Source: Microbacterium hominis
GTDB taxonomy: Bacteria > Actinomycetota > Actinomycetes > Actinomycetales > Microbacteriaceae
Assembly (NCBI RefSeq): GCF_013282805.1
Contig: NZ_CP054038.1
Coordinates: 2,852,001 to 2,916,000 of the forward strand
DNA: 64,000 nt
Direction: 5' to 3'
In this document: positions 1-64,000 of the stretch, piece by piece
Numbering within the stretch: position 1 is the first letter of the stretch
How the letters are laid out: every line of letters begins with the position of its first letter
Notes under the pieces: model-generated
Told to the model about the DNA's origin: nothing
The model's input: only the letters and a program-made list of their open reading frames with translations
Databases searched by the model: none
Made by a program: the position numbers and the translations under genes

Positions 1-90
1 CGCCTCGCCGATCCCCCGCGCCCCGCCGGTGACCAGGGCGACCCGGCCGGCGAGGTCGAGGCCGCCGCGCGCGGGCTCAGGCGCCGACAT
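1..90 (-). CDS. SDR family oxidoreductase, N-terminal fragment
   Basis: Only the first 30 codons lie in the window; the gene continues off the left edge. The start ATG is at 88-90. The fragment carries the glycine-rich NAD(P)-binding signature VTGGARGIG that opens the Rossmann fold of short-chain dehydrogenases. It overlaps the 3' end of the upstream quinone oxidoreductase-like gene by 14 bases, so it is the last visible gene of a four-gene minus-strand group (SDR, TetR, oxidoreductase, SDR). The substrate cannot be told from the fragment; two SDRs plus a zinc-free alcohol dehydrogenase-like enzyme would fit a fatty-acyl or ketone catabolic set, which is inference. Confidence 0.8.
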   Translation of the reverse strand, partial: MSAPEPARGGLDLAGRVALVTGGARGIGEA

Positions 91-1090
91 GCACCACCAC
101 GCGCCCGACCGTGCCGCCGTCGGCGAGCGCCGTGAGAGCGGCCGGTGCCTCCTCGAAGGTCACGGCGTGGTCGACGACCGGTGCGATGGTGCCCGTTTCG
201 GCCAGGCGCGCGAGCTCGGCGCGGGCCCGCTCGATGAGGTCGGGCCGAACGCGCGGATAGAGGCCCCAGTGCAGGCCCAGCACGGAGTAGTTCTTGACGA
301 GCACGTGTCCCGCCGGCAGCGTCTGGATGTCGCCCCCGGCGAAGCCGACGACGATGATGCGCCCCTCGAATGCGATGCATTTGGTGGATGCCTCGAACGC
401 GGCCCCGCCGACCGGGTCGAACACCACGTCGGCGCCGTGACCGCCCGTCGCCTCCTTGACGGCGGAGGCGATGTCGGTCTCGCCGCGCACGATCACGACC
501 TCGGCTCCGGCGTCGCGCACGACCTGTGCCTTCGACGCGGAGCCGACGACGCCGATCACGCGGGCGCCCGCAGCCGCCCCGAGCTGCACGGCCGCAAGGC
601 CCACGCCTCCCGCTGCGGCGTGCACCAGCATCCACTCCCCCGCCTCGAGCGCCGCGCGCCGATGCAGGCCGAACCACGCCGTCTGGTAGGCGACCGTGAG
701 GCCCGACGCGGCGGCGTCGTCGAGGGCGGCGGGGGCCTCCCACACGTCGGAGGCGAGGACGGCTGCGTACTCCGACAGCACGCCGATCTTCGATCCCACG
801 ACCCGGGTGCCGATCGCCGGGCCCGCGACGCCCTCGCCTAGGGCGACGACATCGCCGACGAACTCGATGCCGGGGACGAAGGGCAGTTCGGGCCGCACCT
901 GGTACTGGCCGCGGCACAGCAGCACGTCGGGGAAGTTCGCCGCGACGGCCCGCACGCGCACGAGCACCTCGCCGGGCGCCGACGACGGCACGGCGATCTC
1001 GTCGAGGCGGAGCGCGTCGGCGGGTTCGCCGAGCGCCGTCACGCGCCACGCGCGCATCGTCTCGGGCAGGGAGTCGCTGGTGGTCGTCAT
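77..1090 (-). CDS. NADPH:quinone oxidoreductase family protein (zinc-independent MDR)
   Basis: A 337-residue medium-chain dehydrogenase/reductase. An N-terminal GroES-like domain (RAVAANFPDVLLCRGQY) is followed by a Rossmann domain with the [13 protein letters not shown] dinucleotide-binding loop and the GADVVFDPVGG segment typical of the quinone oxidoreductase branch. No structural-zinc cysteine cluster is visible, consistent with the zinc-free subfamily. The reading frame stays open further upstream, but ATG at 1090 is chosen because it overlaps the TGA of the TetR gene in an ATGA arrangement, a typical translational coupling. It probably reduces a quinone or enone with NADPH; the true substrate is unknown. 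Context suggests control by the adjacent TetR regulator. Confidence 0.88.
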   Translation of the reverse strand: MTTTSDSLPETMRAWRVTALGEPADALRLDEIAVPSSAPGEVLVRVRAVAANFPDVLLCRGQYQVRPELPFVPGIEFVGDVVALGEGVAGPAIGTRVVGSKIGVLSEYAAVLASDVWEAPAALDDAAASGLTVAYQTAWFGLHRRAALEAGEWMLVHAAAGGVGLAAVQLGAAAGARVIGVVGSASKAQVVRDAGAEVVIVRGETDIASAVKEATGGHGADVVFDPVGGAAFEASTKCIAFEGRIIVVGFAGGDIQTLPAGHVLVKNYSVLGLHWGLYPRVRPDLIERARAELARLAETGTIAPVVDHAVTFEEAPAALTALADGGTVGRVVVHVGA

Positions 1091-1668
1091 GTGGGCTTCC
1101 GGAGGCTCGAAAGGAACAGGTCGGTGAGCTGGCGGGCGACGAGCGAGCGGTCTTCGGGCCCCTCGGGTGAGTACCAGTGCGAGAGGTAGTGCACGTCGCT
1201 GAAGAAGTGGGCCACGAGCATCGCGAGCGGGATGTCCTCGCGCCAGATGCCGTCGCGCTGCCCCGTCGCGATGAGCTCGGCGAACTCGTCGTGGTACTCG
1301 CGGCGTCGCCGGGTGACCTCCTGGCGGCGCGGCGCCGACAGCATGTGCATGCTGCGGAAGAACACCGTGCCCTCGGGCAGGAACTCGATGGAGGTCTCGA
1401 TCACGTCGATGCACACGGCGCGCAGCACGTCTTCGACGGCACCGCCGGCCGCCGTGATCTCGTCGAGGCGCGCCTTCTGCAGCGACAGCAGCTTGTCGTA
1501 GATGCCGAACAGCAGGTCGTCCTTGGACTCGAAGTAGTGGTACATCGCGCCCTTGGTGACGCCGGCGGCCTCGACGATCTGCTGCACGCTCGTGGTGGCG
1601 TAGCCCTGAGTGGCGAACAGCTCGACGGCCGCGCGCGTGACGTCGTCGGCGACGTGGGAATCCTTCAT
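1087..1668 (-). CDS. TetR/AcrR family transcriptional regulator
   Basis: A 193-residue regulator. The N-terminal helix-turn-helix reads TRAAVELFATQGYATTSVQQIVEAAGVTKGAMYHYF over residues ~9-45, a standard TetR DNA-binding domain, followed by an all-helical ligand domain. The segment GVTKGAMYHYFESKDDL is reminiscent of regulators of fatty-acid and acyl-CoA metabolism, but that is only suggestive. The gene lies between an SDR and the quinone oxidoreductase and is coupled to the latter by a 4-base ATGA overlap, so it is probably cotranscribed and autoregulated. No clear palindromic operator was found inside the 51-base gap to the upstream SDR; the operator may lie upstream of 2457. Confidence 0.88.
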   Translation of the reverse strand: MKDSHVADDVTRAAVELFATQGYATTSVQQIVEAAGVTKGAMYHYFESKDDLLFGIYDKLLSLQKARLDEITAAGGAVEDVLRAVCIDVIETSIEFLPEGTVFFRSMHMLSAPRRQEVTRRRREYHDEFAELIATGQRDGIWREDIPLAMLVAHFFSDVHYLSHWYSPEGPEDRSLVARQLTDLFLSSLRKPT

Positions 1669-1719
1669 GTGCTCAATCCTTCACCCGATCGCCCGTTCCT
1701 CCGTGCGGCTGCGCCCATG

Positions 1720-2457
1720 TCAGAGGAAGGGACGGATGCCGGCCCCGCCGTCGATCGGGAGGGTCTGGCCGGTGATCCAGGCGGCGTCGTCGGAGAGCAG
1801 GAACGCGACCGGGCCGGCGACGTCGTCGATCTCGCCGAGGCGCTGCAGCGGGTAGGCGGCCGACGCCTCGGCCTCGTGCCCCTCGTACAGCGCGCGGGCG
1901 AAGGCGGTCTTCACGACCGCGGGCGCGACGGCGTTGACGCGGATCGCGGGCGCCAGCTCGTAGGCGAGCTGCATCGTGAGGTTGATGAGGGCGGCCTTGG
2001 AGATGCCGTAGAAGCCGATGCCCGGGCTCGCCCCGAGGCCCGCGACCGAGGCGAGGTTGACCACCGACCGCGTGAGGCCGGCGGCGACGGCATCCCGGGT
2101 CCATTCGAGGGCGGCGATCACGTTGACGTCGATGATCTTGCGCGCCGCCGCCGTGTCGACCTCGGCGAGCGGGCCGTAGACGGGGTTGATCCCGGTGTTG
2201 TTGACCAGGTGGTCGAGCCGGCCGTGCTCGTCGCGCACGTGGGCGAGCACGGCGGCGCGGTGCTCGGGGTCGGCGGCGTTGCCGGCGATCGCGGTGACCT
2301 GGGCTCCGAGCTCCGCGACGGCCTCGTCGAGCGCCGGCTGCCGGCGACCGGTGATGACCACCCGGCCTCCCTCGGCGACGATCCGCCGCGCGATCGCGAA
2401 CCCGATCCCCCGGCTCGCGCCGGTGACGATCGTGACCGTTCCGTCGAATCTGTGCAT
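1720..2457 (-). CDS. SDR family oxidoreductase (FabG-like)
   Basis: A 245-residue classical short-chain dehydrogenase. The cofactor loop TGASRGIG is at residues ~10-17, the NNTGI motif follows mid-protein, and the catalytic Ser...Tyr-x-x-x-Lys set is in VNLASVAG...FYGISK. Length is typical of the family. The open frame extends 12 codons upstream, but ATG at 2457 has a strong AGGAGG ribosome-binding site seven bases ahead, so that start was chosen. It is the first gene of the minus-strand group that continues with TetR, the quinone oxidoreductase-like gene and another SDR. NAD(P)-dependent interconversion of an alcohol and ketone is expected; the substrate is not identifiable. Confidence 0.9.
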   Translation of the reverse strand: MHRFDGTVTIVTGASRGIGFAIARRIVAEGGRVVITGRRQPALDEAVAELGAQVTAIAGNAADPEHRAAVLAHVRDEHGRLDHLVNNTGINPVYGPLAEVDTAAARKIIDVNVIAALEWTRDAVAAGLTRSVVNLASVAGLGASPGIGFYGISKAALINLTMQLAYELAPAIRVNAVAPAVVKTAFARALYEGHEAEASAAYPLQRLGEIDDVAGPVAFLLSDDAAWITGQTLPIDGGAGIRPFL

Positions 2458-2591
2458 CGCGCCTCCTTGCGCATACCGTCCAGTCGGTTTCACGCTATCA
2501 CGGATCGCGCGACCGTGATCGACCCGCCGCGCGCGTATCAGGCGGCATCCGTTGCGCTCTGAGTGTGCAAGGCCGAGCGAAAGGAGCCGAA

Positions 2592-2798
2592 ATGTACGCC
2601 ACCATCCACGCAGCAGAGATCATGTACCGCCACGAGGCGGACGCCCTCGCTCGCGACCTGGAGCACCTGCAGCACCAGCGCGAGCGCCACGACGTCGGTG
2701 GACGACCCACCGGATTCGCCGTGGTGACCGAGGGGTTCTGGTCGCTGCTGCAGCACCTGGCCCGCACCGCCGCGGGCGTCCCCGCCTCCGCGCACTGA
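2592..2798 (+). CDS. Small hypothetical protein
   Basis: A 68-residue protein that I do not recognise. ATG at 2592 is preceded by a good AAAGGAG site, which argues that it is real despite its size and separates it from an in-frame GTG at 2565. The sequence is helical and rich in His, Arg and Glu early (HEADALARDLEHLQHQRERHD) with a Trp/Phe cluster (EGFWSLLQHL) later. There is no signal peptide or membrane segment. It is divergent from the SDR operon and lies 48 bases before the DNA ligase gene, so it may share its transcript. Function unknown. Confidence 0.6.
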   Translation: MYATIHAAEIMYRHEADALARDLEHLQHQRERHDVGGRPTGFAVVTEGFWSLLQHLARTAAGVPASAH

Positions 2799-2846
2799 CG
2801 CGCGACCCCTTGCGCCGGTGTCGGCGCGGGACGGCATGATGAACCC

Positions 2847-3892
2847 ATGCCGTATGAGATCCCCGCGCCGATGCTGGCCAAGGCCGTGCCCGAGGTCCCG
2901 CCCTTCGACAAGGTCGCGGGCGGCCTCAGCTACGAACCCAAGTGGGACGGCTTCCGCGCCCTCGTGTCGTGGGACGGGGATGCCGTCGAGATCGGCTCCC
3001 GCGGCGCCAAGCCCCTCACCCGCTACTTCCCCGAGCTGGTCGACGCGTTCGCGCGCCTGCTGCCGGAGCCCTGCCTCCTCGACGGCGAGATCGTCGTGCC
3101 CACCGGCGAGCCCGGCGCCCAGCGACTGGACTGGGAGGCGCTGAGCCAGCGCATCCACCCGGCGGCCTCGCGCGTGACGATGCTGTCCGAGAAGACCCCG
3201 GCCATGTTCATCGCGTTCGACCTGCTCGCCCGCGGCGAGCGCGATCTGCAGTCCGAGCCGTTCGAGGTGCGCAGGTCCCAGCTCGTCGACCTGCTGGGCG
3301 GGGTGCCGCATCCGGTTCATGTGACCCGAACCACCGACGACGCCGACCTCGCACGGCGTTGGCTCGCCGAGTTCGAAGGAGCCGGCCTCGACGGGGTGGT
3401 CGCCAAGCCGCTCGCCCAGCCGTACGCGCCGAACAAGCGCGCGATGTTCAAGATCAAGCACGCGCGCACCGCCGACGTGGTGGCGCTGGGTTACCGCATC
3501 CACCGCTCCGGGCAGGGGTGGGTTCGCTTCTGGTCGGGCTCTACGGCGACGACGGCACGCTCTACCCCGTGGGCGGCGTCGCCGCCTGGAGCGACAAGCG
3601 CCGCCTCGAGCTCATCGAGGAGCTCGACCCGCTCGTGATCCGCGACGACGACGGCGCGGCGGTCACCGGCGAGGGCGAGAAGTCCCGCTTCTCGTCGGGG
3701 CGGGCGGACTCGTCGTTCGTGAAGCTACGCCCCGAGCGCGTGCTCGAGGTGCGGTACGACCAGCTCGAGGGGTGGCGCTTCCGCCACACCGTGCAGTTCG
3801 AGCGGTGGCGGCCCGACCGCGATCCGACCTCGTGCACGTACGAGCAGCTCGAGACCGTGGGCGCCTACGACCTGGGCGACGTGCTGGAGTGA
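2847..3892 (+). pseudogene. ATP-dependent DNA ligase (LigD ligase-domain type), frameshifted
   Basis: Two overlapping reading frames together encode a ligase of about 348 residues. The first frame (from ATG 2847) carries the adenylation domain: motif I EPKWDGFRAL with the nucleophilic Lys at ~32, a FIAFDLLA segment, motif IV GVVAKPL and motif V FKIKHAR. It then loses homology. The OB-fold half (VGSLLVGLYGDDG...) continues in the +2-shifted frame to the TGA at 3890-3892. Adding one G to the run at 3515-3518 restores a continuous family-like sequence (HRSGQGVGSLLVGLY). Either the copy is truly broken or the run was under-called in sequencing. Without repair the product is 263 residues and lacks a normal OB-fold. 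It would seal nicks in NHEJ-like repair together with the nearby polymerase-domain gene. Confidence 0.85.
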
Positions 3893-3911
3893 ACACCGGG
3901 TGGGTGCCGCG

Positions 3912-4391
3912 TCACGATCGCGCACTGACCTCCGGGGGCCCGAACTCCAGGACGGGGATGCGGGGATCGGGCTCCCCGGCCAGTTCCGCCATCGCGGCGC
4001 TGAGCTGCTCCCACGCCTGCGGGTGGGCGAGCGCGTAGCGGGCGAGCACCGCGCGTCCCTCCTCCTCGGAGAGGAACCGCACCGACGCCGGCACCCGCCG
4101 CGCCCGTCCGGTGCTGAGGAAGGCGACGCCATTGGCCCGCAGGTTGCGGTACCACTGCGATGTCTCGCCGAATCCGCTCGCAACCCGGATCGCGTTGCCC
4201 TCCCGTTCGACCACCTCCACCACCACGAACCTCGGCTCCCCCGACACGCGGCCACGGTGCTCGATCATCACCATGCGCGGGCCGAGCAGCCACCCGAGCC
4301 CCGCCCGGTAGAGCGGGATCGGCGCGCGCACGATCCACCGGGTGCGCAGCAGATCGGCCGCCCACTGCGCGGCTGTGCGACGCTCAGGCAT
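3912..4391 (-). CDS. Deazaflavin-dependent (DDN-like) nitroreductase family protein
   Basis: A 159-residue split-barrel protein of the F420-binding nitroreductase/quinone reductase-like family. Diagnostic features are HRGRVSGEPRFVVVEVVEREG (beta strands), the SQWYRNLRANG segment and the basic VASGFG loop. These proteins bind deazaflavin or flavin cofactors at the membrane surface; activity here is inferred from family only. Its ATG overlaps the stop of the polymerase-domain gene by 8 bases, so the two are cotranscribed. That pairing with a repair gene looks incidental. A second family member lies at 32516-32962. Confidence 0.8.
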   Translation of the reverse strand: MPERRTAAQWAADLLRTRWIVRAPIPLYRAGLGWLLGPRMVMIEHRGRVSGEPRFVVVEVVEREGNAIRVASGFGETSQWYRNLRANGVAFLSTGRARRVPASVRFLSEEEGRAVLARYALAHPQAWEQLSAAMAELAGEPDPRIPVLEFGPPEVSARS

Positions 4392-5427
4392 CGGCGTCCT
4401 TCGGCCAGTTCTCCGGATTCTTGCGGCTGGGCTGCACCCGGGGCGGCTCGCCGGGCATCTTGGGGAAGTCGGGCGGGAAGTTCAGCTCCCCGAGCCCGTC
4501 GTCGAGGTCGCGCTGCCACCACTCCAGCAGCGTGTCGATGCGCCCGGGCTTCGCGAGCAGGTCGGCCCACGGGTCGCCGGTGTCGGCCAGCCGCTGCGGA
4601 ACGGTGCGGATCGTGAAGGCGCCGGGATCGGCATCCACCAGCTCGTCCCAGGTCAGCGGGGTCGAGACCGTCGCCCCGGGCAGCGCGCGGGGGCTGTAGG
4701 CGCCGGCCATCGTGCGGTCGCGGTTGGCTTGGTTGAAGTCGATGAAGATGCGCTGCCCGCGCTCCTCCTTCCACCAGCTCATCGTGACCTTGTCGGGCAT
4801 GCGACGCTCGAGCTCGCGGCCGGCCGCGATCACGGCGTGCCGCACGTCGAGGAACTCGTGCGCCGGCTCGATGGGACAGAAGACGTGGATGCCGCGGTTG
4901 CCGCTCGTCTTCGCGAAGGCCTCGAGCCCGGCCTCGGCCAGCACCTCGCGCAGCGCGGGCGCGACGGCGGCCGCATCGGCGAAATCGGTGCCCGGCTGCG
5001 GGTCGAGGTCGATGCGCAGCTCGACCGGGTTGTCGGTGTTCGAGGTCAGCGACGCCCAGGGGTGGAAGACGACGGTGTTCATCTGCGCGGCCCACACCGC
5101 GGCGGCCGGCTCGGTGAGCACCAGCTGCGGATGCCGCCGCCCGCTGTTGTATGTGACCGTGACCGTCTCGATGAACCCGGGAGCGCCCTTCGGCGGGTTC
5201 TTGGAGTAGAACCGCTCGCCGTCGACGCCCTCGGGGAAGCGCTCGAGCGACACCGGCCGATCCCCGTTGGCGGCCCGGAACGGCCCGCTCACCGCGATGA
5301 GGTACTCCGCGAGCTCGTGCTTGGTGATGCCGAGTTCGGGCCACAGCACCCGGTTCGGGCTCGACAGCCCGACCTCGCGATCTCCGTCGGGCCCGGGCAC
5401 GGTGAGGGTGATGCGCTCTGACGCCAT
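4384..5427 (-). CDS. LigD-type polymerase/primase domain protein (NHEJ PolDom)
   Basis: A 347-residue stand-alone archaeo-eukaryotic primase-like domain as found at one end of bacterial LigD. Visible signatures are the N-terminal SSPNRVLWPELGITKHELAEY, the metal-binding acidic pair in LRIDLDPQPG, the SGNRGIHVFCPI motif and WWKEERGQRIFIDFNQ. The protein has no ligase or nuclease domain, so repair functions are split among separate genes; the broken ligase at 2847-3892 lies just downstream in convergent orientation. Start ATG at 5427 gives the usual N-terminus of the family; the longer open frame upstream is unlikely. It would add or copy nucleotides during end joining. No Ku gene occurs in this window. 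Confidence 0.9.
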   Translation of the reverse strand: MASERITLTVPGPDGDREVGLSSPNRVLWPELGITKHELAEYLIAVSGPFRAANGDRPVSLERFPEGVDGERFYSKNPPKGAPGFIETVTVTYNSGRRHPQLVLTEPAAAVWAAQMNTVVFHPWASLTSNTDNPVELRIDLDPQPGTDFADAAAVAPALREVLAEAGLEAFAKTSGNRGIHVFCPIEPAHEFLDVRHAVIAAGRELERRMPDKVTMSWWKEERGQRIFIDFNQANRDRTMAGAYSPRALPGATVSTPLTWDELVDADPGAFTIRTVPQRLADTGDPWADLLAKPGRIDTLLEWWQRDLDDGLGELNFPPDFPKMPGEPPRVQPSRKNPENWPKDADA

Positions 5428-5490
5428 GCCCTCGACCGTAGTGCCGCCGCCCGACATCCGGCACCCCGCGGCCGCCCGGGTCGGCGAACC

Positions 5491-5577
5491 GTGCCGAACT
5501 CCGGAATGTCCGCGCCTGATCCCCGGGATTCGGCCGGGTGGATGCCGCGATGGGACGATTCTTCCGGATTTTCGCAC
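5491..5577. repeat. Intergenic inverted-repeat element, family B (degenerate copy)
   Basis: Left arm GTGCCGAACTCCGGAA (5491-5506) pairs at 13 of 16 positions with the right arm TTCCGGATTTTCGCAC (5562-5577). Overall size and the GAACTCCGGAA core match the better-preserved copies at 30989 and 32993. It lies 48 bases past the stop of the SseB-like gene. Confidence 0.55.
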
Positions 5578-5624
5578 GAGTGGGAGCGCGGTCGGCAACG
5601 TCCGACGCCGGAGGCCGGCCGGGC

Positions 5625-6779
5625 CTATTCGGCCAGGAACGGCTCCAGCTGAGCGCGGGTGAGGCGCATCCAGGGACCGCGCGGATCGAGCACGACGCCG
5701 CTGAGTCCCTCGTCCTTGCGCAGGGCGGCGCGCAGCCTGTCGGCCTGGATGGGCGCGGGCTGGTCGCCGCGGCCACCGGCCACCACCTCGAGCGGGTGGG
5801 TGTAGAGCTCCAGGTAGCGCGATCCGTCGTCGGAGCGCCCCTCGGCGATGCCGAGCGGGCCGCCCTCCTCGGCGCGGTTGACGGCCACCCACAGGGGCGC
5901 GTCGGCGAGGGCGGTCACCAGGTCGGCCTCGCTCTGCGGCGAGCGGGGGTTCGCCAGCAGCGTCTTCAGCGTGAGCTTCTCGTCGATCGTCTCGAGCATC
6001 TTCTCGAGCATCGGCCGCGGCAGCACCGCGCGCGCGGGCGCCGAGGCGTGATCGAGGATGAGCCCCTCGTACGGACCCGACAGCACGTGCCGCAGCACGA
6101 CGAGAACGGGCTGGCCCATGGCCGAGGTGTGCGTGTCGCTGTCGGCCTGCACGCTCGCCTGCAGCGCGGCACCGCTCGAGTACGCGAGCGCGTACTTCTT
6201 CTCGCCCACGGTCGCCATCGCCAGCGGCAGCTCCTTGCCCTCGGCGATGAGCGCACGGGCGTCGCCCTTCACGCGCAGGAACAGATGACCCTGCAGCAGC
6301 TGCCGCGCCACGTTGAGCAGCTGCAGCGGCTCGGGGTTCTCCGGCAGCGCCGCCAGTGCGTTGCGCACGAGCACGTTGTCGCGAAGGCCGGGCACCGGTC
6401 CGGTCGGCGGCGCGGGGGTGCGGGTGATCGAGGGTCCCCCCTCCGACGCCGGCCGCGGGGTGGGCTTTCCGAAGGTGGTCACCGAGATGCCGACGTGAGG
6501 AATTGACTCGGATGCCGCGTCCGCAGCCTCCGGGAGCACGCCGGCGTCGAGCTCGGCCGCCGCATCGGCCTCGGCGGGCTCGGCATCCGCTGCCACGGCC
6601 TCCGTCGGGCCATCGCCCGCGGCGTCGTCGCCCGCGGCGTCGTCGCCCGGCGCGGCGGCGGTCAGGTCGGCGGCCGCCGGCTCCTCGGCGGCGGCGCCAT
6701 CGACCGCGGCGTCGGGCTCGGTGCTCGGCGCTTCCGCAGTCTCATCGTGCGCGCGCTTGCCTCTGGAGAAGATCGACAT
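5625..6779 (-). CDS. SseB family protein with acidic N-terminal tail
   Basis: A 384-residue protein. Residues 1-90 are an Ala/Asp/Glu/Pro-rich, probably disordered tail with short repeats (GDDAAGDDAAGD). The remainder is an SseB-type domain (NALAALPENPEPLQLLNVARQLLQGHLFLRVKGDARAL...) with a C-terminal SseB-like beta unit (DEGLSGVVLDPRGPWMRL). SseB-like proteins are widespread in actinobacteria but their role is poorly defined, so no function is assigned. ATG at 6779 directly follows an in-frame GTG at 6782; either could start. No signal peptide or membrane segment is evident. The gene is downstream of pcrA with only 72 bases between them and may be cotranscribed. Confidence 0.78.
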   Translation of the reverse strand: MSIFSRGKRAHDETAEAPSTEPDAAVDGAAAEEPAAADLTAAAPGDDAAGDDAAGDGPTEAVAADAEPAEADAAAELDAGVLPEAADAASESIPHVGISVTTFGKPTPRPASEGGPSITRTPAPPTGPVPGLRDNVLVRNALAALPENPEPLQLLNVARQLLQGHLFLRVKGDARALIAEGKELPLAMATVGEKKYALAYSSGAALQASVQADSDTHTSAMGQPVLVVLRHVLSGPYEGLILDHASAPARAVLPRPMLEKMLETIDEKLTLKTLLANPRSPQSEADLVTALADAPLWVAVNRAEEGGPLGIAEGRSDDGSRYLELYTHPLEVVAGGRGDQPAPIQADRLRAALRKDEGLSGVVLDPRGPWMRLTRAQLEPFLAE

Positions 6780-6851
6780 CACTCGAGCCTAACCCGGCGC
6801 GCCCCCGTTCACAGGGTCGACCTCCCGCGTTCGGCTCGCCGCCGGCAGGCG

Positions 6852-9344
6852 TCAGAGCTTCTCGATCGGCGCGATCTTGATGAGGAGCTTCTTCAGGCCC
6901 GCACTGTCGAAGCGAACGTGCGCGACGCGCTTGGCGCCCTCGCCGGTGACATTGTCGACGCGGCCCTCGCCGAAGTCGTCGTGGCGGATGCGGTCGCCCG
7001 GCGCGAGTTCCATGTCGCCGTTGTCGCGCACCTTCGCGGGGATGCGGTTGGCGAACTTCTCCATTCCGGCGCCCGGTTCCCGGCGGGCGAGCGGCACGAG
7101 GTCGTCGCCGTAGCGCTTGCCCGATCCGCCGAACCCGCCCGATCCGCCGGGCCGTCGCGCGTTGAGCGCGCGGGACTGCATCCCGCCGCGGGAGTTCACA
7201 TCGCCGGGCGACTGGCGCCAGTGCACGAGCTCGGCCGGGATCTCCTGCAGGAACCGGCTCGGCATCGCCACCGACACCTCGCCGAACTGGGCGCGGGTCA
7301 TCGCGAGCGACAGGTACAGGCGCTTGCGCGCGCGGGTGAGGCCCACATAGAAGAGGCGTCGCTCCTCCTGCGGGCCGCCCGGCTCGCCGGCGGAGATGCG
7401 GTGCGGGATCAGGTCTTCCTCGACGCCCGTGACGAAGACGGCGTCGTACTCGAGCCCCTTCGCGGTGTGCATCGTCATGAGCGACACCGAGCCCGACTCG
7501 TCGTCGAGGTCGTCGGCGTCGGAGACGAGCGCGACCTCGGCGAGGAAGTCGCTGACGGTGCCCTCGGGGTTGTTGCGCGCGAACTCGCGGGTCACGGCGA
7601 CGAGCTCGTCGAGGTTCTCGAGGCGCGCCTCGTCCTGCGGGTCGCGGCTGGCGCGCAGGGCGTCCATGTAGCCGCTCTTGGCCAGCAGCAGCTGAAGACC
7701 TTCGGCGACCGCGGTCGAGGGGGGCAGCTCGCCGGATGCGGGGATCATCTTCTCGGTCGCCTCGGCGAGCACCGCATCGAGCTGCACGATGGCGGCCTGG
7801 ATCTTCGGGCCGACGCCCAGCACCGAGGCGTTGGCGAGCGCATCGCGGAAGCTGATGCCCTCCTCGGCCGCGTACCGAGCGATCGCCGTCTCGGTGACGT
7901 CGCCGATGCCCCGGCGGGGCCGGTTCAGGATGCGCCGCACCGCCATCTCGTCGGCCGGGTTCGACACCGCGACGAGGTACGCGAGGGCGTCCTTGATCTC
8001 GGCGCGCTCGTAGAATTTGGTGCCGCCCATGATCTTGTACGGCACGGCGGCCCGGATGAAGATCTCCTCCAGCGCGCGGGACTGCGAGTTGGTGCGGTAG
8101 AACACGGCCATCTGCGCGTAGTCGACGCCGCCCCGGCGGAGCGTGTCGATCTCGTCGGCGACGAACTGGGCCTCGTCGTGCTGCGAGTAGCCGGTGAACC
8201 CGATGATCTTCTCGCCGGCGCCCACGTCTGTCCACAGCTTCTTGTCCTTGCGGTCGAAGTTGTGGCTGATCACGGCGTTCGCCGCGGACAGGATGTTCTG
8301 CGTCGACCGGTAGTTCTGCTCCAGCAGCACCACCTTCGCACCCGGGTAGTCGCGCTCGAACTCGGTGATGTTGCGGATGTCGGCGCCGCGGAACGCGTAG
8401 ATCGACTGGTCCGAGTCGCCGACGACGGTGAGGGATGCCGCATCCTGCGGCTCCGGCGCAGCCGCGAAGATCATCATCCCGCCGCCGGCCTCGAACGGCT
8501 CCGCGTCGGCGCCGGGCGGCCGGGTCAGCTCGTGGATGAGCGCGTACTGCGCGTGGTTGGTGTCCTGGTACTCGTCGACGAGGATGTGGCGGAATCGCCG
8601 CCGGTACGTATCGGCCACCTTCGGGAACGCCCGGAACAGGTACACCGTCTGCGCGATGAGGTCGTCGAAGTCGAACGCGTTCGCCTTCTGCAGCGCCCGC
8701 TGGTAGTCGGCGAACAGCTCGACGAACACGCGCTCGGCGGGATCGGTCATGTTCGCCGATCGCGCGTACGACTCCGCGTCGGCCAGCTCGTTCTTGAGCT
8801 TGGAGATCTTGCTCTGCGCGGCGGCGGGGGTGAGCCCGAACGCGTCGGCCTCGTGCTCCTTGACCAGTCGCTTGATGAGCGCGCGCGAGTCGCCGGAGTC
8901 GTAGATCGTGAAGTTCTTGGTGAAGCCGAAGTTCTCCGCCTCGCGGCGCAGGATCCGCACGCACGCGGAGTGGAACGTCGAGATCCACATGCCCCGCGCG
9001 TGGTCGCCGATGAGCTGCTCGACGCGCTCGCGCATCTCTCCGGCGGCCTTGTTGGTGAATGTGATCGCGAGGATCTGGCTGGGCCAGGCATCCTTCGTGC
9101 GCAGCAGCGACGCGATGCGCCGCGTCAGCACGCTCGTCTTGCCCGAACCGGCCCCCGCCACGATCAGCAGCGCCTGCCCCCGGTAGACGACGGCATCGCG
9201 CTGGGGCGGGTTCAGACCCTGGAGCAGATCTTCGTCGGGGCGCACGGCGCGGGCGCCCGGGGCGCTCGCACGCGGGCCGACGTCACCGCCGACGATGAGA
9301 GGAGTGGATGCCGCGCGAGGCGCGGCCGCGGAGGCGTCGGTCAT
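6852..9344 (-). CDS. pcrA: ATP-dependent DNA helicase PcrA/UvrD
   Basis: An 830-residue superfamily 1A helicase. The Q-motif GLNPPQRDAV and Walker A AGAGSGKT (residues 63-70) are followed by motif Ia ITFTNKAAGEMRER, motif II (DEYQDTNHAQ), motif III (VVGDSDQSIYAFRGA), motif IV (QNYRSTQNIL), motif V (MTMHTAKGLEYDAVFVTG) and motif VI (YVGLTRARKRLYL). The C-terminus ends in the PcrA-type Tudor-like tail (PGDRIRHDDFGEGRV...), used for RNA polymerase contact in relatives. It unwinds DNA 3' to 5' in nucleotide excision repair and replication-fork maintenance. The N-terminal 40 residues are a low-complexity extension, and an insert of about 20 residues (PPGADAEPFEAGGG) lies between motifs II and III. 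Confidence 0.96.
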   Translation of the reverse strand: MTDASAAAPRAASTPLIVGGDVGPRASAPGARAVRPDEDLLQGLNPPQRDAVVYRGQALLIVAGAGSGKTSVLTRRIASLLRTKDAWPSQILAITFTNKAAGEMRERVEQLIGDHARGMWISTFHSACVRILRREAENFGFTKNFTIYDSGDSRALIKRLVKEHEADAFGLTPAAAQSKISKLKNELADAESYARSANMTDPAERVFVELFADYQRALQKANAFDFDDLIAQTVYLFRAFPKVADTYRRRFRHILVDEYQDTNHAQYALIHELTRPPGADAEPFEAGGGMMIFAAAPEPQDAASLTVVGDSDQSIYAFRGADIRNITEFERDYPGAKVVLLEQNYRSTQNILSAANAVISHNFDRKDKKLWTDVGAGEKIIGFTGYSQHDEAQFVADEIDTLRRGGVDYAQMAVFYRTNSQSRALEEIFIRAAVPYKIMGGTKFYERAEIKDALAYLVAVSNPADEMAVRRILNRPRRGIGDVTETAIARYAAEEGISFRDALANASVLGVGPKIQAAIVQLDAVLAEATEKMIPASGELPPSTAVAEGLQLLLAKSGYMDALRASRDPQDEARLENLDELVAVTREFARNNPEGTVSDFLAEVALVSDADDLDDESGSVSLMTMHTAKGLEYDAVFVTGVEEDLIPHRISAGEPGGPQEERRLFYVGLTRARKRLYLSLAMTRAQFGEVSVAMPSRFLQEIPAELVHWRQSPGDVNSRGGMQSRALNARRPGGSGGFGGSGKRYGDDLVPLARREPGAGMEKFANRIPAKVRDNGDMELAPGDRIRHDDFGEGRVDNVTGEGAKRVAHVRFDSAGLKKLLIKIAPIEKL

Positions 9345-9364
9345 AGCCCGACAAGTCTAAGCGC

Positions 9365-9387
9365 GGGCCCCGACAGCGTCGGGGCCC
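9365..9387 (-). terminator. Rho-independent-like terminator after CHAD gene
   Basis: Perfect 10-bp inverted repeat GGGCCCCGAC / GTCGGGGCCC with a 3-base loop, ending three bases beyond the stop codon of the CHAD gene. No T tract, as is common in high-GC actinobacteria. Confidence 0.75.
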
Positions 9388-9389
9388 GA

Positions 9390-10262
9390 TCAGCGCAGGG
9401 TGCGCGCTGCGGCGCGCACCGCCGCGACGAGGTCGTCGATGCCGGCGAGCCGCTCCTCGGCCTCGCGACGGAGCTCCGCCGCCAGCTCGCGGTAGGCCGA
9501 CACCTCCTCCCCCGCGCGCCCGGCGAGCGGCGCGGTGCGATCGAGCCGCTCGGCGAGGGCGTCGCGATCGCGGTGGTCGCCGAGGGCGTCGTGGATGCCG
9601 TTCCCGGCGTCGGCGAACGTCTGCAGCTGCGCGGGGAAAAGGCTGGGGTCGGCGCCGGAGACGCCCTCGGCGACGTACCGCAGGCGCCTGCCCGCCTTGC
9701 GCAGGGTGTGGAGCGACGCGGCCGATCCGTCGCGTCGCGCGGCCGCGCGACGCACGCGGCGCGCTTCGGCGCGCATGATCGCGCGCACGGCGGGCGCGGC
9801 ATCCCCCTCTCCCTCGACGATCGGAGGGTGCGCGGCGAACGTCTCGAGAAGCGCCGTGCGATGCGCGGCGCGCGCGGCCTGCGCGAGTTCGACGAGGCGG
9901 GCGTGGGCGACGGCGCGCTCCGCACGCGGGTCGTCGACGAGCCGACGACGCATATCGAGGTCGACGTTGCCGTGGGCGTCGAGCACCTCGGCAGCGAGGT
10001 CGGCGAGCACTTCGATGTCGCGCACGGCACCGAGCTGGCGCCCCCACTCCTGATAGCCGACGCGCAGGCGGGCGACGGCCGCCGCGTCGAGGTGCGCGCT
10101 CACACCTCCGAGCAGGCTCCGCAGGCGCCGCACGCGCACGCGGTGCTGATGCACCCCGTCTGGCTCGTCAGCGAGCGCGGCGCGCTCCGTGTCCGCCACC
10201 TCGGCGGCGGCCGTGCGCAGCGCGGGGATGAGCAGGTCGGCCAGTGGCGCCGGGTGCGGCAT
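9390..10262 (-). CDS. CHAD domain-containing protein
   Basis: A 290-residue all-helical protein of the CHAD (conserved histidine alpha-helical domain) family. The signature is the paired motif HQHRVRVRRLRSLL near residue 40 and HTLRKAGRRLRYVAEG near residue 185, giving the basic surface that binds polyphosphate or other polyanions in characterised relatives. There is no fused CYTH/triphosphatase domain in this copy. ATG at 10262 is used; the frame extends 15 codons further. It lies alone between pcrA and a lipoprotein gene, each separated by a terminator hairpin, so it is probably monocistronic. A polyphosphate-related role is family inference. Confidence 0.85.
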   Translation of the reverse strand: MPHPAPLADLLIPALRTAAAEVADTERAALADEPDGVHQHRVRVRRLRSLLGGVSAHLDAAAVARLRVGYQEWGRQLGAVRDIEVLADLAAEVLDAHGNVDLDMRRRLVDDPRAERAVAHARLVELAQAARAAHRTALLETFAAHPPIVEGEGDAAPAVRAIMRAEARRVRRAAARRDGSAASLHTLRKAGRRLRYVAEGVSGADPSLFPAQLQTFADAGNGIHDALGDHRDRDALAERLDRTAPLAGRAGEEVSAYRELAAELRREAEERLAGIDDLVAAVRAAARTLR

Positions 10263-10371
10263 CCACCCACCATAGGGCGCCCAGCCCGCTGTCGGACCTG
10301 CCGGCACGATCCGCGTCCGGCTCGCGATCCGGCCGCGCGCCGTCGGGGCCTGTTCAGACCCCGGGAACGTC

Positions 10372-10407
10372 GAAGGCGGCCGTCCCCCCTGCGGGACGGC
10401 CGCCTTC
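10372..10407 (-). terminator. Strong hairpin terminator after lipoprotein gene
   Basis: Perfect 15-bp arms GAAGGCGGCCGTCCC (10372-10386) and its complement (10393-10407) around a 6-base loop, 16 bases past the lipoprotein stop codon. Confidence 0.85.
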
Positions 10408-10423
10408 TCGGATCACTCTGCGA

Positions 10424-10945
10424 TCACTCGGCGACGAGGCTGCTGCAGCCTTCGTTGCCTTCGCCGACGCAGAGCACGAGGCCCTCCGCGTCGACGAGGT
10501 CTTCGGGAACCTGGAAGCTCCACACGTAGGTGTACGACTTGTCGGCCGTCATCGGCACCTCGATCGAGCGCTGCGACACGGCCGCGGCGGCGAACTCCTC
10601 GTCGGCCGACGAGCGCAGCACGGGCGCCACGTCGACGTCGGACAGGCCCTCCTCGGCGACCCACTGGGCCACGTTCACGGTCACCCACTGGCTGCCGGCC
10701 TCGGCGTCGCCGAGCACAGCGGCGGCGCTCTCGTCGGGGACGGCGGTGCTCCACACCGCGAGCGCGACGCCGTCGGCGCCTACGCGCTCACCCGCGGCAC
10801 CCGGCGCGGAGAAGGACGAATCCACGACATCTGCCGCGGGCGAGGTGACGGTGGTCGGCTCCGAGGCGGCGGTGGTGGCGCAGCCGGCGAGCAGAAGCGC
10901 GGAGGCGGCGGTGAGGGACAGGACGGCGGCGCGGGGTGTGCGCAT
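10424..10945 (-). CDS. Putative lipoprotein
   Basis: A 173-residue secreted lipoprotein. A basic start (MRTPR), a hydrophobic core and the lipobox LLAGC put the lipidated cysteine at residue 22. The mature region is acidic, begins with a Ser/Thr/Pro-rich linker and contains a beta-rich domain (VALAVWSTAVPDESAAAVLGDAEAGSQWVTVNVAQWV) that resembles small actinobacterial lipoproteins of unknown function. A cysteine pair near the C-terminus (LCVGEGNEGCSS) could form a disulfide. Single gene with its own terminator. Function unknown; a cell-surface binding role is a guess. Confidence 0.75.
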   Translation of the reverse strand: MRTPRAAVLSLTAASALLLAGCATTAASEPTTVTSPAADVVDSSFSAPGAAGERVGADGVALAVWSTAVPDESAAAVLGDAEAGSQWVTVNVAQWVAEEGLSDVDVAPVLRSSADEEFAAAAVSQRSIEVPMTADKSYTYVWSFQVPEDLVDAEGLVLCVGEGNEGCSSLVAE

Positions 10946-11004
10946 GACAAATACCTCTTCGAATCGTTTCGGGGGGATGACTACTACGTTACCCGCTTGT
11001 TACA

Positions 11005-11020
11005 CGTGGTCCTGACCACG
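11005..11020. other. Short intergenic hairpin
   Basis: CGTGGT-CCTG-ACCACG inverted repeat between the lipoprotein gene (starts 10945) and the membrane-protein stop at 11089. Possibly a weak terminator for the latter; only 6-bp arms. Confidence 0.35.
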
Positions 11021-11088
11021 GGGCGGGCGCGCGGGCAGGCGCACAGGCGCGCGCGGCGCGCGGAGCGAGCGGGGCGGTCGCCCAGGGC

Positions 11089-11958
11089 TCAGTCGCGGCG
11101 CCAGCTGCCCCAGAGCGCGACGCCGAGCGCGGCGATGAGCACGGCGACACCGCCGGCGATCCATGGGGTGAGAGGCGGCACCGTCATCGGGGTCGACGGC
11201 CCGAAGCCCACGCCCGCGATGATCGCGGCGCCCACGGCGACGCCGGCGCCGAGCCCCGCCAGCACGATGCCGATCGCCCGGCGCAGTCCGAACTGGGTGA
11301 TCAGCGCCCACCCGCCGGCGACGAGCACCCACGCGGTGGCAGCGAACGAGATCGCCGTGGCTGCGACGAGCAGAGCGGGGCGGACGCCGACCGCGTTCCA
11401 CCAAGCCTCAGGGCCGGCGATCGCGATCACCGAGAGCGAGAGCACGCTGTGGATCGCGATCGCCCCGCCCATCGCGGCGATGACGGGCCACGGCGAGTGA
11501 CGCCCGACGAGCAGTCGCACGACGAGGGCGAACACGAGCCAGCCCGCGAGCACTGCGGCCAGCTCCGCCCACGCGGTGAACGATGACTGCAGGGTGCGCG
11601 TTCCGATGATGAGGGCGACGGGAACGGTGATCATGAGCCAGCGGTCGAACGCCAGCACCCCGAGCGCCGACTCGCGCGCCCGCCACGGACGTGTCGAGCC
11701 GAGCCATGACGCCCGCGCTCCGGCCGCGCCGGGTCGACGCACGAGGCTCGTGCGCGCGGCGAGGATGCCGATCACCAGCCACGCGAGGGCGAGGGCGAGA
11801 ACGCCGCGGGCCAGCCACGCGAGCTCCTGCTGCGGGCCGCCCACCGGGCCGCCCAGCTGCAGCCACGGCCGCACGACCAGGGCGAACAGCGCGCCGACGA
11901 CGAGGAGCCCGAGAGCGATGGATGCCGCGGCGATGCCCCTGCGCCGCTCGATCGTCAT
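11089..11958 (-). CDS. Multi-pass membrane protein, unknown function
   Basis: A 289-residue hydrophobic protein with about seven to eight predicted membrane segments (for example ASIALGLLVVGALFALVV, VLALALAWLVIGIL, AVLAGWLVFALVVRL, AIHSVLSLSVIAIAG, AIGIVLAGLGAGVAVGAAIIAGV and a last helix before a WRRD tail). No catalytic or transport motif is recognisable. ATG at 11958 is chosen because the long open frame upstream is a shadow of the non-coding and exporter region. It lies downstream of the ABC exporter genes on the same strand but is separated from them by about 200 bases that hold a palindromic element, so cotranscription is uncertain. Confidence 0.75.
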   Translation of the reverse strand: MTIERRRGIAAASIALGLLVVGALFALVVRPWLQLGGPVGGPQQELAWLARGVLALALAWLVIGILAARTSLVRRPGAAGARASWLGSTRPWRARESALGVLAFDRWLMITVPVALIIGTRTLQSSFTAWAELAAVLAGWLVFALVVRLLVGRHSPWPVIAAMGGAIAIHSVLSLSVIAIAGPEAWWNAVGVRPALLVAATAISFAATAWVLVAGGWALITQFGLRRAIGIVLAGLGAGVAVGAAIIAGVGFGPSTPMTVPPLTPWIAGGVAVLIAALGVALWGSWRRD

Positions 11959-12049
11959 TCCCACACGGTAGCGCGTGCCCCATCCCCCCGCGCGCATGCG
12001 CGCATCGGCATGCGCCCGCGCGCGGCATCCACTATCGTCCATCGGCCGA

Positions 12050-12130
12050 TCCGGAAACCGGAGGTCGCCACGTTTGCCGGACGTGCGGGGCGCCATGGTC
12101 CGGCAAAGGCGGAGTGGTCCGGTTTCCGGA
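12050..12130. repeat. 81-bp nested palindrome, family A copy 1
   Basis: Outer arms TCCGGAAACCGGA (12050-12062) and TCCGGTTTCCGGA (12118-12130) are perfect complements. Inside is a second perfect inverted repeat, TTTGCCGGAC / GTCCGGCAAA. Total length is 81 bp, identical to copies at 39219 and 55812. It begins 32 bases past the permease stop. No T tract follows. Confidence 0.85.
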
Positions 12131-12161
12131 GCGGCGCGGAAGGGCGAGTGGATGCCGCGCG

Positions 12162-12965
12162 TCAGCTGCTGCGGCGCATCGCGCGCACACCCACCGCGAG
12201 GCCGACGGCCGCCAGCACGAGCGCGGCGATCCAGCCCCAGAGCACCTCGACGTCGCCGTAGGCGCCGCCGAACAGCGCGCGCTCGGCCTGCACGACCCAG
12301 TTCACGGGGTTGACGACCGCGACCGCGCGCATCCACGCGGGGCCGTCGTCGAGGGGCAGGAGCATGCCCGACAGGATCAGCAGCGGAAAGATCAGCGTCT
12401 GCTGCACGCCCCAGAAGAGCCACTCGCGGTCCTTGGTCTTCAGCGCCAGGGTGTACGACAACGACCCGAGGCCCACGCCGAACACCGCCAGCAGAGCGAG
12501 GCCGAGGATCATGCCGGGCACGTCGATGCGGAATCCGAACGGCCACGCGATCAACACGATGATGATCGCCTGCACCACGATCGGCGCGATCTCCTTGAGC
12601 GCGCGGCCGACCAGCAGCGACGAGCGCGACAACGGCGCCACGAGAGTGCGCTCGTGCGAGCCGGTCATCATCTCGTACTGCAGGTTCGATCCGGTGGCGC
12701 CGGTTCCGAACAGCACGATCATCACGAGCACGCCCGGCACGAACCACTGCAGGGTCTCCCCCACCGGCAGGCCCGACGTGCCGACCAGCAGAGGTGCGAA
12801 CAGCCCGAGGAACACCAGCGGCTGCACGAGCGAGAAGATGAGCGTGAACGGATCGCGAACGACGGGTTTGAGCTCGCGGGTCAGCACGTTCCAGGTGTCG
12901 CGGGCGGGGTTGGCACGCACGGCCGTGTCGGCGCGCCCCGGCGCAGGGGTCTGAGAAACAGTCAT
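12162..12965 (-). CDS. ABC-2 type exporter permease (DrrB-like)
   Basis: A 267-residue permease with six predicted membrane helices and the typical ABC-2 pattern: a cytoplasmic N-terminus (NVLTRELKPVVRDPFTLIFSLVQPLVFLGLF), a coupling helix, and the conserved stretch LIFPLLILSGMLLPLDDGPAWMRAVAVVNPVNWVV near the C-terminus. It forms the membrane part of an exporter with the ATPase encoded just upstream; the ATPase stop and the permease start overlap by 4 bases (ATGA), so subunits are made together. Closest described relatives export drugs such as daunorubicin, but the true substrate is unknown. Confidence 0.9.
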   Translation of the reverse strand: MTVSQTPAPGRADTAVRANPARDTWNVLTRELKPVVRDPFTLIFSLVQPLVFLGLFAPLLVGTSGLPVGETLQWFVPGVLVMIVLFGTGATGSNLQYEMMTGSHERTLVAPLSRSSLLVGRALKEIAPIVVQAIIIVLIAWPFGFRIDVPGMILGLALLAVFGVGLGSLSYTLALKTKDREWLFWGVQQTLIFPLLILSGMLLPLDDGPAWMRAVAVVNPVNWVVQAERALFGGAYGDVEVLWGWIAALVLAAVGLAVGVRAMRRSS

Positions 12966-14029
12966 CGGTTCGCTCCGGTCTTCTCGGCCGACGTGTCGTC
13001 GGCTCGGGATGCCGCACCCGCGGCATCCACCTCGGTCTCGGTCTCTTCGTCAGGCGCCTCGCCCTCGCCCGCCTCGCGCAGGGTGCGGCCGGTCAGCGCC
13101 AGGAACACGTCGTCGAGGGTGGGCGGGATGCCGGTGGCGGTCGCCACCTGCAGGCCGGCGGCGTCGAGCGCCCGAACGGCGCGCGGCAGCAGGGCGTCGC
13201 CGTCGGGGGCCGTCACGGTCACCGCCGCGCCGGCTGCGGTGACCGGCCGGTCGGTGAGGCCCTGCACGACGGTGACGGCGCGCGCGGCATCCACCTCGGT
13301 CTCGAAGCCGAGCGTGAGCAGGTCGCCGGCGAGATCGGCCTTGAGTCGCGCGGCGGTGTCGTCGGCGATGACGCGGCCCTTGTCCATCACCATGACGCGC
13401 TCGGCGTAGCGGTCGGCCTCCTCGAGGTAGTGCGTGGTGAGGAAGACGGTGGTGCCGTGCTGGGCGCGCAGGTCGAGGATGTGCTGCCACAGGTTCGCGC
13501 GGCTCTGCGGGTCGAGGCCGGTCGAGGGCTCGTCGAGGAAGAGGAGCGGCGGGGCGTGCATAAGTCCGAGGGCGATGTCGAGGCGGCGCTTCTGCCCGCC
13601 CGAGAGCTGCTGCACCGAGCGCGTCGCGAACGGCGCGAGATCGAGGGACTCGATGAGCGCCTCGGCGCGGGTCTTCGATGCGGCCTTGGACATGCCGTAG
13701 AACGCGCCCTGGCTGAGCAGCTCGTCGCGCACGCGCTGGGAGAAGCTGCCGCTGGTGAGCTGTCCGACGTAGCCGATGCGTGCCCGAACGTCGGCGGGAG
13801 CGCGCAGGATGTCGTGCCCGACCACGCGCGCGGTGCCCGAGGTGGGCGGGATGAGGGTGGTGAGCATGCGCAGGCTCGTGGACTTGCCCGCGCCATTGGG
13901 TCCGAGGAAGGCCACGAGCTCGCCGCGCGCCACCTCGAAGGTGAGGTCGGTGACCGCCTCGACCGTCTTCTTCTTGACGGTGAATCTCTTGGTCAGCCCC
14001 TCGGACTGGATGATCGGTTCGTTCGCCAT
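12962..14029 (-). CDS. ABC exporter ATP-binding protein (DrrA-like)
   Basis: A 355-residue ATPase. Walker A is GPNGAGKS (residues ~43-50), the signature is QLSGGQKRRLDIALGL, and Walker B plus the catalytic Glu is LLFLDEPSTGLDPQSR. The C-terminal ~100 residues are a DrrA-type accessory domain that ends in an acidic, Glu/Asp-rich tail (EGEAPDEETETEVD). ATG at 14029 begins MANEPIIQ; the 14-codon upstream extension would run through the operator palindrome and is rejected. It pairs with the permease at 12162-12965. Divergent from the WYL regulator at 14092, with a 33-bp palindrome in the 62-base gap. Confidence 0.92.
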   Translation of the reverse strand: MANEPIIQSEGLTKRFTVKKKTVEAVTDLTFEVARGELVAFLGPNGAGKSTSLRMLTTLIPPTSGTARVVGHDILRAPADVRARIGYVGQLTSGSFSQRVRDELLSQGAFYGMSKAASKTRAEALIESLDLAPFATRSVQQLSGGQKRRLDIALGLMHAPPLLFLDEPSTGLDPQSRANLWQHILDLRAQHGTTVFLTTHYLEEADRYAERVMVMDKGRVIADDTAARLKADLAGDLLTLGFETEVDAARAVTVVQGLTDRPVTAAGAAVTVTAPDGDALLPRAVRALDAAGLQVATATGIPPTLDDVFLALTGRTLREAGEGEAPDEETETEVDAAGAASRADDTSAEKTGANR

Positions 14030-14043
14030 GCCGGCAGGGTACG

Positions 14044-14076
14044 CGCGCTTGAGGACAGATCCTGTCCTCAAGCGCG
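14044..14076. promoter_or_regulatory. 33-bp palindromic operator between DrrA-like and WYL genes
   Basis: Perfect 15-bp arms CGCGCTTGAGGACAG (14044-14058) and CTGTCCTCAAGCGCG (14062-14076) around ATC. Its position between divergent genes suggests that the WYL regulator binds it to control both the exporter and itself. Confidence 0.85.
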
Positions 14077-14091
14077 GGCAAGATGGCAGAC

Positions 14092-15111
14092 ATGTCCGAC
14101 ACGACCACCCGCGCCCTCGCCCTGCTGAACCTGCTGCAGACGCACCGGCACTGGCAGGGCGCCGAGCTGGCCGGAAGGCTCGGGGTCACCGAGCGCACCG
14201 TGCGGCGCGACGTCGAGCGGTTGCGCGAACTCGGCTATCGGATCGAGTCGACGCCGGGTGTCGCCGGCGGCTACCGATTGGAGGCGGGAAGCGCGGTGCC
14301 GCCGCTGCTGCTCACCGACGAGGAGGCCGTGGCCATGGCGATCGGGCTGCGGGTAGCGGCATCCCAGCGGCTCATCGCCGGCGCGGAGACCGCGGTCACC
14401 GCGCTCGCGAAGCTCGAGCAGGTGCTGCCCGCTCCCCTGCGCCGGCGGGTGACGGCGCTGGCCGATGCGGTGCAGCCCGCCGGCATCCGCGCGGGGGCGC
14501 CCGTGTCGACGGAGGTGCTCGGCGAACTGGCCCTCGCGTGCCGCGATCACGAACGCGTGCGCTTCTCTTATACGGCGGCCACGGGCGAAGTGTCGCGACG
14601 TCGCGTGGAGCCGCACGCCCTCGCGCCCGCCGACCGGCACTGGTACCTGCTGTGCTGGGACCTCGAGCGCGGCGACTGGCGCACGTTCCGCGTGGATCGC
14701 CTGAGCGCCGTCGAGCACACCCGCGTGCTGTTCGAGCCCCACGCGCTCACCGCCGAGGAGATCGAGGAGTTCATCCTCGTCGCCCGCTCGTGGGCGCGCC
14801 AGCCCGTCGAGGCCGACGCGGTGATGGCGATGCCGCTCGAGAGCATGCGCGCGCACTTCGGCCAGTGGGGCCAGGGCGCGACGGCCGAGGATGCCGGGCA
14901 CACGCGATGGCCGGTCGGGGGCGGCGACTGGCGCGAGACGATGTACGGCCTCACCTACATCCCCGCCGGCGTCGAGTACACCACCGACCTGTCCGAGCCG
15001 GCGCGCTCGGAACTGCGCGAGATGCTCGAGCGGATGCTGCGCGCGATCGCCGCGGATCCGCCGCCGTCTCGCGGGGCGGCGGGCGGAGCATCCACCTCTC
15101 TGACGCGGTGA
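14092..15111 (+). CDS. HTH/WYL domain transcriptional regulator (YafY family)
   Basis: A 339-residue regulator. Residues ~1-60 form a DeoR-like winged helix-turn-helix (RALALLNLLQTHRHWQGAELAGRLGVTERTVRRDVERLRELGY); residues ~140-210 form a WYL domain (ERVRFSYTAATGE...LAPADRHWYLLCWDLERGDWRTFRVDRLS), which senses nucleotides or other small ligands in relatives. The C-terminal WCX-like region follows. An alternative ATG lies at 14083; 14092 is preferred because it leaves more room beyond the operator palindrome, but neither has a clear Shine-Dalgarno. Divergent from the DrrAB-type exporter, whose likely controller it is. Confidence 0.88.
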   Translation: MSDTTTRALALLNLLQTHRHWQGAELAGRLGVTERTVRRDVERLRELGYRIESTPGVAGGYRLEAGSAVPPLLLTDEEAVAMAIGLRVAASQRLIAGAETAVTALAKLEQVLPAPLRRRVTALADAVQPAGIRAGAPVSTEVLGELALACRDHERVRFSYTAATGEVSRRRVEPHALAPADRHWYLLCWDLERGDWRTFRVDRLSAVEHTRVLFEPHALTAEEIEEFILVARSWARQPVEADAVMAMPLESMRAHFGQWGQGATAEDAGHTRWPVGGGDWRETMYGLTYIPAGVEYTTDLSEPARSELREMLERMLRAIAADPPPSRGAAGGASTSLTR

Positions 15112-15172
15112 TGAATGGTCAGGCCCCTCGCAGACAGCGGGCCTAGGGTGGCGGCAGACCGAGGAGGATGGC

Positions 15173-15601
15173 ATGCACCGGCGATCCGCGTCCGTCGCTG
15201 CGACGACGCTCACGCTGCTGCTGCTCACCGGGTGCACCCAGGGAGGTTCCGTGTCCGATCCGAGCTCCACCGACCCGAAGCCGGTGCCCACGAGCCCCGC
15301 CTCGCGATTCGCGACCACGACGCCCGGCCCGCTCCAGCCGAACGGCAACCCCTCCGACGTGCCCCCCGCGAAGTGGGACGCTCTCGTGGCCGATCTGGAA
15401 GGGCGCGGTGTGACCGGGGAGCCGGTGCTCGTGTCGGCCGAGACCGTCACGTGGCCGAACGGCGCACTGGGCTGCGCGAAGCCCGGCCACTTCTACACGC
15501 AGGCGCTGATCGACGGCATGCGGGTCGTCGTCGAGGTCGCCGGGGCGACATACGACTACCGGTTCGGCCAGAACGACGCACCGGTGCTCTGCGAGCGCTG
15601 A
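15173..15601 (+). CDS. Putative lipoprotein
   Basis: A 142-residue secreted protein. The signal sequence ends in the lipobox LLTGC with the lipidated Cys at 21. A Ser/Thr/Pro-rich linker (residues ~25-60) leads to a small domain (VPPAKWDALVADLEGRGVTGEPVLVSAETVTWPNGALGCAKPGHFYTQALIDGMRVVVEVAGATYDYRFG) that is common as an actinobacterial lipoprotein of unknown function; two cysteines (in LGC and VLCER) could pair. A strong GAGGAGG ribosome-binding site precedes ATG 15173. A hairpin follows the stop. Role unknown. Confidence 0.78.
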   Translation: MHRRSASVAATTLTLLLLTGCTQGGSVSDPSSTDPKPVPTSPASRFATTTPGPLQPNGNPSDVPPAKWDALVADLEGRGVTGEPVLVSAETVTWPNGALGCAKPGHFYTQALIDGMRVVVEVAGATYDYRFGQNDAPVLCER

Positions 15602-15608
15602 AACGACA

Positions 15609-15641
15609 GGGGCGGCACCCACGAGATGTGGATGCCGCCCC
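15609..15641. terminator. Bidirectional hairpin between convergent genes
   Basis: GGGGCGGCA (15609-15617) pairs with TGCCGCCCC (15633-15641). It sits between the stops of the lipoprotein gene (+) and the subtilase gene (-) and can serve both. Confidence 0.7.
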
Positions 15642-15655
15642 GGTGTCGTGAGACG

Positions 15656-18600
15656 TTACTTCGTCATCTTGACGAGCACCGCCTCGCTCGTGCCCGACTG
15701 GTTGTCGACCACGGCGGCCATGACGCCCAGCGGCTTCTGCGCGGCGACGGCGTCACCGTCGACGGCGACCGGAACCGTGAGGGTGCCGTTCTTCGCGACC
15801 TCGACGAACTGGCCGTTCTCGATCGCCGGAGCGAACGGGTTGTAGGTGGCCATGCCGTCGAACTCGTCGAAGCCCGCCGAGTCGGTGAGCGAGAAGCTCG
15901 CCACCGTGTAGTCGAACGTGCCGTTCGCCGCGGTGAGGCCCAGCGCCGACGTCGTCACCGGCAGCAGGATGGTGCTGCTGTCGGTCGGAGCCTGGGCGAG
16001 GAAGCCCTGCGCCGACAGACCGCCGGTGTTGAGGTTGGCGATGAAGACCTCGCTGCGACCATCGACGCTGCCCGCGCGGACCAGACCCGAGTCGACCGCG
16101 AAGACCGCGAAGTCGGGCTTGCCGTCACGGTTCGTGTCGATGAGCACATCGAACTCGACCGCTGCCGCGTTCGACCAGCGCTGGTGCGTGTTCACTGCGA
16201 ACACGAGCAGCTGCGTGCCGCTGAAGGGGAACGACTGCACACCGGCGTTGGCCAGGTCGAAGCCGGTGTCCGTGATCTGCTTCGCCACGTCCTTCTTGTC
16301 GGTCAGACCCCACTGGTAGAAGTCCGCGATCGCAGCCGACGCGCCCTTCTTGTTGGTCAGCGTGACCGACTTGGCGGCATCCACCACCTTCTCCTTCTTG
16401 CCGAACAGCTCACCGGTCTTGGCTTCGACGTTGGTGTCGGCGCGGGGGACCATGAGGTACGGAACGCGCAGCGACGAGGTCTCCGACGAGAAGACGACGT
16501 TGCCCGAGAACTCGTACAGCGCGAATTGGCTGGCCAGCGACGAGCCGACGGACGCGGAAGAGGCGGTGAGGGTCGCCTTCACGGTGGCCTTGCCACCGGC
16601 GGGAACCGTGACGCTCGAGCGGTCGAACGAGACCGTGGCCTGCTCCGACTGCGGCGAGGGGGCCGCGCTCACCTGGTACGTCACCGGGGAGGTGCCGTGG
16701 TTGGTGAGGGTGATCTCCTTCTCGCCGCTGAAGCCGCTCGTCGACTCCTGGAAGCCGAAGCTCAGGTTCGCCTCGCGGAAGGTGCCCATCTCGGTGCGCA
16801 CCTTGTCGCCCGAGGCGATGACCTGCGTCGCCACAGCCTGCGCGGTGTCGACGAGACCGGCGCCCGCGCGGGTCAGCTGGTAGCCGGCGACGCCGTCAGG
16901 GTCGGCCGACGAGACGATGGCGGCGGAGACGTCAGCGGCGCTCCAGCCCTCGTGGGCCTGCACGGCGAGTGCTGCGACACCCGCGACGTGCGGAGCGGCC
17001 ATCGAGGTGCCCGAGTTGGTCGACGGACCGTTGCCGGTGCCGACGCCCGTCGAGACGATCGAGACACCCGGTGCCGCTATGTCGACGCCGATGCCCGAGT
17101 CACCGCTGCGCGGGCCGTTCGATGAGAACGACGCGAAACCGCGGAAGTTCGGGTTCTCGAGGTCGGCCGGGGCGATGGTCGCCGCCGTGCCGTCCACACC
17201 GGTGAACGCCGCGCCGTCAGTCGAGCGCACACCCAGGAACGGGATCGTGACCGTGTACGGGTCGCCGTTGTCGGGGTTCTCGGTGATCGCGCCCTCGAAC
17301 GGCGGGTAGTCCGGCGAGGAGTTGACCATGAGGGATGCCGCGGCACCGGCCTGCTGGGCGAAGATCGCCTTCGCGACGCGGGCGCAGGTGCCACGGGTCG
17401 AGACGGCGAGCTGGTTCGCGCCGGCGGTGACGCCGTTGGCGGTGTACGCGGCGACAGAGCAGCCGAGCGCCTCGTTCTCGGGGGTGCCGTCGATGTCGAC
17501 CAGGCGCTTCACGGTGAACTCGCCCAGGCCCTCGAGGTCGGCGCCGTTGGCGTTGATCGCCGGGACGGTGACACCGTTCAGGGTGACCTCGGCGCCCGGG
17601 AACGACGCGGTGCTGTCGGTCGCGGCGACCGAGATGACACCCTCACCCGTGCCGGGCGAGCCGTTGATGTAGGGGCTCGGGCCGGAGTTGCCGGCCGAGG
17701 CGACGACGACGACGCCCGCGGCGACCGCGTTCGACGCAGCCACGGCCTCGGGGTCCTCAGCGGTGCCGTAGCTGGAGCCGAGCGACATGTTGATGACATC
17801 CATGTCGTTCTCGACGGCCCAGTCGATGGCGGCGACGGTGATGTTGGTCGAGCCGTCGCAGCCGAACACGCGCAGGGCGTACAGGTCGACCTCGGGGGCG
17901 ACACCCGGGCCGATGAGCCAGTCCTGCGACGCCGTCGACTCGTCGTACGCGCCCGTGTAGGTCGCGCCCTCGGCGGTCACACCGGTGCCGCCGGTGGTGC
18001 CGGCGACGTGGCTGCCGTGGCCCTGGCAGTCAAGCGGGTTCGAGTCGGGCATGGGAACCGCGTTGTCGTCGTTCGCGTCGTACGCGTCGCCGACGAAGTC
18101 CCAGCCGCCCTTGACGCGGGGCGCGTTCGGGCCGAACAGCGCCGGGTCGGCCGCCTCGGTCTCCGCCGCGTGGGCCGCGTCGTAGGCCTCGACCGTGCCC
18201 GGACCGCCGAAGTTGGCGTGGGTGTAGTCGATGCCGGTGTCGATGATGGCGACCTTGATGTTCTCGCCGGTGTAGCCGGTGTTCTGCCACACCTGCGGAA
18301 CGCCGAGGAACGGCACCGAGACGGCGTTGTCGATCGTCGAGGTGCGCGCCTCGCGCACGGCGACGACACCGGGCAGAGCGGTCAGATCGGCGACGGTGGA
18401 TGCCTGCACCGTGGCCTGCACACCGTTGTACGCCGACTGCATCTCGGCCTGCACCGAGCCGCCCGCGGCCTTCACCGCGTCGACGACGGGCTTCTGCGCA
18501 GCCTTGAGGCTGTCGCGGATCGCCTTCTTCTCGGTCTTCGACAGGTCGCGGCCCTTCTGGGCCTCGACCACGGCGACGGGGTCGCCCGAGAGCTGAACGA

Positions 18601-18784
18601 CGACCGACAGCTTCGCCGCGGCGTCAGCCGAGCGAGGCAGGAAGGTCGAGCTGATCTGACCGGAGGACTCCGCTGCGGTGAACCGCGACGACGGATCGTC
18701 GTCTGGGGCGGCGGCTGCGGCTGCAGCCGTGGTGGGAATCGACAGCGCCAGAACTCCGGCGACCGCCAACGCGCGTAGCGACAA
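15656..18784 (-). CDS. Secreted subtilisin-like serine protease (S8) with PA domain
   Basis: A 1042-residue exported protease. The order is: signal peptide (residues ~1-25, cut near TAAAAA), an inhibitor-I9-like propeptide (~50-150), then a catalytic domain with Asp182 (VAIIDTGID), His256 (GHGSHVAG), the oxyanion Asn366 (SAGNSGP) and Ser594 (GTSMAAPHVAG). A PA insert (~430-530) lies between Asn and Ser, as in lactocepin-like and plant subtilases. Residues ~650-1042 are beta-rich fibronectin-III-like domains. No LPXTG anchor or membrane helix is present at the C-terminus, so it is probably released. The start is TTG at 18784, preceded by an AGAAGG site. It degrades external proteins for nutrition or processing. 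Confidence 0.92.
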   Translation of the reverse strand: MSLRALAVAGVLALSIPTTAAAAAAAPDDDPSSRFTAAESSGQISSTFLPRSADAAAKLSVVVQLSGDPVAVVEAQKGRDLSKTEKKAIRDSLKAAQKPVVDAVKAAGGSVQAEMQSAYNGVQATVQASTVADLTALPGVVAVREARTSTIDNAVSVPFLGVPQVWQNTGYTGENIKVAIIDTGIDYTHANFGGPGTVEAYDAAHAAETEAADPALFGPNAPRVKGGWDFVGDAYDANDDNAVPMPDSNPLDCQGHGSHVAGTTGGTGVTAEGATYTGAYDESTASQDWLIGPGVAPEVDLYALRVFGCDGSTNITVAAIDWAVENDMDVINMSLGSSYGTAEDPEAVAASNAVAAGVVVVASAGNSGPSPYINGSPGTGEGVISVAATDSTASFPGAEVTLNGVTVPAINANGADLEGLGEFTVKRLVDIDGTPENEALGCSVAAYTANGVTAGANQLAVSTRGTCARVAKAIFAQQAGAAASLMVNSSPDYPPFEGAITENPDNGDPYTVTIPFLGVRSTDGAAFTGVDGTAATIAPADLENPNFRGFASFSSNGPRSGDSGIGVDIAAPGVSIVSTGVGTGNGPSTNSGTSMAAPHVAGVAALAVQAHEGWSAADVSAAIVSSADPDGVAGYQLTRAGAGLVDTAQAVATQVIASGDKVRTEMGTFREANLSFGFQESTSGFSGEKEITLTNHGTSPVTYQVSAAPSPQSEQATVSFDRSSVTVPAGGKATVKATLTASSASVGSSLASQFALYEFSGNVVFSSETSSLRVPYLMVPRADTNVEAKTGELFGKKEKVVDAAKSVTLTNKKGASAAIADFYQWGLTDKKDVAKQITDTGFDLANAGVQSFPFSGTQLLVFAVNTHQRWSNAAAVEFDVLIDTNRDGKPDFAVFAVDSGLVRAGSVDGRSEVFIANLNTGGLSAQGFLAQAPTDSSTILLPVTTSALGLTAANGTFDYTVASFSLTDSAGFDEFDGMATYNPFAPAIENGQFVEVAKNGTLTVPVAVDGDAVAAQKPLGVMAAVVDNQSGTSEAVLVKMTK

Positions 18785-19191
18785 GGGGAACCTTCTTTCT
18801 CTGCCCGGGGGATCGGGCAGACACGTACGGGAACGTAAGCGCGGATCCTCAGATAGTCAACAGGAAACTCTCAGCTTGACCAGATCGCTCAGAATGCGTC
18901 GTCTTCGCGTGCCGAATCGCGCAGAGTGGCGATTTTCCGAAACGAGCATGTAACAGTCGGCAACGTCTCGACACGCCCCGTCACGACAGTGCGGATGTCG
19001 GGGGCCGCAGCTAGCGTGGGGACATCGCGGCGAGCCGGGCGGTCCCGGGCTCCGGTTCATACCCAGGAGCGCATGCGGGTTCGACTCCCGCCGTCGCGTC
19101 TACGGCGTAGCCTCCTCCGCACCGGGACTCTGACTCCTTCGACGAGCGGCGCGATCCACCAAGCCCGGCGCCTCTCGCCACGCGCTGACCG
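18785..19191. other. 407-base intergenic region
   Basis: Upstream region of the minus-strand subtilase gene. It is less GC-rich near 18850-18960 than the genes around it and must hold the subtilase promoter, but I see no convincing pair of hexamers. The only structured part is a tRNA-like sequence at 19026-19098. Confidence 0.5.
19026..19098 (+). tRNA. tRNA-like sequence with CAT anticodon (doubtful)
   Basis: A 73-base stretch folds into an incomplete cloverleaf. Acceptor arm CGCGGCG / CGTCGCG pairs over 7 bp with one G-U, and the T arm GCGGG-TTCGACT-CCCGC is canonical with a perfect B-box. An anticodon-like loop TTCATAC is held by a stem that needs one mismatch or bulge. The D arm (CCGGG-CGGT-CCCGG) has an abnormally short loop, and no CCA is encoded. 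It could be a divergent or dead tRNA-Met-like gene, an attachment-site remnant or chance. I would not treat it as a functional tRNA without a covariance-model score. Confidence 0.25.
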
Positions 19192-19497
19192 TCAAGCGTC
19201 CGAGGCGTCGGCAGCCGCCCGGCCTACTTCGTCGCTCATGGCAGGGCTCGGCGGGTCGTCCTGCTCCGTATCTCCAGAGTCATCGCCGCTGGCGTCCCCC
19301 GCGGCTGCACCGCTCGAATCCGCCGGGTCGCCGCTCGGGATGACGCCGATCCCGACGGCCTGGTGGCTGTGCTCGGGTTCAGAGTCGGTGTCGCCCTTCG
19401 GTTCGTCGCCGGGCTCCTTCTCGATGCTCGGCTCCTCCAGTTCGTCTGTGGTCGGCTGGTCAGCCTCCCGACCTTCGTTCTGCGTGTTATCGGTCAT
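19192..19497 (-). CDS. Small acidic hypothetical protein
   Basis: A 101-residue, strongly acidic and probably disordered protein rich in Asp, Glu, Ser, Gly and Pro, with no hydrophobic core. ATG at 19497 is preceded by a GAGGAG site, which is the main argument that it is translated. No domain is recognisable. It lies 135 bases from the arfB stop on the same strand. Function unknown. Confidence 0.55.
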   Translation of the reverse strand: MTDNTQNEGREADQPTTDELEEPSIEKEPGDEPKGDTDSEPEHSHQAVGIGVIPSGDPADSSGAAAGDASGDDSGDTEQDDPPSPAMSDEVGRAAADASDA

Positions 19498-19631
19498 CGC
19501 ACTGCTCCTCACTCAACGGCGGGTGGATCCTCAGACTCCGTCGATCCGTGAGGCGCGGCAACGGCCTTGACGCCGCGCCAGACGACGGTAAGGTGCGCGT
19601 CAGATTGATCGGAAGGCGAAGACAAGCCCCC

Positions 19632-20069
19632 TCAGTCCCCCGGCGGCCTACGCAGCCGCTTCACGTCCGTGCGCTGGTTCTTCGCCTGCAGGCGCCGCTC
19701 CTGCGACCCGCGCGTCGGCTTCGTCGCGCGCCGCGGGGGTGCCGGTGGCCGCAGCGCCTCAACGACGAGTGCCGCGAGGCGGGCGCGGGCGGCGTCCCGA
19801 TTGCGCAGCTGAGCGCGATGCTCCGACGCGACGACGGTCAGCACCCCGCCGACGAGCCGGCCGCTCAGACGCGCGAGCAGCCGCTCCCGCTGGTGCGGCG
19901 AGAGCGCAGCCGAGCCAGCGATGTCCCACATCAGCTCCACGCGCGAATCCGCCGTGTTGACCCCCTGCCCGCCGGGTCCCGACGACCGCGAGAACCGCCA
20001 CGACAGCTCGGCCTCCGGAATCGTGAGCCGTGCGTCGATACGCAGCCCAGAGCGGTGCGCGGCGGTCAT
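19632..20069 (-). CDS. arfB: Alternative ribosome-rescue factor ArfB
   Basis: A 145-residue class I release-factor-like peptidyl-tRNA hydrolase. The GGQ tripeptide lies at residues 33-35 in SRSSGPGGQGVNTADSRVEL, and the C-terminus is the basic, flexible tail (RRATKPTRGSQERRLQAKNQRTDVKRLRR) that enters the empty mRNA channel of stalled ribosomes in characterised ArfB/YaeJ. There is no codon-recognition domain, matching the family. The frame is open for another 470 codons upstream, but that is the antisense shadow of the HNH gene; ATG 20069 gives the normal length. Confidence 0.92.
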   Translation of the reverse strand: MTAAHRSGLRIDARLTIPEAELSWRFSRSSGPGGQGVNTADSRVELMWDIAGSAALSPHQRERLLARLSGRLVGGVLTVVASEHRAQLRNRDAARARLAALVVEALRPPAPPRRATKPTRGSQERRLQAKNQRTDVKRLRRPPGD

Positions 20070-20319
20070 GCATCCATCATCCCTTCCCTCGCCGGCGGCT
20101 CGGCTGCCGACCCGACCATCGGGCGGCGGCCCGCCGCAACGGCGTTCGCGATCTCCCGCACACCGTGCTTCGGCAACTCGCACAGACTGCGCTTCAACAC
20201 GCCCCGCGCGAGAACGTCTTCGCGCGGGCGTCCTCGAGGTTATGAGGCGAGGCGTTCTTCGCCACGGGAGAGCGAAGGAGTTTCGAACAAATGTCCGAGG
20301 GTGGTGACATGATGAACCC

Positions 20320-21840
20320 ATGAGCGAAACAGCCACCACACCCGCCGAGGTCGCCGCCGCGCGCCTGGCTCCCGTGGTGGCCGAGGTCGTCGATATCCGT
20401 CGCCAGATCGCGTCGTTGCAGGCCCGTGAAGCCCGCGCCCTCGCCCGAGCAGGCGAGATCGCGGAGGAATGGGCGGATGCCGAACCCGCGCGTTCCGACG
20501 CCGAGGTAGCCCGACGCTCGGTCGCCGCGGAGATCGCGGCAGCGCTGCGGGTCTCCGACCGCACCGTGCAGCGGCAGGTCGACGAAGCGGAGCGGATGGT
20601 CGGGCGGTTCCCCGAGACCGTCGCGTCGCTCGAGGCCGGGCGCATCTCGCTCGTGCACGCACGCATCATCGTGGAGGCCGGCGACCGAATCGAACGCCCC
20701 GAGCTGGTCGCCGAGTATGAGTACAGCGTGCTCCCGTACGCCGAAGCCGAGTCCGCATCGCGGCTGCGCCCGGTCGCCCAGCGGCGAGCGCAGTGGTTCC
20801 TCGACGAGACGATCCGCGAACGCCACGCGGCTGCGTCGCGCACCAGCTGTGTGCAGGTGCACGACCTCGACGACGGCATGGCCGACCTCCACGTCACCGG
20901 ACCGGCGGTGATCATCCACGGCATCCACGACCGGCTCACCCGCATGGCGCGCGACGTGGCCGATGCCGACGCCCAGGCGATCCGCGATGCGCGCGCCGCG
21001 CTGGCGGCGGCGGAGCGGGACGAGTGTGCGGACGGCGCGGCAGCGAGCGCTACGGGCGCGGCCACGAACAGGGCGGGCGACTTTCTGAGCGCTGCAGGCG
21101 ACCCGGCGAGCGCCCCGAACGACTCCGCGAGCGCCGCAAGCGACCCGGCGAGCGCCCCGGGCGACTCCGCGACCTCAGCAGACCAGGCCCGCGCCCACCT
21201 CCACAACCTTGTCACGGCCCGGCGGTCGCTCGATGCGATCCGCACTGACCTCGTCGCCGACCTCCTGCTCGCGTCCGACCCAGTCGCGCACATCGGCACC
21301 GCGGAGACGGGGCTCGGCGCCATCCGGGCGACGGTGCAGGTGACGGTTCCCGTGCTGACGCTCATCGACTCCCCGGTCGATGACCCGTTCGACGCGGTGA
21401 CGCTCGCCGGCCACGGCCCCATTGACCCCGATACGGCGCGCGAGCTCGCCCGCACTGCTCCGGGGTGGGATCGCATCCTCACGCACCCGATCTCCGGCGC
21501 CGTGCTCGCCGTCGATCGGTATCAGCCCAGCAGCGAGATGCGACGCGCACTCGCGGTGCGCGATCAGCACTGCCGCTTTCCGGGGTGTCGACAGTCGACC
21601 GCGCGCAGTGACCTCGACCATACGATCGACTGGCAGAACGGCGGCAAGACGGCGGTGTCGAATCTCGGTCACCTCTGTCGACGGCATCACACGCTCAAGC
21701 ACCACACACCATGGACTGTCACGCAGAAGACAGCCGGCGTGCTCGAGTGGACGAGTCCGGGCGGCCGCCTTTACCCCGACCATCCCGCCTCGGGAGTCCA
21801 CTTCGCCACCGACGCCGAGTTCGACCCCGCGCCGTTCTGA
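20320..21840 (+). CDS. DUF222 / HNH endonuclease family protein (13E12-like)
   Basis: A 506-residue protein with an N-terminal DUF222 region (residues ~10-360) and a C-terminal HNH nuclease motif: CRFPGC...ARSDLDHTIDWQNGG...NLGHLCRRHHTLKHH. A low-complexity linker at residues ~240-285 repeats DPASAP/DSASA-like blocks. Such genes are multicopy in many actinobacteria, including the 13E12 repeat family of mycobacteria, and are thought to spread by mobile or homing mechanisms; the function is not established. Upstream, CTTCGC (20255) and GCGAAG (20270) form a short hairpin, and CGTTCTTCGC echoes CGTCTTCGC 37 bases earlier. Confidence 0.88.
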   Translation: MSETATTPAEVAAARLAPVVAEVVDIRRQIASLQAREARALARAGEIAEEWADAEPARSDAEVARRSVAAEIAAALRVSDRTVQRQVDEAERMVGRFPETVASLEAGRISLVHARIIVEAGDRIERPELVAEYEYSVLPYAEAESASRLRPVAQRRAQWFLDETIRERHAAASRTSCVQVHDLDDGMADLHVTGPAVIIHGIHDRLTRMARDVADADAQAIRDARAALAAAERDECADGAAASATGAATNRAGDFLSAAGDPASAPNDSASAASDPASAPGDSATSADQARAHLHNLVTARRSLDAIRTDLVADLLLASDPVAHIGTAETGLGAIRATVQVTVPVLTLIDSPVDDPFDAVTLAGHGPIDPDTARELARTAPGWDRILTHPISGAVLAVDRYQPSSEMRRALAVRDQHCRFPGCRQSTARSDLDHTIDWQNGGKTAVSNLGHLCRRHHTLKHHTPWTVTQKTAGVLEWTSPGGRLYPDHPASGVHFATDAEFDPAPF

Positions 21841-21915
21841 CACCCGGCTCCGTTCATAGGTCGTGCCGACTTGAGAGGGTGCCGCGAGCACTCCCTCTCT
21901 GCCAGACTCCACCCC

Positions 21916-22212
21916 ATGTGGATCGCCTGGATCGAGTTCGACCTGCTCCTGGGCGACGTGCACTCGCTCAAGGAGAAGCGCGGCATCCTTCGCCCGATCC
22001 TCGCCGACCTGAGCAAGCGCACCGAGGCCGCCGCGGCCGAAGTCGGCGCGCACGATCTGCACCGTCGGGCGCAGGTCGGCCTCTCCGTCGTCGGATCCGA
22101 AACCGCCCACGTGCGCGACGTGCTCGACCGCGCCGAGCGCCTGCTCGCCGAGGAGCACCCCGAGGTCACGCTCCTGTCCGCACGCCGCGGCCTGCACTCC
22201 AGCGAAGACTGA
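21916..22212 (+). CDS. DUF503 family protein (YlxP-like)
   Basis: A 98-residue protein of the DUF503 family, recognised by MWIAWIEFDLLLGDVHSLKEKRGILRPILADL at the N-terminus. Homologues often sit in the infB-rbfA region and adopt a ferredoxin-like fold; here the gene stands apart, convergent with the diacylglycerol kinase-like gene 24 bases away. ATG 21916 gives the family's usual N-terminus. The start lacks an obvious strong Shine-Dalgarno. The biochemical role is not known. Confidence 0.85.
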   Translation: MWIAWIEFDLLLGDVHSLKEKRGILRPILADLSKRTEAAAAEVGAHDLHRRAQVGLSVVGSETAHVRDVLDRAERLLAEEHPEVTLLSARRGLHSSED

Positions 22213-22236
22213 CGGGGAAGGACTGGCGAAGAGGAC

Positions 22237-23163
22237 TCAGCGCACGCGCAGCGCCCCGGCGTCCACTCGCACGGTGAAGGTCTGCACGTCGCCGACTTCC
22301 TCGCCGTCGATCTCGAACGGCACCGGCTCGGGGAGCTCCACCCGCATTCGCTCGCCGACCAGGTGGCGTGCGGTGTCGGCATCCAATGTCGCGCTCTCTT
22401 TCGCGAAGAACCGGCGGATGCCGTTGTCCCACACGAACGAGCGCACGGTGTCCAGCCACCCGGCCACCGAGTCTGCGCTGACGACGAGCACGTCGAGCTG
22501 CCCGTCGTCGACCGCGGCGTCGGGCAGAATCGCGACCCCGCCCTGAATGGTGCCGCAGTTGCCGACGATCAGCGTGTGTCCGCTCACGGTCTCGGGCGCG
22601 CCGTCGTCGACCTGCAGGGTGAACTCCACCACCTCGGACTTCTCGACCGCCCGGCCAAGCGCCTCGACGTAGGCGAGCCAGCCGGCCTTGTCCTTGAGGT
22701 CGTCGTCGGTCTCCACGAGCATCTGCGCGTCGAGCCCGAAGCCGACCATCACGGCGAAGCCCTTCTCCTGACCGTCGCCGGTGTCGATCCAGCCGATGTC
22801 GACGCGCCGCTCGTCAGTCTCCAGCGCGCGCTCGATCGCCGCCTCCACGTCGCCGATCGGCACGTCGAGGTTGCGCGCGAGGAGGTTGCCCGTCCCCTGC
22901 GGCACGATCGCCAGTGCCGCATCCGCCCCGGCGAGCACCTCGGCGACCGCACGCACGGTGCCATCGCCGCCGGCCACGATCACCAGCTCCGCCCCGGCGG
23001 CGAGTGCATCCCGGGCCGGGCCGTGACCGGGATCGTCCTCCGTGGTCTCGAACCATTCCGCGGCGGCGCAGGCATCCGGGTCGACCTTGTCGAAGGCGTC
23101 GCAGAGGTCGTCGCGCGCGATCTTGCTCGGGTTGAAGACGACGGCGAGGCGAGGAGTTGTCAT
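22237..23163 (-). CDS. Diacylglycerol kinase-like lipid kinase
   Basis: A 308-residue protein with the DAGK catalytic domain. The nucleotide-binding loop is VIVAGGDGTVRAVAEVLAG (near residue 60-78), followed by VPQGTGNLLARNLDVP, both hallmark motifs of the YegS/BmrU/DgkB superfamily. The C-terminal half is the beta-sandwich lipid-binding part. It would phosphorylate diacylglycerol or a related lipid with ATP at the membrane surface. ATG 23163 gives the usual N-terminus MTTPRLAVVFNPSK. Monocistronic, divergent from dps. Confidence 0.88.
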   Translation of the reverse strand: MTTPRLAVVFNPSKIARDDLCDAFDKVDPDACAAAEWFETTEDDPGHGPARDALAAGAELVIVAGGDGTVRAVAEVLAGADAALAIVPQGTGNLLARNLDVPIGDVEAAIERALETDERRVDIGWIDTGDGQEKGFAVMVGFGLDAQMLVETDDDLKDKAGWLAYVEALGRAVEKSEVVEFTLQVDDGAPETVSGHTLIVGNCGTIQGGVAILPDAAVDDGQLDVLVVSADSVAGWLDTVRSFVWDNGIRRFFAKESATLDADTARHLVGERMRVELPEPVPFEIDGEEVGDVQTFTVRVDAGALRVR

Positions 23164-23347
23164 GCCGCCACTCTGGGCGAGCGGGCGCAACGCGTGCAAC
23201 CTCTTGCCATCGGGAGCCCCGGGCGGTAGCGCGGCGCGGTGAGGCCGCGGTGCGCCGATACCATCCCGCTCGCGGTCAGGCAAGGCCCCGGCATCCATGG
23301 CACCGCGGCCGTAGCGTCGTTCTCGACGTCCCGAAAGGATCACGACC

Positions 23348-23932
23348 ATGGCGAGCCAGACGAAGACGAAGACCTCGACCTCCTCGCGGAGCACCGCGCC
23401 GCGCAACGCCCGCCGCCCCGCCAAGGGCGGCTCGGGCGCGAAGCTCACCGGGGAGCAGAACGCCGAGAGCGGCTTCCAGGCCTCGAAGGCGCTGAGCGAG
23501 AGCCTGCAGCGGGTGCTCGCCGACCTCATCGAACTGTCGCTGCAGGGCAAGCAGGCGCACTGGAACGTCGTCGGGCGCAATTTCCGCGACACGCACCTTC
23601 AGCTCGACGAGATCATCGACGCCTCCCGCAGCCTCTCCGACGTCGTCGCCGAGCGCATGCGCGCGCTGCACGCCCTGCCCGACGGCCGCAGCGACACGGT
23701 GGCCGAGACCACATCGCTGCCGGAGTTCCCGCACGGCGAGATCGACACCGACGAGGTCGTCGACCTCGTCACCGAACGCCTCGAGGCCGTGATCGCCACC
23801 TGCCGCGCCGTGCACGACGACGTCGACGAGGAGGATCCGACCAGCGCCGACATCCTGCACGAGGTGCTGGCGCAGCTCGAGCAGTTCGCCTGGATGGTCA
23901 GTGCCGAGAAGCGCTCGCCGACGGTGCGGTGA
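23348..23932 (+). CDS. dps: Dps-family DNA-binding ferritin-like protein
   Basis: A 194-residue Dps. The ferroxidase set His71, His83, Asp87, Asp98 and Glu102 has exactly the spacing of the E. coli Dps residues 51/63/67/78/82. Residues 1-30 are a Lys/Arg/Ser/Thr-rich tail (KTKTSTSSRSTAPRNARRPAKGG), fitting non-specific DNA binding. The protein forms dodecamers that oxidise Fe(II) with peroxide and coat DNA in stress or stationary phase. AAAGGA precedes ATG 23348. It is followed by a small unknown gene on the same strand. Confidence 0.95.
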   Translation: MASQTKTKTSTSSRSTAPRNARRPAKGGSGAKLTGEQNAESGFQASKALSESLQRVLADLIELSLQGKQAHWNVVGRNFRDTHLQLDEIIDASRSLSDVVAERMRALHALPDGRSDTVAETTSLPEFPHGEIDTDEVVDLVTERLEAVIATCRAVHDDVDEEDPTSADILHEVLAQLEQFAWMVSAEKRSPTVR

Positions 23933-24021
23933 CCGCTGTGATTTCCACTGCGCGAATCCGCCCTGTCCGGGTTATTGTTACGGCAAGTGCAACAACGCGC
24001 TTCGTACCCGATCGAGGATCA

Positions 24022-24363
24022 GTGCCTTACCGCGACCACGCCACCGTTCAGTCCTGGGTGACGGATTTCATCGAGCTGCACGGCAGCGTCGCCCCCGACG
24101 TGTCGGTGCTCGAGCAGTACTACACCGAGGGGCCCGACACCGGGCTCGTGGTCATCGGCCTGCGCACCGCGTCGACGGGCACCTTCGTGCAGCCGCTGGA
24201 GCGCGACGGCAAGCCGGTGTGGACTGTGCACTTCGAACCGCGCGAAGAGGGCCTCGACCTGGGTGCGGGCGCTGTCGCCCAGCTCGCCGCCGACCTCCAA
24301 CTGCTCAGCGAGCTCTGCTCCTACCTGCAGGAGCGCACCGACGCGGCCGTCGCCGTCGCCTGA
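24022..24363 (+). CDS. Small conserved-looking hypothetical protein
   Basis: A 113-residue soluble protein without recognised domain. GTG 24022 is chosen because a GAGGA site precedes it by two to three bases and the sequence upstream of it does not look coding. The product has an alternating strand/helix pattern (TGLVVIGLRTASTGTFVQPLERDGKPVWTVHFEPREEGLDLGAGAVAQLAADLQLLSELCSYLQERT). It lies 89 bases past dps and ends 48 bases from a convergent gene. It may belong to a family of small actinobacterial proteins; I cannot name a function. Confidence 0.65.
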   Translation: MPYRDHATVQSWVTDFIELHGSVAPDVSVLEQYYTEGPDTGLVVIGLRTASTGTFVQPLERDGKPVWTVHFEPREEGLDLGAGAVAQLAADLQLLSELCSYLQERTDAAVAVA

Positions 24364-24411
24364 GCTGAGCCGGGCGACGGAAGTCGGGCAGCGGCGACCA
24401 GCCGGCGCCGG

Positions 24412-25080
24412 TCAGTCGCAGTCGGCAGGAGATCCCTGCAGGAACCATGTCATCTGAGTGGATGCCGGCCGCAGCGCCTCCGTCACCCCGAGCGCGCTCA
24501 CGACGGCGGTGGGAAGAACCGTCCCCATGGCCGCGCACTCGTCCATCAGCGCATCGCCGCCGTTCGTGAAGCCCACCACATAGGTGGTGGTCGTGCCGGG
24601 CCCGATGACCTCGTCGCTCAGGGTCGCGACCGCGTCGACGTCTGAGGCGTCGAACTCGATGCCCGTCGGCTGAAGCACCCCCACGGACATGTCGAGCGCA
24701 CTCAGCTCGCCGAACGCGGCGATGGTCATCGACTCGAGGTCCACGGACATCGCGCTCTCGTTGACGACCTGCACGCGCAGGCGGCACTCGAGCCCCGCCT
24801 GGAGCGGCACGACCGGAACGAGGAAGGTCTCTCCGTCATCGGCCGGCCGCAGCCCCACGTCGGCGCCGTCGCACTCCACCGGCTGGGCGTCATAGGTCAC
24901 CGAAACCGCGCCGAGGGCGCTGCGCGCCGTCGCCTGCCAGCCGATCACACCCGCGACGATCGCGGCGACCGCGAGGACGGCCAGGACATCGGCGAGGCGG
25001 CTCCGCCAGCGCCGCGGCGACCGCGGCTCGTCTGTCGCGGGGCCCGGGGCGGGCGCGGACGGGGCGGCAGTCACGGTCAC
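24412..25080 (-). CDS. Membrane-anchored hypothetical protein
   Basis: A 222-residue protein with a short cytoplasmic Pro/Ala-rich start, one membrane helix at residues ~30-48 (LADVLAVLAVAAIVAGVIGW) and an outward-facing domain of ~170 residues rich in Val, Asp and Thr. Cysteines in VECDGAD, LECRLRV, DECAAMG and PADCD suggest two disulfides. GTG at 25080 is preceded by AGGATGA. Function unknown; the single-helix plus beta-rich exodomain plan is frequent among actinobacterial surface proteins. Confidence 0.65.
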   Translation of the reverse strand: MTVTAAPSAPAPGPATDEPRSPRRWRSRLADVLAVLAVAAIVAGVIGWQATARSALGAVSVTYDAQPVECDGADVGLRPADDGETFLVPVVPLQAGLECRLRVQVVNESAMSVDLESMTIAAFGELSALDMSVGVLQPTGIEFDASDVDAVATLSDEVIGPGTTTTYVVGFTNGGDALMDECAAMGTVLPTAVVSALGVTEALRPASTQMTWFLQGSPADCD

Positions 25081-25170
25081 GCGCTCATCCTGTCGATCGG
25101 CGACACCCCGCGTCAACGCCGGATCTCCGCGCGCGACGGGCGCGGCATCCACGTGCCGGCGACGGTGGGG

Positions 25171-25374
25171 TCAGCGCTTCTGGCTCCGGCTGCGCGCGAC
25201 GCCGAACCAGATCAGCGCGACGCCGGCGATCAGCACGAACGGGCCGATCGTGGCCCACATCGACGAGCCGCTCATCACCGAGCCCTGCAGCACGTTCAGA
25301 CCCTGCAGGGTCCAGATCGCCCCGACCAGTGCCAGCAGCACGCCGGGAACGATGAAGGGCCATCCTCGTCTCAC
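25171..25374 (-). CDS. Small two-helix membrane protein
   Basis: A 67-residue protein with two hydrophobic segments (WPFIVPGVLLALVGAIWTLQGL and MWATIGPFVLIAGVALIWFGVA) and a basic tail SRSQKR. The GTG start at 25374 keeps only the hydrophobic core; the longer frame would add an unlikely Ser/Thr-rich extension. It follows the glycerophosphodiesterase gene by 10 bases on the same strand and is probably cotranscribed. No function known. Confidence 0.65.
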   Translation of the reverse strand: MRRGWPFIVPGVLLALVGAIWTLQGLNVLQGSVMSGSSMWATIGPFVLIAGVALIWFGVARSRSQKR

Positions 25375-25384
25375 GCCGCTCACC

Positions 25385-26401
25385 CTAGTCCCGCCCCCGG
25401 AAGAACTCGACCCCCAGGTCGGGGTGGTCGACGAACACGCCGTCGACCCCGGCATCCCGCAGCACGGCCCACTCCGCGGTGAAGTCGCCGAACACGGCCG
25501 GTCCGCCCGGCGCCCGCAGCGAGCGCACGAGGAACCGGTTCTCGGGTCGGGCCGTCCAGGTGAACACGCGCAGGCCCCGCTCGTGCGCGTCGGCGACGAC
25601 CGCCGACGGACCGCTCACGCGCCCGAGCGAGTCGGGCGCGAGGATCATGCGCTTGTCCACGCTGATCCCGTCGACCACCCCGACCAGGGCGTCGAGCCCC
25701 GCGGGCGAGGCGGTCGCCCGATAGGTGGGCGCCGCCTTGCCGTGCACGGCGAACAGGTCGAAAGGGCGTCCCTTCGCCTCCAGCAGATAGACGAACGAGC
25801 ATCGGATGCCGCGCCCGCGCAGCCGCGTGAGCACGGTCGACTCGAAGGACTCGATCACCAGCGGCAGCGCACCGTCGGCCCAGCCGGCATCCCGCAGCTC
25901 CCGCTCGACGAGGTCGGCCAGATCCCACCCGAGGCCCTCGAAGTAGGTGGCGTGCTTGATCTCGAGCACCACGCCGATCTCCCGGCCGTGCGCGAGCGAG
26001 CCGGCGCGCACGAGGTCGAGCACGTCGCGCAGCCGCAGCACGGGCTGCTGCCCGTCGAACGACGCGCTCGCGGGGCGCACCTCCGGCAGTCGCTCGCGGC
26101 AGCGGAGCGTGGCCAGCTCGTCCCACGTGAAGTCCTCGGTGAACCAGCCCGGGAGCTCGGCGCCGTCGATGGACTTCGTCGTGCGGCGATCGGCGAACTC
26201 CGGCCGGTCGGCGACATCGGTGGTGCCCGAGATCTCGTTCTCGTGCCGCACGACCAGCACGCCGTCGCGTGAGACGACCACGTCGGGCTCGACCGCGTCC
26301 ACTCCCTGCGCGAGGGCGAGCGCGTACGACGAGCGCGAATGCTCGGGTCGGTACCCGGGCGCTCCCCGGTGTCCGATGACGAGTGGATGCCGGCGAGCCA
26401 C
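25385..26401 (-). CDS. Glycerophosphodiester phosphodiesterase family protein
   Basis: A 338-residue TIM-barrel GDPD. The catalytic N-terminus HRGAPGYRPEHSRSSYALALAQGVDAVEPDVVVSRDGVLVVRHE holds the HRG, PEH (usual PEN), Glu-x-Asp and second His elements that bind metal and the phosphodiester. Later motifs are VVLEIKHATYF and RVFTWTARPENRF. Substrates in the family are glycerophosphodiesters yielding glycerol-3-phosphate and alcohol. No signal peptide is seen, so the enzyme is likely cytoplasmic. The start is GTG 26401. Confidence 0.9.
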   Translation of the reverse strand: MARRHPLVIGHRGAPGYRPEHSRSSYALALAQGVDAVEPDVVVSRDGVLVVRHENEISGTTDVADRPEFADRRTTKSIDGAELPGWFTEDFTWDELATLRCRERLPEVRPASASFDGQQPVLRLRDVLDLVRAGSLAHGREIGVVLEIKHATYFEGLGWDLADLVERELRDAGWADGALPLVIESFESTVLTRLRGRGIRCSFVYLLEAKGRPFDLFAVHGKAAPTYRATASPAGLDALVGVVDGISVDKRMILAPDSLGRVSGPSAVVADAHERGLRVFTWTARPENRFLVRSLRAPGGPAVFGDFTAEWAVLRDAGVDGVFVDHPDLGVEFFRGRD

Positions 26402-26501
26402 CCGCCCAGGCTAGCGGCGGGAGTGCGCGGACCGTCTCTGCGGGCCCGCTTCAAAGCCCACTCTCAGCAGTGGAGGGGCGGATCGGATCTGTGTTCGGAT
26501 A

Positions 26502-26515
26502 CTGTTGATCAACAG
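26502..26515. promoter_or_regulatory. 14-bp perfect palindrome upstream of BI-1 family gene
   Basis: CTGTTGATCAACAG lies 41 bases upstream of the start codon, in an AT-richer stretch. It is a plausible operator or promoter-proximal element for the downstream gene. The cognate regulator is unknown. Confidence 0.5.
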
Positions 26516-26555
26516 CACAGAGCTGTGACCGACCCGACTTTGGAGTGTGAGAGCA

Positions 26556-27473
26556 GTGGCCCTCAACAACCCCGCGTTCAACAACCCGGCGTTCCAGGAC
26601 CCTCGTGCAGTTCAGACCTACCCCGGCGGCTCGCAGGCGGCGAACCTCGGCGGCCAGACCCAGTTCTCCACCGCGCAGCGCGCGGGCACGGATGCCGCGG
26701 CGCAGGCTCACCTCGAGGGCGCGTACGCCGCTCCCTCGGCCGGCGCCGTCGACACCGGCCGCATGACCGTCGAAGACACGGTCTGGAAGACGGTCGGCCT
26801 GTTCGCGATCCTCGTCGTCGGCGCCGTCGTCGGCTGGATCTGGACGATGGCCCCCGTGGCCACCACCGGCCAGCCCTCGATCCTGCCGTGGATCGTCGGC
26901 GGTCTCGCCGGCTTCGTGCTCTCGCTCGTGGTGATCTTCACCTCGCGCAAGAAGGTGCGCCCGGCCCTGATCTTCGCCTACGCCGCCGCGGAGGGCCTCT
27001 TCGTCGGTGGCATCTCGGCGTTCTTCGAGATGCTCTACGAGGGCATCGTGCTGCAGGCGACCCTCGCGACCCTCGCGGTCGTCGGCGTGACCCTCGCCCT
27101 GTTCGCCAGCGGCAAGGTGCGTGCCTCGGCCCGCGCGACGAAGATCTTCCTCATCGCGATGCTCGGCTACCTCGTCTTCTCGCTGATCAACCTCGGCCTG
27201 ATGATCTTCACGCCCGTCGGCGACAGCGCGTTCGGCCTCCGCAGCGAGCCGAGCTTCCTGTTCGGCATCCCGTGGGGTGTGCTCATCGGCGTGTTCGTGG
27301 TGATCATGGCTGCCTACTCGCTGGTGCTCGACTTCGACAGCATCCAGCGCGGTGTGCGCAACGGCGCTCCGCGTCAGTACGGCTGGCTCGGCGGCTTCGG
27401 CATCATGGTCACCGTCGTGTGGCTGTACGTCGAGATCCTCCGCATCCTGGCGATCCTCCGCGGCAACAACTGA
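26556..27473 (+). CDS. Bax inhibitor-1/YccA family membrane protein
   Basis: A 305-residue protein. Residues 1-75 are a soluble Asn/Ala/Gln-rich tail opening with the doublet NNPAFNNPAF; the rest has seven predicted membrane helices with the family segment YAAAEGLFVGGISAFFE and a Asp-containing last region (YSLVLDFDSIQRGV) that resembles the BI-1 di-aspartyl pH sensor. Family members conduct ions or calcium or modulate membrane proteases; the role here is unknown. GTG 26556 is favoured over GTG 26547 because GGAG at 26542 then has usable spacing. A strong terminator follows. Confidence 0.88.
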   Translation: MALNNPAFNNPAFQDPRAVQTYPGGSQAANLGGQTQFSTAQRAGTDAAAQAHLEGAYAAPSAGAVDTGRMTVEDTVWKTVGLFAILVVGAVVGWIWTMAPVATTGQPSILPWIVGGLAGFVLSLVVIFTSRKKVRPALIFAYAAAEGLFVGGISAFFEMLYEGIVLQATLATLAVVGVTLALFASGKVRASARATKIFLIAMLGYLVFSLINLGLMIFTPVGDSAFGLRSEPSFLFGIPWGVLIGVFVVIMAAYSLVLDFDSIQRGVRNGAPRQYGWLGGFGIMVTVVWLYVEILRILAILRGNN

Positions 27474-27526
27474 CCAGACCCGGCGGTCGGGGAGCGAGCG
27501 AAGCCCGCGTATCGAGATCCGATCCA

Positions 27527-27558
27527 CGAAGGGGCCGTCCGCAAGGGCGGCCCCTTCG
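27527..27558 (+). terminator. Hairpin terminator after BI-1 family gene
   Basis: CGAAGGGGCCG (27527-27537) pairs perfectly with CGGCCCCTTCG (27548-27558), 54 bases past the stop. Confidence 0.8.
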
Positions 27559-27615
27559 CCGTTTCCGGGCGGTTCCGTTCCGCCTGCGTCACCGCCTCCC
27601 CTTATGCTGAGCGAC

Positions 27616-29631
27616 ATGTCTCGGCACCGCTCGCTCCCCGCTGCGGCACGAGTGGTGATGGTGGCGGTGCTGGCCGTGGCCGGCATCCTCCCCGCCTCGG
27701 CCGCTTCCGCCGACACGGCTGACACCCCCGAACCGGTGGTGCGGGCCGAGTGCCCCGTCGAGATCCCCGCCCGTCACATCGACCGCGTCGAGTGCGGCGT
27801 GCTCACCGTGCCCGAGCGGCGCTCCGACGGCGCCGACCCCGCGCGCACGATCGCGCTGCCCTACGCGGTGATCTCGAGCACGTCGGGCACCCCGCAGCCC
27901 GACCCCGTGTTCATCGTCTCCGCGCCGATCGACGGCGTCAGCACGTTCGACCTCCTCCCGCACGTGCTCGACGATGCGCAGTGGGCCACCGACACTCGCC
28001 CCGTGGTGCTGCTGGAGCGCCGGGGCGCGGGCCTGTCCGACCCGGCGCTGTCCTGCCCCGAGCTCGACGTCGACGCGATGATCAGCGACGGGGTGCTGCT
28101 CACCGGGGCGGCCGCTGCGGCGCGCCGCGTCGACGGCGCCGCCGAGTGCTACGACCGCCTCGTCGCCGACGGCATCGACCCCGCGGCCTACACGAGCACC
28201 GCAGCCGCCGCCGACGTGGGCGAGCTGCGCACGGCGCTCGGCTACGAGCAGTGGAACCTCTACAGCGTGGGAGACGGCACGCGCGTCGCCCAGGCGGTGA
28301 TGCGCGACCGGTCCGGGGGCCTTCGCTCGGTGATCCTCGACGCCACCTCCCCCTTGGCCGTGAACGTGCCGGAGGAGAGCCCCGCCGCTTTCGCCGGCGC
28401 CGTCGACCACCTGCTCCTCACGTGTCAGAACGAGCCGGGATGCGCCGAAGAATACCCCGACCTCGACGAGAGCCTCACCACCGCACTCGCCGACGCCGCC
28501 GCCGAACCGCTCCTGCTGACGGTCGACGGACCCGGCGGCATCCCGGTGCAGGTCGAGCTCGACGATCGCACCCTCGCCGAGGGGCTGCGCACCGCGCTCG
28601 CCGACGCGGCCACCGTGCGCACGCTGCCGTTCGTGATCGATCAGCTCGCCGACGGCAACGGCTCGGCGGCGCTCCCCCTGGCCCAGCAGCTGGTAGATGC
28701 CGCGGGAGAGCGCGCGCACGGACTCGCACTGTCGGTCGCCTGCGCCGAGGAAGTGCCGTTCAGCGACCCGGCGGTGGCCGCCGAGAACGCCGCCGCCCTG
28801 CCCAGGGCGGCCGCCCTCGGCGACGGATCGGACGTGTTCGCGGAGTGCGCCGCCTGGCCGGTGCCGGCGTCCGGCGCGGGGGCGAGCACGGCGGTCGAGT
28901 CCGACATCTACGCTCTGGTGACCACCGGCGCCTTCGATCCGCTCAGCCCGGCCTCGTGGGGCCAGGCGGCCGCGGCATCCCTCTCCGAAGGCGATGCCGC
29001 CCTGTTCTCCCGCCTCTCGCACGGTGCCGTCTGGCAGAGCGACGTCGACGACTGCGCGGCGGCGTTCGCCCGGCAGTTCCTGCAGGATCCGACCACCGCT
29101 CCCGAGGCGTCGTGCCTGCAAACCGCTCCCCCGGTCGAGTTCCTCACGACGGCGCAGATCGATCCCACCCCCAGCGTGTACCTCCTCACGCGCGATCTGG
29201 GCACGAACGCGAACCCGATCCAGCTGGGCATCGCGGCCGTCACGCTGCTGATCCTCCTCGGCACACTCGTCTACGGCCTCGTGGTCGCCGTGCAGCCGTC
29301 GCTGCGGCGATCGGGCGACATCCCCGGCGGCACCGCCCTGTCGGCCACCGCCGCCGCCGTCTTCAACCTGCTCTTCGCCGCCGCGCTGGTATACCTCGTG
29401 ACGCGGATCGATCCGATCGTGCTCAGCTTCGGCATCCCTGCCGGGCTCTGGCCGATGCTGCTCCTGCCGTTCGCCGGACTCGCCGCCACGATCCTGCTGG
29501 TGGTGCTCCTCGTGCGGGCTTGGATCACCGACGACGGCGCCGTCGTCCACCGCGTGCTCCTGTCGGTCTCGGCGGCGGGGTCGCTCGGCTTCGCGCTGTG
29601 GCTGCTGGCGCGCGGGCTGCTCGCGCTCTGA
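27616..29631 (+). CDS. Secreted/membrane alpha/beta-hydrolase-fold protein lacking the catalytic Ser
   Basis: A 671-residue protein: signal peptide (~1-35, ending ASA), a tripeptidyl-aminopeptidase-like alpha/beta-hydrolase fold (residues ~45-520), then four membrane helices (~530-671). Family landmarks are RGAGLSDPALSCPE, the elbow region GYEQWNLYSVGDGTRVAQ, the acid-residue loop TGAFDPLSPASWG and a C-terminal His in LSHGAVW. At the nucleophile elbow the expected GxSxG-type serine (G-x-S-Y-G-T-R) is replaced: SVGDGTR carries Gly. Asp and His positions persist, so this looks like a pseudoenzyme or binding protein fused to a membrane domain. ATG 27604 is an alternative start. Confidence 0.75.
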   Translation: MSRHRSLPAAARVVMVAVLAVAGILPASAASADTADTPEPVVRAECPVEIPARHIDRVECGVLTVPERRSDGADPARTIALPYAVISSTSGTPQPDPVFIVSAPIDGVSTFDLLPHVLDDAQWATDTRPVVLLERRGAGLSDPALSCPELDVDAMISDGVLLTGAAAAARRVDGAAECYDRLVADGIDPAAYTSTAAAADVGELRTALGYEQWNLYSVGDGTRVAQAVMRDRSGGLRSVILDATSPLAVNVPEESPAAFAGAVDHLLLTCQNEPGCAEEYPDLDESLTTALADAAAEPLLLTVDGPGGIPVQVELDDRTLAEGLRTALADAATVRTLPFVIDQLADGNGSAALPLAQQLVDAAGERAHGLALSVACAEEVPFSDPAVAAENAAALPRAAALGDGSDVFAECAAWPVPASGAGASTAVESDIYALVTTGAFDPLSPASWGQAAAASLSEGDAALFSRLSHGAVWQSDVDDCAAAFARQFLQDPTTAPEASCLQTAPPVEFLTTAQIDPTPSVYLLTRDLGTNANPIQLGIAAVTLLILLGTLVYGLVVAVQPSLRRSGDIPGGTALSATAAAVFNLLFAAALVYLVTRIDPIVLSFGIPAGLWPMLLLPFAGLAATILLVVLLVRAWITDDGAVVHRVLLSVSAAGSLGFALWLLARGLLAL

Positions 29632-29638
29632 CTCACGC

Positions 29639-29684
29639 CGCGTTGACGCGGCTCAGCCGCGCTGACGCGGCTCAGCCGCGCCGA
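29639..29684. repeat. Tandem 19-bp repeat forming hairpins
   Basis: GCGTTGACGCGGCTCAGCC is followed by GCGCTGACGCGGCTCAGCC and a partial third unit, directly after the hydrolase-fold gene. Each unit also contains a GCGGCTCAGCCGC dyad across the junction and may terminate transcription. Confidence 0.65.
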
Positions 29685-29723
29685 CCACCTGCGCCGCACG
29701 CGTCGGCGCACTAGGTTGGCGGC

Positions 29724-30977
29724 ATGAGCCCCTCGCGATCCGAGGCCGTGATGCTCGACGTCGACGGCACCGAGGTGCGCGTGTCGAGCCCCGACAAGGT
29801 CGTCTTCCCCGACGTGGGACTCACCAAGCTCGACGTGGTGCGGTACTACGTGGCCGTCGCCGACGGAGCGCTGCGCGGAGCCGGCGGACGCCCGATGGTG
29901 CTCAAGCGCTTCCCGAAGGGCATCGACCAGGAGCCGTTCTTCCAGAAGCGCGTTCCCGAGAACCATCCCGACTTCATCGACACCGCCACCCTCCACTACG
30001 CCCGGGGCACGTCCGCCGAAGAGGCGGTGGTGCGGGATGCCGCGGGCCTGGCCTGGGTCGCCAACCTGGGCTGCCTCGACCTGAACCCCCACCCCGTGCG
30101 CGCCGAGGACCTCGACCACCCCGACGAGCTGCGCATCGACCTCGACCCCATGCCGGGCGTGGCCTGGGAGCAGATCGTCGACGCCGCCTTCGTCGCCCGG
30201 GAGGTGCTCGACGACGTCGCGCTGGTCGGCTGGCCCAAGACGAGCGGCTCGCGCGGCATCCACATCCTGGTGCGCGTCGCACCGCACGGGGACTACCGGC
30301 AGGTGCGGCTCGCCGCCGAGACGCTCGCCCGCGAGGTCGAGAACCGCGCGCCGGGGCTCGCCACGGCCCGGTGGTGGAAGGAGGAGCGCGGCGAGAGCGT
30401 GTTCGTCGACTTCAACCAGAACGCCAAAGACCGCACGGTCGCGTCGGCCTACTCGATCCGCCCGCTGCCGGATGCCCGCGTCTCGACGCCCCTCACGTGG
30501 GACGAGCTGCGCTCCCGCCGCCCCGAGGAGTTCACCGTGCCGAGCGTGCTCGAGCGGTTCGCGGCCATCGGCGACCCGCACCAGGGCATCGACGACGCGA
30601 TCGGCACCCTCGACGGGCTGCTGCGCCTGGCCGATGAACTCGGCCCGGCCGAGAAGCCGCCGCGCGGGTCGTCGGCCGACGGCCGCCGCGCCTCCACGAT
30701 GCCGCTCATCGAGGTCGCGCGCACCAAGACCAAGCCCGAGGCCGAGGCCGCGCTCGAGCAGTGGCGCGCGCAGCATGCCGACGCGGCGGCGCTGCTGCAT
30801 CCGGCCGACGTGCTGATCGACGGCATGCGCGGCTCGAGCTCGCTCTGGTACCGCGTGCGCATCAACCTGCAGCACGTTCCCGAGCCCGAGCGCCCGGCGC
30901 AGGAGGCCCTGCTGGCCGATTACGACCCGTGGGCGGGCAAGACCTGGCCGGGTGACGGGCCGGCGACGGCCCGGTGA
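29724..30977 (+). CDS. LigD-type polymerase domain protein, second copy
   Basis: A 417-residue stand-alone PolDom. Signatures are SSPDKVVFPDVGLTKLDVVRYY, the acidic metal pair in LRIDLDPMPG, SGSRGIHILVRV and WWKEERGESVFVDFNQNAKDRT. It is about 70 residues longer than the copy at 4384-5427, with a C-terminal extension (ADVLIDGMRGSSSLWYRVRINLQHVPE...DYDPWAGK) that is common in actinobacterial homologues. It would act as polymerase/primase in DNA end joining or as a repair primase. The two copies are diverged paralogues rather than a recent duplication. ATG 29724 is the family-like start. Confidence 0.9.
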   Translation: MSPSRSEAVMLDVDGTEVRVSSPDKVVFPDVGLTKLDVVRYYVAVADGALRGAGGRPMVLKRFPKGIDQEPFFQKRVPENHPDFIDTATLHYARGTSAEEAVVRDAAGLAWVANLGCLDLNPHPVRAEDLDHPDELRIDLDPMPGVAWEQIVDAAFVAREVLDDVALVGWPKTSGSRGIHILVRVAPHGDYRQVRLAAETLAREVENRAPGLATARWWKEERGESVFVDFNQNAKDRTVASAYSIRPLPDARVSTPLTWDELRSRRPEEFTVPSVLERFAAIGDPHQGIDDAIGTLDGLLRLADELGPAEKPPRGSSADGRRASTMPLIEVARTKTKPEAEAALEQWRAQHADAAALLHPADVLIDGMRGSSSLWYRVRINLQHVPEPERPAQEALLADYDPWAGKTWPGDGPATAR

Positions 30978-30988
30978 CGGCGTGCCGT

Positions 30989-31074
30989 CTGCAGAACTCC
31001 GGAAGGAATAGTGCGTCGCGGCGTCTGCGGGCGGGAATCCCGAGGTTTCCGCGAGCGGTTCCGGAGTTCTGCAG
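30989..31074. repeat. Inverted-repeat element, family B copy 1
   Basis: Perfect 16-bp arms CTGCAGAACTCCGGAA (30989-31004) and TTCCGGAGTTCTGCAG (31059-31074) enclose 54 bases. It fills the gap between two convergent genes: 12 bases from the polymerase-domain stop and 36 from the glycosyltransferase stop. Confidence 0.85.
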
Positions 31075-31109
31075 GCGCGCCCCGCCGACCCGGCAGTCGG
31101 CGGGCCGGT

Positions 31110-32519
31110 TCAGGCCCGGCGCGACGGCCGGGCCAGCACATCCCGCGACGCGGCGGCGAGGGCGGCCATCGCGTGGGCGGGATCGACCGCGCGAGCGGCC
31201 TCGACGGCCTCGCGCGCGAGCCGGGCGTGCAGCTCCGGCTCGGTGAGCACGCGCACGAGCGCGTCCGCGAGCGCCTCGACGTCTCCGTCGGGCACCAGCA
31301 GCCCGCCCCCGTGCGCCAGCAGTTCGCGAGGTCCGTACGGGGCGGCGTAGGCGACCACGGGGCACGCGTCCGCGAGGGCCTCGACGATCGCGAGGCCCTG
31401 GCCCTCGTACGCCGACGTCGACAGATACGCGGATGCCTCGCGCAGCGCGCGACCCGGGGCATCGGTCGATCCTCGCAGCGCGACGTGCGCGCACAGCCCG
31501 AGCTCCTGGATGAGCGCCTGCAGCCGCTCCCGCTCGGCGCCCTCGCCGTACACGTCGAGCGCGGCATCCGGAACCCGCGCGACGACCGCCGCGAACGCGC
31601 GGATCGCGTGGTCCACCCGTTTGCCGGGCGCGAGCCGGTTGAGCATCACGACCCGACCCGCGACCCGCTCGGCTCCGCCGGGCACCGCCGCGGCCGCCTC
31701 GACGCCGTGCGGCACGACGACGTGCACGTCCGAGTCGCCGAACCGCGCGGCCACGTCGGCGCGCTGCGCGCTTGTCGGCCACAGCACGGCGTCGAACCGC
31801 TCGGCGAGGGTGAACCAGCGCGCCCACAGCGTGTTGAGGTCGGCGTCGGGGGTGTAGGGCGGCTCGAGGTGGATCGTGTGGATGGCGTGCAGCAGCCGCA
31901 GGTTCGGGTCGTCCCACCCGGCGAGCAGCTCGCCCAGCTGCCGCGACTCGCACACCACCACGACCGCGCGCGCGGGATCGCCCGCGCGCAGCCCCTCGAC
32001 CACGTGCGACAGCCACGCCCGGTACAGCGCGCCGAACCCGTCGATGACGCCGGCCACCCCACCGCCCGCATCGTGCACGACCACGGGCGCATCGCTGATG
32101 TGCCAGTCGGGGTCGCCGGCGATGACCGGCAGCGATACGGTCGGCCGGCCCGCGGCATCCACGATCTGCCGGTATTCGAGGGCCGGGTCGGGTTCCCCGG
32201 GATGGGATGCCGCGCGCAGCCACTCTGCCGCACCGCCGGCGGCTCCCCCGGCCTCATCGAACAGGTTGCGCATCATGGCCGGCGCGGTGATGAGGGCGCG
32301 CCCGTCGAACGCAGCGCGATGGCGTGCGTGGTCGTGCGGGGTCCCCGGGTCGACGGTCAGCAGCAGCGGGCCGCGCCCGCCGCCGACGCCCGCCGCGGCC
32401 ATCTGGCGTGCGCGGGCGAGGGTCGCCAGGGTGTAGCCGCCATCGAGATCGGGGATGAGGCGACTGGAGAGGATCACGTACTCGGCGTCGGGGAAGCTCG
32501 CCATCGGGACCTGCGTCAT
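31110..32519 (-). CDS. Glycosyltransferase family 4-like protein
   Basis: A 469-residue GT-B glycosyltransferase. The C-terminal Rossmann domain shows the donor-binding pattern: NRLAPGKRVDHAIRAFAAVVARVPDAALDVYGEGAERERL, then the EX7E motif EGQGLAIVE. The N-terminal acceptor domain begins VILSSRLIPDLDGGYTLATLARARQM and is longer than in most family 4 enzymes, resembling the large N-domains of TagE/TarM or GtfA-type poly(alcohol)phosphate or protein glycosyltransferases. That would fit a wall-polymer decorating enzyme, an inference. ATG 32519 overlaps the stop of the upstream DDN-like gene (ATGA), so they are translationally coupled. Confidence 0.8.
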   Translation of the reverse strand: MTQVPMASFPDAEYVILSSRLIPDLDGGYTLATLARARQMAAAGVGGGRGPLLLTVDPGTPHDHARHRAAFDGRALITAPAMMRNLFDEAGGAAGGAAEWLRAASHPGEPDPALEYRQIVDAAGRPTVSLPVIAGDPDWHISDAPVVVHDAGGGVAGVIDGFGALYRAWLSHVVEGLRAGDPARAVVVVCESRQLGELLAGWDDPNLRLLHAIHTIHLEPPYTPDADLNTLWARWFTLAERFDAVLWPTSAQRADVAARFGDSDVHVVVPHGVEAAAAVPGGAERVAGRVVMLNRLAPGKRVDHAIRAFAAVVARVPDAALDVYGEGAERERLQALIQELGLCAHVALRGSTDAPGRALREASAYLSTSAYEGQGLAIVEALADACPVVAYAAPYGPRELLAHGGGLLVPDGDVEALADALVRVLTEPELHARLAREAVEAARAVDPAHAMAALAAASRDVLARPSRRA

Positions 32520-32962
32520 CGGGTGCTTTCGATACGGAAGACGGGGAAGCCCGGCGCGATCTCGCGCAGGCGCTCGTCGGAGGAGTCCTTGTCGACGCCC
32601 TCGAAGAAGCGGCCGACCTCCCACGCCCACGCGCGCAGGTACTCGCGCAGGATCGGGGGCTTCTCGGCGTCGGCGATCTCCACGGCGGTGAACGGCTCGC
32701 TCGTGCGGCCCTTGCGCAGCTCGCCGCCGCCGGCCACTCGCATGTTCCGCACCCACTGCGTGTGGCCGCGCGGCGCGACGAGGTACCGCGACCCGGCGAC
32801 CCGCAGAGGGTTCACGGGGGTGGTCCGCCATTCGCCGCTCGACCGCCCGCGCACCGCGAGCACGCGGCTGCCCGCGAGCGGGAGTCCGACCCGGGTGAGG
32901 AAGCCGACGACGGCGTTGAACACGGAGTCTGCGCCGGTGGGGGCGAGGTAGCGGTCGCTCAC
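32516..32962 (-). CDS. Deazaflavin-dependent nitroreductase family protein, second copy
   Basis: A 148-residue split-barrel protein related to the DDN/F420-dependent quinone reductase-like family: VFNAVVGFLTRVGLPLAGSRVLAVRGRSSGEWRTTPVNPLRVAGSRYLVAPRGHTQWVRNMRVAGGGELRKG. The TQWVRNMRVAGGG segment corresponds to the SQWYRNLRANG motif of the copy at 3912-4391, but the two are only distantly alike. Likely flavin or F420 binding; substrate unknown. Coupled to the glycosyltransferase gene by a 4-base overlap, a pairing whose meaning is unclear. Confidence 0.8.
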   Translation of the reverse strand: MSDRYLAPTGADSVFNAVVGFLTRVGLPLAGSRVLAVRGRSSGEWRTTPVNPLRVAGSRYLVAPRGHTQWVRNMRVAGGGELRKGRTSEPFTAVEIADAEKPPILREYLRAWAWEVGRFFEGVDKDSSDERLREIAPGFPVFRIESTR

Positions 32963-32992
32963 CCGTCCATGATCCCGCAGTGACGCGGGCCC

Positions 32993-33083
32993 CGCGTGCA
33001 GAACTCCGGAAAACCTGCCCCGCGGCCGCCGATGGCGCCGGATTCACCCCGTTCCCGCGAGAAGTTCCGGAGTTCTGCACGCG
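32993..33083. repeat. Inverted-repeat element, family B copy 2
   Basis: Perfect 19-bp arms CGCGTGCAGAACTCCGGAA (32993-33011) and TTCCGGAGTTCTGCACGCG (33065-33083) around 53 bases. It lies 18 bases past the guaA stop codon. Core and right inner half align with copy 1. Confidence 0.85.
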
Positions 33084-33100
33084 GCAGGCATCCCCTCAGC

Positions 33101-34684
33101 TCACTCCCACTCGATGGTCCCCGGGGGCTTCGACGTCACGTCGAGCACGACCCGGTTGACCTCGCGCACCTCGTTGGTGATGCGGTTGGAGATCTTCGAG
33201 AGCACGTCGTAGGGAAGGCGCGTCCAGTCGGCGGTCATGGCGTCTTCGCTGGAGACCGGGCGCAGCACGATCGGGTGGCCGTAGGTGCGGCCGTCACCCT
33301 GCACGCCCACGCTGCGCACATCGGCCAGGAGCACGACCGGGCACTGCCAGATCTCTCCGTCGAGGCCCGCCTTCGTCAGCTCCTCGCGCGCGATGGCGTC
33401 GGCATCACGCAGAATCTCGAGGCGGTCAGCGGTGATCTCACCGACGATCCGGATGCCGAGGCCGGGGCCCGGAAACGGCTGGCGACCGACGATGACCTCC
33501 GGCAGGCCCAGCTCGCGGCCGATCGCGCGCACCTCGTCCTTGAAGAGGGTGCGCAGCGGCTCGACCAGCTCGAACTGCAGGTCTTCGGGAAGACCCCCCA
33601 CGTTGTGGTGCGACTTGATGTTCGCCGTGCCGGTGCCCCCGCCCGACTCGACGACGTCGGGGTAGAGCGTGCCCTGTACGAGGAAGCGGATCGGCTCGCC
33701 GTCGGCCTCGGCCTCGGCGACGAGCCGGGCCTCGGCCTGCTCGAACGTGCGGATGAACTCCCGCCCGATGATCTTGCGCTTCTCCTCGGGGTCGCTCACC
33801 CCGGCGAGGGCCGCGAGGAACTGCTCGCGCGCGTCGACGGTCACCAGGCGCACACCGGTCGACGCGACGTAGTCCTGCTCGACCTGCTCCCGCTCGTTCT
33901 TGCGCAGCAGTCCGTGGTCGACGAAGATGCAGACGAGCTGGTCGCCGACGGCCTCGTGCACGAGCGCCGCCGCGACCGCCGAGTCGACGCCGCCCGACAG
34001 CCCGCAGATCACGCGGCCGGAGCCGATCTGCGCGCGGATCTTCTCGACCTGCTCGGCGATGACGTTGCCGCTGTTCCAGTCGGCGGGAAGCCCCGCCGCC
34101 TTGTGCAGGAAGTTCTCGATGACCTGCTGACCGTGGTCGGAGTGCTTGACCTCGGGATGCCACTGCACGCCGTAGAAGCACTTCTCGTCGTTTCCGAACG
34201 CGGCCACGGGGGTCGCGGCGGTCGAGGCGAGCACGTCGAAGCCCTCGGGCGCGCGGGAGACCTGATCGCCGTGGCTCATCCACACGTTCTGCGCGGCCGG
34301 CTGGCCGCCCAGCAGCACGCCGCCCTCGTTCGCGATCGCCGCGTCGGTGGCGCCGTACTCCCGCAGCCCCGTGTTGGCGACCTCGCCGCCGAGGGTCTGG
34401 GCCATCACCTGGAAGCCGTAGCAGATGCCGAGCGTCGGCACGCCGAGATCGAACACGCCCGGGTCGAGCCCCGGCGCACCCTCTTCGTACACCGACGACG
34501 GTCCGCCCGACAGGATGATGCCCACCGGGTTCTTGGCCGCGATGTCGGCGGCGGATGCCGTGTGGGGCACGATCTCGCTGTAGACGCCGGCCTCGCGCAC
34601 CCGGCGCGCGATCAGCTGCGCGTACTGGGCGCCGAAGTCGACCACCAGCACCGGGCGCTGGGAGGTCTCGGTCTGTTCTGTCAC
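33101..34684 (-). CDS. guaA: GMP synthase (glutamine-hydrolysing)
   Basis: A 527-residue bifunctional enzyme converting XMP to GMP with ATP and glutamine. The N-terminal class I amidotransferase has Cys88 in GICYGFQVM and the His-Glu pair in WHPEVKHS; the ATP pyrophosphatase domain has the P-loop [14 protein letters not shown] near residue 235; the C-terminal dimerisation domain ends in the invariant KPPGTIEWE. Length is standard. It is the last gene of a tightly overlapping group (GuaB3-like, SURF1, DUF3817, guaA): its ATG overlaps the DUF3817 stop by 4 bases. Cytoplasmic, purine nucleotide synthesis. Confidence 0.97.
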
Positions 34685-35226
34685 CGCTTGTTCTCCGTCG
34701 GGATCGCGTGGGTCAGGGAAGAGTGCTCGGCACGGGTGTGCAGCTCCGCGTCTTCGCGGCGCTGCAGGTAGGCGCGCACCTCACGGGCGACGCGCGACTC
34801 CATGAAGAAGGACAGGAGCGGGATCACGCCGCCGAGCGCGAGCATGATGAAGCGGCCGAACGGCCAGCGCATGAGGCTCCAGATGCGGAAGCACGCGAAC
34901 AGGTACACGACGTAGAACCAGCCGTGGGCGACGAGGATCGCCAGCGAGATGTTCACTCCGTCGCCGACGGAGGTCATCTCGCACGCGTTCGTCATCGGCG
35001 CGAACAGCGACCACCACTGGCAGTCCGGCCCCGCGATCACCGGCGCCAACCACAGGAAGCCCCCCGAGCCGCCGAGGAAGAGCTCCAGGTGCAGCGGGGT
35101 GTACTTCAGGATCATCTCGGCGACCAGCAGGAGCAGGCCGACACCGGTGATGATCGAGCAGACGACGTAGAACTTCAGGGCTCCGCGGATCGCAGGGAAC
35201 GAGGCGAGCTTGGGTTCGCGGGGCAT
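34681..35226 (-). CDS. DUF3817 family membrane protein
   Basis: A 181-residue protein with three to four membrane segments ([80 protein letters not shown]), matching DUF3817 proteins that usually stand next to guaA in actinobacteria. The C-terminal tail is charged and cytoplasmic. Between the first two helices lies an extra outward loop with two Cys. ATG 35226 is supported by family length. Function unknown; the guaA coupling hints at no particular role. Confidence 0.85.
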
Positions 35227-35236
35227 GGCTTCCAGT

Positions 35237-36157
35237 CTAGCCGCGGGCGGGCTCGGGTCCGTCCGGGGCGGTGACCGGCTCGGGGTCGGCTGCCGACATG
35301 GATGCCGCGGCCGCGGCATCCTCCAGTTCTTCGACTTCCTTCTCCCACTGGTCCTTCGCCAGCCGGTACCAGATGTAGAAGGCGAAGCCGGCGAACACGG
35401 CCCACTCGGCGGCGTAGAAGATGTTCAGCCAGTTGACGCTCGAACCCTGGCTGGGGGCCGGCGAGTGGATGGCGACGAGAGCGTTGTCGCCCATGCCGCC
35501 GGTCGGGTCGTCGGAGACGAGGTAGGGGCGGTACACCGAGAGCCCCTCGACGTCGGTCCACTGGCCGAGGAGGGCGGCGGGCGACATGCGGGTCATCGTC
35601 TGGGGATCCTCGCCGCGCGGGGGCATCGCCGGTCCCTCGTCGGAGACCAGGCGCCCCCTCAGCACGGCGGGCTCTCCGATGTCGACGGTGTCGACCACGC
35701 CCTCCATCCCGATCGCGGCGGCTTCGGCATCCTCCCGCGTGGGAGCCCACGCGAGGGCCACCGCGATCGAGGTCTGCGGGCCCTGGCCGAGGCCGAGCTC
35801 GCCGTCCCACAAGCGGAACTGCCCGGTCACCCAGTACCCCTCGACGCCGTCGTTGAAGCGCGACTCGACGATGAGGAAGTCGGGGCCGATCCACCAGCCC
35901 GACACCTCCACCTTCTGGCCGACGAACGGCTCCGGGAGGTAGGCGCCCGGCTCGACGACCTCGGCGATCGGCCGCACCACCTCGGTCGCTCCCTCGGGCA
36001 CCGGGTCGGTGTCGATCGCGCGACCCAGCTGCCACTGGCCCAGCCACGCGAACACGCCCGCCACGACGAGGCAGAAGATCAGCATCCCGATCCAGCGGGG
36101 TCGGAGCAGCACCTCCCGCAGCGTCGGCGGGAAGACCTCGGGTACCGCGTCGCTCAT
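35237..36157 (-). CDS. SURF1 family protein
   Basis: A 306-residue protein with the SURF1 plan: an N-terminal membrane helix (GMLIFCLVVAGVFAWLGQWQLGRA), a long external domain with the motif VEVSGWWIGPDFLIVESRF...GYWVTGQFRL, and a C-terminal helix (FYAAEWAVFAGFAFYIWYRLA). SURF1 helps haem a/cytochrome oxidase assembly. The cytoplasmic tail is acidic. The start overlaps the GuaB3-like stop (ATGA), so the two are coupled. In this lineage it likely acts on aa3 oxidase, an inference from the family. Confidence 0.88.
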   Translation of the reverse strand: MSDAVPEVFPPTLREVLLRPRWIGMLIFCLVVAGVFAWLGQWQLGRAIDTDPVPEGATEVVRPIAEVVEPGAYLPEPFVGQKVEVSGWWIGPDFLIVESRFNDGVEGYWVTGQFRLWDGELGLGQGPQTSIAVALAWAPTREDAEAAAIGMEGVVDTVDIGEPAVLRGRLVSDEGPAMPPRGEDPQTMTRMSPAALLGQWTDVEGLSVYRPYLVSDDPTGGMGDNALVAIHSPAPSQGSSVNWLNIFYAAEWAVFAGFAFYIWYRLAKDQWEKEVEELEDAAAAASMSAADPEPVTAPDGPEPARG

Positions 36158-37278
36158 CTGGCGCCGTAGGGCGCGACGACGACCTCGACGCGCTGGAACT
36201 CCTTGAGGTCGGAGTAGCCGGTCGTGGCCATCGACTTGCGCAGCGCCCCGATGAGGTTCGCGGTGCCGTCGGCGACCGGAGCGGGGCCGTACAGCACCGA
36301 CTCGAGGGTCGAGACCTGGTCGACCCTCACGCGGTGGCCGCGCGGCAGCTTCGGGTGGTGGGCCTCCGGGCCCCAGTGGTAGCCCTGGCCGGGCGCGTCG
36401 GTCGCCCGCGCGAGCGCGACGCCGAGCATGACGGCGTCCGCCCCCATCGCGAGCGCCTTGACGATGTCGCCCGAGGTGCCCACTCCGCCGTCGGCGATGA
36501 CGTGCACGTAGCGTCCGCCCGACTCGTCGAGGTAGTCGCGGCGGGCGCCGGCGACGTCGGCGACCGCGGTGGCCATGGGCGCGTGGATGCCGAGCGTGGC
36601 ACGCGTGGTGGATGCCGCGCCCCCGCCGAACCCGACGAGAACGCCGGCCGCGCCCGTGCGCATGAGGTGCAGGGCCGCGGTGTAGGTGGCGGCGCCGCCC
36701 ACGATGACGGGCACGTCGAGGTCGTAGATGAACTTCTTGAGGTTCAGCGGCTGGTCCACGCTCGAGACGTGCTCGGCCGAGACGGTCGTGCCGCGGATCA
36801 CGAACAGGTCGACGCCGGCGGCGACGACGGTCTCGTAGAGGTCCTGCGTGCGCTGCGGCGTGAGGGCGCCGGCGACGGTGACGCCGGCCGCGCGGATCTC
36901 GGCCAGCCGGTCGCGCACGAGCTCGGGCTTGATCGGCTCGGAGTACAGCTCCTGCATGCGCCGAGTCGCGTCGGCGTCGCCGAGTGAGGCGATCTCGGCG
37001 AAGAGGGGCTCGGGGTCGTCGTAGCGCGTCCACAGGCCCTCGAGGTCGAGCACACCGAGGCCGCCGAGCTTTCCGAGCATGATCGCCGTCTGGGGGCTGA
37101 CGACGGAGTCCATGGGGGCGCCGAGCACCGGGATGTCGAACTGGAAGGCGTCGATGGTCCACGCCGTCGAGACGTCCTCCGGGTTGCGGGTGCGCCGCGA
37201 GGGCACGACCGTGATGTCGTCGAACGTGTACGCGCGGCGAGCGCGCTTGGCGCGGCCGAGCTCGATCTCCATGGTCAC
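36154..37278 (-). CDS. GuaB3 family IMP dehydrogenase-related protein
   Basis: A 374-residue TIM-barrel protein of the GuaB3 branch. It has the IMPDH N-terminus (YTFDDITVVPSRRTRNPEDVSTAWTID) and HVIADGGVGTSGDIVKALAMGADAVMLG but no CBS domains. At the position of the IMPDH catalytic Cys (GPGSICTT in guaB of this window) the sequence is GGGAASTTR, with Ser, so classical IMP dehydrogenase chemistry is unlikely. Some other GuaB3 proteins have been reported to act as GMP reductases. The true guaB lies at 41887. The gene leads the overlapping SURF1-DUF3817-guaA group, pointing to purine metabolism. Confidence 0.88.
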   Translation of the reverse strand: MTMEIELGRAKRARRAYTFDDITVVPSRRTRNPEDVSTAWTIDAFQFDIPVLGAPMDSVVSPQTAIMLGKLGGLGVLDLEGLWTRYDDPEPLFAEIASLGDADATRRMQELYSEPIKPELVRDRLAEIRAAGVTVAGALTPQRTQDLYETVVAAGVDLFVIRGTTVSAEHVSSVDQPLNLKKFIYDLDVPVIVGGAATYTAALHLMRTGAAGVLVGFGGGAASTTRATLGIHAPMATAVADVAGARRDYLDESGGRYVHVIADGGVGTSGDIVKALAMGADAVMLGVALARATDAPGQGYHWGPEAHHPKLPRGHRVRVDQVSTLESVLYGPAPVADGTANLIGALRKSMATTGYSDLKEFQRVEVVVAPYGAR

Positions 37279-37326
37279 CCGCCCAGCCTACCCGCCGGGG
37301 TCGCGCACACCCCAGTCCGGGGCGGG

Positions 37327-39015
37327 TCAGCGCTCGCGGGCGACACGGGCCTCGTCCCACACCGGCGCGTCGGCTTCGACCACCCGGCCGTCGGCGCCGA
37401 ACACGACGAACCGGTCGAACGACTTCGCGAGCCACCGGTCGTGCGTGACCGCCAGCACCGTCCCTTCGAAGCGGGCGAGCGCGTCCTGCAGGGCCTCCGC
37501 CGAGACGAGGTCGAGGTTGTCGGTCGGCTCGTCGAGCAGCAGCAGGGTGGCCCCCGACAGCTCGAGCAACAGGATCTGGAACCGCGCCTGCTGCCCGCCC
37601 GACAGGTCGTCGAAGCGCTGCTCGGCCTGGGCGACCAGGCCGTACCGGTCCAGGGCCGAGCTCGCGGCATCCCGCGGCATTCCCGGCCGCGCATCCTCGC
37701 CGCGATGCAGGATGTCGAGCAGGGTGCGTCCGTCGAACTCGGGATGCCGGTGGGTCTGGGCGAACCACCCGGGAACCACCCGCGCCCCCAGCACCGCGCG
37801 CCCCGTGTGGGCGACCGGGTCGAGCGCCGCACCGGCGGTGGTGAGGTGGCCGAGGCGCCCGTCGGGATCGGTGCCCCCGCGGGCGAGCAGGCGCAGGAAG
37901 TGCGACTTGCCCGACCCGTTCGATCCGAGCACCGCGACTCGGTCGCCGAACCACACCTCCAGGTCGAAGGGCTGCATCAGGCCCGTGAGCTCGAGTCGCT
38001 CGGCGACGACCGCCCGGCGGCCGGTGCGGGCGCCGCGCAGACGCAGGTCGAGGTCCTGCTCGCGCGGGCGCTCCTGCGGCGGCCCCGCCTCCTCGAACTT
38101 GCGCAGCCGCGTCTGGGCGGCGCGGTATCGGCTCGTGAACGTGTCGTTCGCGGTGGCCTTCACCTTGAGCGTCGCCACGAGGGTCTTGAGCTTGGCGTGC
38201 TGCTCGTCCCACCGGCGGCGCAGCTCGTCGAGGCGCGCCATCCGCTCGTCCCGGGCGCGGTGGTACGTGCCGAAGCCGCCGCCGTGCACCCACGCGGTGC
38301 TGCCGGCGCCGCCGACCTCCAGGGTCACGATGCGATCGGCAGCCCGCGCGAGGAGCTCGCGGTCGTGGGAGATGAGCAGCACGGTCTTCGGCGTCTCGCG
38401 CAGCCGCGCCTCGAGCCAGCGCTTGCCGGGCACGTCGAGGTAGTTGTCGGGCTCGTCCAGCAGCAGCACCTGATCGGGGCCGCGCAGGAGCGCCTCCAGC
38501 GCGAGGCGCTTCTGCTCGCCGCCCGACAGGGTCGTCAGCTCGCGGAACCTCCCCCGCGCGAAGGGCACGCCCAGCGCCGCCACCGTGCACGTGTCCCACA
38601 CCGTCTCGTATTCGTAGCCGCCCGCCTCGGCGTAGTCGGCGAGCGCGGCGGCATACCGCATCTGCGTGTCGAGGTCGTCGGCCTCGATGATGGCCGCCTC
38701 GGCGTCTTCGAGCTCGCGGGCGGTGCGCCGCACCCGGTCGGGAGCCACCGCGATAAGCAGGTCGTGCACCGTCTGGCCGGGCCCGCCGTGGCCGACGAAC
38801 TGGTCCATGACGCCGAGCCCGCCGTCGATCGAGACCACCCCCGCGTGCGGCGCGAGGTCGCCGCGCACGATGCGCATGAGCGTCGTCTTGCCGGCGCCGT
38901 TCTGGCCGATGAGCGCCGTCGTCGTGCCCTCCCCCACGCGGAAGCTCACCTCGTCGAGAAGCGGACGCCCGTCGGGGAGCGCGTACGAGACGGCGGAGAT
39001 GTCGATGTAGCCCAT
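37327..39015 (-). CDS. ABC-F family ATP-binding protein
   Basis: A 562-residue soluble protein with two ABC domains and no membrane part. Domain 1 has Walker A GQNGAGKT and signature TLSGGEQKRLALEALL with DEPDNYLD; domain 2 has Walker A GSNGSGKS and signature DLSGGQQARFQILLLEL with DEPTDNLD. A charged linker (~240-310: ARDERMARLDELRRRWDEQHAKLKTLVATLKVKATAND) is the P-site interacting arm. ABC-F proteins act on ribosomes, as translation factors or in antibiotic protection; which applies here is unknown. It is 48 bases upstream of the GuaB3-like gene on the same strand. Confidence 0.9.
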   Translation of the reverse strand: MGYIDISAVSYALPDGRPLLDEVSFRVGEGTTTALIGQNGAGKTTLMRIVRGDLAPHAGVVSIDGGLGVMDQFVGHGGPGQTVHDLLIAVAPDRVRRTARELEDAEAAIIEADDLDTQMRYAAALADYAEAGGYEYETVWDTCTVAALGVPFARGRFRELTTLSGGEQKRLALEALLRGPDQVLLLDEPDNYLDVPGKRWLEARLRETPKTVLLISHDRELLARAADRIVTLEVGGAGSTAWVHGGGFGTYHRARDERMARLDELRRRWDEQHAKLKTLVATLKVKATANDTFTSRYRAAQTRLRKFEEAGPPQERPREQDLDLRLRGARTGRRAVVAERLELTGLMQPFDLEVWFGDRVAVLGSNGSGKSHFLRLLARGGTDPDGRLGHLTTAGAALDPVAHTGRAVLGARVVPGWFAQTHRHPEFDGRTLLDILHRGEDARPGMPRDAASSALDRYGLVAQAEQRFDDLSGGQQARFQILLLELSGATLLLLDEPTDNLDLVSAEALQDALARFEGTVLAVTHDRWLAKSFDRFVVFGADGRVVEADAPVWDEARVARER

Positions 39016-39076
39016 GGCGAACCTGTCTGCCCCGCGGCATCCATTCGTATCGTCGTCCGGGGAGCCGACCAGCCTA

Positions 39077-39184
39077 CCTGGTTCCCGGCCGCTGCCTGGT
39101 TCGTGGTCGTTGCCTGGTTCCCGGCCGCTGCCTGGTTCCCGGCCGTTGCCTGGTTCCGGGCCGTTGCCTGGTTCGTGGTCGCCC
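39077..39184. repeat. 18-bp minisatellite, six units
   Basis: Units read CCTGGTTCCCGGCCGCTG with variants at positions 10-18 (for example CCTGGTTCGTGGTCGTTG), in register from 39077. It lies between the ABC-F start and the DUF2277 stop. The period is a multiple of three and all frames stay open, but nothing indicates translation. Confidence 0.8.
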
Positions 39185-39218
39185 GGCGCGGCCGGGTCGC
39201 CCCGCCACCCGCGGCGGA

Positions 39219-39299
39219 TCCGGAAACCGGACCACCCGACGCTTTCCGGACCAGATCGCCCCGTCGCTCCGGGAACGGGCCCGGCCTCCGGTTTCCGGA
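39219..39299. repeat. 81-bp nested palindrome, family A copy 2
   Basis: Outer arms TCCGGAAACCGGA (39219-39231) and TCCGGTTTCCGGA (39287-39299), perfect. Inner half-sites are TTTCCGGA and TCCGGGAA (one mismatch). It ends 17 bases from the DUF2277 stop. Confidence 0.85.
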
Positions 39300-39315
39300 G
39301 GTGCGTCGCGGACGC

Positions 39316-39594
39316 TCACGCGGCCGCGTACCGCCCGGACTTGATCGCGCGGGCGCGGGCCTTGGCCGCCTCCTCCTCGCGGTTCTTCGGCGGCGTGGTG
39401 GCGACGAGGTCGTCGAGCAGGTGCTGGGTGAGGTGCGCGATCTCGTGCACGGCATGGTCGAAGGCCTCCTGATTGGCCTTCGACGGCTTGGTGGTGCCCG
39501 CGATCTTGCGCACGTACTGCAGCGCCGCGGCGTGCACCTCGTCGGAGGTGGCCGCCGGCTCGAAGTTGTGGAGGGTGTGGATGTTCCGGCACAT
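39316..39594 (-). CDS. DUF2277 family protein
   Basis: A 92-residue protein starting MCRNIHTLHNFEPAATSDEVHAAALQYVRKIAG, the hallmark of DUF2277, with the helical, charged C-terminus KNREEEAAKARARAIKSGRYAAA. The family occurs widely in actinobacteria as a short stand-alone protein; its function is unknown. Cys2 with His6 and His9 near the start could bind metal, which is speculation. ATG 39594 gives the canonical N-terminus, although an in-frame Met lies 11 codons upstream. Confidence 0.88.
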   Translation of the reverse strand: MCRNIHTLHNFEPAATSDEVHAAALQYVRKIAGTTKPSKANQEAFDHAVHEIAHLTQHLLDDLVATTPPKNREEEAAKARARAIKSGRYAAA

Positions 39595-39635
39595 GCGAGC
39601 GACGATACGCCGCCGGCCCGGCATCCTGAACCCTC

Positions 39636-40262
39636 TTACCAGCCTTCGTCCACGCGCGGCGCGTAGCGCAGCACCGTCGCCTTCTCGGTCGGGAAGCAGG
39701 CGGTGAACATGTCCGCCACCCGCGGGTCGGTGTCGTAGTCGTCGGCCAGTCGCAGGCCGATGATCGTGTTCAGCAGCATCCCGCGGGCGAGGAACTCCTC
39801 GGCGCGATCGGAATCGAACCCCAGGTCGCGCAGGAACTGCCATACCCGCGCGTAGCAGTCGCGTGCCCGGGGGCCGATCACGGGATGGGCGCCGAGCAGG
39901 AACGCGTGCGAGAGCGTCTGGTGCAGTCCCCGCACCTGCAGGAGATCGATGTAGCCGCGACCGACGCAGCGCTCCAGTTCGCCGTCCTCGCGCTCGGCCT
40001 CTGCCGCGGATGCCGTGAAGGCGGCGAGCAGACGGCTGACCGCCTCGTCGAGCACCTCGAGGAAGAGCGTCTCCTTCGAGCCGAACAGCCGCACGACGTA
40101 GGGCTGGGAGACGGATGCCGCCCGCGCGACGTCGTCGGTCGTGGCGCCGTAGTAGCCCTTGGCGCCGAAGACGGCCAGGGCCGCGAGGAGGATCTGCGCG
40201 CGTCGCTCGTCGGAGCTCAGCCGCTGCTTCGGTGCATCGGCGATCGAGGTCATGGTTGACAT
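39636..40262 (-). CDS. TetR family regulator of the adjacent MFS exporter
   Basis: A 208-residue TetR protein. The DNA-binding domain reads RRAQILLAALAVFGAKGYYGATTDDVARAASVSQPYVVRLFGSKETLF over residues ~20-67. The ligand domain is all-helical. It is divergent from the MFS gene at 40333, with 70 bases between start codons that contain two 16-bp dyads, so it most likely represses both genes and is released by a substrate of the pump. ATG 40262 abuts the first dyad; an alternative ATG is at 40253. Confidence 0.88.
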   Translation of the reverse strand: MSTMTSIADAPKQRLSSDERRAQILLAALAVFGAKGYYGATTDDVARAASVSQPYVVRLFGSKETLFLEVLDEAVSRLLAAFTASAAEAEREDGELERCVGRGYIDLLQVRGLHQTLSHAFLLGAHPVIGPRARDCYARVWQFLRDLGFDSDRAEEFLARGMLLNTIIGLRLADDYDTDPRVADMFTACFPTEKATVLRYAPRVDEGW

Positions 40263-40278
40263 GTTATCAGTCGATTAC
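40263..40278. promoter_or_regulatory. Operator box 1 for TetR regulator
   Basis: GTTATCAGTCGATTAC: inverted 6-bp half-sites around four bases, one mismatch. Directly adjacent to the TetR start codon. Confidence 0.75.
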
Positions 40279-40296
40279 TACAGTGCTCTCAGATTG

Positions 40297-40312
40297 GTAA
40301 TCATCCGATTAC
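40297..40312. promoter_or_regulatory. Operator box 2 for TetR regulator
   Basis: GTAATCATCCGATTAC: perfect GTAATC/GATTAC half-sites around four bases, 34 bases centre-to-centre from box 1, 20 bases before the MFS start codon. Confidence 0.8.
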
Positions 40313-40332
40313 AACCAGGAACGGACACTCCC

Positions 40333-41802
40333 ATGACCACAGAGCTCGCCGCCCCGCCGGCGGCATCCGACAGCTCCCCCGCCGCATCCCGGCGCCCGCT
40401 CGGTCTCGTCATCGCCGCGGCCTCCCTGCCGATGTTCATGGCCACGCTCGACAACCTCGTGATGACCAACGCCCTGCCGGTGCTGCACCGCGAGATGGGG
40501 GCGAGCGTCGAGGAGCTGCAGTGGTTCGTGAACGCCTACACGCTCGCGTTCGCCGGCGCGATCCTCATCGCCTCGGCGCTGGGCGACCGCTTCGGCCGCC
40601 GCACCGTGTTCGCCATCGGGATCGCGGTGTTCGGCGCCGGGTCGGTGCTCGCCGCGCTCAGCACCGACCCCGGGCAGCTCGTCGCCGCCCGCGCACTGCA
40701 GGGCCTCGGCGGCGCCGGGGTGCTCCCCCTCTCGCTCGCGCTGCTCGCGGGGGCCGTGCCCCCGGAGCGGAGACCGCTCGCGATCGGCATCTGGGGCGGG
40801 ATCTCGGGCCTCGGCGTCGCCGTCGGCCCCCTCGTGGGAGGAGCCGTGATCGAGGGGTGGAACTGGCAGGGGATCTTCTGGATCAACGTGCCCGTCGCCC
40901 TGATCGCCATCCCGCTCGCGTGGGTGGTGCTCCCCAACCACTTCGGGGTGCGGGCGCGCATCGACGTGCCGGGGGCCCTGCTCGCGGCATCCGGCGTGCT
41001 GGCGCTCGTGCACGCGATCGTGCGCGGCAACGACGACGGCTGGGACTCGTTCGGCGTGATCGCCGAGATCGCCGCGGGGGCCGCGCTGCTGGCCGCGTTC
41101 CTCGTATGGCAGATGCGCACGAACGCGCCCCTCATGCCCCTCCGCCTCTTCCGCGATCGCTCGTTCTCGGTGACGAACATCGTCGGGTTCGCGTTCAGCT
41201 TCGGCACCTTCGGGGCGGTGTTCATCCTGATCCAGTACCTGCAGGTCGTGCAGGGCTCGTCGCCGCTCGAGGCCGCCTGGCAGACCACCCCGTGGACCCT
41301 CGCCCCCATGTTCGTCGCGCCGATCGCCGGCCTGATCGCGCCGCGCGTCGGCACCCGCGTGCTCATGGTGACCGGGCTCGCGCTGCAGGCGGTCGCCCTC
41401 ACCTGGATCGCCGCGGTGATGTCGACCGACCTCGACTACCCCGTGCTCATCGCCCCGTTCGTGATGGCGGGGGTGGGCATGGCCCTGGTGTTCGCCCCGT
41501 CGGCCACTGCCCTGCTCGCGACCCTGGGGGTCGTCGACCACGCCAAGGCGTCGGGGGTGAACTCCACCGTGCGCGAGCTGGGCCTCGCGCTCGGCACGGC
41601 GGTGATGACCGCGGTGTTCGTCGGAGCCGGTGGCGAACTGATGCCCGACCTGTACGTCGACGCCGCGCGTCCGGCGGTGCTCGTGGGGGCGGCGGTGCTC
41701 GCCGCCGCGACGGTCGCCGCCCTGTGGCTGCCCGCGGGCCGATCGGCGAGGACGCGGGACGCCGCGGACCGCGCCCCCGGCACCACGGCCCACAGGGCCT
41801 GA
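40333..41802 (+). CDS. MFS transporter, DHA2 (EmrB/QacA-type) drug exporter
   Basis: A 489-residue transporter with about fourteen membrane segments. Family landmarks are FMATLDNLVMTNALPVLHREMGASVEELQWFVNAYTLAFAGAILIASALGDRFGRR (motifs D1 and A) and LGGAGVLPLSLALLAGAVPPERRPLAIGIWGGISGLGVAVGPLVGGAVIEGWNWQGIFWINVPV (motif C and the WRWIFWINVP-type segment). It should expel hydrophobic drugs in exchange for protons. The long N-terminal cytoplasmic piece is Ala/Pro/Ser-rich. Regulated by the divergent TetR. A terminator shared with guaB follows. Confidence 0.92.
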   Translation: MTTELAAPPAASDSSPAASRRPLGLVIAAASLPMFMATLDNLVMTNALPVLHREMGASVEELQWFVNAYTLAFAGAILIASALGDRFGRRTVFAIGIAVFGAGSVLAALSTDPGQLVAARALQGLGGAGVLPLSLALLAGAVPPERRPLAIGIWGGISGLGVAVGPLVGGAVIEGWNWQGIFWINVPVALIAIPLAWVVLPNHFGVRARIDVPGALLAASGVLALVHAIVRGNDDGWDSFGVIAEIAAGAALLAAFLVWQMRTNAPLMPLRLFRDRSFSVTNIVGFAFSFGTFGAVFILIQYLQVVQGSSPLEAAWQTTPWTLAPMFVAPIAGLIAPRVGTRVLMVTGLALQAVALTWIAAVMSTDLDYPVLIAPFVMAGVGMALVFAPSATALLATLGVVDHAKASGVNSTVRELGLALGTAVMTAVFVGAGGELMPDLYVDAARPAVLVGAAVLAAATVAALWLPAGRSARTRDAADRAPGTTAHRA

Positions 41803-41836
41803 CCCGCGTCGGCACTGCGCGCGGTGCGCAGACGAC

Positions 41837-41873
41837 GGAGGGTGGATGCCGCGGGCTGCGGCATCCACCCTCC
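41837..41873. terminator. Bidirectional terminator between MFS gene and guaB
   Basis: Perfect 16-bp arms GGAGGGTGGATGCCGC / GCGGCATCCACCCTCC with a 5-base loop, between two convergent stops (41802 and 41887). The arm contains the GGATGCC heptamer. Confidence 0.9.
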
Positions 41874-41886
41874 TGGCGTCAGCGGG

Positions 41887-43693
<1,807 letters not shown>

Positions 43694-45016
43694 GTGATTC
43701 CCCCGACAGGAACAGCGGTGCACAGGCACCGCTCTCGGACGCTCATCGCGCTCGGTGCGCTGATGCTGATCGTCTTCGGAATGTTCTTCTCTTCGGCGCC
43801 CGCTCTCGCCGATGCCGACAACCCCTACCGCATCAGCGGAAACGTGCAGCTCGATGGCGAGCCGCTCGAAGGGGTTCGACTGACGGTCGACGGCCCCGGC
43901 GGCGAGCAGGAGGTCGAGACCGACGAGAACGGTCAATGGCGCGTCGGCGTGCCCGAGCGGGGTGAGGAGTACAGCGTCACCCTCGACGAGACCACCCTCC
44001 CCGAGGGCATCGCCGTGGTCGACCCCGAAGACGACACGCCCAACGTCAAGGAAGTCACGATGGGCCAGGGCGGCCGCGTCACGGTGAACTTCTTCATCGG
44101 CGAAGGCGAACGCAACGTGACGAGCTTCTTCGACCAGTTCGTCCAGCGCATCGTGCAGGGCGTGAGCTTCGGCCTGATGCTCGCCCTCGCCGCCGTCGGC
44201 CTCACGCTGGTGTACGGCACGACGGGCATATCGAACTTCGCCCACGGTGAGATGGTCACCTTCGGGGCGATCGCGGGGCTGTTCTTCGTCGGACCGGCGA
44301 GCCTGGCGCTCCCCTGGTGGCTCGGCTTCCCGCTGGCGGTGGTCGCCAGCGCGGGGCTGGGCCTCGTGCTCGACATGGCGCTGTGGCGACCGCTGCGCCG
44401 CCGACGCGTCGGCGTGGTTCAGCTCATGATCGTGAGCATCGGCCTCTCGCTCGCCCTGCGCTACATCTTCCAGTTCTTCATCGGCGGCGGCACGCTGCAG
44501 CTGCCGAACTCGACGGCACCGAAGATCCCGCTGTTCGGCGCCGTGCAGATGAGCGTGATCGACCTGGCGTCGCTGCTGATCTCGATCTCGGTGATCATCG
44601 CGTTCGCCCTGTGGCTGACCCGCTCGCGCCTGGGCAAGGCGACCCGCGCGATCAGCGACAACCCGTCGCTGGCGGCCGCGTCGGGCATCGACGTCGACTT
44701 CGTCGTCCGCGTCGTCTGGACGATCGCGGGCGGACTCGCGGGCCTCGCCGGCATCCTGTACGCCTACTACCGTCCCGGCATCAAGTGGGACATGGGCGCG
44801 CAGCTGCTGCTGCTCATGTTCGCCGCGGTGATCCTGGGTGGCCTCGGAACCGCGATGGGAGCCCTCGTGGGCGCGCTCATCGTCGGCATCCTGGTCGAGG
44901 TCTCGAGCCTGTGGATCCCCGCCGACCTCAAGTTCGCGAGCGCGCTCGTCATCCTCATCGTCATCCTGCTGTTCCGGCCACAGGGAATCCTGGGCCGACG
45001 AGAGAGAATCGGATAG
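43694..45016 (+). CDS. livH: Branched-chain amino-acid-type ABC permease (LivH-like) with fused secreted domain
   Basis: A 440-residue permease that is about 150 residues longer than typical LivH. Residues ~1-40 are a signal-type segment (TLIALGALMLIVFGMFFSSAPALA), ~45-135 form an extracytoplasmic domain like the carboxypeptidase regulatory/Ig-like fold (YRISGNVQLDGEPLEGVRLTVDGPGGEQEVETDENGQWRVGVP), and the rest is the LivH core (FGLMLALAAVGLTLVYGTTGISNFAHGEMVTFGAIAG...LGGLGTAMGALVGALIVG). GTG 43694 has a GGAGG site. It is first in an operon with LivM, LivG and LivF homologues, importing leucine-type amino acids, amides or urea; the actual substrate is unknown. Confidence 0.9.
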   Translation: MIPPTGTAVHRHRSRTLIALGALMLIVFGMFFSSAPALADADNPYRISGNVQLDGEPLEGVRLTVDGPGGEQEVETDENGQWRVGVPERGEEYSVTLDETTLPEGIAVVDPEDDTPNVKEVTMGQGGRVTVNFFIGEGERNVTSFFDQFVQRIVQGVSFGLMLALAAVGLTLVYGTTGISNFAHGEMVTFGAIAGLFFVGPASLALPWWLGFPLAVVASAGLGLVLDMALWRPLRRRRVGVVQLMIVSIGLSLALRYIFQFFIGGGTLQLPNSTAPKIPLFGAVQMSVIDLASLLISISVIIAFALWLTRSRLGKATRAISDNPSLAAASGIDVDFVVRVVWTIAGGLAGLAGILYAYYRPGIKWDMGAQLLLLMFAAVILGGLGTAMGALVGALIVGILVEVSSLWIPADLKFASALVILIVILLFRPQGILGRRERIG

Positions 45017-45025
45017 GGCACGACC

Positions 45026-46006
45026 ATGGATTGGCTTCAGATCCTCTCGAACACCGCCTCGTCGATCATCAGCCCGGCGACCCTCGGGTACGCCCTCGCT
45101 GCGCTCGGCCTGGCCGTGCACTTCGGCTACGCGGGCCTCATCAACATGGGCATCGCCGGCTTCATGGCCATCGGCGCCTACGGCTACGCGATCTCCATCC
45201 TCACCTTCGGCCTGGAATGGTGGCTCGCGGCGATCCTCGGGCTCGCGGCATCCGCGATCTTCGCCCTCATCCTCGGCATCCCGACCCTGCGACTGCGCGG
45301 CGACTACCTCGCCATCGTCACGATCGCGGCCGCCGAGGTGGTGCGACTGCTGTTCCTCACGACCGCGTTCGACGACGTGACCGGCTCGGCCGACGGCCTG
45401 AGCGGGTATCACACGAGCTTCCGCGCGGCCAACCCGATCCCGGACGGCACGTACGGGTTCGGCCCCTGGGTCTACAACGAGAACCAGTGGTGGGTGCGCA
45501 TCATGGGACTCATCACGCTGGCGATCGCGGTGCTCGTGGTGTGGATGCTCACGCGCAGCCCCTGGGGTCGCACGCTCAAGGGCATCCGTGAAGACGAAGA
45601 CGCCGTGCGCTCGCTCGGCAAGAACGTCTACGCCTACAAGATGCAGTCGCTGGTCCTCGGCGGCGTGCTCGCTGCGGCGGGCGGAATCATCTACGCCCTT
45701 CCCTCGGCGGTCAGCCCCGGCGTGTATGTCACATCGCTGACGTTCTTCGTGTGGACGGCGCTCCTGCTCGGCGGCGCGGCGACGGTGTTCGGACCGCTGC
45801 TGGGCTCGCTGATCTTCTGGGCACTGCAGACGTTCCTGAGCAACGTGCTGCCGGCGCTCGCGTCGGCGGGCGTCCTTCCCTTCATGTCACAGATCCAGGC
45901 CGGCATCCTGCGCTTCATCCTCGTGGGTTTCGCGCTGATGCTCCTGGTGATCTTCATGCCGCAGGGCATCCTCGGCAACAAGAAGGAGCTGACCTTTGTC
46001 AAGTAA
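45026..46006 (+). CDS. livM: Branched-chain amino-acid-type ABC permease (LivM-like)
   Basis: A 326-residue permease with eight or more membrane helices and the LivM landmarks GYAGLINMGIAGFMAIGAYGYAIS, LRLRGDYLAIVTIAAAEVVRLLF and the EAA-like cytoplasmic loop SPWGRTLKGIREDEDAVRSLGKNVYAYKMQSLVLGG. It ends FMPQGILGNKKELTFVK. It forms the transmembrane channel with the LivH-like subunit, ten bases upstream. The LivG start overlaps its last codons. Confidence 0.93.
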   Translation: MDWLQILSNTASSIISPATLGYALAALGLAVHFGYAGLINMGIAGFMAIGAYGYAISILTFGLEWWLAAILGLAASAIFALILGIPTLRLRGDYLAIVTIAAAEVVRLLFLTTAFDDVTGSADGLSGYHTSFRAANPIPDGTYGFGPWVYNENQWWVRIMGLITLAIAVLVVWMLTRSPWGRTLKGIREDEDAVRSLGKNVYAYKMQSLVLGGVLAAAGGIIYALPSAVSPGVYVTSLTFFVWTALLLGGAATVFGPLLGSLIFWALQTFLSNVLPALASAGVLPFMSQIQAGILRFILVGFALMLLVIFMPQGILGNKKELTFVK

Positions 46007-47015
46007 CAGCACCGCCGATAACGGCACTCCGATCCCCGACGCCGCACCGCCCACGGGTCCCGTGGCGCGGCCCAAGACCACGGGCCTCCACGTCGGCGAC
46101 GCCGGCCCCGGCTGCAAGAAGGTCGACCCGATCATCGTCGCCGACAACGTGCGCCGCTCGTTCGGCGGCGTGCACGCCGTCGACGTCGATCACCTCGAGG
46201 TTCCGCGGGGCGCCATCACGGCGCTCATCGGGCCGAACGGCGCCGGCAAGACGACGCTGTTCAACCTGCTGACCGGCTTCGACCGGCCCAACGAGGGCAC
46301 GTGGAGCTTCGACGGCAAGGACCTCTCGGGCGTCGCGGCCTACAAGGTCGCGCGCATGGGCCTCGTGCGCACGTTCCAGCTCACCAAGGCACTGGGGCTT
46401 CTCACCGTCATGGAGAACATGAAGCTCGGTGCGAAGAACCAGCGCGGCGAGAAGTTCTTCGCGAGCCTGATCCCCGCGATCTGGCGCAAGCAGGATGAGG
46501 ACATCGAAGACCGCGCGATCGAGATCCTGAAGAAGTTCAAGCTCGATGCCAAGGCCGACGACTTCGCCGCCTCGCTGTCGGGCGGTCAGCGCAAGCTGCT
46601 CGAGATGGCGCGCTCGCTCATGACCGAGCCGACGCTCGTCATGCTCGACGAGCCGATGGCCGGTGTGAACCCCGCCCTGACGCAGTCGCTGCTCGATCAC
46701 ATCCTCGACCTCAAGGAACTGGGGATGACGGTGCTGTTCGTCGAGCACGACATGCACATGGTGCGCCACATCGCCGACTGGGTCGTCGTGATGGCGGAGG
46801 GCCGCATCGTGGCCGAGGGCGACCCCGCCACGGTCATGCGCGACCCCGCGGTGATCGACGCCTACCTCGGCGCGCACCAGGACCTCGACCTCGGCGTCGT
46901 GACCGGGCGCATCGAGGTGATCGACGCCGACGCGGCGACGGCCCCCTCCATCACCGCGCAGCAGCTCGTCGAAGACGGTCTTGCCGAAGAAGAATCGAAG
47001 GACGGCCACAAGTGA
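45996..47015 (+). CDS. livG: ABC transporter ATP-binding protein (LivG-like)
   Basis: A 339-residue ATPase. Walker A is GPNGAGKT, the LivG-type insert reads TFQLTKALGLLTVMENMKLGAKNQ, the signature is SLSGGQRKLLEMARSL and Walker B is LVMLDEPMAGVNPALT, followed by VLFVEHDMHMV. The N-terminal ~45 residues are an unusual hydrophilic extension (DNGTPIPDAAPPTGPVARPKTTGLHVGDAGPGCKKVDP), as is an acidic C-terminal tail. The start is TTG 45996, overlapping the LivM stop by 11 bases with GGAG upstream; the next in-frame start would delete the extension. Confidence 0.92.
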   Translation: MSSNSTADNGTPIPDAAPPTGPVARPKTTGLHVGDAGPGCKKVDPIIVADNVRRSFGGVHAVDVDHLEVPRGAITALIGPNGAGKTTLFNLLTGFDRPNEGTWSFDGKDLSGVAAYKVARMGLVRTFQLTKALGLLTVMENMKLGAKNQRGEKFFASLIPAIWRKQDEDIEDRAIEILKKFKLDAKADDFAASLSGGQRKLLEMARSLMTEPTLVMLDEPMAGVNPALTQSLLDHILDLKELGMTVLFVEHDMHMVRHIADWVVVMAEGRIVAEGDPATVMRDPAVIDAYLGAHQDLDLGVVTGRIEVIDADAATAPSITAQQLVEDGLAEEESKDGHK

Positions 47016-47752
47016 GCACTCCCACTGCCACCGAAACCCCCGTGGTCCTGATCGAGGACGTGCACGCCGGCTACCTGCCGGGAGTGAACATCCTCAACGG
47101 CTGCAACATGATCGTCAACCAGGGCGAGCTCATCGGCATCATCGGCCCGAACGGGGCCGGCAAGTCGACGCTGCTGAAGGCGATCTTCGGCCAGGTGAAC
47201 ATCCGCAGCGGCTCGATCACGCTCGAGGGCGATGACATCACGGGTCTCAAGGCGAACAAGCTCGTCGCCCGCGGGGTGGGGTTCATCCCGCAGACGAACA
47301 ACGTGTTCCCGAGCCTCACCATCGAGGAGAACCTGCAGATGGGGCTGTACCAGCGGCCCGGCGTCTACAAGGAGCGCCTCGAGTTCGTCACCGGCATCTT
47401 CTCGGAGCTCGGCAAGCGACTCAAGCAGCGCGCGGGCTCGCTCTCCGGCGGTGAGCGCCAGATGGTGGCGATGAGCCGCGCGCTCATGATGGATCCGAAG
47501 GTGCTCCTGCTCGACGAGCCCTCGGCCGGCCTGTCGCCGGTGCGCCAGGACGAGGCGTTCATCCGCGTCTCCGAGATCAACAAGGCCGGCGTGACCTGCA
47601 TCATGGTGGAGCAGAATGCGCGCCGCTGCCTGCAGATCTGCGACCGCGGCTACGTGCTCGACCAGGGCCGCGACGCCTACACGGGCACCGGCCGCGACCT
47701 GCTGAACGACCCGAAGGTGACCGAGCTGTACCTCGGCACGCTCGGCACCTGA
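47012..47752 (+). CDS. livF: ABC transporter ATP-binding protein (LivF-like)
   Basis: A 246-residue ATPase. Walker A is GPNGAGKS, signature SLSGGERQMVAMSRALM, Walker B VLLLDEPSAGLSPVRQ, and the LivF-like segment VGFIPQTNNVFPSLTIEENLQMGLY. Start GTG 47012 overlaps the LivG stop (GTGA), completing the coupled livHMGF unit. A 44-base palindromic terminator follows 10 bases later. It powers import together with LivG. Confidence 0.94.
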   Translation: MSTPTATETPVVLIEDVHAGYLPGVNILNGCNMIVNQGELIGIIGPNGAGKSTLLKAIFGQVNIRSGSITLEGDDITGLKANKLVARGVGFIPQTNNVFPSLTIEENLQMGLYQRPGVYKERLEFVTGIFSELGKRLKQRAGSLSGGERQMVAMSRALMMDPKVLLLDEPSAGLSPVRQDEAFIRVSEINKAGVTCIMVEQNARRCLQICDRGYVLDQGRDAYTGTGRDLLNDPKVTELYLGTLGT

Positions 47753-47762
47753 CACGCGCTGT

Positions 47763-47806
47763 ACGAAAGAGGGGGTGGATGCCGCGGCATCCACCCCCTC
47801 TTTCGT
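47763..47806. terminator. 44-bp palindrome, terminator of the liv operon
   Basis: Perfect 21-bp arms meeting at GC; the stem centre is GGATGCC/GGCATCC and the outer part is ACGAAAGAGGG with its complement CCCTCTTTCGT. Ten bases after the LivF stop; functions like a long-stem terminator. Confidence 0.9.
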
Positions 47807-47866
47807 TGTGCGCGCCCGGCTCGGGTTGGGGCGTTCTCCCCCCGTCGTACCCGTGCGGCCCGGCGC

Positions 47867-48112
47867 GCACCCGCCGCCGCTCGTGGGGCACCTCGCGCGG
47901 CATCCACACGCCCCAACCCGCACCAAGAGCCCCACCAACACCGGCCACGCACCCGCCGCCGCTCGTGGGGCACCTCGCGGCATCCACACCCCCACAGCCC
48001 GCACCAAGCGCCCCACCAACACCGGCCACGTACACCGCCGCCGCTCGTGGGGCGCCTCGCGCGGCATCCACACCCCCCAGCCCGCACGAAGCGTCCCACC
48101 AACACCGGCCAC
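47867..48112. repeat. Three tandem ~82-bp repeats
   Basis: Units at 47867-47948 (82), 47949-48029 (81) and 48030-48112 (83) share CCGCCGCTCGTGGGGC, CGGCATCCACAC and CCCACCAACACCGGCCAC, with a partial fourth. They fill the gap between convergent liv genes. Each unit contains GGCATCC. No coding evidence. Confidence 0.9.
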
Positions 48113-48140
48113 GCACACCCCCGCACGCGCCCACACAGCG

Positions 48141-48174
48141 GAGCGGCCCCGCATCCGAAGATGCGGGGCCGCTC
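48141..48174 (-). terminator. Terminator of the binding-protein gene
   Basis: Perfect 14-bp arms GAGCGGCCCCGCAT / ATGCGGGGCCGCTC with loop CCGAAG, 22 bases past the LivK-like stop. Confidence 0.88.
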
Positions 48175-48195
48175 TGTTCAGCGAGTCGGGCTGGC

Positions 48196-49473
48196 TCAGC
48201 CCTCGAAGGCGACGTAGTTGTTGTCGTCACCGAACTCGTAGATGCCGATCGACGCCTCGGTCGGGTCGCCGACCTCGTCGAACGTGATCGGGCCCGAGAT
48301 GCCGTCGTAGTCGGCCGTGCCGCCACCGACGATGATGTCGGCGCACTCGGCGTACGAGGTGCACTTGTCACCCTCGCCGGAGCCGCCCGAGACCTCGATG
48401 AGCTTCTCGGCGATGTCGGCCGGGTCGGTCGAACCGGCGGCCAGCGCCGCGAGCGCGAGCAGCACGGTGGCGTCGTACGACTCCGCCGCGTAGCTGTACT
48501 CGGTGAGCGGCTCGGTGCCCTCCGACTCGAGGAAGGCGTCGAGGTCGCCGGTGAAGGCCGAGATCGAGTCGATCGACAGGCCGGGGAGCGTGCCCTTCGA
48601 GCCGGTCAGCGAGCCGGCCGGGAAGTCCTCACCGAAGTTCTTCAGGTTGCCGTCGACGAAGTACATCTTGTCGGCGGGGAACTGTCCGAACAGCGACGGG
48701 AGGATCGTGTTGACCTCGTCGAACGTGATCAGCGCGATCGCGTCGGGGTCCGCCGCGAGGACCTCCGAGATCTGCGCGTCGAACGTGGTGTCACCGGTGT
48801 TGTAGGTCGGCTGTGCGACGACCTCGCCGCCGGCGGCCTCGAAGGCCTCCTGCACGTACTTGGCGAGGCCCGTGCCGTACGAGTCGTTCAGCACGATCAT
48901 GCCGAGCGTCTGGTTGCCGTCCTCGGCGATCAGGTTGCCCAGCACCTCACCCTGCAGCACGTCCGAAGGCGCGGTGCGGAAGTAGAGGCCGTTGTCGTCG
49001 TAGGTGCTGAACGCGTCGGACGTGTTGGCCGGCGAGAACTGGATGACACCGGCACCGACGAGCTGGTCGATGAACTGCAGCGAGGTGCCCGACGACGCGG
49101 CGCCGATGACGGCCGAGACGTCCTCACCCAGGAGGCGGGGGATCTCGGTCTCGTACGCCTTGTTGTCGGTGTCGCCCGAGTCGCCGTAGACGACCTCGAG
49201 GGTCAGACCGGTCTCCTCGGAGACCTCGTTGATCTGGGCGGTCGCGAATGCCACACCGGCTTCCTCGGGCGGGCCGAGGAAGGCGAGGTTGCCCGTCTGG
49301 GGCAGTGCCGTGCCGATGGTGAGGGCCAGTTCCTCGGTCGGCTCCGACGGTGCATCGGTCTCGTCAGCGGTTCCGCCACCGGCGGAACATCCGGCGAGGA
49401 CCAGCGCGCTGGCGCCGGCGAGCGCGAGGCCACCGAGGAAGGTGGTCTTGCGCGAGCGAGTGAAGACGCTCAT
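48196..49473 (-). CDS. livK: Branched-chain amino-acid-type ABC substrate-binding lipoprotein (LivK-like)
   Basis: A 425-residue periplasmic-binding-type I protein (Leu/Ile/Val-binding fold) attached by a lipid at Cys29 (LVLAGCSAGG). Characteristic pieces are TIGTALPQTGNLAFLGPPEEAGVAFATAQINE, VIGAASSGTSLQFIDQL, FSPANTSDAFS and VLNDSYGTGLAKYVQEAFEAAGG. It should deliver ligand to the livHMGF transporter, to which it is convergent rather than part of the operon, so the two are regulated from separate promoters. Upstream lies the copper operon in divergent orientation, with 260 bases between. Confidence 0.93.
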   Translation of the reverse strand: MSVFTRSRKTTFLGGLALAGASALVLAGCSAGGGTADETDAPSEPTEELALTIGTALPQTGNLAFLGPPEEAGVAFATAQINEVSEETGLTLEVVYGDSGDTDNKAYETEIPRLLGEDVSAVIGAASSGTSLQFIDQLVGAGVIQFSPANTSDAFSTYDDNGLYFRTAPSDVLQGEVLGNLIAEDGNQTLGMIVLNDSYGTGLAKYVQEAFEAAGGEVVAQPTYNTGDTTFDAQISEVLAADPDAIALITFDEVNTILPSLFGQFPADKMYFVDGNLKNFGEDFPAGSLTGSKGTLPGLSIDSISAFTGDLDAFLESEGTEPLTEYSYAAESYDATVLLALAALAAGSTDPADIAEKLIEVSGGSGEGDKCTSYAECADIIVGGGTADYDGISGPITFDEVGDPTEASIGIYEFGDDNNYVAFEG

Positions 49474-49654
49474 GTTGCTCCTTGCTGTGTATGGTCGCGG
49501 GCGCGGCTCGGGCGCCGTCCCAGTGGGTCAAACCTAAGGGAGAGTCGGCGTCGCGAATGTTGCCGTTCGTTAACGATGTGTAACGCGACCCAATCGTTAC
49601 CAAAGTGCTCGGCCCGCCGTGAGGGATGCCGCATTCCTGACCAATCGGCCCCGC

Positions 49655-49671
49655 ATACCCCCGATGGGTAT
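49655..49671. promoter_or_regulatory. CsoR-type operator 1
   Basis: ATACCCCCGATGGGTAT, an inverted repeat of the TACCC...GGGTA class bound by copper-sensing CsoR, 62 bases before copZ. Confidence 0.75.
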
Positions 49672-49687
49672 ACACTGGTTCCCGGCT

Positions 49688-49702
49688 TACCCCCCTGGGG
49701 TA
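49688..49702. promoter_or_regulatory. CsoR-type operator 2, overlapping a -10 hexamer
   Basis: TACCCCCCTGGGGTA, a G/C-run CsoR box, overlaps a TATAGA hexamer at 49701-49706. Binding here would block copZ transcription until Cu(I) rises. Confidence 0.8.
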
Positions 49703-49733
49703 TAGATGACCCTCACGAAGGAGACCCATTCCC

Positions 49734-49946
49734 ATGACCCTCAAGACCGAGTACCGCGTGACCGGAATGACCTGCGGACACTGCGAGAAGTCCGTGCACG
49801 GCGAAGTGTCGAAGATCGCGGGCGTCGAGTCCGTCGAGGTCAGCGCCGCCTCCGGCGTGCTCGTCGTCGAGTCCTCCGCCGCCGTCGCCGACGCCGACGT
49901 GTTCGCCGCGGTCGACGAGGCCGGCTACGAGGCGGCGCGCGCCTGA
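49734..49946 (+). CDS. copZ: Copper chaperone CopZ (heavy-metal-associated domain)
   Basis: A 70-residue HMA protein with the Cu(I)-binding GMTCGHC motif (Cys14, Cys17) and the beta-alpha-beta-beta-alpha-beta pattern ending [10 protein letters not shown]. It hands Cu(I) to the following CopA. ATG 49734 follows GAAGGAGA by ten bases. Its TGA overlaps the CopA start (TGATG). Controlled by the two CsoR boxes upstream. Confidence 0.92.
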
Positions 49947-52273
49947 TGACCCACGCCGCTCCCCCGTCAGCCAGTGGCGCAGCATCCACGCGCATCGAGC
50001 TCGAGATCGGCGGGATGACCTGCGCCTCGTGCGCGGCGCGCATCGAGAAGCGCCTCAACCGGCTCGACGGGGTGGCGGCCTCGGTCAACTACGCGACCGA
50101 GAAGGCGGTCGCGCTGGTGCCCGCGGGCGTCGACGCGACCGCCCTCATCGACGAGGTCGAGAAGACGGGGTACACCGCGGCGCTGCCCGCTCCCCCACCC
50201 GGCCAGAGCGATGATCGGGATGCCGCGCCCGCAGCCCCGCACGACGCCGAACTCACCTCGCTGCGCCAGCGGGTCATCGGCTCGATCGTGCTGTCGGTGC
50301 CGGTGATCCTCCTCGCGATGATCCCGGCGCTCCAGTTCGAGTACTGGCAGTGGGCCTCGCTCGCCCTGGCCGCCCCGGTGGTCGTGTGGGGCGCGTGGCC
50401 GTTCCACCGCGCCGCCTGGACCAACCTGCGCCACGGCGCCGCCACGATGGACACGCTCGTGTCGATCGGCGTCTCGGCGGCGTTCCTGTGGTCGCTGTAC
50501 GCCCTCTTCCTCGGTCACGCCGGCATGCCCGGCATGACCCACGAGTTCACGCTCACCATCCAGCCCACCGACGGCGCGAGCAGCATCTACCTCGAGGTCG
50601 CCGCGGGCGTGACGACGTTCGTGCTCGCCGGGCGCTACTTCGAGGTGCGCGCCAAGCGTCGCGCGGGGTCGGCCCTGCGCGCCCTGCTCGAACTCGGCGC
50701 GAAGGATGCCTCGGTGCTGCGCGGCGACGCCGAGGTGCGCGTGCCGATCGCCCAGCTGAAGGTCGGCGACGAGTTCGTCGTGCGCCCCGGCGAGAAGATC
50801 GCGACCGACGGCGTCGTCACCTCCGGAACCTCCGCGGTCGACGCGTCGATGGTCACCGGCGAGTCGGTCCCCGTCGAGGTCGCCCCCGGCGATGCCGTCG
50901 TCGGCGCCACCGTCAACGCCGGCGGGCGCCTGCTCGTGCGCGCCACGCGCGTGGGCGACGACACGCAGCTGGCGCAGATGGCGCGGCTGGTCGAGGAGGC
51001 GCAGTCGGGCAAGGCCCCCGTGCAGCGGCTGGCCGACCGCATCTCGGGCGTGTTCGTGCCGATCGTGATCGGCATCGCCATCATGACCTTCGCGGTGTGG
51101 ATGCTGCTGGGCCAGCCGGTCGCGTCGGCCATCACCGCCGCGGTCGCCGTGCTCATCATCGCCTGCCCGTGTGCGCTGGGCCTGGCGACCCCCACCGCAC
51201 TGCTGGTCGGCACCGGCCGGGGCGCGCAGCTCGGCATCCTCATCAAGGGTCCTGAGATCCTCGAATCCACCCGTCGCGTCGACACGATCGTGCTCGACAA
51301 GACCGGCACCGTCACCACGGGACGCATGACCCTCGACCGGGTGGTCGCCGTGACCGGAGGCGACACCGCCGAGGTGCTGCGCCTGGCCGGCGCGCTCGAG
51401 CACGCCTCGGAGCACCCGGTCGCCCGCGCGATCGCCTCGGCCGCCGCCGAGGCCGCCGCCGAGGCCGGAGACCTCGCCGCGGTCGAGTCGTTCGCCTCGG
51501 TGGCGGGCCTGGGCGTGACCGGCGTCGTCGACGGCCACGCGGTGATCGTCGGGCGCCGCGCGCTGCTGGCGCAGTGGGCGGTCTCCGTGACCGCGGAGCT
51601 GGAGCGCGCGATGGCCGACGCCGAGGCGCAGGGCCGCACCCCGGTGCTCGTCGCCTGGGACGGCGCGGCCCGCGGCGTGCTCGTCGTCGCCGACCAGGTC
51701 AAGCCCACGAGCGCCGAGGCGATCGCGCAGCTGCGCGCGCTCGGGCTCGAGCCGGTGCTGCTCACCGGCGACAACGCCGCAGCCGCGCAGGCGATCGCCC
51801 GGGAGGTCGGCATCGAGCGCGTCACGGCCGAGGTGCTGCCGGCCGACAAGGTCGCGGTCATCAAGGCCCTGCAGGCCGGGAACCGCGTCGTCGCGATGGT
51901 CGGCGACGGCGTCAACGACGCGGCCGCCCTCGCGCAGGCCGACCTCGGCATGGCGATGGGCACGGGCACGGATGCCGCGATCGAGGCCTCCGACATCACC
52001 CTCGTGCGCGGCGACCTGCGCAGCGCCGCCGACGCGATCCGCCTGTCGCGCTCGACTCTGGGCACGATCAAGGTAAACCTGTTCTGTGCGTTCGCCTACA
52101 ACGTCGCCGCGATCCCACTGGCCGCCCTCGGCCTGCTCAACCCCATGATCGCCGGCGCCGCCATGGCCCTGTCGAGCGTGTTCGTCGTGGGCAACAGCCT
52201 GCGGCTGCGCACGTTCCGCAGCCGGGCGGGCGCGGCATCCACCCCCTCATCGACACCCGTGGAGCTCTCATGA
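49946..52273 (+). CDS. copA: Cu(I)-exporting P1B-type ATPase CopA
   Basis: A 775-residue heavy-metal P-type ATPase. One N-terminal HMA domain has Cys26 and Cys29 (GMTCASC). Eight membrane helices, the actuator TGES motif (VTGESVPVE), the membrane metal site CPC (ACPCALG), the phosphorylation site DKTGTVTTG, the HP motif ([10 protein letters not shown]) and the hinge [16 protein letters not shown] are all present. The last helices contain [14 protein letters not shown] and [17 protein letters not shown], typical of Cu(I) pumps. It expels cytosolic copper. Coupled to copZ and csoR by overlapping start and stop codons. Confidence 0.95.
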
Positions 52274-52605
52274 CCGACATCACCCTCACCGACGTCGTCG
52301 CGGACGACGAGCACGGCGACCACTCCCACCACGGCTACATCACGGACAAGGCGGGGTATCTGCGGCGCCTCAAGCGCATCGAGGGGCAGGCCCGCGGCAT
52401 CCACAAGATGGTCGAGGACGAGAAGTACTGCATCGACATCCTCACGCAGGTCTCCGCGCTGACCTCGGCGCTCGAAGCCGTCGCGCTGGGGCTGCTCGAC
52501 GACCACCTGCGCCACTGCGTGGTCGACGCGGCGCGCGCGGGCGGCCCCGAGGCCGAGGACAAGATCCGCGAGGCGTCGCAGGCGATCGCCCGCCTCGTGC
52601 GGTAG
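52270..52605 (+). CDS. csoR: Copper-sensing repressor CsoR
   Basis: A 111-residue member of the CsoR/DUF156 family. The Cu(I) ligands Cys54, His79 and Cys83 have the same spacing (25 and 29) as Cys36, His61 and Cys65 in Mycobacterium tuberculosis CsoR, which supports a copper rather than persulfide or formaldehyde role. The N-terminal tail carries a His-rich stretch ([10 protein letters not shown]). ATG 52270 overlaps the CopA stop (ATGA) with GGAGCT upstream. It should repress its own operon through the boxes at 49655 and 49688. Confidence 0.93.
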
Positions 52606-52656
52606 CGCGCGGCTGGCGCGTCAGTGCGTGGCGCGGCTCGGCGCGGTCGCCCCGCC

Positions 52657-53679
52657 TCAGCCCGCGGCGCGGACGCGGGCGCGGCGGGCGTGCACCAGCG
52701 AGTCGACCGTCAGCACCGTGAGCGACAGCCACACCAGGCTGAAGCCGATCCAGCGTTCGACGGGCATCGGCTCCTGAAGGATCCACGCGCCGATGATGAA
52801 CTGCATGATCGGCGCCACGAACTGCAGCAGGCCGATGAGCGTGAGCGGCGCACGCCGGGCCCCCGCGGCGAAGAAGAGCAGCGGCGTGGCCGTCATGACG
52901 CCGGCCAGCGACAGCAGCACGGCGTGGCCGACGCCGGCGCTGCCCATCGTGAGCCCCGTGGTGACCGCGACGACGACCAGCTGCACGATCGCGATCGGCG
53001 TCAGCCAGAGCGACTCCAGCGTGAGGCCGCTGATCGCGTCGACCGACGGGCCGATGCGCTTCTTGACGAGTCCGTAGAGCCCGAACGAGAGGGCGAGCGA
53101 CACGGCGATCCACGGGAACGAGCCGTAGCCGACGACGATCACCCCGACGGCGATCGCGGCGATGCCGAGGGCCGCCCACTGCGTCGCACGCAGCCGCTCG
53201 CGCAGGATCAGCACGCCCAGCAGCACCGTGAACAGCGGATTGATGAAGTAGCCGAGGCTCGTCTCGATCACGTGCCCGGAGAGGGTCGCGATGAGGAACA
53301 CCTGCCAGTTGACGTAGATGAGCAGGCCGGCCAGCACCGTCCACAGCACCAGGCGCCGATCGCGCAGGATCGCGGCGAGCGCGGGCCACGTGCGGGTGAC
53401 CGTGAGCAGGATCGCGCAGAACACCAGCGACAGCAGGATGCGCCAGGCCACCACCTCCCACGGACCCGTGGGCGCGAGCAGCACGAAGTACAGCGGCAGG
53501 AAGCCCCAGATGAGGTAGGCCGTGAACGCGTACACGCCGCCGAGCGTGTGCTCGCGCGCGGTGTCGGGGGCACGGCCCGGCTCGGGCAGGGCGATCCCCG
53601 CGGTGTTGGCGGCGACTTCGCCGAGGTCGGCCTCCCCCGACTGTGCTGCCAACGGGCCGGTGGGGTTCTCGCGCGTCAC
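52657..53679 (-). CDS. rarD: EamA-family transporter RarD
   Basis: A 340-residue membrane protein with ten helices and the RarD landmarks AYLIWGFLPLYFVLLAP, WRILLSLVFCAILL, NWQVFLIATLSGHVIETSLGYFINPLFTVLLGVLILRERL and QFVAPIMQFIIGAWILQEPM. RarD proteins are linked to chloramphenicol sensitivity but their substrate is unclear. A 45-residue soluble head precedes the first helix. GTG 53679 is used as start; an internal start is possible. Convergent with csoR. Confidence 0.88.
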   Translation of the reverse strand: MTRENPTGPLAAQSGEADLGEVAANTAGIALPEPGRAPDTAREHTLGGVYAFTAYLIWGFLPLYFVLLAPTGPWEVVAWRILLSLVFCAILLTVTRTWPALAAILRDRRLVLWTVLAGLLIYVNWQVFLIATLSGHVIETSLGYFINPLFTVLLGVLILRERLRATQWAALGIAAIAVGVIVVGYGSFPWIAVSLALSFGLYGLVKKRIGPSVDAISGLTLESLWLTPIAIVQLVVVAVTTGLTMGSAGVGHAVLLSLAGVMTATPLLFFAAGARRAPLTLIGLLQFVAPIMQFIIGAWILQEPMPVERWIGFSLVWLSLTVLTVDSLVHARRARVRAAG

Positions 53680-53726
53680 CGATACAGCCTACGGCGTGGA
53701 TGCCGCACCCGGCCGGGCCGGTGGGT

Positions 53727-53802
53727 GAAGCCCCCGCGCCCCGCGCCCCCGCGCCCTGCGCCCCGCGCCCCGCGCCCCGCGCCCGGCGCCCCGCGCCCCC
53801 GG
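53727..53802. repeat. C/G low-complexity tract
   Basis: About ten imperfect units of CCCCGCGC type between rarD and groES. Simple-sequence expansion without coding evidence. Confidence 0.75.
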
Positions 53803-53806
53803 CGAC

Positions 53807-53886
53807 GTGAGTCCACATCTCGCTCGTCGAGTCCACACATTCCCGCTCGAACGAGTGTGGACTCGGTGATCCAGATGTGGATTCAC
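53807..53886. repeat. 80-bp nested palindrome, family D
   Basis: Outer arms GTGAGTCCACATCT (53807-53820) and AGATGTGGATTCAC (53873-53886), 13 of 14 paired; inner arms CGAGTCCACAC (53828-53838) and GTGTGGACTCG (53855-53865), perfect. Four GAGTCCACA half-sites start at 53809, 53829, 53856 and 53876 (spacing 20, 27, 20). Confidence 0.85.
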
Positions 53887-53957
53887 CGGCCCAAACAACA
53901 TCCGGCCCAAACCCCACGTCGAGGAGCGACGCTTCGCAGCCGCCCGGGAACGGCGAA

Positions 53958-53985
53958 AGGGCCGGATGCCGAAGCATCCGACCCT
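53958..53985 (-). terminator. groES terminator
   Basis: AGGGCCGGATGC / GCATCCGACCCT with a CGAA loop, one G-U; 29 bases past the groES stop. The stem holds the GGATGC half of the frequent heptamer. Confidence 0.8.
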
Positions 53986-54013
53986 CCCGCGTGCGCCGAA
54001 ACGGCGCGAAGAT

Positions 54014-54310
54014 TCAGCGGACGACGACCGCGAGCACGTCGCGAGCCGACAGGACGAGGAACTCGTCACCGCCGAACTTGACCTCGGTGCCACCGTACTT
54101 GCTGTAGATGACGCGGTCGCCGACGGCGACGTCGAGCGGGACACGGTTGCCGTTGTCGTCGATGCGGCCGGGGCCCACCGAGACGACCTCGCCCTCCTGG
54201 GGCTTCTCCTTGGCGGTGTCGGGGATGACCAGACCGCTGGACGTGGTCTGCTCGGCCTCGACCTGCTTGATGACGATGCGGTCCTCGAGCGGCTTGATGG
54301 AAACCGACAC
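54014..54310 (-). CDS. groS: Co-chaperonin GroES
   Basis: A 98-residue co-chaperonin. It has the typical start [44 protein letters not shown] and the end [30 protein letters not shown]. The mobile loop [10 protein letters not shown] binds GroEL. No groEL follows; the gene is monocistronic with its own terminator, so GroEL must be encoded elsewhere. GTG 54310 is preceded by AGAGG. Two CIRCE operators flank the promoter. Confidence 0.96.
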
Positions 54311-54345
54311 GGTCTACCTCTTCTTTCCTTGAGACTGAAGACTCG

Positions 54346-54372
54346 TTAGCACCCGCACAGTGAGAGTGCTAA
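54346..54372. promoter_or_regulatory. CIRCE operator 1 (HrcA site), proximal
   Basis: TTAGCACCC-N9-GAGTGCTAA, one mismatch from the CIRCE consensus, just downstream of the -10 hexamer and likely overlapping the transcription start. Confidence 0.93.
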
Positions 54373-54377
54373 CGAGC

Positions 54378-54406
54378 AGTCTAGGCAAGTGCTGGCACTC
54401 ATGCAA
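54378..54406 (-). promoter_or_regulatory. groES promoter
   Basis: On the minus strand TTGCAT (54401-54406) and TAGACT (54378-54383) are separated by exactly 17 bases, a sigma-70-class arrangement placed between two CIRCE operators. Confidence 0.65.
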
Positions 54407-54418
54407 CGCGAGTGCCAG
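54392..54418. promoter_or_regulatory. CIRCE-like operator 2, distal
   Basis: CTGGCACTC-N9-GAGTGCCAG: perfect arms with the CIRCE GCACTC/GAGTGC core and spacing; overlaps the -35 hexamer. The centre is 46 bases from CIRCE 1. Confidence 0.85.
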
Positions 54419-54444
54419 CATGTGTCGGGCCGTAGGCTGGCCGA

Positions 54445-55671
54445 ATGGAGATGGCCGAGCTGACCGCGCTGCTCACCCCCGAGGGCCTGCGTCTGCTCGA
54501 CGACCTCGACCGCGTCGCGTCGTCGGGTGACGTCGCTGCCGCCGTCAGCCGGCTGCGCAAGGCCGGCCACTCCCCCGACCTCGTCTCGGCCGTCGTCGGC
54601 CAGGCGCGGCTGCGCGAGCGCGCGGAGGCGAAGTTCGGCACGTTCGCCCAGCGCATGCTGTTCACCCGCGCGGGGCTCGAGCAGTCCACGCGATTGTCGA
54701 TCGCGGCGCGCCACGCGGCCCGGTTCCGCGACGCCGGCATCGGGCGGGTCGCCGACCTCGGCTGCGGCATCGGCGGCGACGCACTGGGCCTGGCAGGCCT
54801 CGGCCTGTCGGTCGACGCCGTCGACGCCGACGAGGTCACCGCCGCGGTGGCGGCCTACAACCTGGCGCCGTTCGGCGATGCGGTCACCGTTCGGCACCTG
54901 ACAGCGCAGGAATATGTGGATGCCGCGGGCGCGGCATCCACATCTCCCGCCTTCCCACTCGAGGGCGTCTGGCTCGATCCGGCGCGGCGCACCGCGGGGC
55001 ACGGCGACACCTCGCGCCTGCGCGCCGAGGACTGGTCGCCGCCGCTGGACTGGGCGCTCGCCCTCGCCGCGCGCGTGCCGGCGGGGATCAAGCTCGGGCC
55101 GGGGCTGGATCGCGACCTCATCCCCGACGGCGTCGAGGCGCAGTGGGTGAGCGCCGACGGGTCGACGATCGAACTCGTGCTGTGGTCGGGGGTGCTCGCG
55201 CGCGAGGGCGTGCGGCGGTCGGCGCTGGTGGTGCGCGGGGAGTCCGCGCACGAGCTGACCGCGCCCGCCGATGCCGACGACGCGCCCGTGCGCGAACTCG
55301 GCGCGTTCCTGCACGAGCCCGACGGGGCGGTGATCCGCGCGCGCCTGATCGGCGACGTGGCCCGCTCGCTCGAGGCGGGAATGCTCGACGAGCACATCGC
55401 CTACCTCACCTCCGACGCGGCGCTCACCTCGCCGTTCGTGCAGTCGTTCCGCGTGCGCGAGGCGATGCCGCTGAAGCTTCCGACGATCAATGCGGCCCTG
55501 CGCGCGGCCGGGATCGGCACGATCGAGATCAAGAAGCGCGGAGTGGACATCGACCCGGCGGCCTTCCGGCGCAAGCTCGTGCTGCGTGGCGACGCGGCTG
55601 CCACCCTCATCCTCACGCGGATCGGCTCGACCCGCCTCGCCGTGCTCGCCGACCGCGTCTTCGCCGGCTGA
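54445..55671 (+). CDS. SAM-dependent methyltransferase with THUMP-like C-terminus
   Basis: A 408-residue protein. An N-terminal helical part precedes a class I methyltransferase core with motif I VADLGCGIGGDALGLAG (residues ~102-118), an acidic D-A-D loop (VDAVDADEVTAAVA) and motif IV WLDPARRT. The C-terminal third (MPLKLPTINAALRAAGIGTIEIKKRGVDIDPAAFRRKLVLRGDAAATLILTRIG) is the THUMP-like domain, suggesting an RNA substrate. Methylation site unknown. ATG 54445 and 54451 are both possible. It is divergent from groES, so the CIRCE region may also affect it. A GGATGCCGC palindrome lies inside the gene at ~54917-54940. Confidence 0.88.
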   Translation: MEMAELTALLTPEGLRLLDDLDRVASSGDVAAAVSRLRKAGHSPDLVSAVVGQARLRERAEAKFGTFAQRMLFTRAGLEQSTRLSIAARHAARFRDAGIGRVADLGCGIGGDALGLAGLGLSVDAVDADEVTAAVAAYNLAPFGDAVTVRHLTAQEYVDAAGAASTSPAFPLEGVWLDPARRTAGHGDTSRLRAEDWSPPLDWALALAARVPAGIKLGPGLDRDLIPDGVEAQWVSADGSTIELVLWSGVLAREGVRRSALVVRGESAHELTAPADADDAPVRELGAFLHEPDGAVIRARLIGDVARSLEAGMLDEHIAYLTSDAALTSPFVQSFRVREAMPLKLPTINAALRAAGIGTIEIKKRGVDIDPAAFRRKLVLRGDAAATLILTRIGSTRLAVLADRVFAG

Positions 55672-55674
55672 CAC

Positions 55675-55797
55675 GCGCGGGCGGGCGCGCGGGCGGGCGG
55701 GCGGGCGGGCGCGCGGGCGGGCGGGCGCGCGGGCGCGCGGGCGCGCGGGCGGGCGCGCGGGCGCGCGGGCGGGCGGGCGGGCGCGCGGGCGGGCGCG
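55675..55797. repeat. GCGGGC/GCGCGC simple-sequence tract
   Basis: About 120 bases of mixed GGGCGGGC and GCGCGGGC units directly after the methyltransferase stop. Probably a slippage-prone, non-coding tract. Confidence 0.85.
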
Positions 55798-55811
55798 GCA
55801 TCCACCCCCCT

Positions 55812-55892
55812 TCCGGAAACCGGACAGCCGCCGTGTTTCCGGATCTGATCGGCCTCGGACTCCGGAAAGCCTGCGGGGGTCCGGTTTCCGGA
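55812..55892. repeat. 81-bp nested palindrome, family A copy 3
   Basis: Outer arms TCCGGAAACCGGA (55812-55824) and TCCGGTTTCCGGA (55880-55892), perfect; inner half-sites TTTCCGGA and TCCGGAAA, perfect. Lies between two convergent stops (55671 and 55963). Confidence 0.88.
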
Positions 55893-55962
55893 TCGGCAGT
55901 GGTGCGTCGGACGGTCAGGCGGCGGTCAGGCGGGCGTGGCCCGGTGGCGGTGCCGCGGGGGC

Positions 55963-57270
55963 TCAGCCGAGGCCGAGCGTGGTGGGAACGTCGATGAGGT
56001 TCGCCATGTACGCGGCGAAGACCAGCCAGCCGGCGCTGTACAGCACCGACACCGCGCCGATCACGATCGCCCACACCGCGACCGTGCGACTCTCGAGCGG
56101 GCGCCGCACCGCCACGATGCCCGTGATCATCCCGGCCAGGCCGATCGGGAACCCCCAGCCCACGAACATCGACACCACGAGCCCGATCGCCGAGAACACC
56201 AGCGCCCACACGGCGACTCCCCGCTGCGGACCCCCGTGAGGGATGCCGGCCCCCGCCGGCTCCCACTCGACATCGGCGTCGGGGTCGGCCGGCCCCGAGG
56301 TGACCGTGACCGGAACCGGCGCCGTCGGAAGGCGGGAGAAGCCGCCGCGATGCTCGCCCGGAAGGCGGGATGCCTCCCCCACCACCCCGATGTCGGACGA
56401 CGCCTGCACGACCTGCGGTGGCGGCAGGCTGCCGCTCGACGCCGGGATCGGCATGCCCGGCGCGGCGAACGCCGCCGCCGGGATCGGCCCGGTCGTCGCG
56501 GGCGGGGCGGGCGGGGCGGGTGGGGCGGGTGCGGGTGGCGGGCCCGCGGGTGCCGCGGCAGCCGGCGGCGGCACGGGCGGGGCCGGCGCAGCAGCGGCGG
56601 GTGCGGCGGGTGCGGCGGGTGCGGCGGGTGCGGCATCCTCCCTGGCTGCCAGGGTCGCGACAGGCTCGGTCGGCGTGGGCTCCACCACGTCGGTGCCCGT
56701 CGACCAGGACCCGGTCTCCACGAGTGCGGCCGTGTCGTCGTCGGGCGCCGCGGCACGCGCCGCGCGCGCCGGGGCACGGAAGATCGGGGGCGCGGGCTCG
56801 GGCTCGTCGGCGGCGGGCCGCGCCGCCCCGTCGGCGGCAGACCGCCTGGGCTCGTCGGCGGCAGACCGCGCCCCCTCAGCCACCTCGCGCGCGCCGGAAG
56901 CGCCGGCACCACCCTGCGCCGCTCCTGAACCGCCGCCTACCCCAGGCGCGCTTCCCGCCTCACCGCCGACCCCGGGCCGCGCCTCGGACTCACCGCCTAC
57001 CCCAGGCCGCGCCTCGGACTCACCGCCTACCCCAGGCCGCGCCTCGGACTCACCGCCTACCCCAGGCCGCGCCTCGGACTCACCGCCTACCCCAGGCCGC
57101 GCCTCGGACTCACCGCCGGCCCCCGCACGCACTCGGGACTCACCACCGACCTCGGGCGCCCCCGCCTCACCGGCAGCCTCAGGCACCAGCCCCGACTCAC
57201 CCCCGGCCCCGGCCCCCGCCTCCGCCGGCGTCTCGCCCGGGCGGGGGTCGCCCTCGCGGATGTCGGTCAC
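55963..57270 (-). CDS. DUF4190-like membrane protein with long disordered repeat region
   Basis: A 435-residue protein. Residues ~1-330 are low complexity: a Gly/Glu/Ala stretch with near-perfect copies of the 10-residue unit [10 protein letters not shown] (30-bp DNA repeats at ~56990-57120), then Ala/Asp and Ala/Pro-rich segments. The C-terminal ~100 residues hold about three membrane helices in a DUF4190-like arrangement ([41 protein letters not shown]...[31 protein letters not shown]). Probably a membrane-bound protein with a long cytoplasmic tail. GTG 57270 overlaps the tsaD stop (GTGA), so it is coupled to the tsa operon. Function unknown. Confidence 0.72.
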
Positions 57271-58370
57271 GCGACGCGCTCCGCGGCGGGCGCCACCTGG
57301 ATCTCGGTCACCGGCAGCGTGGAGTCCGCGCCGAACTCCAGCGTCGAGGGCTCGCGGCCCGACATGATCAGCTCGGCGGCGAGCGCCGCGATCATCGCAC
57401 CGTTGTCGGTGCACAGCGACAGCGGCGGGATCCGCACGGTCACGCCCGCGTCTGCGGCCCGCGCGAGCGTCACCTCGCGCAGGCGTCGATTCGCGATGAC
57501 GCCGCCGCCCAGCAGCAGGCGGGGCACGTCATGGTCGGCGCACGCGGCGAGCGCCTTGGTGACGAGCACGTCGACGACCGCCTCGCGGAAGCTCGCGGCG
57601 ACATTGTCGATCGGCACGGTCTCGCCGGCGGCCTCGCGCTGCTCGATCCAGCGCGCGACGGCGGTCTTCAGCCCCGAGAACGAGAAGTCGTAGCGGTGCT
57701 TCGCCATGTCGCTGGCCCGCGAGAGTCCGCGCGGGAACGCGATCGCCTTCGGGTCGCCGGTGGCGGCGGCCTTGTCGATCTGCGGCCCGCCCGGATACGG
57801 CAGGCCGAGGATGCGCGCGATCTTGTCGAACGCCTCGCCGGCCGCGTCGTCCATCGTCTCGCCGAGGAGCTCGACGTCGGTGGTGAGGTCGCGCACGAGC
57901 AGGAGCGATGTGTGTCCGCCCGAGACGAGCAGGGCGACCGTGGGGTACTCCAGCGGCGGGGCATCCGCGTCGAGGATGTCGGCGGCGATGTGCCCGACGA
58001 GGTGGTTCACCGCGTACAGCGGCTTGCCGAGCGACACGGCGAGCGCCTTCGCGGCGCCGACACCCACCATGAGCGCCCCGGCGAGCCCCGGTCCGCTCGT
58101 GACCGCGACCGCGTCGAGGTCGGCGAGCGCCAGCGGCCCTTCCCGCCCGAGCGCCGCACCGGCCTCGGCGAGCGCGGCCTCGATCGAGGGCTGGAGGGCC
58201 TCCAGGTGGGCGCGCGCGGCGACCTCGGGCACGACGCCGCCGTAGCGGGAGTGCTCGTCCATCGAGGAGGCGATCGTGTTCGACAGCAGGGTGCGCCCGC
58301 GCACGATGCCGATGCCGGTCTCGTCGCAGCTGGTCTCGATGCCGAGCACCAGGGGTTCGTCGCGGTTCAC
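57267..58370 (-). CDS. tsaD: tRNA N6-adenosine threonylcarbamoyltransferase TsaD
   Basis: A 367-residue ASKHA-fold enzyme that, with TsaB and TsaE, transfers threonylcarbamoyl to A37 of ANN-decoding tRNAs. Markers are [16 protein letters not shown], the metal-binding NHLVGHIAA motif, [26 protein letters not shown] and [15 protein letters not shown] 58370 overlaps the RimI stop, giving a coupled tsaE-tsaB-rimI-tsaD order. Cytoplasmic and normally essential. Slightly longer than the usual 340 residues, through the C-terminus. Confidence 0.96.
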
Positions 58371-58882
58371 GTGCACGCTCCGGCGTCGTCGGGGGCGGGG
58401 GCGGTCAGCGCCGTGTCGGAGCGGTGCGCCGCCCACCCGCGCAGGTCGAGCTTCATGACGACGGCGTCGACGTCGTCGGGCTGGTAGTAGCGGGGCCGGC
58501 GGCCGATCTCGAGAAACCCCTCCGACACGTACAGCGCCTGGGCGACGGGGTTGTCGGCGCGCACCTCGAGGAACACCTCGTGGATGCCGCGCCCCTCCGC
58601 CTCGTGCAGCAGGGCCCGCAGCAGGGCGCGTCCGCGGCCCCGACCGCGGGCGGCGTCGGCGATCGTGATGGTCTGCACGTCGGCATCCCGAGCCCCGGCG
58701 ACCGCGCGCAGGCCCGCATAGCCGACGAGGGCGCCGGCCTCCTCGTCGACGACGTACCAGCCGTGCGGCGAGGCGATCTCGGCGCTCATCATCGCGTCGG
58801 ACCACGCGTCGGTCGGGAACGAGGTGCGCTCGAGCCTCATGATCGCGGCGAGGTCGTCGGCGGTCGCGGCGCGCAGGCTCAT
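58367..58882 (-). CDS. rimI: Ribosomal-protein-alanine N-acetyltransferase RimI
   Basis: A 171-residue GNAT acetyltransferase. The acetyl-CoA loop reads [21 protein letters not shown] (Arg/Gly-x-Gly pattern), followed by [49 protein letters not shown], the RimI-type C-terminal end. It acetylates protein N-termini such as that of ribosomal S18 in relatives. It sits between tsaB and tsaD, as in most actinobacteria, with overlapping starts and stops on both sides. Confidence 0.93.
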
Positions 58883-59541
58883 GCGCCCACCTTCTTCGGC
58901 GCCCCCGGCAGTGTGACGTCCGGCGAGCGCAGGTAGAGCGCATCGGCGGGGCCGATCTCGCGGCCGGCGGCGACCGCGCGGGCCGCGACGAGGGCGAGCA
59001 TCGCCGCCGAGACGTGATCGGCGTCGCGACGGAGGATGCCGCCCGCGGCGAGCACCCCGTCGAGGTCGTCGCGCAGGACAAGCGCGGGCTCGGCGATGCG
59101 CACCGGAAGTCCGTCGTCGTCGAGGCCCCGGTACACCGTGTACGCGAACTCTCGGCGGCGGGCATCGGTGGCGATGGCGAACGGCTCGTCGTCGTGCGAG
59201 TCCTCGTAGCCGCCGGTGAGCGCATCGTGCAGCAGCAGTTCGATCGCCGCGGCGTCGTGGCTCGTCACCGGCACGAGCGGGATGCCGCGCCCCAGCGCGA
59301 ACGCGCGCGCGGCGGCGATGCCGACCCGGAGCCCCGTGAACGGTCCCGGCCCCATCCCGGCGGCGACATGCGTCAGGGCGTCGGGGGTGATGGATGCCTC
59401 GGCCAGCGCCGTCTCGATGAGGGTGCCGATCACCTCGGCGTGCCCCCGGGGGTCGGCGCTGGCGACCTGCGAGCGCACGACGCCGTCGGGCTCCACCACC
59501 GCGACGGCGGTGCCGAGGGACGTGTCGATGCCGAGGATCAC
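58879..59541 (-). CDS. tsaB: tRNA threonylcarbamoyladenosine biosynthesis protein TsaB
   Basis: A 220-residue inactive-type ASKHA protein that scaffolds TsaD and TsaE. Visible are the start [15 protein letters not shown] and [36 protein letters not shown] 59541 is the start; the gene ends by overlapping the RimI ATG. It lies 78 bases from the tsaE stop; the four genes form one unit. Confidence 0.93.
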
Positions 59542-59619
59542 GAGTTCCAGGGTAGTAGCAGGGGCGTGGCAGGTGCTCGCCGTCGAAGCCCGCCCGTCCG
59601 GGACGGCGCCCGCCGGGAG

Positions 59620-60129
59620 CTACGGCCGCCGGGAGATGGTCACCAGGCGCGGGGCGTCGGCGTCGAGCTCGGCCTCGTGGGCGGTCGTGCCGCAGGCGTC
59701 GTCGACGCCGCGGCCGTGCCATTCGCGCTCGAGCTCGATCTCCCACCAGCTGTCCCGCAGACCGTCGATCATGTCGCGGCCCCACTCCACGATCACCGCC
59801 GACGCCTCCACGTCGATGTCGAGGTCGTCGAGCTCCGCGGGTGAGCCGAGTCGGTACGCGTCGACGTGCACGAGGGGCGTGCCGCCCACGAGCGACGGGT
59901 GGGTGCGGGCCAGTACGAAGGTCGGGCTCTGGATGGGTCCGCGCACACCGAGGCCCGCCCCGATCCCGCGGGTGAGGGTGGTCTTCCCGGCCCCGAGGGG
60001 ACCGGTCAGCACGACGAGGTCGCCGGGGCGCAGCATCCGCCCGATCTGCTCGCCGAGCGCCTCCATGCCCTCGGGCGTGGTGATCTCGCGCTGCCCGAGG
60101 AGGTCGTCGAGGGTCCCACCGGCCGTCAT
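59620..60129 (-). CDS. tsaE: tRNA threonylcarbamoyladenosine biosynthesis ATPase TsaE
   Basis: A 169-residue P-loop ATPase of the TsaE (YjeE) family. Walker A is LTGPLGAGKTTLTRGIGAGLGV (residues ~42-55), followed by the family segment SPTFVLARTHPSL...LVHVDAYRLGSPAELDDLDI and VIVEWGRD. It drives the TsaB-TsaD reaction by ATP hydrolysis. Its ATG overlaps the alr stop by one base (TGATG). The length is slightly above normal because of a C-terminal tail. Confidence 0.95.
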   Translation of the reverse strand: MTAGGTLDDLLGQREITTPEGMEALGEQIGRMLRPGDLVVLTGPLGAGKTTLTRGIGAGLGVRGPIQSPTFVLARTHPSLVGGTPLVHVDAYRLGSPAELDDLDIDVEASAVIVEWGRDMIDGLRDSWWEIELEREWHGRGVDDACGTTAHEAELDADAPRLVTISRRP

Positions 60130-61250
60130 CACGGCACCTCCCGTCGCGGCACGCGCGCGCCGATGCGCGTCACGATCTCGTAGTTGATGGTGCCCGCGGC
60201 ATCCCCCCAGTCCGACGCGGACGGCACCCCCAGCGTCGGGTCGCCGAACAGCACGACCTCGTCGCCGACCTGCACGGGGGCGTCGCCGACGTCGACGACG
60301 AACTGGTCCATCGCGACGCGGCCGGCCACGCGAAAGCCCGCGCCGGCGATCGAAACGGGGCCGACGTTCGACGCGTGCCGCGGCACGCCGTCGGCGTAGC
60401 CGAGCGGCACGAGGGCGAGAGTGGTCTCGCGCGGGGTGCGGAAGGAGTAGCCGTACGACACGCCCTGACCGGCCGGCACCCGCCGCACCGCGGCGACGGC
60501 CGCGCGCAGCGTCATCGCGGGGCGCAGCCCCAGGTCGGCCGAGGTGCGGTCGTCGAAGGGCGAGAGGCCGTAGATGCCGATGCCGATCCGCACGCACCCG
60601 CGCCGCGACTCGGGCAGGGCGATGGCCGCGTGAGTCGCGGCGATGTGCGTGAGGGGCGGACGAAGGCCCAGGGATGCCGCGATCTCGACGCTCTTGTCGA
60701 ACACGGCGATCGCGGCCCGGTCGTCGTCGGCGGTCGTGTTGGAGAGGTGGCTGAAGAGGGCGACGACCCGCAGCCGCCCGATGCGCTCGAGCCGCGCGGC
60801 CTCGGCGAACACGAGGCGCTGGTCCTCGGGCGCGACCCCGTTGCGCCCGAGCCCGGTCTCGAGCTTCAGGTGCACGTGTGCGGGACGATCGCCGCTGCTC
60901 GCGGCGGCGGCGCGCTGCAGCTGCTCGAAGCTGGAGATGCCGAGCTCGATGCGCTGGGCGACGGCCTCGTCGAACGACGACCCGGGCGCGTGCAGCCACG
61001 CCACGATCGGCGCGCGGATGCCGGCCCGCCGCAGCGCCAGCGCCTCGCCGATGTCGGCGACGCCGAGCCTGCTCGCACCGCCGGCGAGGGCGGCGCGCGC
61101 GGCGCGTTCGGCGCCGTGGCCGTAGCCGTCGGCCTTGACGACGGCGATGACCTCCGACTCGGTGAGGCGGCGCAGGTGCCGCACGTTGTCGGCGATCGCG
61201 TCGACGTCGATGGTCGCCTCGCGCATGACCCCCGCCGGAAGCCTGCTCAT
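60129..61250 (-). CDS. alr: Alanine racemase
   Basis: A 373-residue PLP enzyme producing D-alanine for peptidoglycan. Lys39 in VIAVVKADGYGHG forms the aldimine; the second catalytic Tyr lies in GVSYGYSFRTP; MDQFVVDVG is the C-terminal beta-domain motif. ATG 61250 overlaps the acpS stop (ATGA); an internal ATG at 61226 is less likely. It belongs to the overlapping acpS-alr-tsaE series. Confidence 0.96.
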   Translation of the reverse strand: MSRLPAGVMREATIDVDAIADNVRHLRRLTESEVIAVVKADGYGHGAERAARAALAGGASRLGVADIGEALALRRAGIRAPIVAWLHAPGSSFDEAVAQRIELGISSFEQLQRAAAASSGDRPAHVHLKLETGLGRNGVAPEDQRLVFAEAARLERIGRLRVVALFSHLSNTTADDDRAAIAVFDKSVEIAASLGLRPPLTHIAATHAAIALPESRRGCVRIGIGIYGLSPFDDRTSADLGLRPAMTLRAAVAAVRRVPAGQGVSYGYSFRTPRETTLALVPLGYADGVPRHASNVGPVSIAGAGFRVAGRVAMDQFVVDVGDAPVQVGDEVVLFGDPTLGVPSASDWGDAAGTINYEIVTRIGARVPRREVP

Positions 61251-61648
61251 GCGGGCCCTCCCCCTTCGTGCGACCCGGCGGCCGCGGCCGGCGCCGGTGC
61301 GGATTCGGCGACGACGTACGCGGTCGCGAATCCGCCGTCGTGCGACATCGACAGGTGCAGGGTCGTGATCCCCCGCGCCGCGACGACGTCGGCCGTCGAC
61401 CCGGTGAGGGTGAACCACGGACGCCCCGAGGGCTCGGGCGTGATCTCGATCTCGGTCCAATGCACGCCGTCGGAGCCGCCGAGGGCCTTGATGAGCGCCT
61501 CCTTCGCGGCGTACCGCGCCGCGAGCGAGCGCGGCTTGAGGGCGCGCTCCGCCTCGGAGAACAGGCGCTCGGCGAGCCGCGGGGTGCGTTCGAGCGTGCG
61601 CTCGAACCGCGCGATGTCGACGAGGTCGACGCCGATCCCGACGATCAC
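61247..61648 (-). CDS. acpS: Holo-[acyl-carrier-protein] synthase AcpS
   Basis: A 133-residue trimeric phosphopantetheinyl transferase. The family motifs are GIGVDLVDIARFE near the N-terminus with the Mg-binding Asp, and FSEAERAL...RYAAKEALIKALG with the second acidic residue; HLSMSHDGGFATAYVV closes the fold. It loads CoA-derived phosphopantetheine on acyl carrier protein. GTG 61648 has an AGGAGG-like site. The C-terminus has an Ala/Pro/Gly tail. Confidence 0.94.
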   Translation of the reverse strand: MIVGIGVDLVDIARFERTLERTPRLAERLFSEAERALKPRSLAARYAAKEALIKALGGSDGVHWTEIEITPEPSGRPWFTLTGSTADVVAARGITTLHLSMSHDGGFATAYVVAESAPAPAAAAGSHEGGGPA

Positions 61649-61710
61649 TGCTCCTCCTTGGATGCCGCGCGCGCGGCATCCGTCACCTTATCGCCTCCCC
61701 CATTCCGCGA

Positions 61711-61772
61711 GAGTGCATCTCCCGGACGAAGCGGCAGCGAACCGACCGCACCCTCGGCGTGCAGATGCACTC
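61711..61772. repeat. Inverted-repeat element, family C
   Basis: Perfect 10-bp arms GAGTGCATCT (61711-61720) and AGATGCACTC (61763-61772); both are followed by CCCGG or CCGG. Thirty bases past the glmS stop. Smaller than families A, B and D. Confidence 0.7.
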
Positions 61773-61801
61773 CCGGCGACGGACGGAACCGCGGCGGGGG
61801 G

Positions 61802-63655
<1,854 letters not shown>

Positions 63656-63713
63656 GGGGTCAATCGTAAGCGGCCGGGTATGAGAGGGGTCTGAACGAAT
63701 TGAAAAAGCCTGG

Positions 63714-64000
63714 TCAGAGCTTGCGCAGCAGCACGCGCTCGACCGTGTGGTTCGCCGCCTTCTCCAGGATGAGCGAGGCGCGGTGCTTGGTGGGCAGCAC
63801 GTTCTCCTCGAGGTTCGGCAGGTTGATCTCGTTCCAGAAGCCGAGCGCCCGCTCGACGGCCTCCTCGTCGGAGAGGTGCGCGAACACGTTGAAGTACGAG
63901 TTCGGGTTCGCGAACGCGCCCGTCTTCAGCGCCATGAAGCGATCGACGTACCACTGCGTGATGTGGCCGGCATCGGCATCCACATAGATGGAGAAGTCGA
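63714..64000 (-). CDS. coaA: Pantothenate kinase CoaA, C-terminal fragment
   Basis: The last 95 residues of a type I pantothenate kinase; the gene runs off the right edge. Recognised by FSIYVDADAGHITQWYVDRFMALKTGAFANPNSYF, and the typical C-terminus EINLPNLEENVLPTKHRASLILEKAANHTVERVLLRKL. It phosphorylates pantothenate as the first step to CoA. It is upstream of glmS on the same strand and heads the coaA-glmS-acpS-alr series. Confidence 0.93.
   Translation of the reverse strand, partial: DFSIYVDADAGHITQWYVDRFMALKTGAFANPNSYFNVFAHLSDEEAVERALGFWNEINLPNLEENVLPTKHRASLILEKAANHTVERVLLRKL

Follow-up and report, generated by a model that had tools for sequence, protein, structure and literature searches.

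Dispersed four-site palindromes paired with DUF559 genes in Microbacterium

Results

Three palindromes of one family in the window

The window, by which we mean the whole 64,000-nucleotide stretch analysed, carries three solo copies of an 81-bp palindromic element (family A), all listed without strand: copy 1 at 12050..12130 and copy 2 at 39219..39299, each between two minus-strand genes, and copy 3 at 55812..55892, between convergent genes. A first-pass annotation had described three 81-bp copies with identical 13-bp arms, and they are present at exactly these coordinates; their interiors are largely divergent, as it had also stated, and agree at 26-30 of 55 positions. In copy 1 the outer arm TCCGGAAACCGGA (12050..12062, plus strand) holds the half-site core CCGGA at element positions 9-13. 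An inner half-site follows at 12074..12081 on the plus strand (element positions 25-32), its CCGGA lying 19 bp from the outer CCGGA, and the two are mirrored on the minus strand by an inner half-site at 12099..12106 (element positions 50-57) and an outer arm at 12118..12130. The inner sites are imperfect, reading GTTTGCCGGA in copy 1 and TCCGGGAA in copy 2. Single-arm matches with up to two mismatches number 6 in the window against 1.77 expected, a count that none of 100 shuffles reaches.

Elements of other sequence are present as well. Two belong to a family with arms TGCAGAACTCCGGAA and complement (family B; 30990..31073 and 32997..33079, strand not assigned), and one represents a third family, in which GAGTCCACA occurs twice in direct orientation 20 bp apart and is mirrored (53809..53884, likewise unstranded).

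The expectation that family A would have further copies elsewhere in the genome was borne out. In the source genome (G000; 3.908 Mb, one contig) a two-arm pattern permitting separations of 40-70 bases finds 14 exact copies, with the arms always 55 bases apart, and a reversed control pattern has 0 matches in the whole genome. Searching G000 at fixed spacing with up to three mismatches adds one copy with a single mismatch and none with two or three, which brings the total to 15. Among 149 genomes of the genus, G000 included, exact-arm copies are found in only three, which carry 14, 9 (G074) and 3 (G019, one of them solo).

Across all 15 copies the outer arms are near-invariant, the inner TTTCCGGA is strongly conserved and the remainder drifts. 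At element positions 25-32 the bases T, T, T, C, C, G, G and A are kept in 28, 25, 20, 30, 30, 30, 30 and 25 of 30 strands, so that the conservation proposed for this interior segment holds across the family. The half-sites do recur at set offsets, as first described; the 24-25 bp period then given to them mixes strands, and in one orientation the period is 19 bp, with CCGGA at positions 9-13 and 28-32, mirrored. The symmetry extends outward, positions -3 to -1 being C, G and A in 21, 26 and 22 of the 30 strands.

Elements are coupled to DUF559 genes

The key point, which the window alone could not reveal, is that the elements are coupled to DUF559 genes. The partner gene of family A lies 40 kb before the window (G000:C1:2811139-2812071) with one element on each side, and the other 13 copies in G000 are solo. 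In all three family A genomes, two copies 1.11-1.15 kb apart enclose a DUF559 / REase_MTES_1575 gene, which adjoins the same ABC-transporter gene in each (the transporter was named by eye). Read by eye, the ORFs adjoining the DUF559 gene resemble GNAT and ABC-transporter genes, and neither a methylase or toxin partner nor an intron or intein was noticed beside it.

DUF559 homologues (E 1e-20) occur in 140 of the 149 genomes. In most of the next-closest relatives the gene is flanked by palindromes of other sequence, with motifs, chosen from shared words, such as TTCTGAAGGA, TCGCAGAA, CTCGGAGA, GGTCGGAG, CAACAGATTCGGA and more. The TTCTGAAGGA family is found in four of the 149 genomes with 7, 8, 3 and 1 copies, and the gene is flanked in the first three; in the fourth, G033, with its one T-family copy, the best-matching DUF559 gene (one of three matches and the sole one examined) is not flanked. 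TCTCGGAGA has 9, 2 and 2 copies where the gene is flanked by TCTCGGAGA or a near variant, and two additional single matches lack inner sites. The nine pattern matches in G020 include two identical ones on different contigs, and in G035 and G136 the copies with at most one mismatch are the gene-flanking pair alone, with no solo element.

Five DUF559 genes are present in G000. The second of them, L114 (G000:C1:2719882-2720649), is flanked by family B, the family of the two window elements described above. Family B has 11 copies in G000 and is found in three of the 149 genomes (11, 20 and 15 copies). In G091 a gene that is 54-64% identical in two main pieces also lies between family B elements; in G143, no DUF559 gene was found within about 2 kb of the 13 copies listed out of 15. 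A third paralog, L113, sits between two almost identical elements of another sequence with 18 bp spacing, L111 has a downstream element only, and at L115 no element was seen. The GAGTCCACA pair of the third window family is carried by none of the five DUF559 loci of G000. Each DUF559 gene tends to have its own element family, with exceptions, and from the loci compared we regard the pairing of gene and element as almost certainly real.

Beside some DUF559 genes two or three elements stand in tandem (L031 2441-2780, L206 2355-2543 and L267 1034-2613, in G020, G076 and G091), and their fillers are near-identical in G020 and G076.

A sequence-blind detector recovers one plan across loci

The flanking palindromes share a common plan of two direct half-sites, spaced by 19 bp, together with their mirror image, and the sequence differs from gene to gene; judged by eye, about a dozen specificities occur within one bacterial family. 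We searched for this plan with a detector for 8-mers of any sequence that are repeated at spacing d and mirrored. At d = 19, 22 of 30 gene loci are positive, compared to 0-3 of 30 at each other d from 12 to 27; for 16 window segments the counts are 0 at d = 19 and 0-3 at other spacings. A larger set of 72 loci (80 listed of 145 relatives, minus 8 without full flanks, with many genomes overlapping the 30-locus set) gives 71 of 144 flanks at d = 19, with both sides positive in 27 loci. At d = 18 the count falls to 10 of 144, no other spacing between 10 and 30 exceeds 4 of 144, and of 432 control segments taken from the same 72 loci, 1 is positive at d = 19. When d = 18 and d = 19 are both accepted, 49 of the 72 loci among those listed have a positive flank on one side or both, a few of the d = 18 matches being low-complexity.

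The detector is negative in 8 of the 30 relatives and in 23 of the 72 loci among those listed; some of the 8 carry family A, whose cores as a rule fall below the length it needs. It finds nothing at 19 bp in L213-L233, 21 loci that lie outside Microbacteriaceae except L220 and L231, and the single 18-bp match among them lies in a CGCCAC repeat. A looser near-gene score (23 of 30 with both flanks) contains false positives and was set aside.

The predicted protein joins an AbiEi-like half to a nuclease half

Pfam identifies DUF559 and REase_MTES_1575 in all 26 aligned members and AbiEi_4 in 7. In the structure model (pLDDT 91.6) the N half resembles the AbiEi antitoxin 6y8q and the C half resembles I-Bth0305I and Vsr, other, weak fold matches being set aside, and a profile search matches 3hrl and 3r3p. 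We take EDxHD to be the motif name of this C-half nuclease type. Residues E199, D225, D237 and H242 are invariant across the aligned members, and on this ground the nuclease is probably active. Homologues are named DUF559 or endonuclease domain-containing protein, or very-short-patch-repair endonuclease. With PADLOC, one of two proteins has weak matches (E 0.007-0.026), to AbiEi and to a homing endonuclease, and the other has no match.

Motif and protein were compared over 118 loci and proteins, of which 84 have a motif and 62 remain after relatives of at least 85% identity are dropped. Motif similarity follows the N half when the C half is held constant (partial r 0.244, with 0 of 2000 permutations as high) and hardly follows the C half when the N half is held constant (partial r 0.070, P 0.045). 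Such tracking of the N half is expected if the AbiEi-like half reads DNA, and we consider it very probable that this half reads the half-sites. Binding of the elements by the protein is predicted because of the fold, the tracking of specificity and the plan of the element.

Searches beyond the chromosome gave no matches: none for the protein in 50,697 phage records (tblastn), none in a viral-contig scan with one window protein and none in a plasmid search with the window region around copy 1.

Half-sites are kept while fillers drift

Six orthologous elements were compared between G107 and G042, with element flanks 92-95% identical. The half-sites differ at 9 of 240 positions, compared to 35 of 210 in the fillers and 91 of 831 in the flanks (half-site versus filler, P 4e-6). 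Four of the six pairs were found via outer half-site patterns, which lowers the outer differences; at the inner half-sites, which lie outside the search pattern, 1 of 120 positions differs as counted from the alignments.

The predicted folds of the three window copies are strong (-42.7 to -55.5 kcal/mol), and we asked of the fillers whether facing positions pair more often than when they are dealt out anew among copies. In family A the outer filler pairs at 57 of 165 positions (0.35 versus 0.43 in shuffles); family T, slightly above the shuffle mean, gives 0.45 versus 0.43 and 0.49 versus 0.44 (P 0.33 and 0.16; range 0.15-0.33), and family C 0.49 versus 0.55. In none of the families A, T and C does filler pairing exceed the shuffles at P 0.05. 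One possible compensatory pair (L077/L082) is outweighed by this family-wide result. A scan of the window against Rfam gave no match, and around copy 1 (11500-12600) there are 0 terminator-like sites and no stem-loop followed by a T run.

Since half-sites are kept while spacers drift, and the fillers show no pairing excess, we conclude that the duplex half-sites and their spacing are maintained rather than a fold. The geometry had initially been read as selection on DNA or RNA structure. Conserved geometry with variable filler and selection on the half-sites is supported, and so is the DNA side of that reading; the RNA or hairpin side is not supported, given the filler pairing and the empty Rfam scan. 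Together with the absence of a terminator-like site at copy 1, these results lead us to reject an RNA or cruciform role.

Placement and turnover of the elements

With a crude gene caller, all 15 family A copies of G000 are intergenic, 9 lying between convergent, 4 between tandem and 2 between divergent genes; by the same caller, one site of G107/G042 and one of G074 fall within an ORF. The proposal that copies lie downstream of gene 3' ends is therefore right for 13 of 15 copies and wrong for the two between divergent genes. Measured against the 17% of intergenic length that is convergent, a background drawn from the window alone, the convergent excess has P 2e-4, and for the solo copies (8 of 13) P 4e-4. 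Family A is absent from a 1.77-Mb arc (G000:C1 1.04-2.81 Mb, P 0.0085) around the presumed terminus, dnaA being placed at position 1 by eye, and family B is present in this arc at 2.35 Mb. In a post hoc count on which we place no weight, 3 of 13 family A copies (P 0.026) and 1 of 9 family B copies (P 0.38) lie within 100 kb of their own gene.

Some flanking or tandem copies are 93-97% identical (70/75 at L044, 68/72 at L113 and 71/73 in the tandem at L206). At these three loci the likeness stops 0-8 bp outside the element, which argues that the element is copied as a unit. Fillers of family A have a mean likeness of 17.3 versus 16.9 of 39 by chance (P 0.005), and their closest pair is no closer than chance (P 0.49); two 79-bp family B copies of 11 were left out of the filler-likeness comparison. 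As no filler pair is closer than chance, we reject a recent burst of copying in G000.

Among the copies compared between G000 and its relatives (15 of G000, 6 of 9 of G074 and 3 of 3 of G019), the gene locus alone is shared. At one G000 site both relatives have the same convergent gene pair without the element; the gap at L002 exceeds the element, so this is not a clean empty site. None of the 15 family A copies has exact repeats of 3-10 bp that would mark a target-site duplication. Of the eight non-flanking sites seen in G107 or G042, six lie at the same place in both and are therefore old, and one G107 site is also found in G069.

The solo family A copy in G019 (L017) adjoins an apparent paralog of the ABC-transporter gene that neighbours DUF559; the transporter genes beside L008 and L017 match at 65.6% over 684 bp and are taken for paralogs. 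At L079 1088-1949, an 860-bp insert present in G042 and absent from G107 starts right beside a palindrome and, by eye, resembles a HEPN/nucleotidyltransferase toxin-antitoxin pair.

Discussion

A model for the palindromes and the readings it competes with

We propose, with a probability of roughly 0.6, that the palindromes are recognition elements of a predicted palindrome-binding DUF559 nuclease, dispersed in the manner of REPINs. The 81-bp palindromes would serve as double-stranded recognition elements of the predicted nuclease encoded at G000:C1:2811139-2812071, and each element may be occupied by four copies of the protein, bound by their AbiEi-like winged-helix halves. The nuclease half would then nick or cut at or near the element, and repair of the damage would occasionally place an exact copy of the element in an adjacent or new intergenic site. 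Solo elements would then behave as a non-autonomous population in the style of REPINs, around a gene that is itself inherited vertically. Binding, cutting and mobility of the elements are what we infer, and we lean slightly towards the protein as the driver of dispersal. A wider reading, which we hold to be rather improbable, is that enzyme-coupled dispersed palindromes evolved independently a second time, as a class built on AbiEi-Vsr fusion nucleases that copy their own four-site elements and keep them intact. On that reading, strand-specific repair at bound elements, of the Vsr kind, would explain why half-sites are near-unchanged and spacers drift freely at old loci.

The most serious competitor, which we give a minority chance, is a host-serving network of binding sites, in which the DUF559 protein organises the chromosome or controls genes, the elements are immobile and the flanking ones are autoregulatory as in AbiEi. 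Antitoxins of the AbiEi fold bind inverted repeats at their own promoter, four of them for Rv2827c (PMC7319586), and this agrees with such a network, as do the half-sites conserved at orthologous loci and the lack of family A in the 1.04-2.81 Mb arc (P 0.0085). That arc, however, does contain family B (2.35 Mb), and the placement of 9 copies as convergent, 4 as tandem and 2 as divergent is the reverse of operators. Nor does an immobile network sit well with copies duplicated as sharp units, or with a gene locus that is the only one common to the compared copies of G000, G074 and G019. A defensive role appears much less probable: bound elements would label the chromosome as self, or missing sites would expose foreign DNA to the nuclease. 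The conserved catalytic residues, the AbiEi-like half and the weak PADLOC matches of one protein are in its favour, but the other protein has no such match, the 2-20 elements found per genome are too sparse for a mark, and the gene has no methylase or toxin partner noticed by eye.

Two further readings fare no better. If the palindromes were ordinary MITEs, or the terminal inverted repeats of some unrelated transposase for which DUF559 was a passenger gene, they would likewise be dispersed, palindromic and paired around a gene, but we consider this very unlikely given the lack of target-site duplication, the fixed 19 bp between half-sites, a specificity that follows the DUF559 N half and the presence in a single genome of two paralogs and two families. 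Lowest of all we place terminators or mRNA-stabilising hairpins that merely resemble one another. Nine of 15 copies between convergent genes and the strong predicted folds of the window copies would suit them; the fillers without pairing excess, the negative Rfam scan and the lack of a terminator-like site at copy 1 do not, and they leave a genome-specific sequence tied to one gene family unexplained.

Relation to known systems

The recognition-element reading borrows from the REPIN/RAYT (TnpA_REP) REPtrons, also treated in PMC8266576 and PMC8049555. These likewise consist of scattered extragenic palindromes whose ends are conserved and whose middle varies, and in them an enzyme gene is flanked by its own palindrome family and several families each have an enzyme. 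The enzymes differ: here a DUF559 protein of the PD-(D/E)XK/Vsr type that includes an AbiEi-like half, there a Y1 HUH transposase. Our element is made up of two direct pairs of half-sites with 19 bp spacing, four sites in all, and 2-20 copies were found per genome as opposed to hundreds. REPIN spacers commonly keep their hairpin through compensatory changes (PMC3116915), whereas the spacers of families A, T and C show no compensatory pairing excess. In REPs the palindrome has a GTAG or CGTC tag at its foot (PMC3733652); the conserved columns of family A (CGA TCCGGAAACCGGA) contain neither. Because the defining features tested, namely the enzyme and hairpin compensation, fail, the system is not filed under REPIN/RAYT despite a similar plan of life.

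The N half has the fold of AbiEi-type antitoxins (AbiEi 6y8q, Rv2827c 1zel), which bind inverted repeats near their own gene as monomers (PMC7319586). Unlike their operators, the elements described here accompany a protein with a nuclease half, stand on both sides of its gene and are dispersed genome-wide. The C half shares its fold and the catalytic E, D, D and H with Vsr and the EDxHD homing endonucleases (1cw0; I-Bth0305I, 3r3p; Caulobacter VsrA, PMC12907096), which have a single target, in contrast to a dispersed family of palindromic elements.

Our elements also differ from MITEs and IS ends in that they have no target-site duplication, that the flanked gene is no known transposase and that the repeat on either side of it is a complete element in its own right. 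MITEs and IS ends are short non-autonomous repeats that share their ends with a gene-bearing unit. The first-pass annotation knew of no described element with this plan, and none appears in the literature searched, from which most subscription papers were absent, nor does the same literature, so limited, describe a coupling between DUF559 and palindromes. This looks like a previously undescribed system of a gene plus dispersed repeats.

DUF559 homologues are common in the genus, with no role found in print, and a subfamily of them now gains a DNA-element partner. The pairing offers a readable specificity code in which a protein half can be set against a half-site. If the elements move, a REPIN-like lifestyle would have been reached by an unrelated enzyme; if they are immobile, they would form a chromosome-wide nucleoprotein network not known before, with interchangeable specificities. 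Either way, natural DNA-reading proteins whose candidate sites are known would come within reach.

Other repeats near the elements

Low-complexity tandem repeats lie near copies 2 and 3, at 39100-39180 and 55690-55800 (GGTTCCCGGCCGTTGCCT-like; GGGC/GCGC). Short hairpins with GGATGCCG / CGGCATCC arms occur in the window at 41837-41873, 47755-47814 and 54909-54948 and at L025 2623-2668; they recur in related loci and form a separate repeat or terminator-like family.
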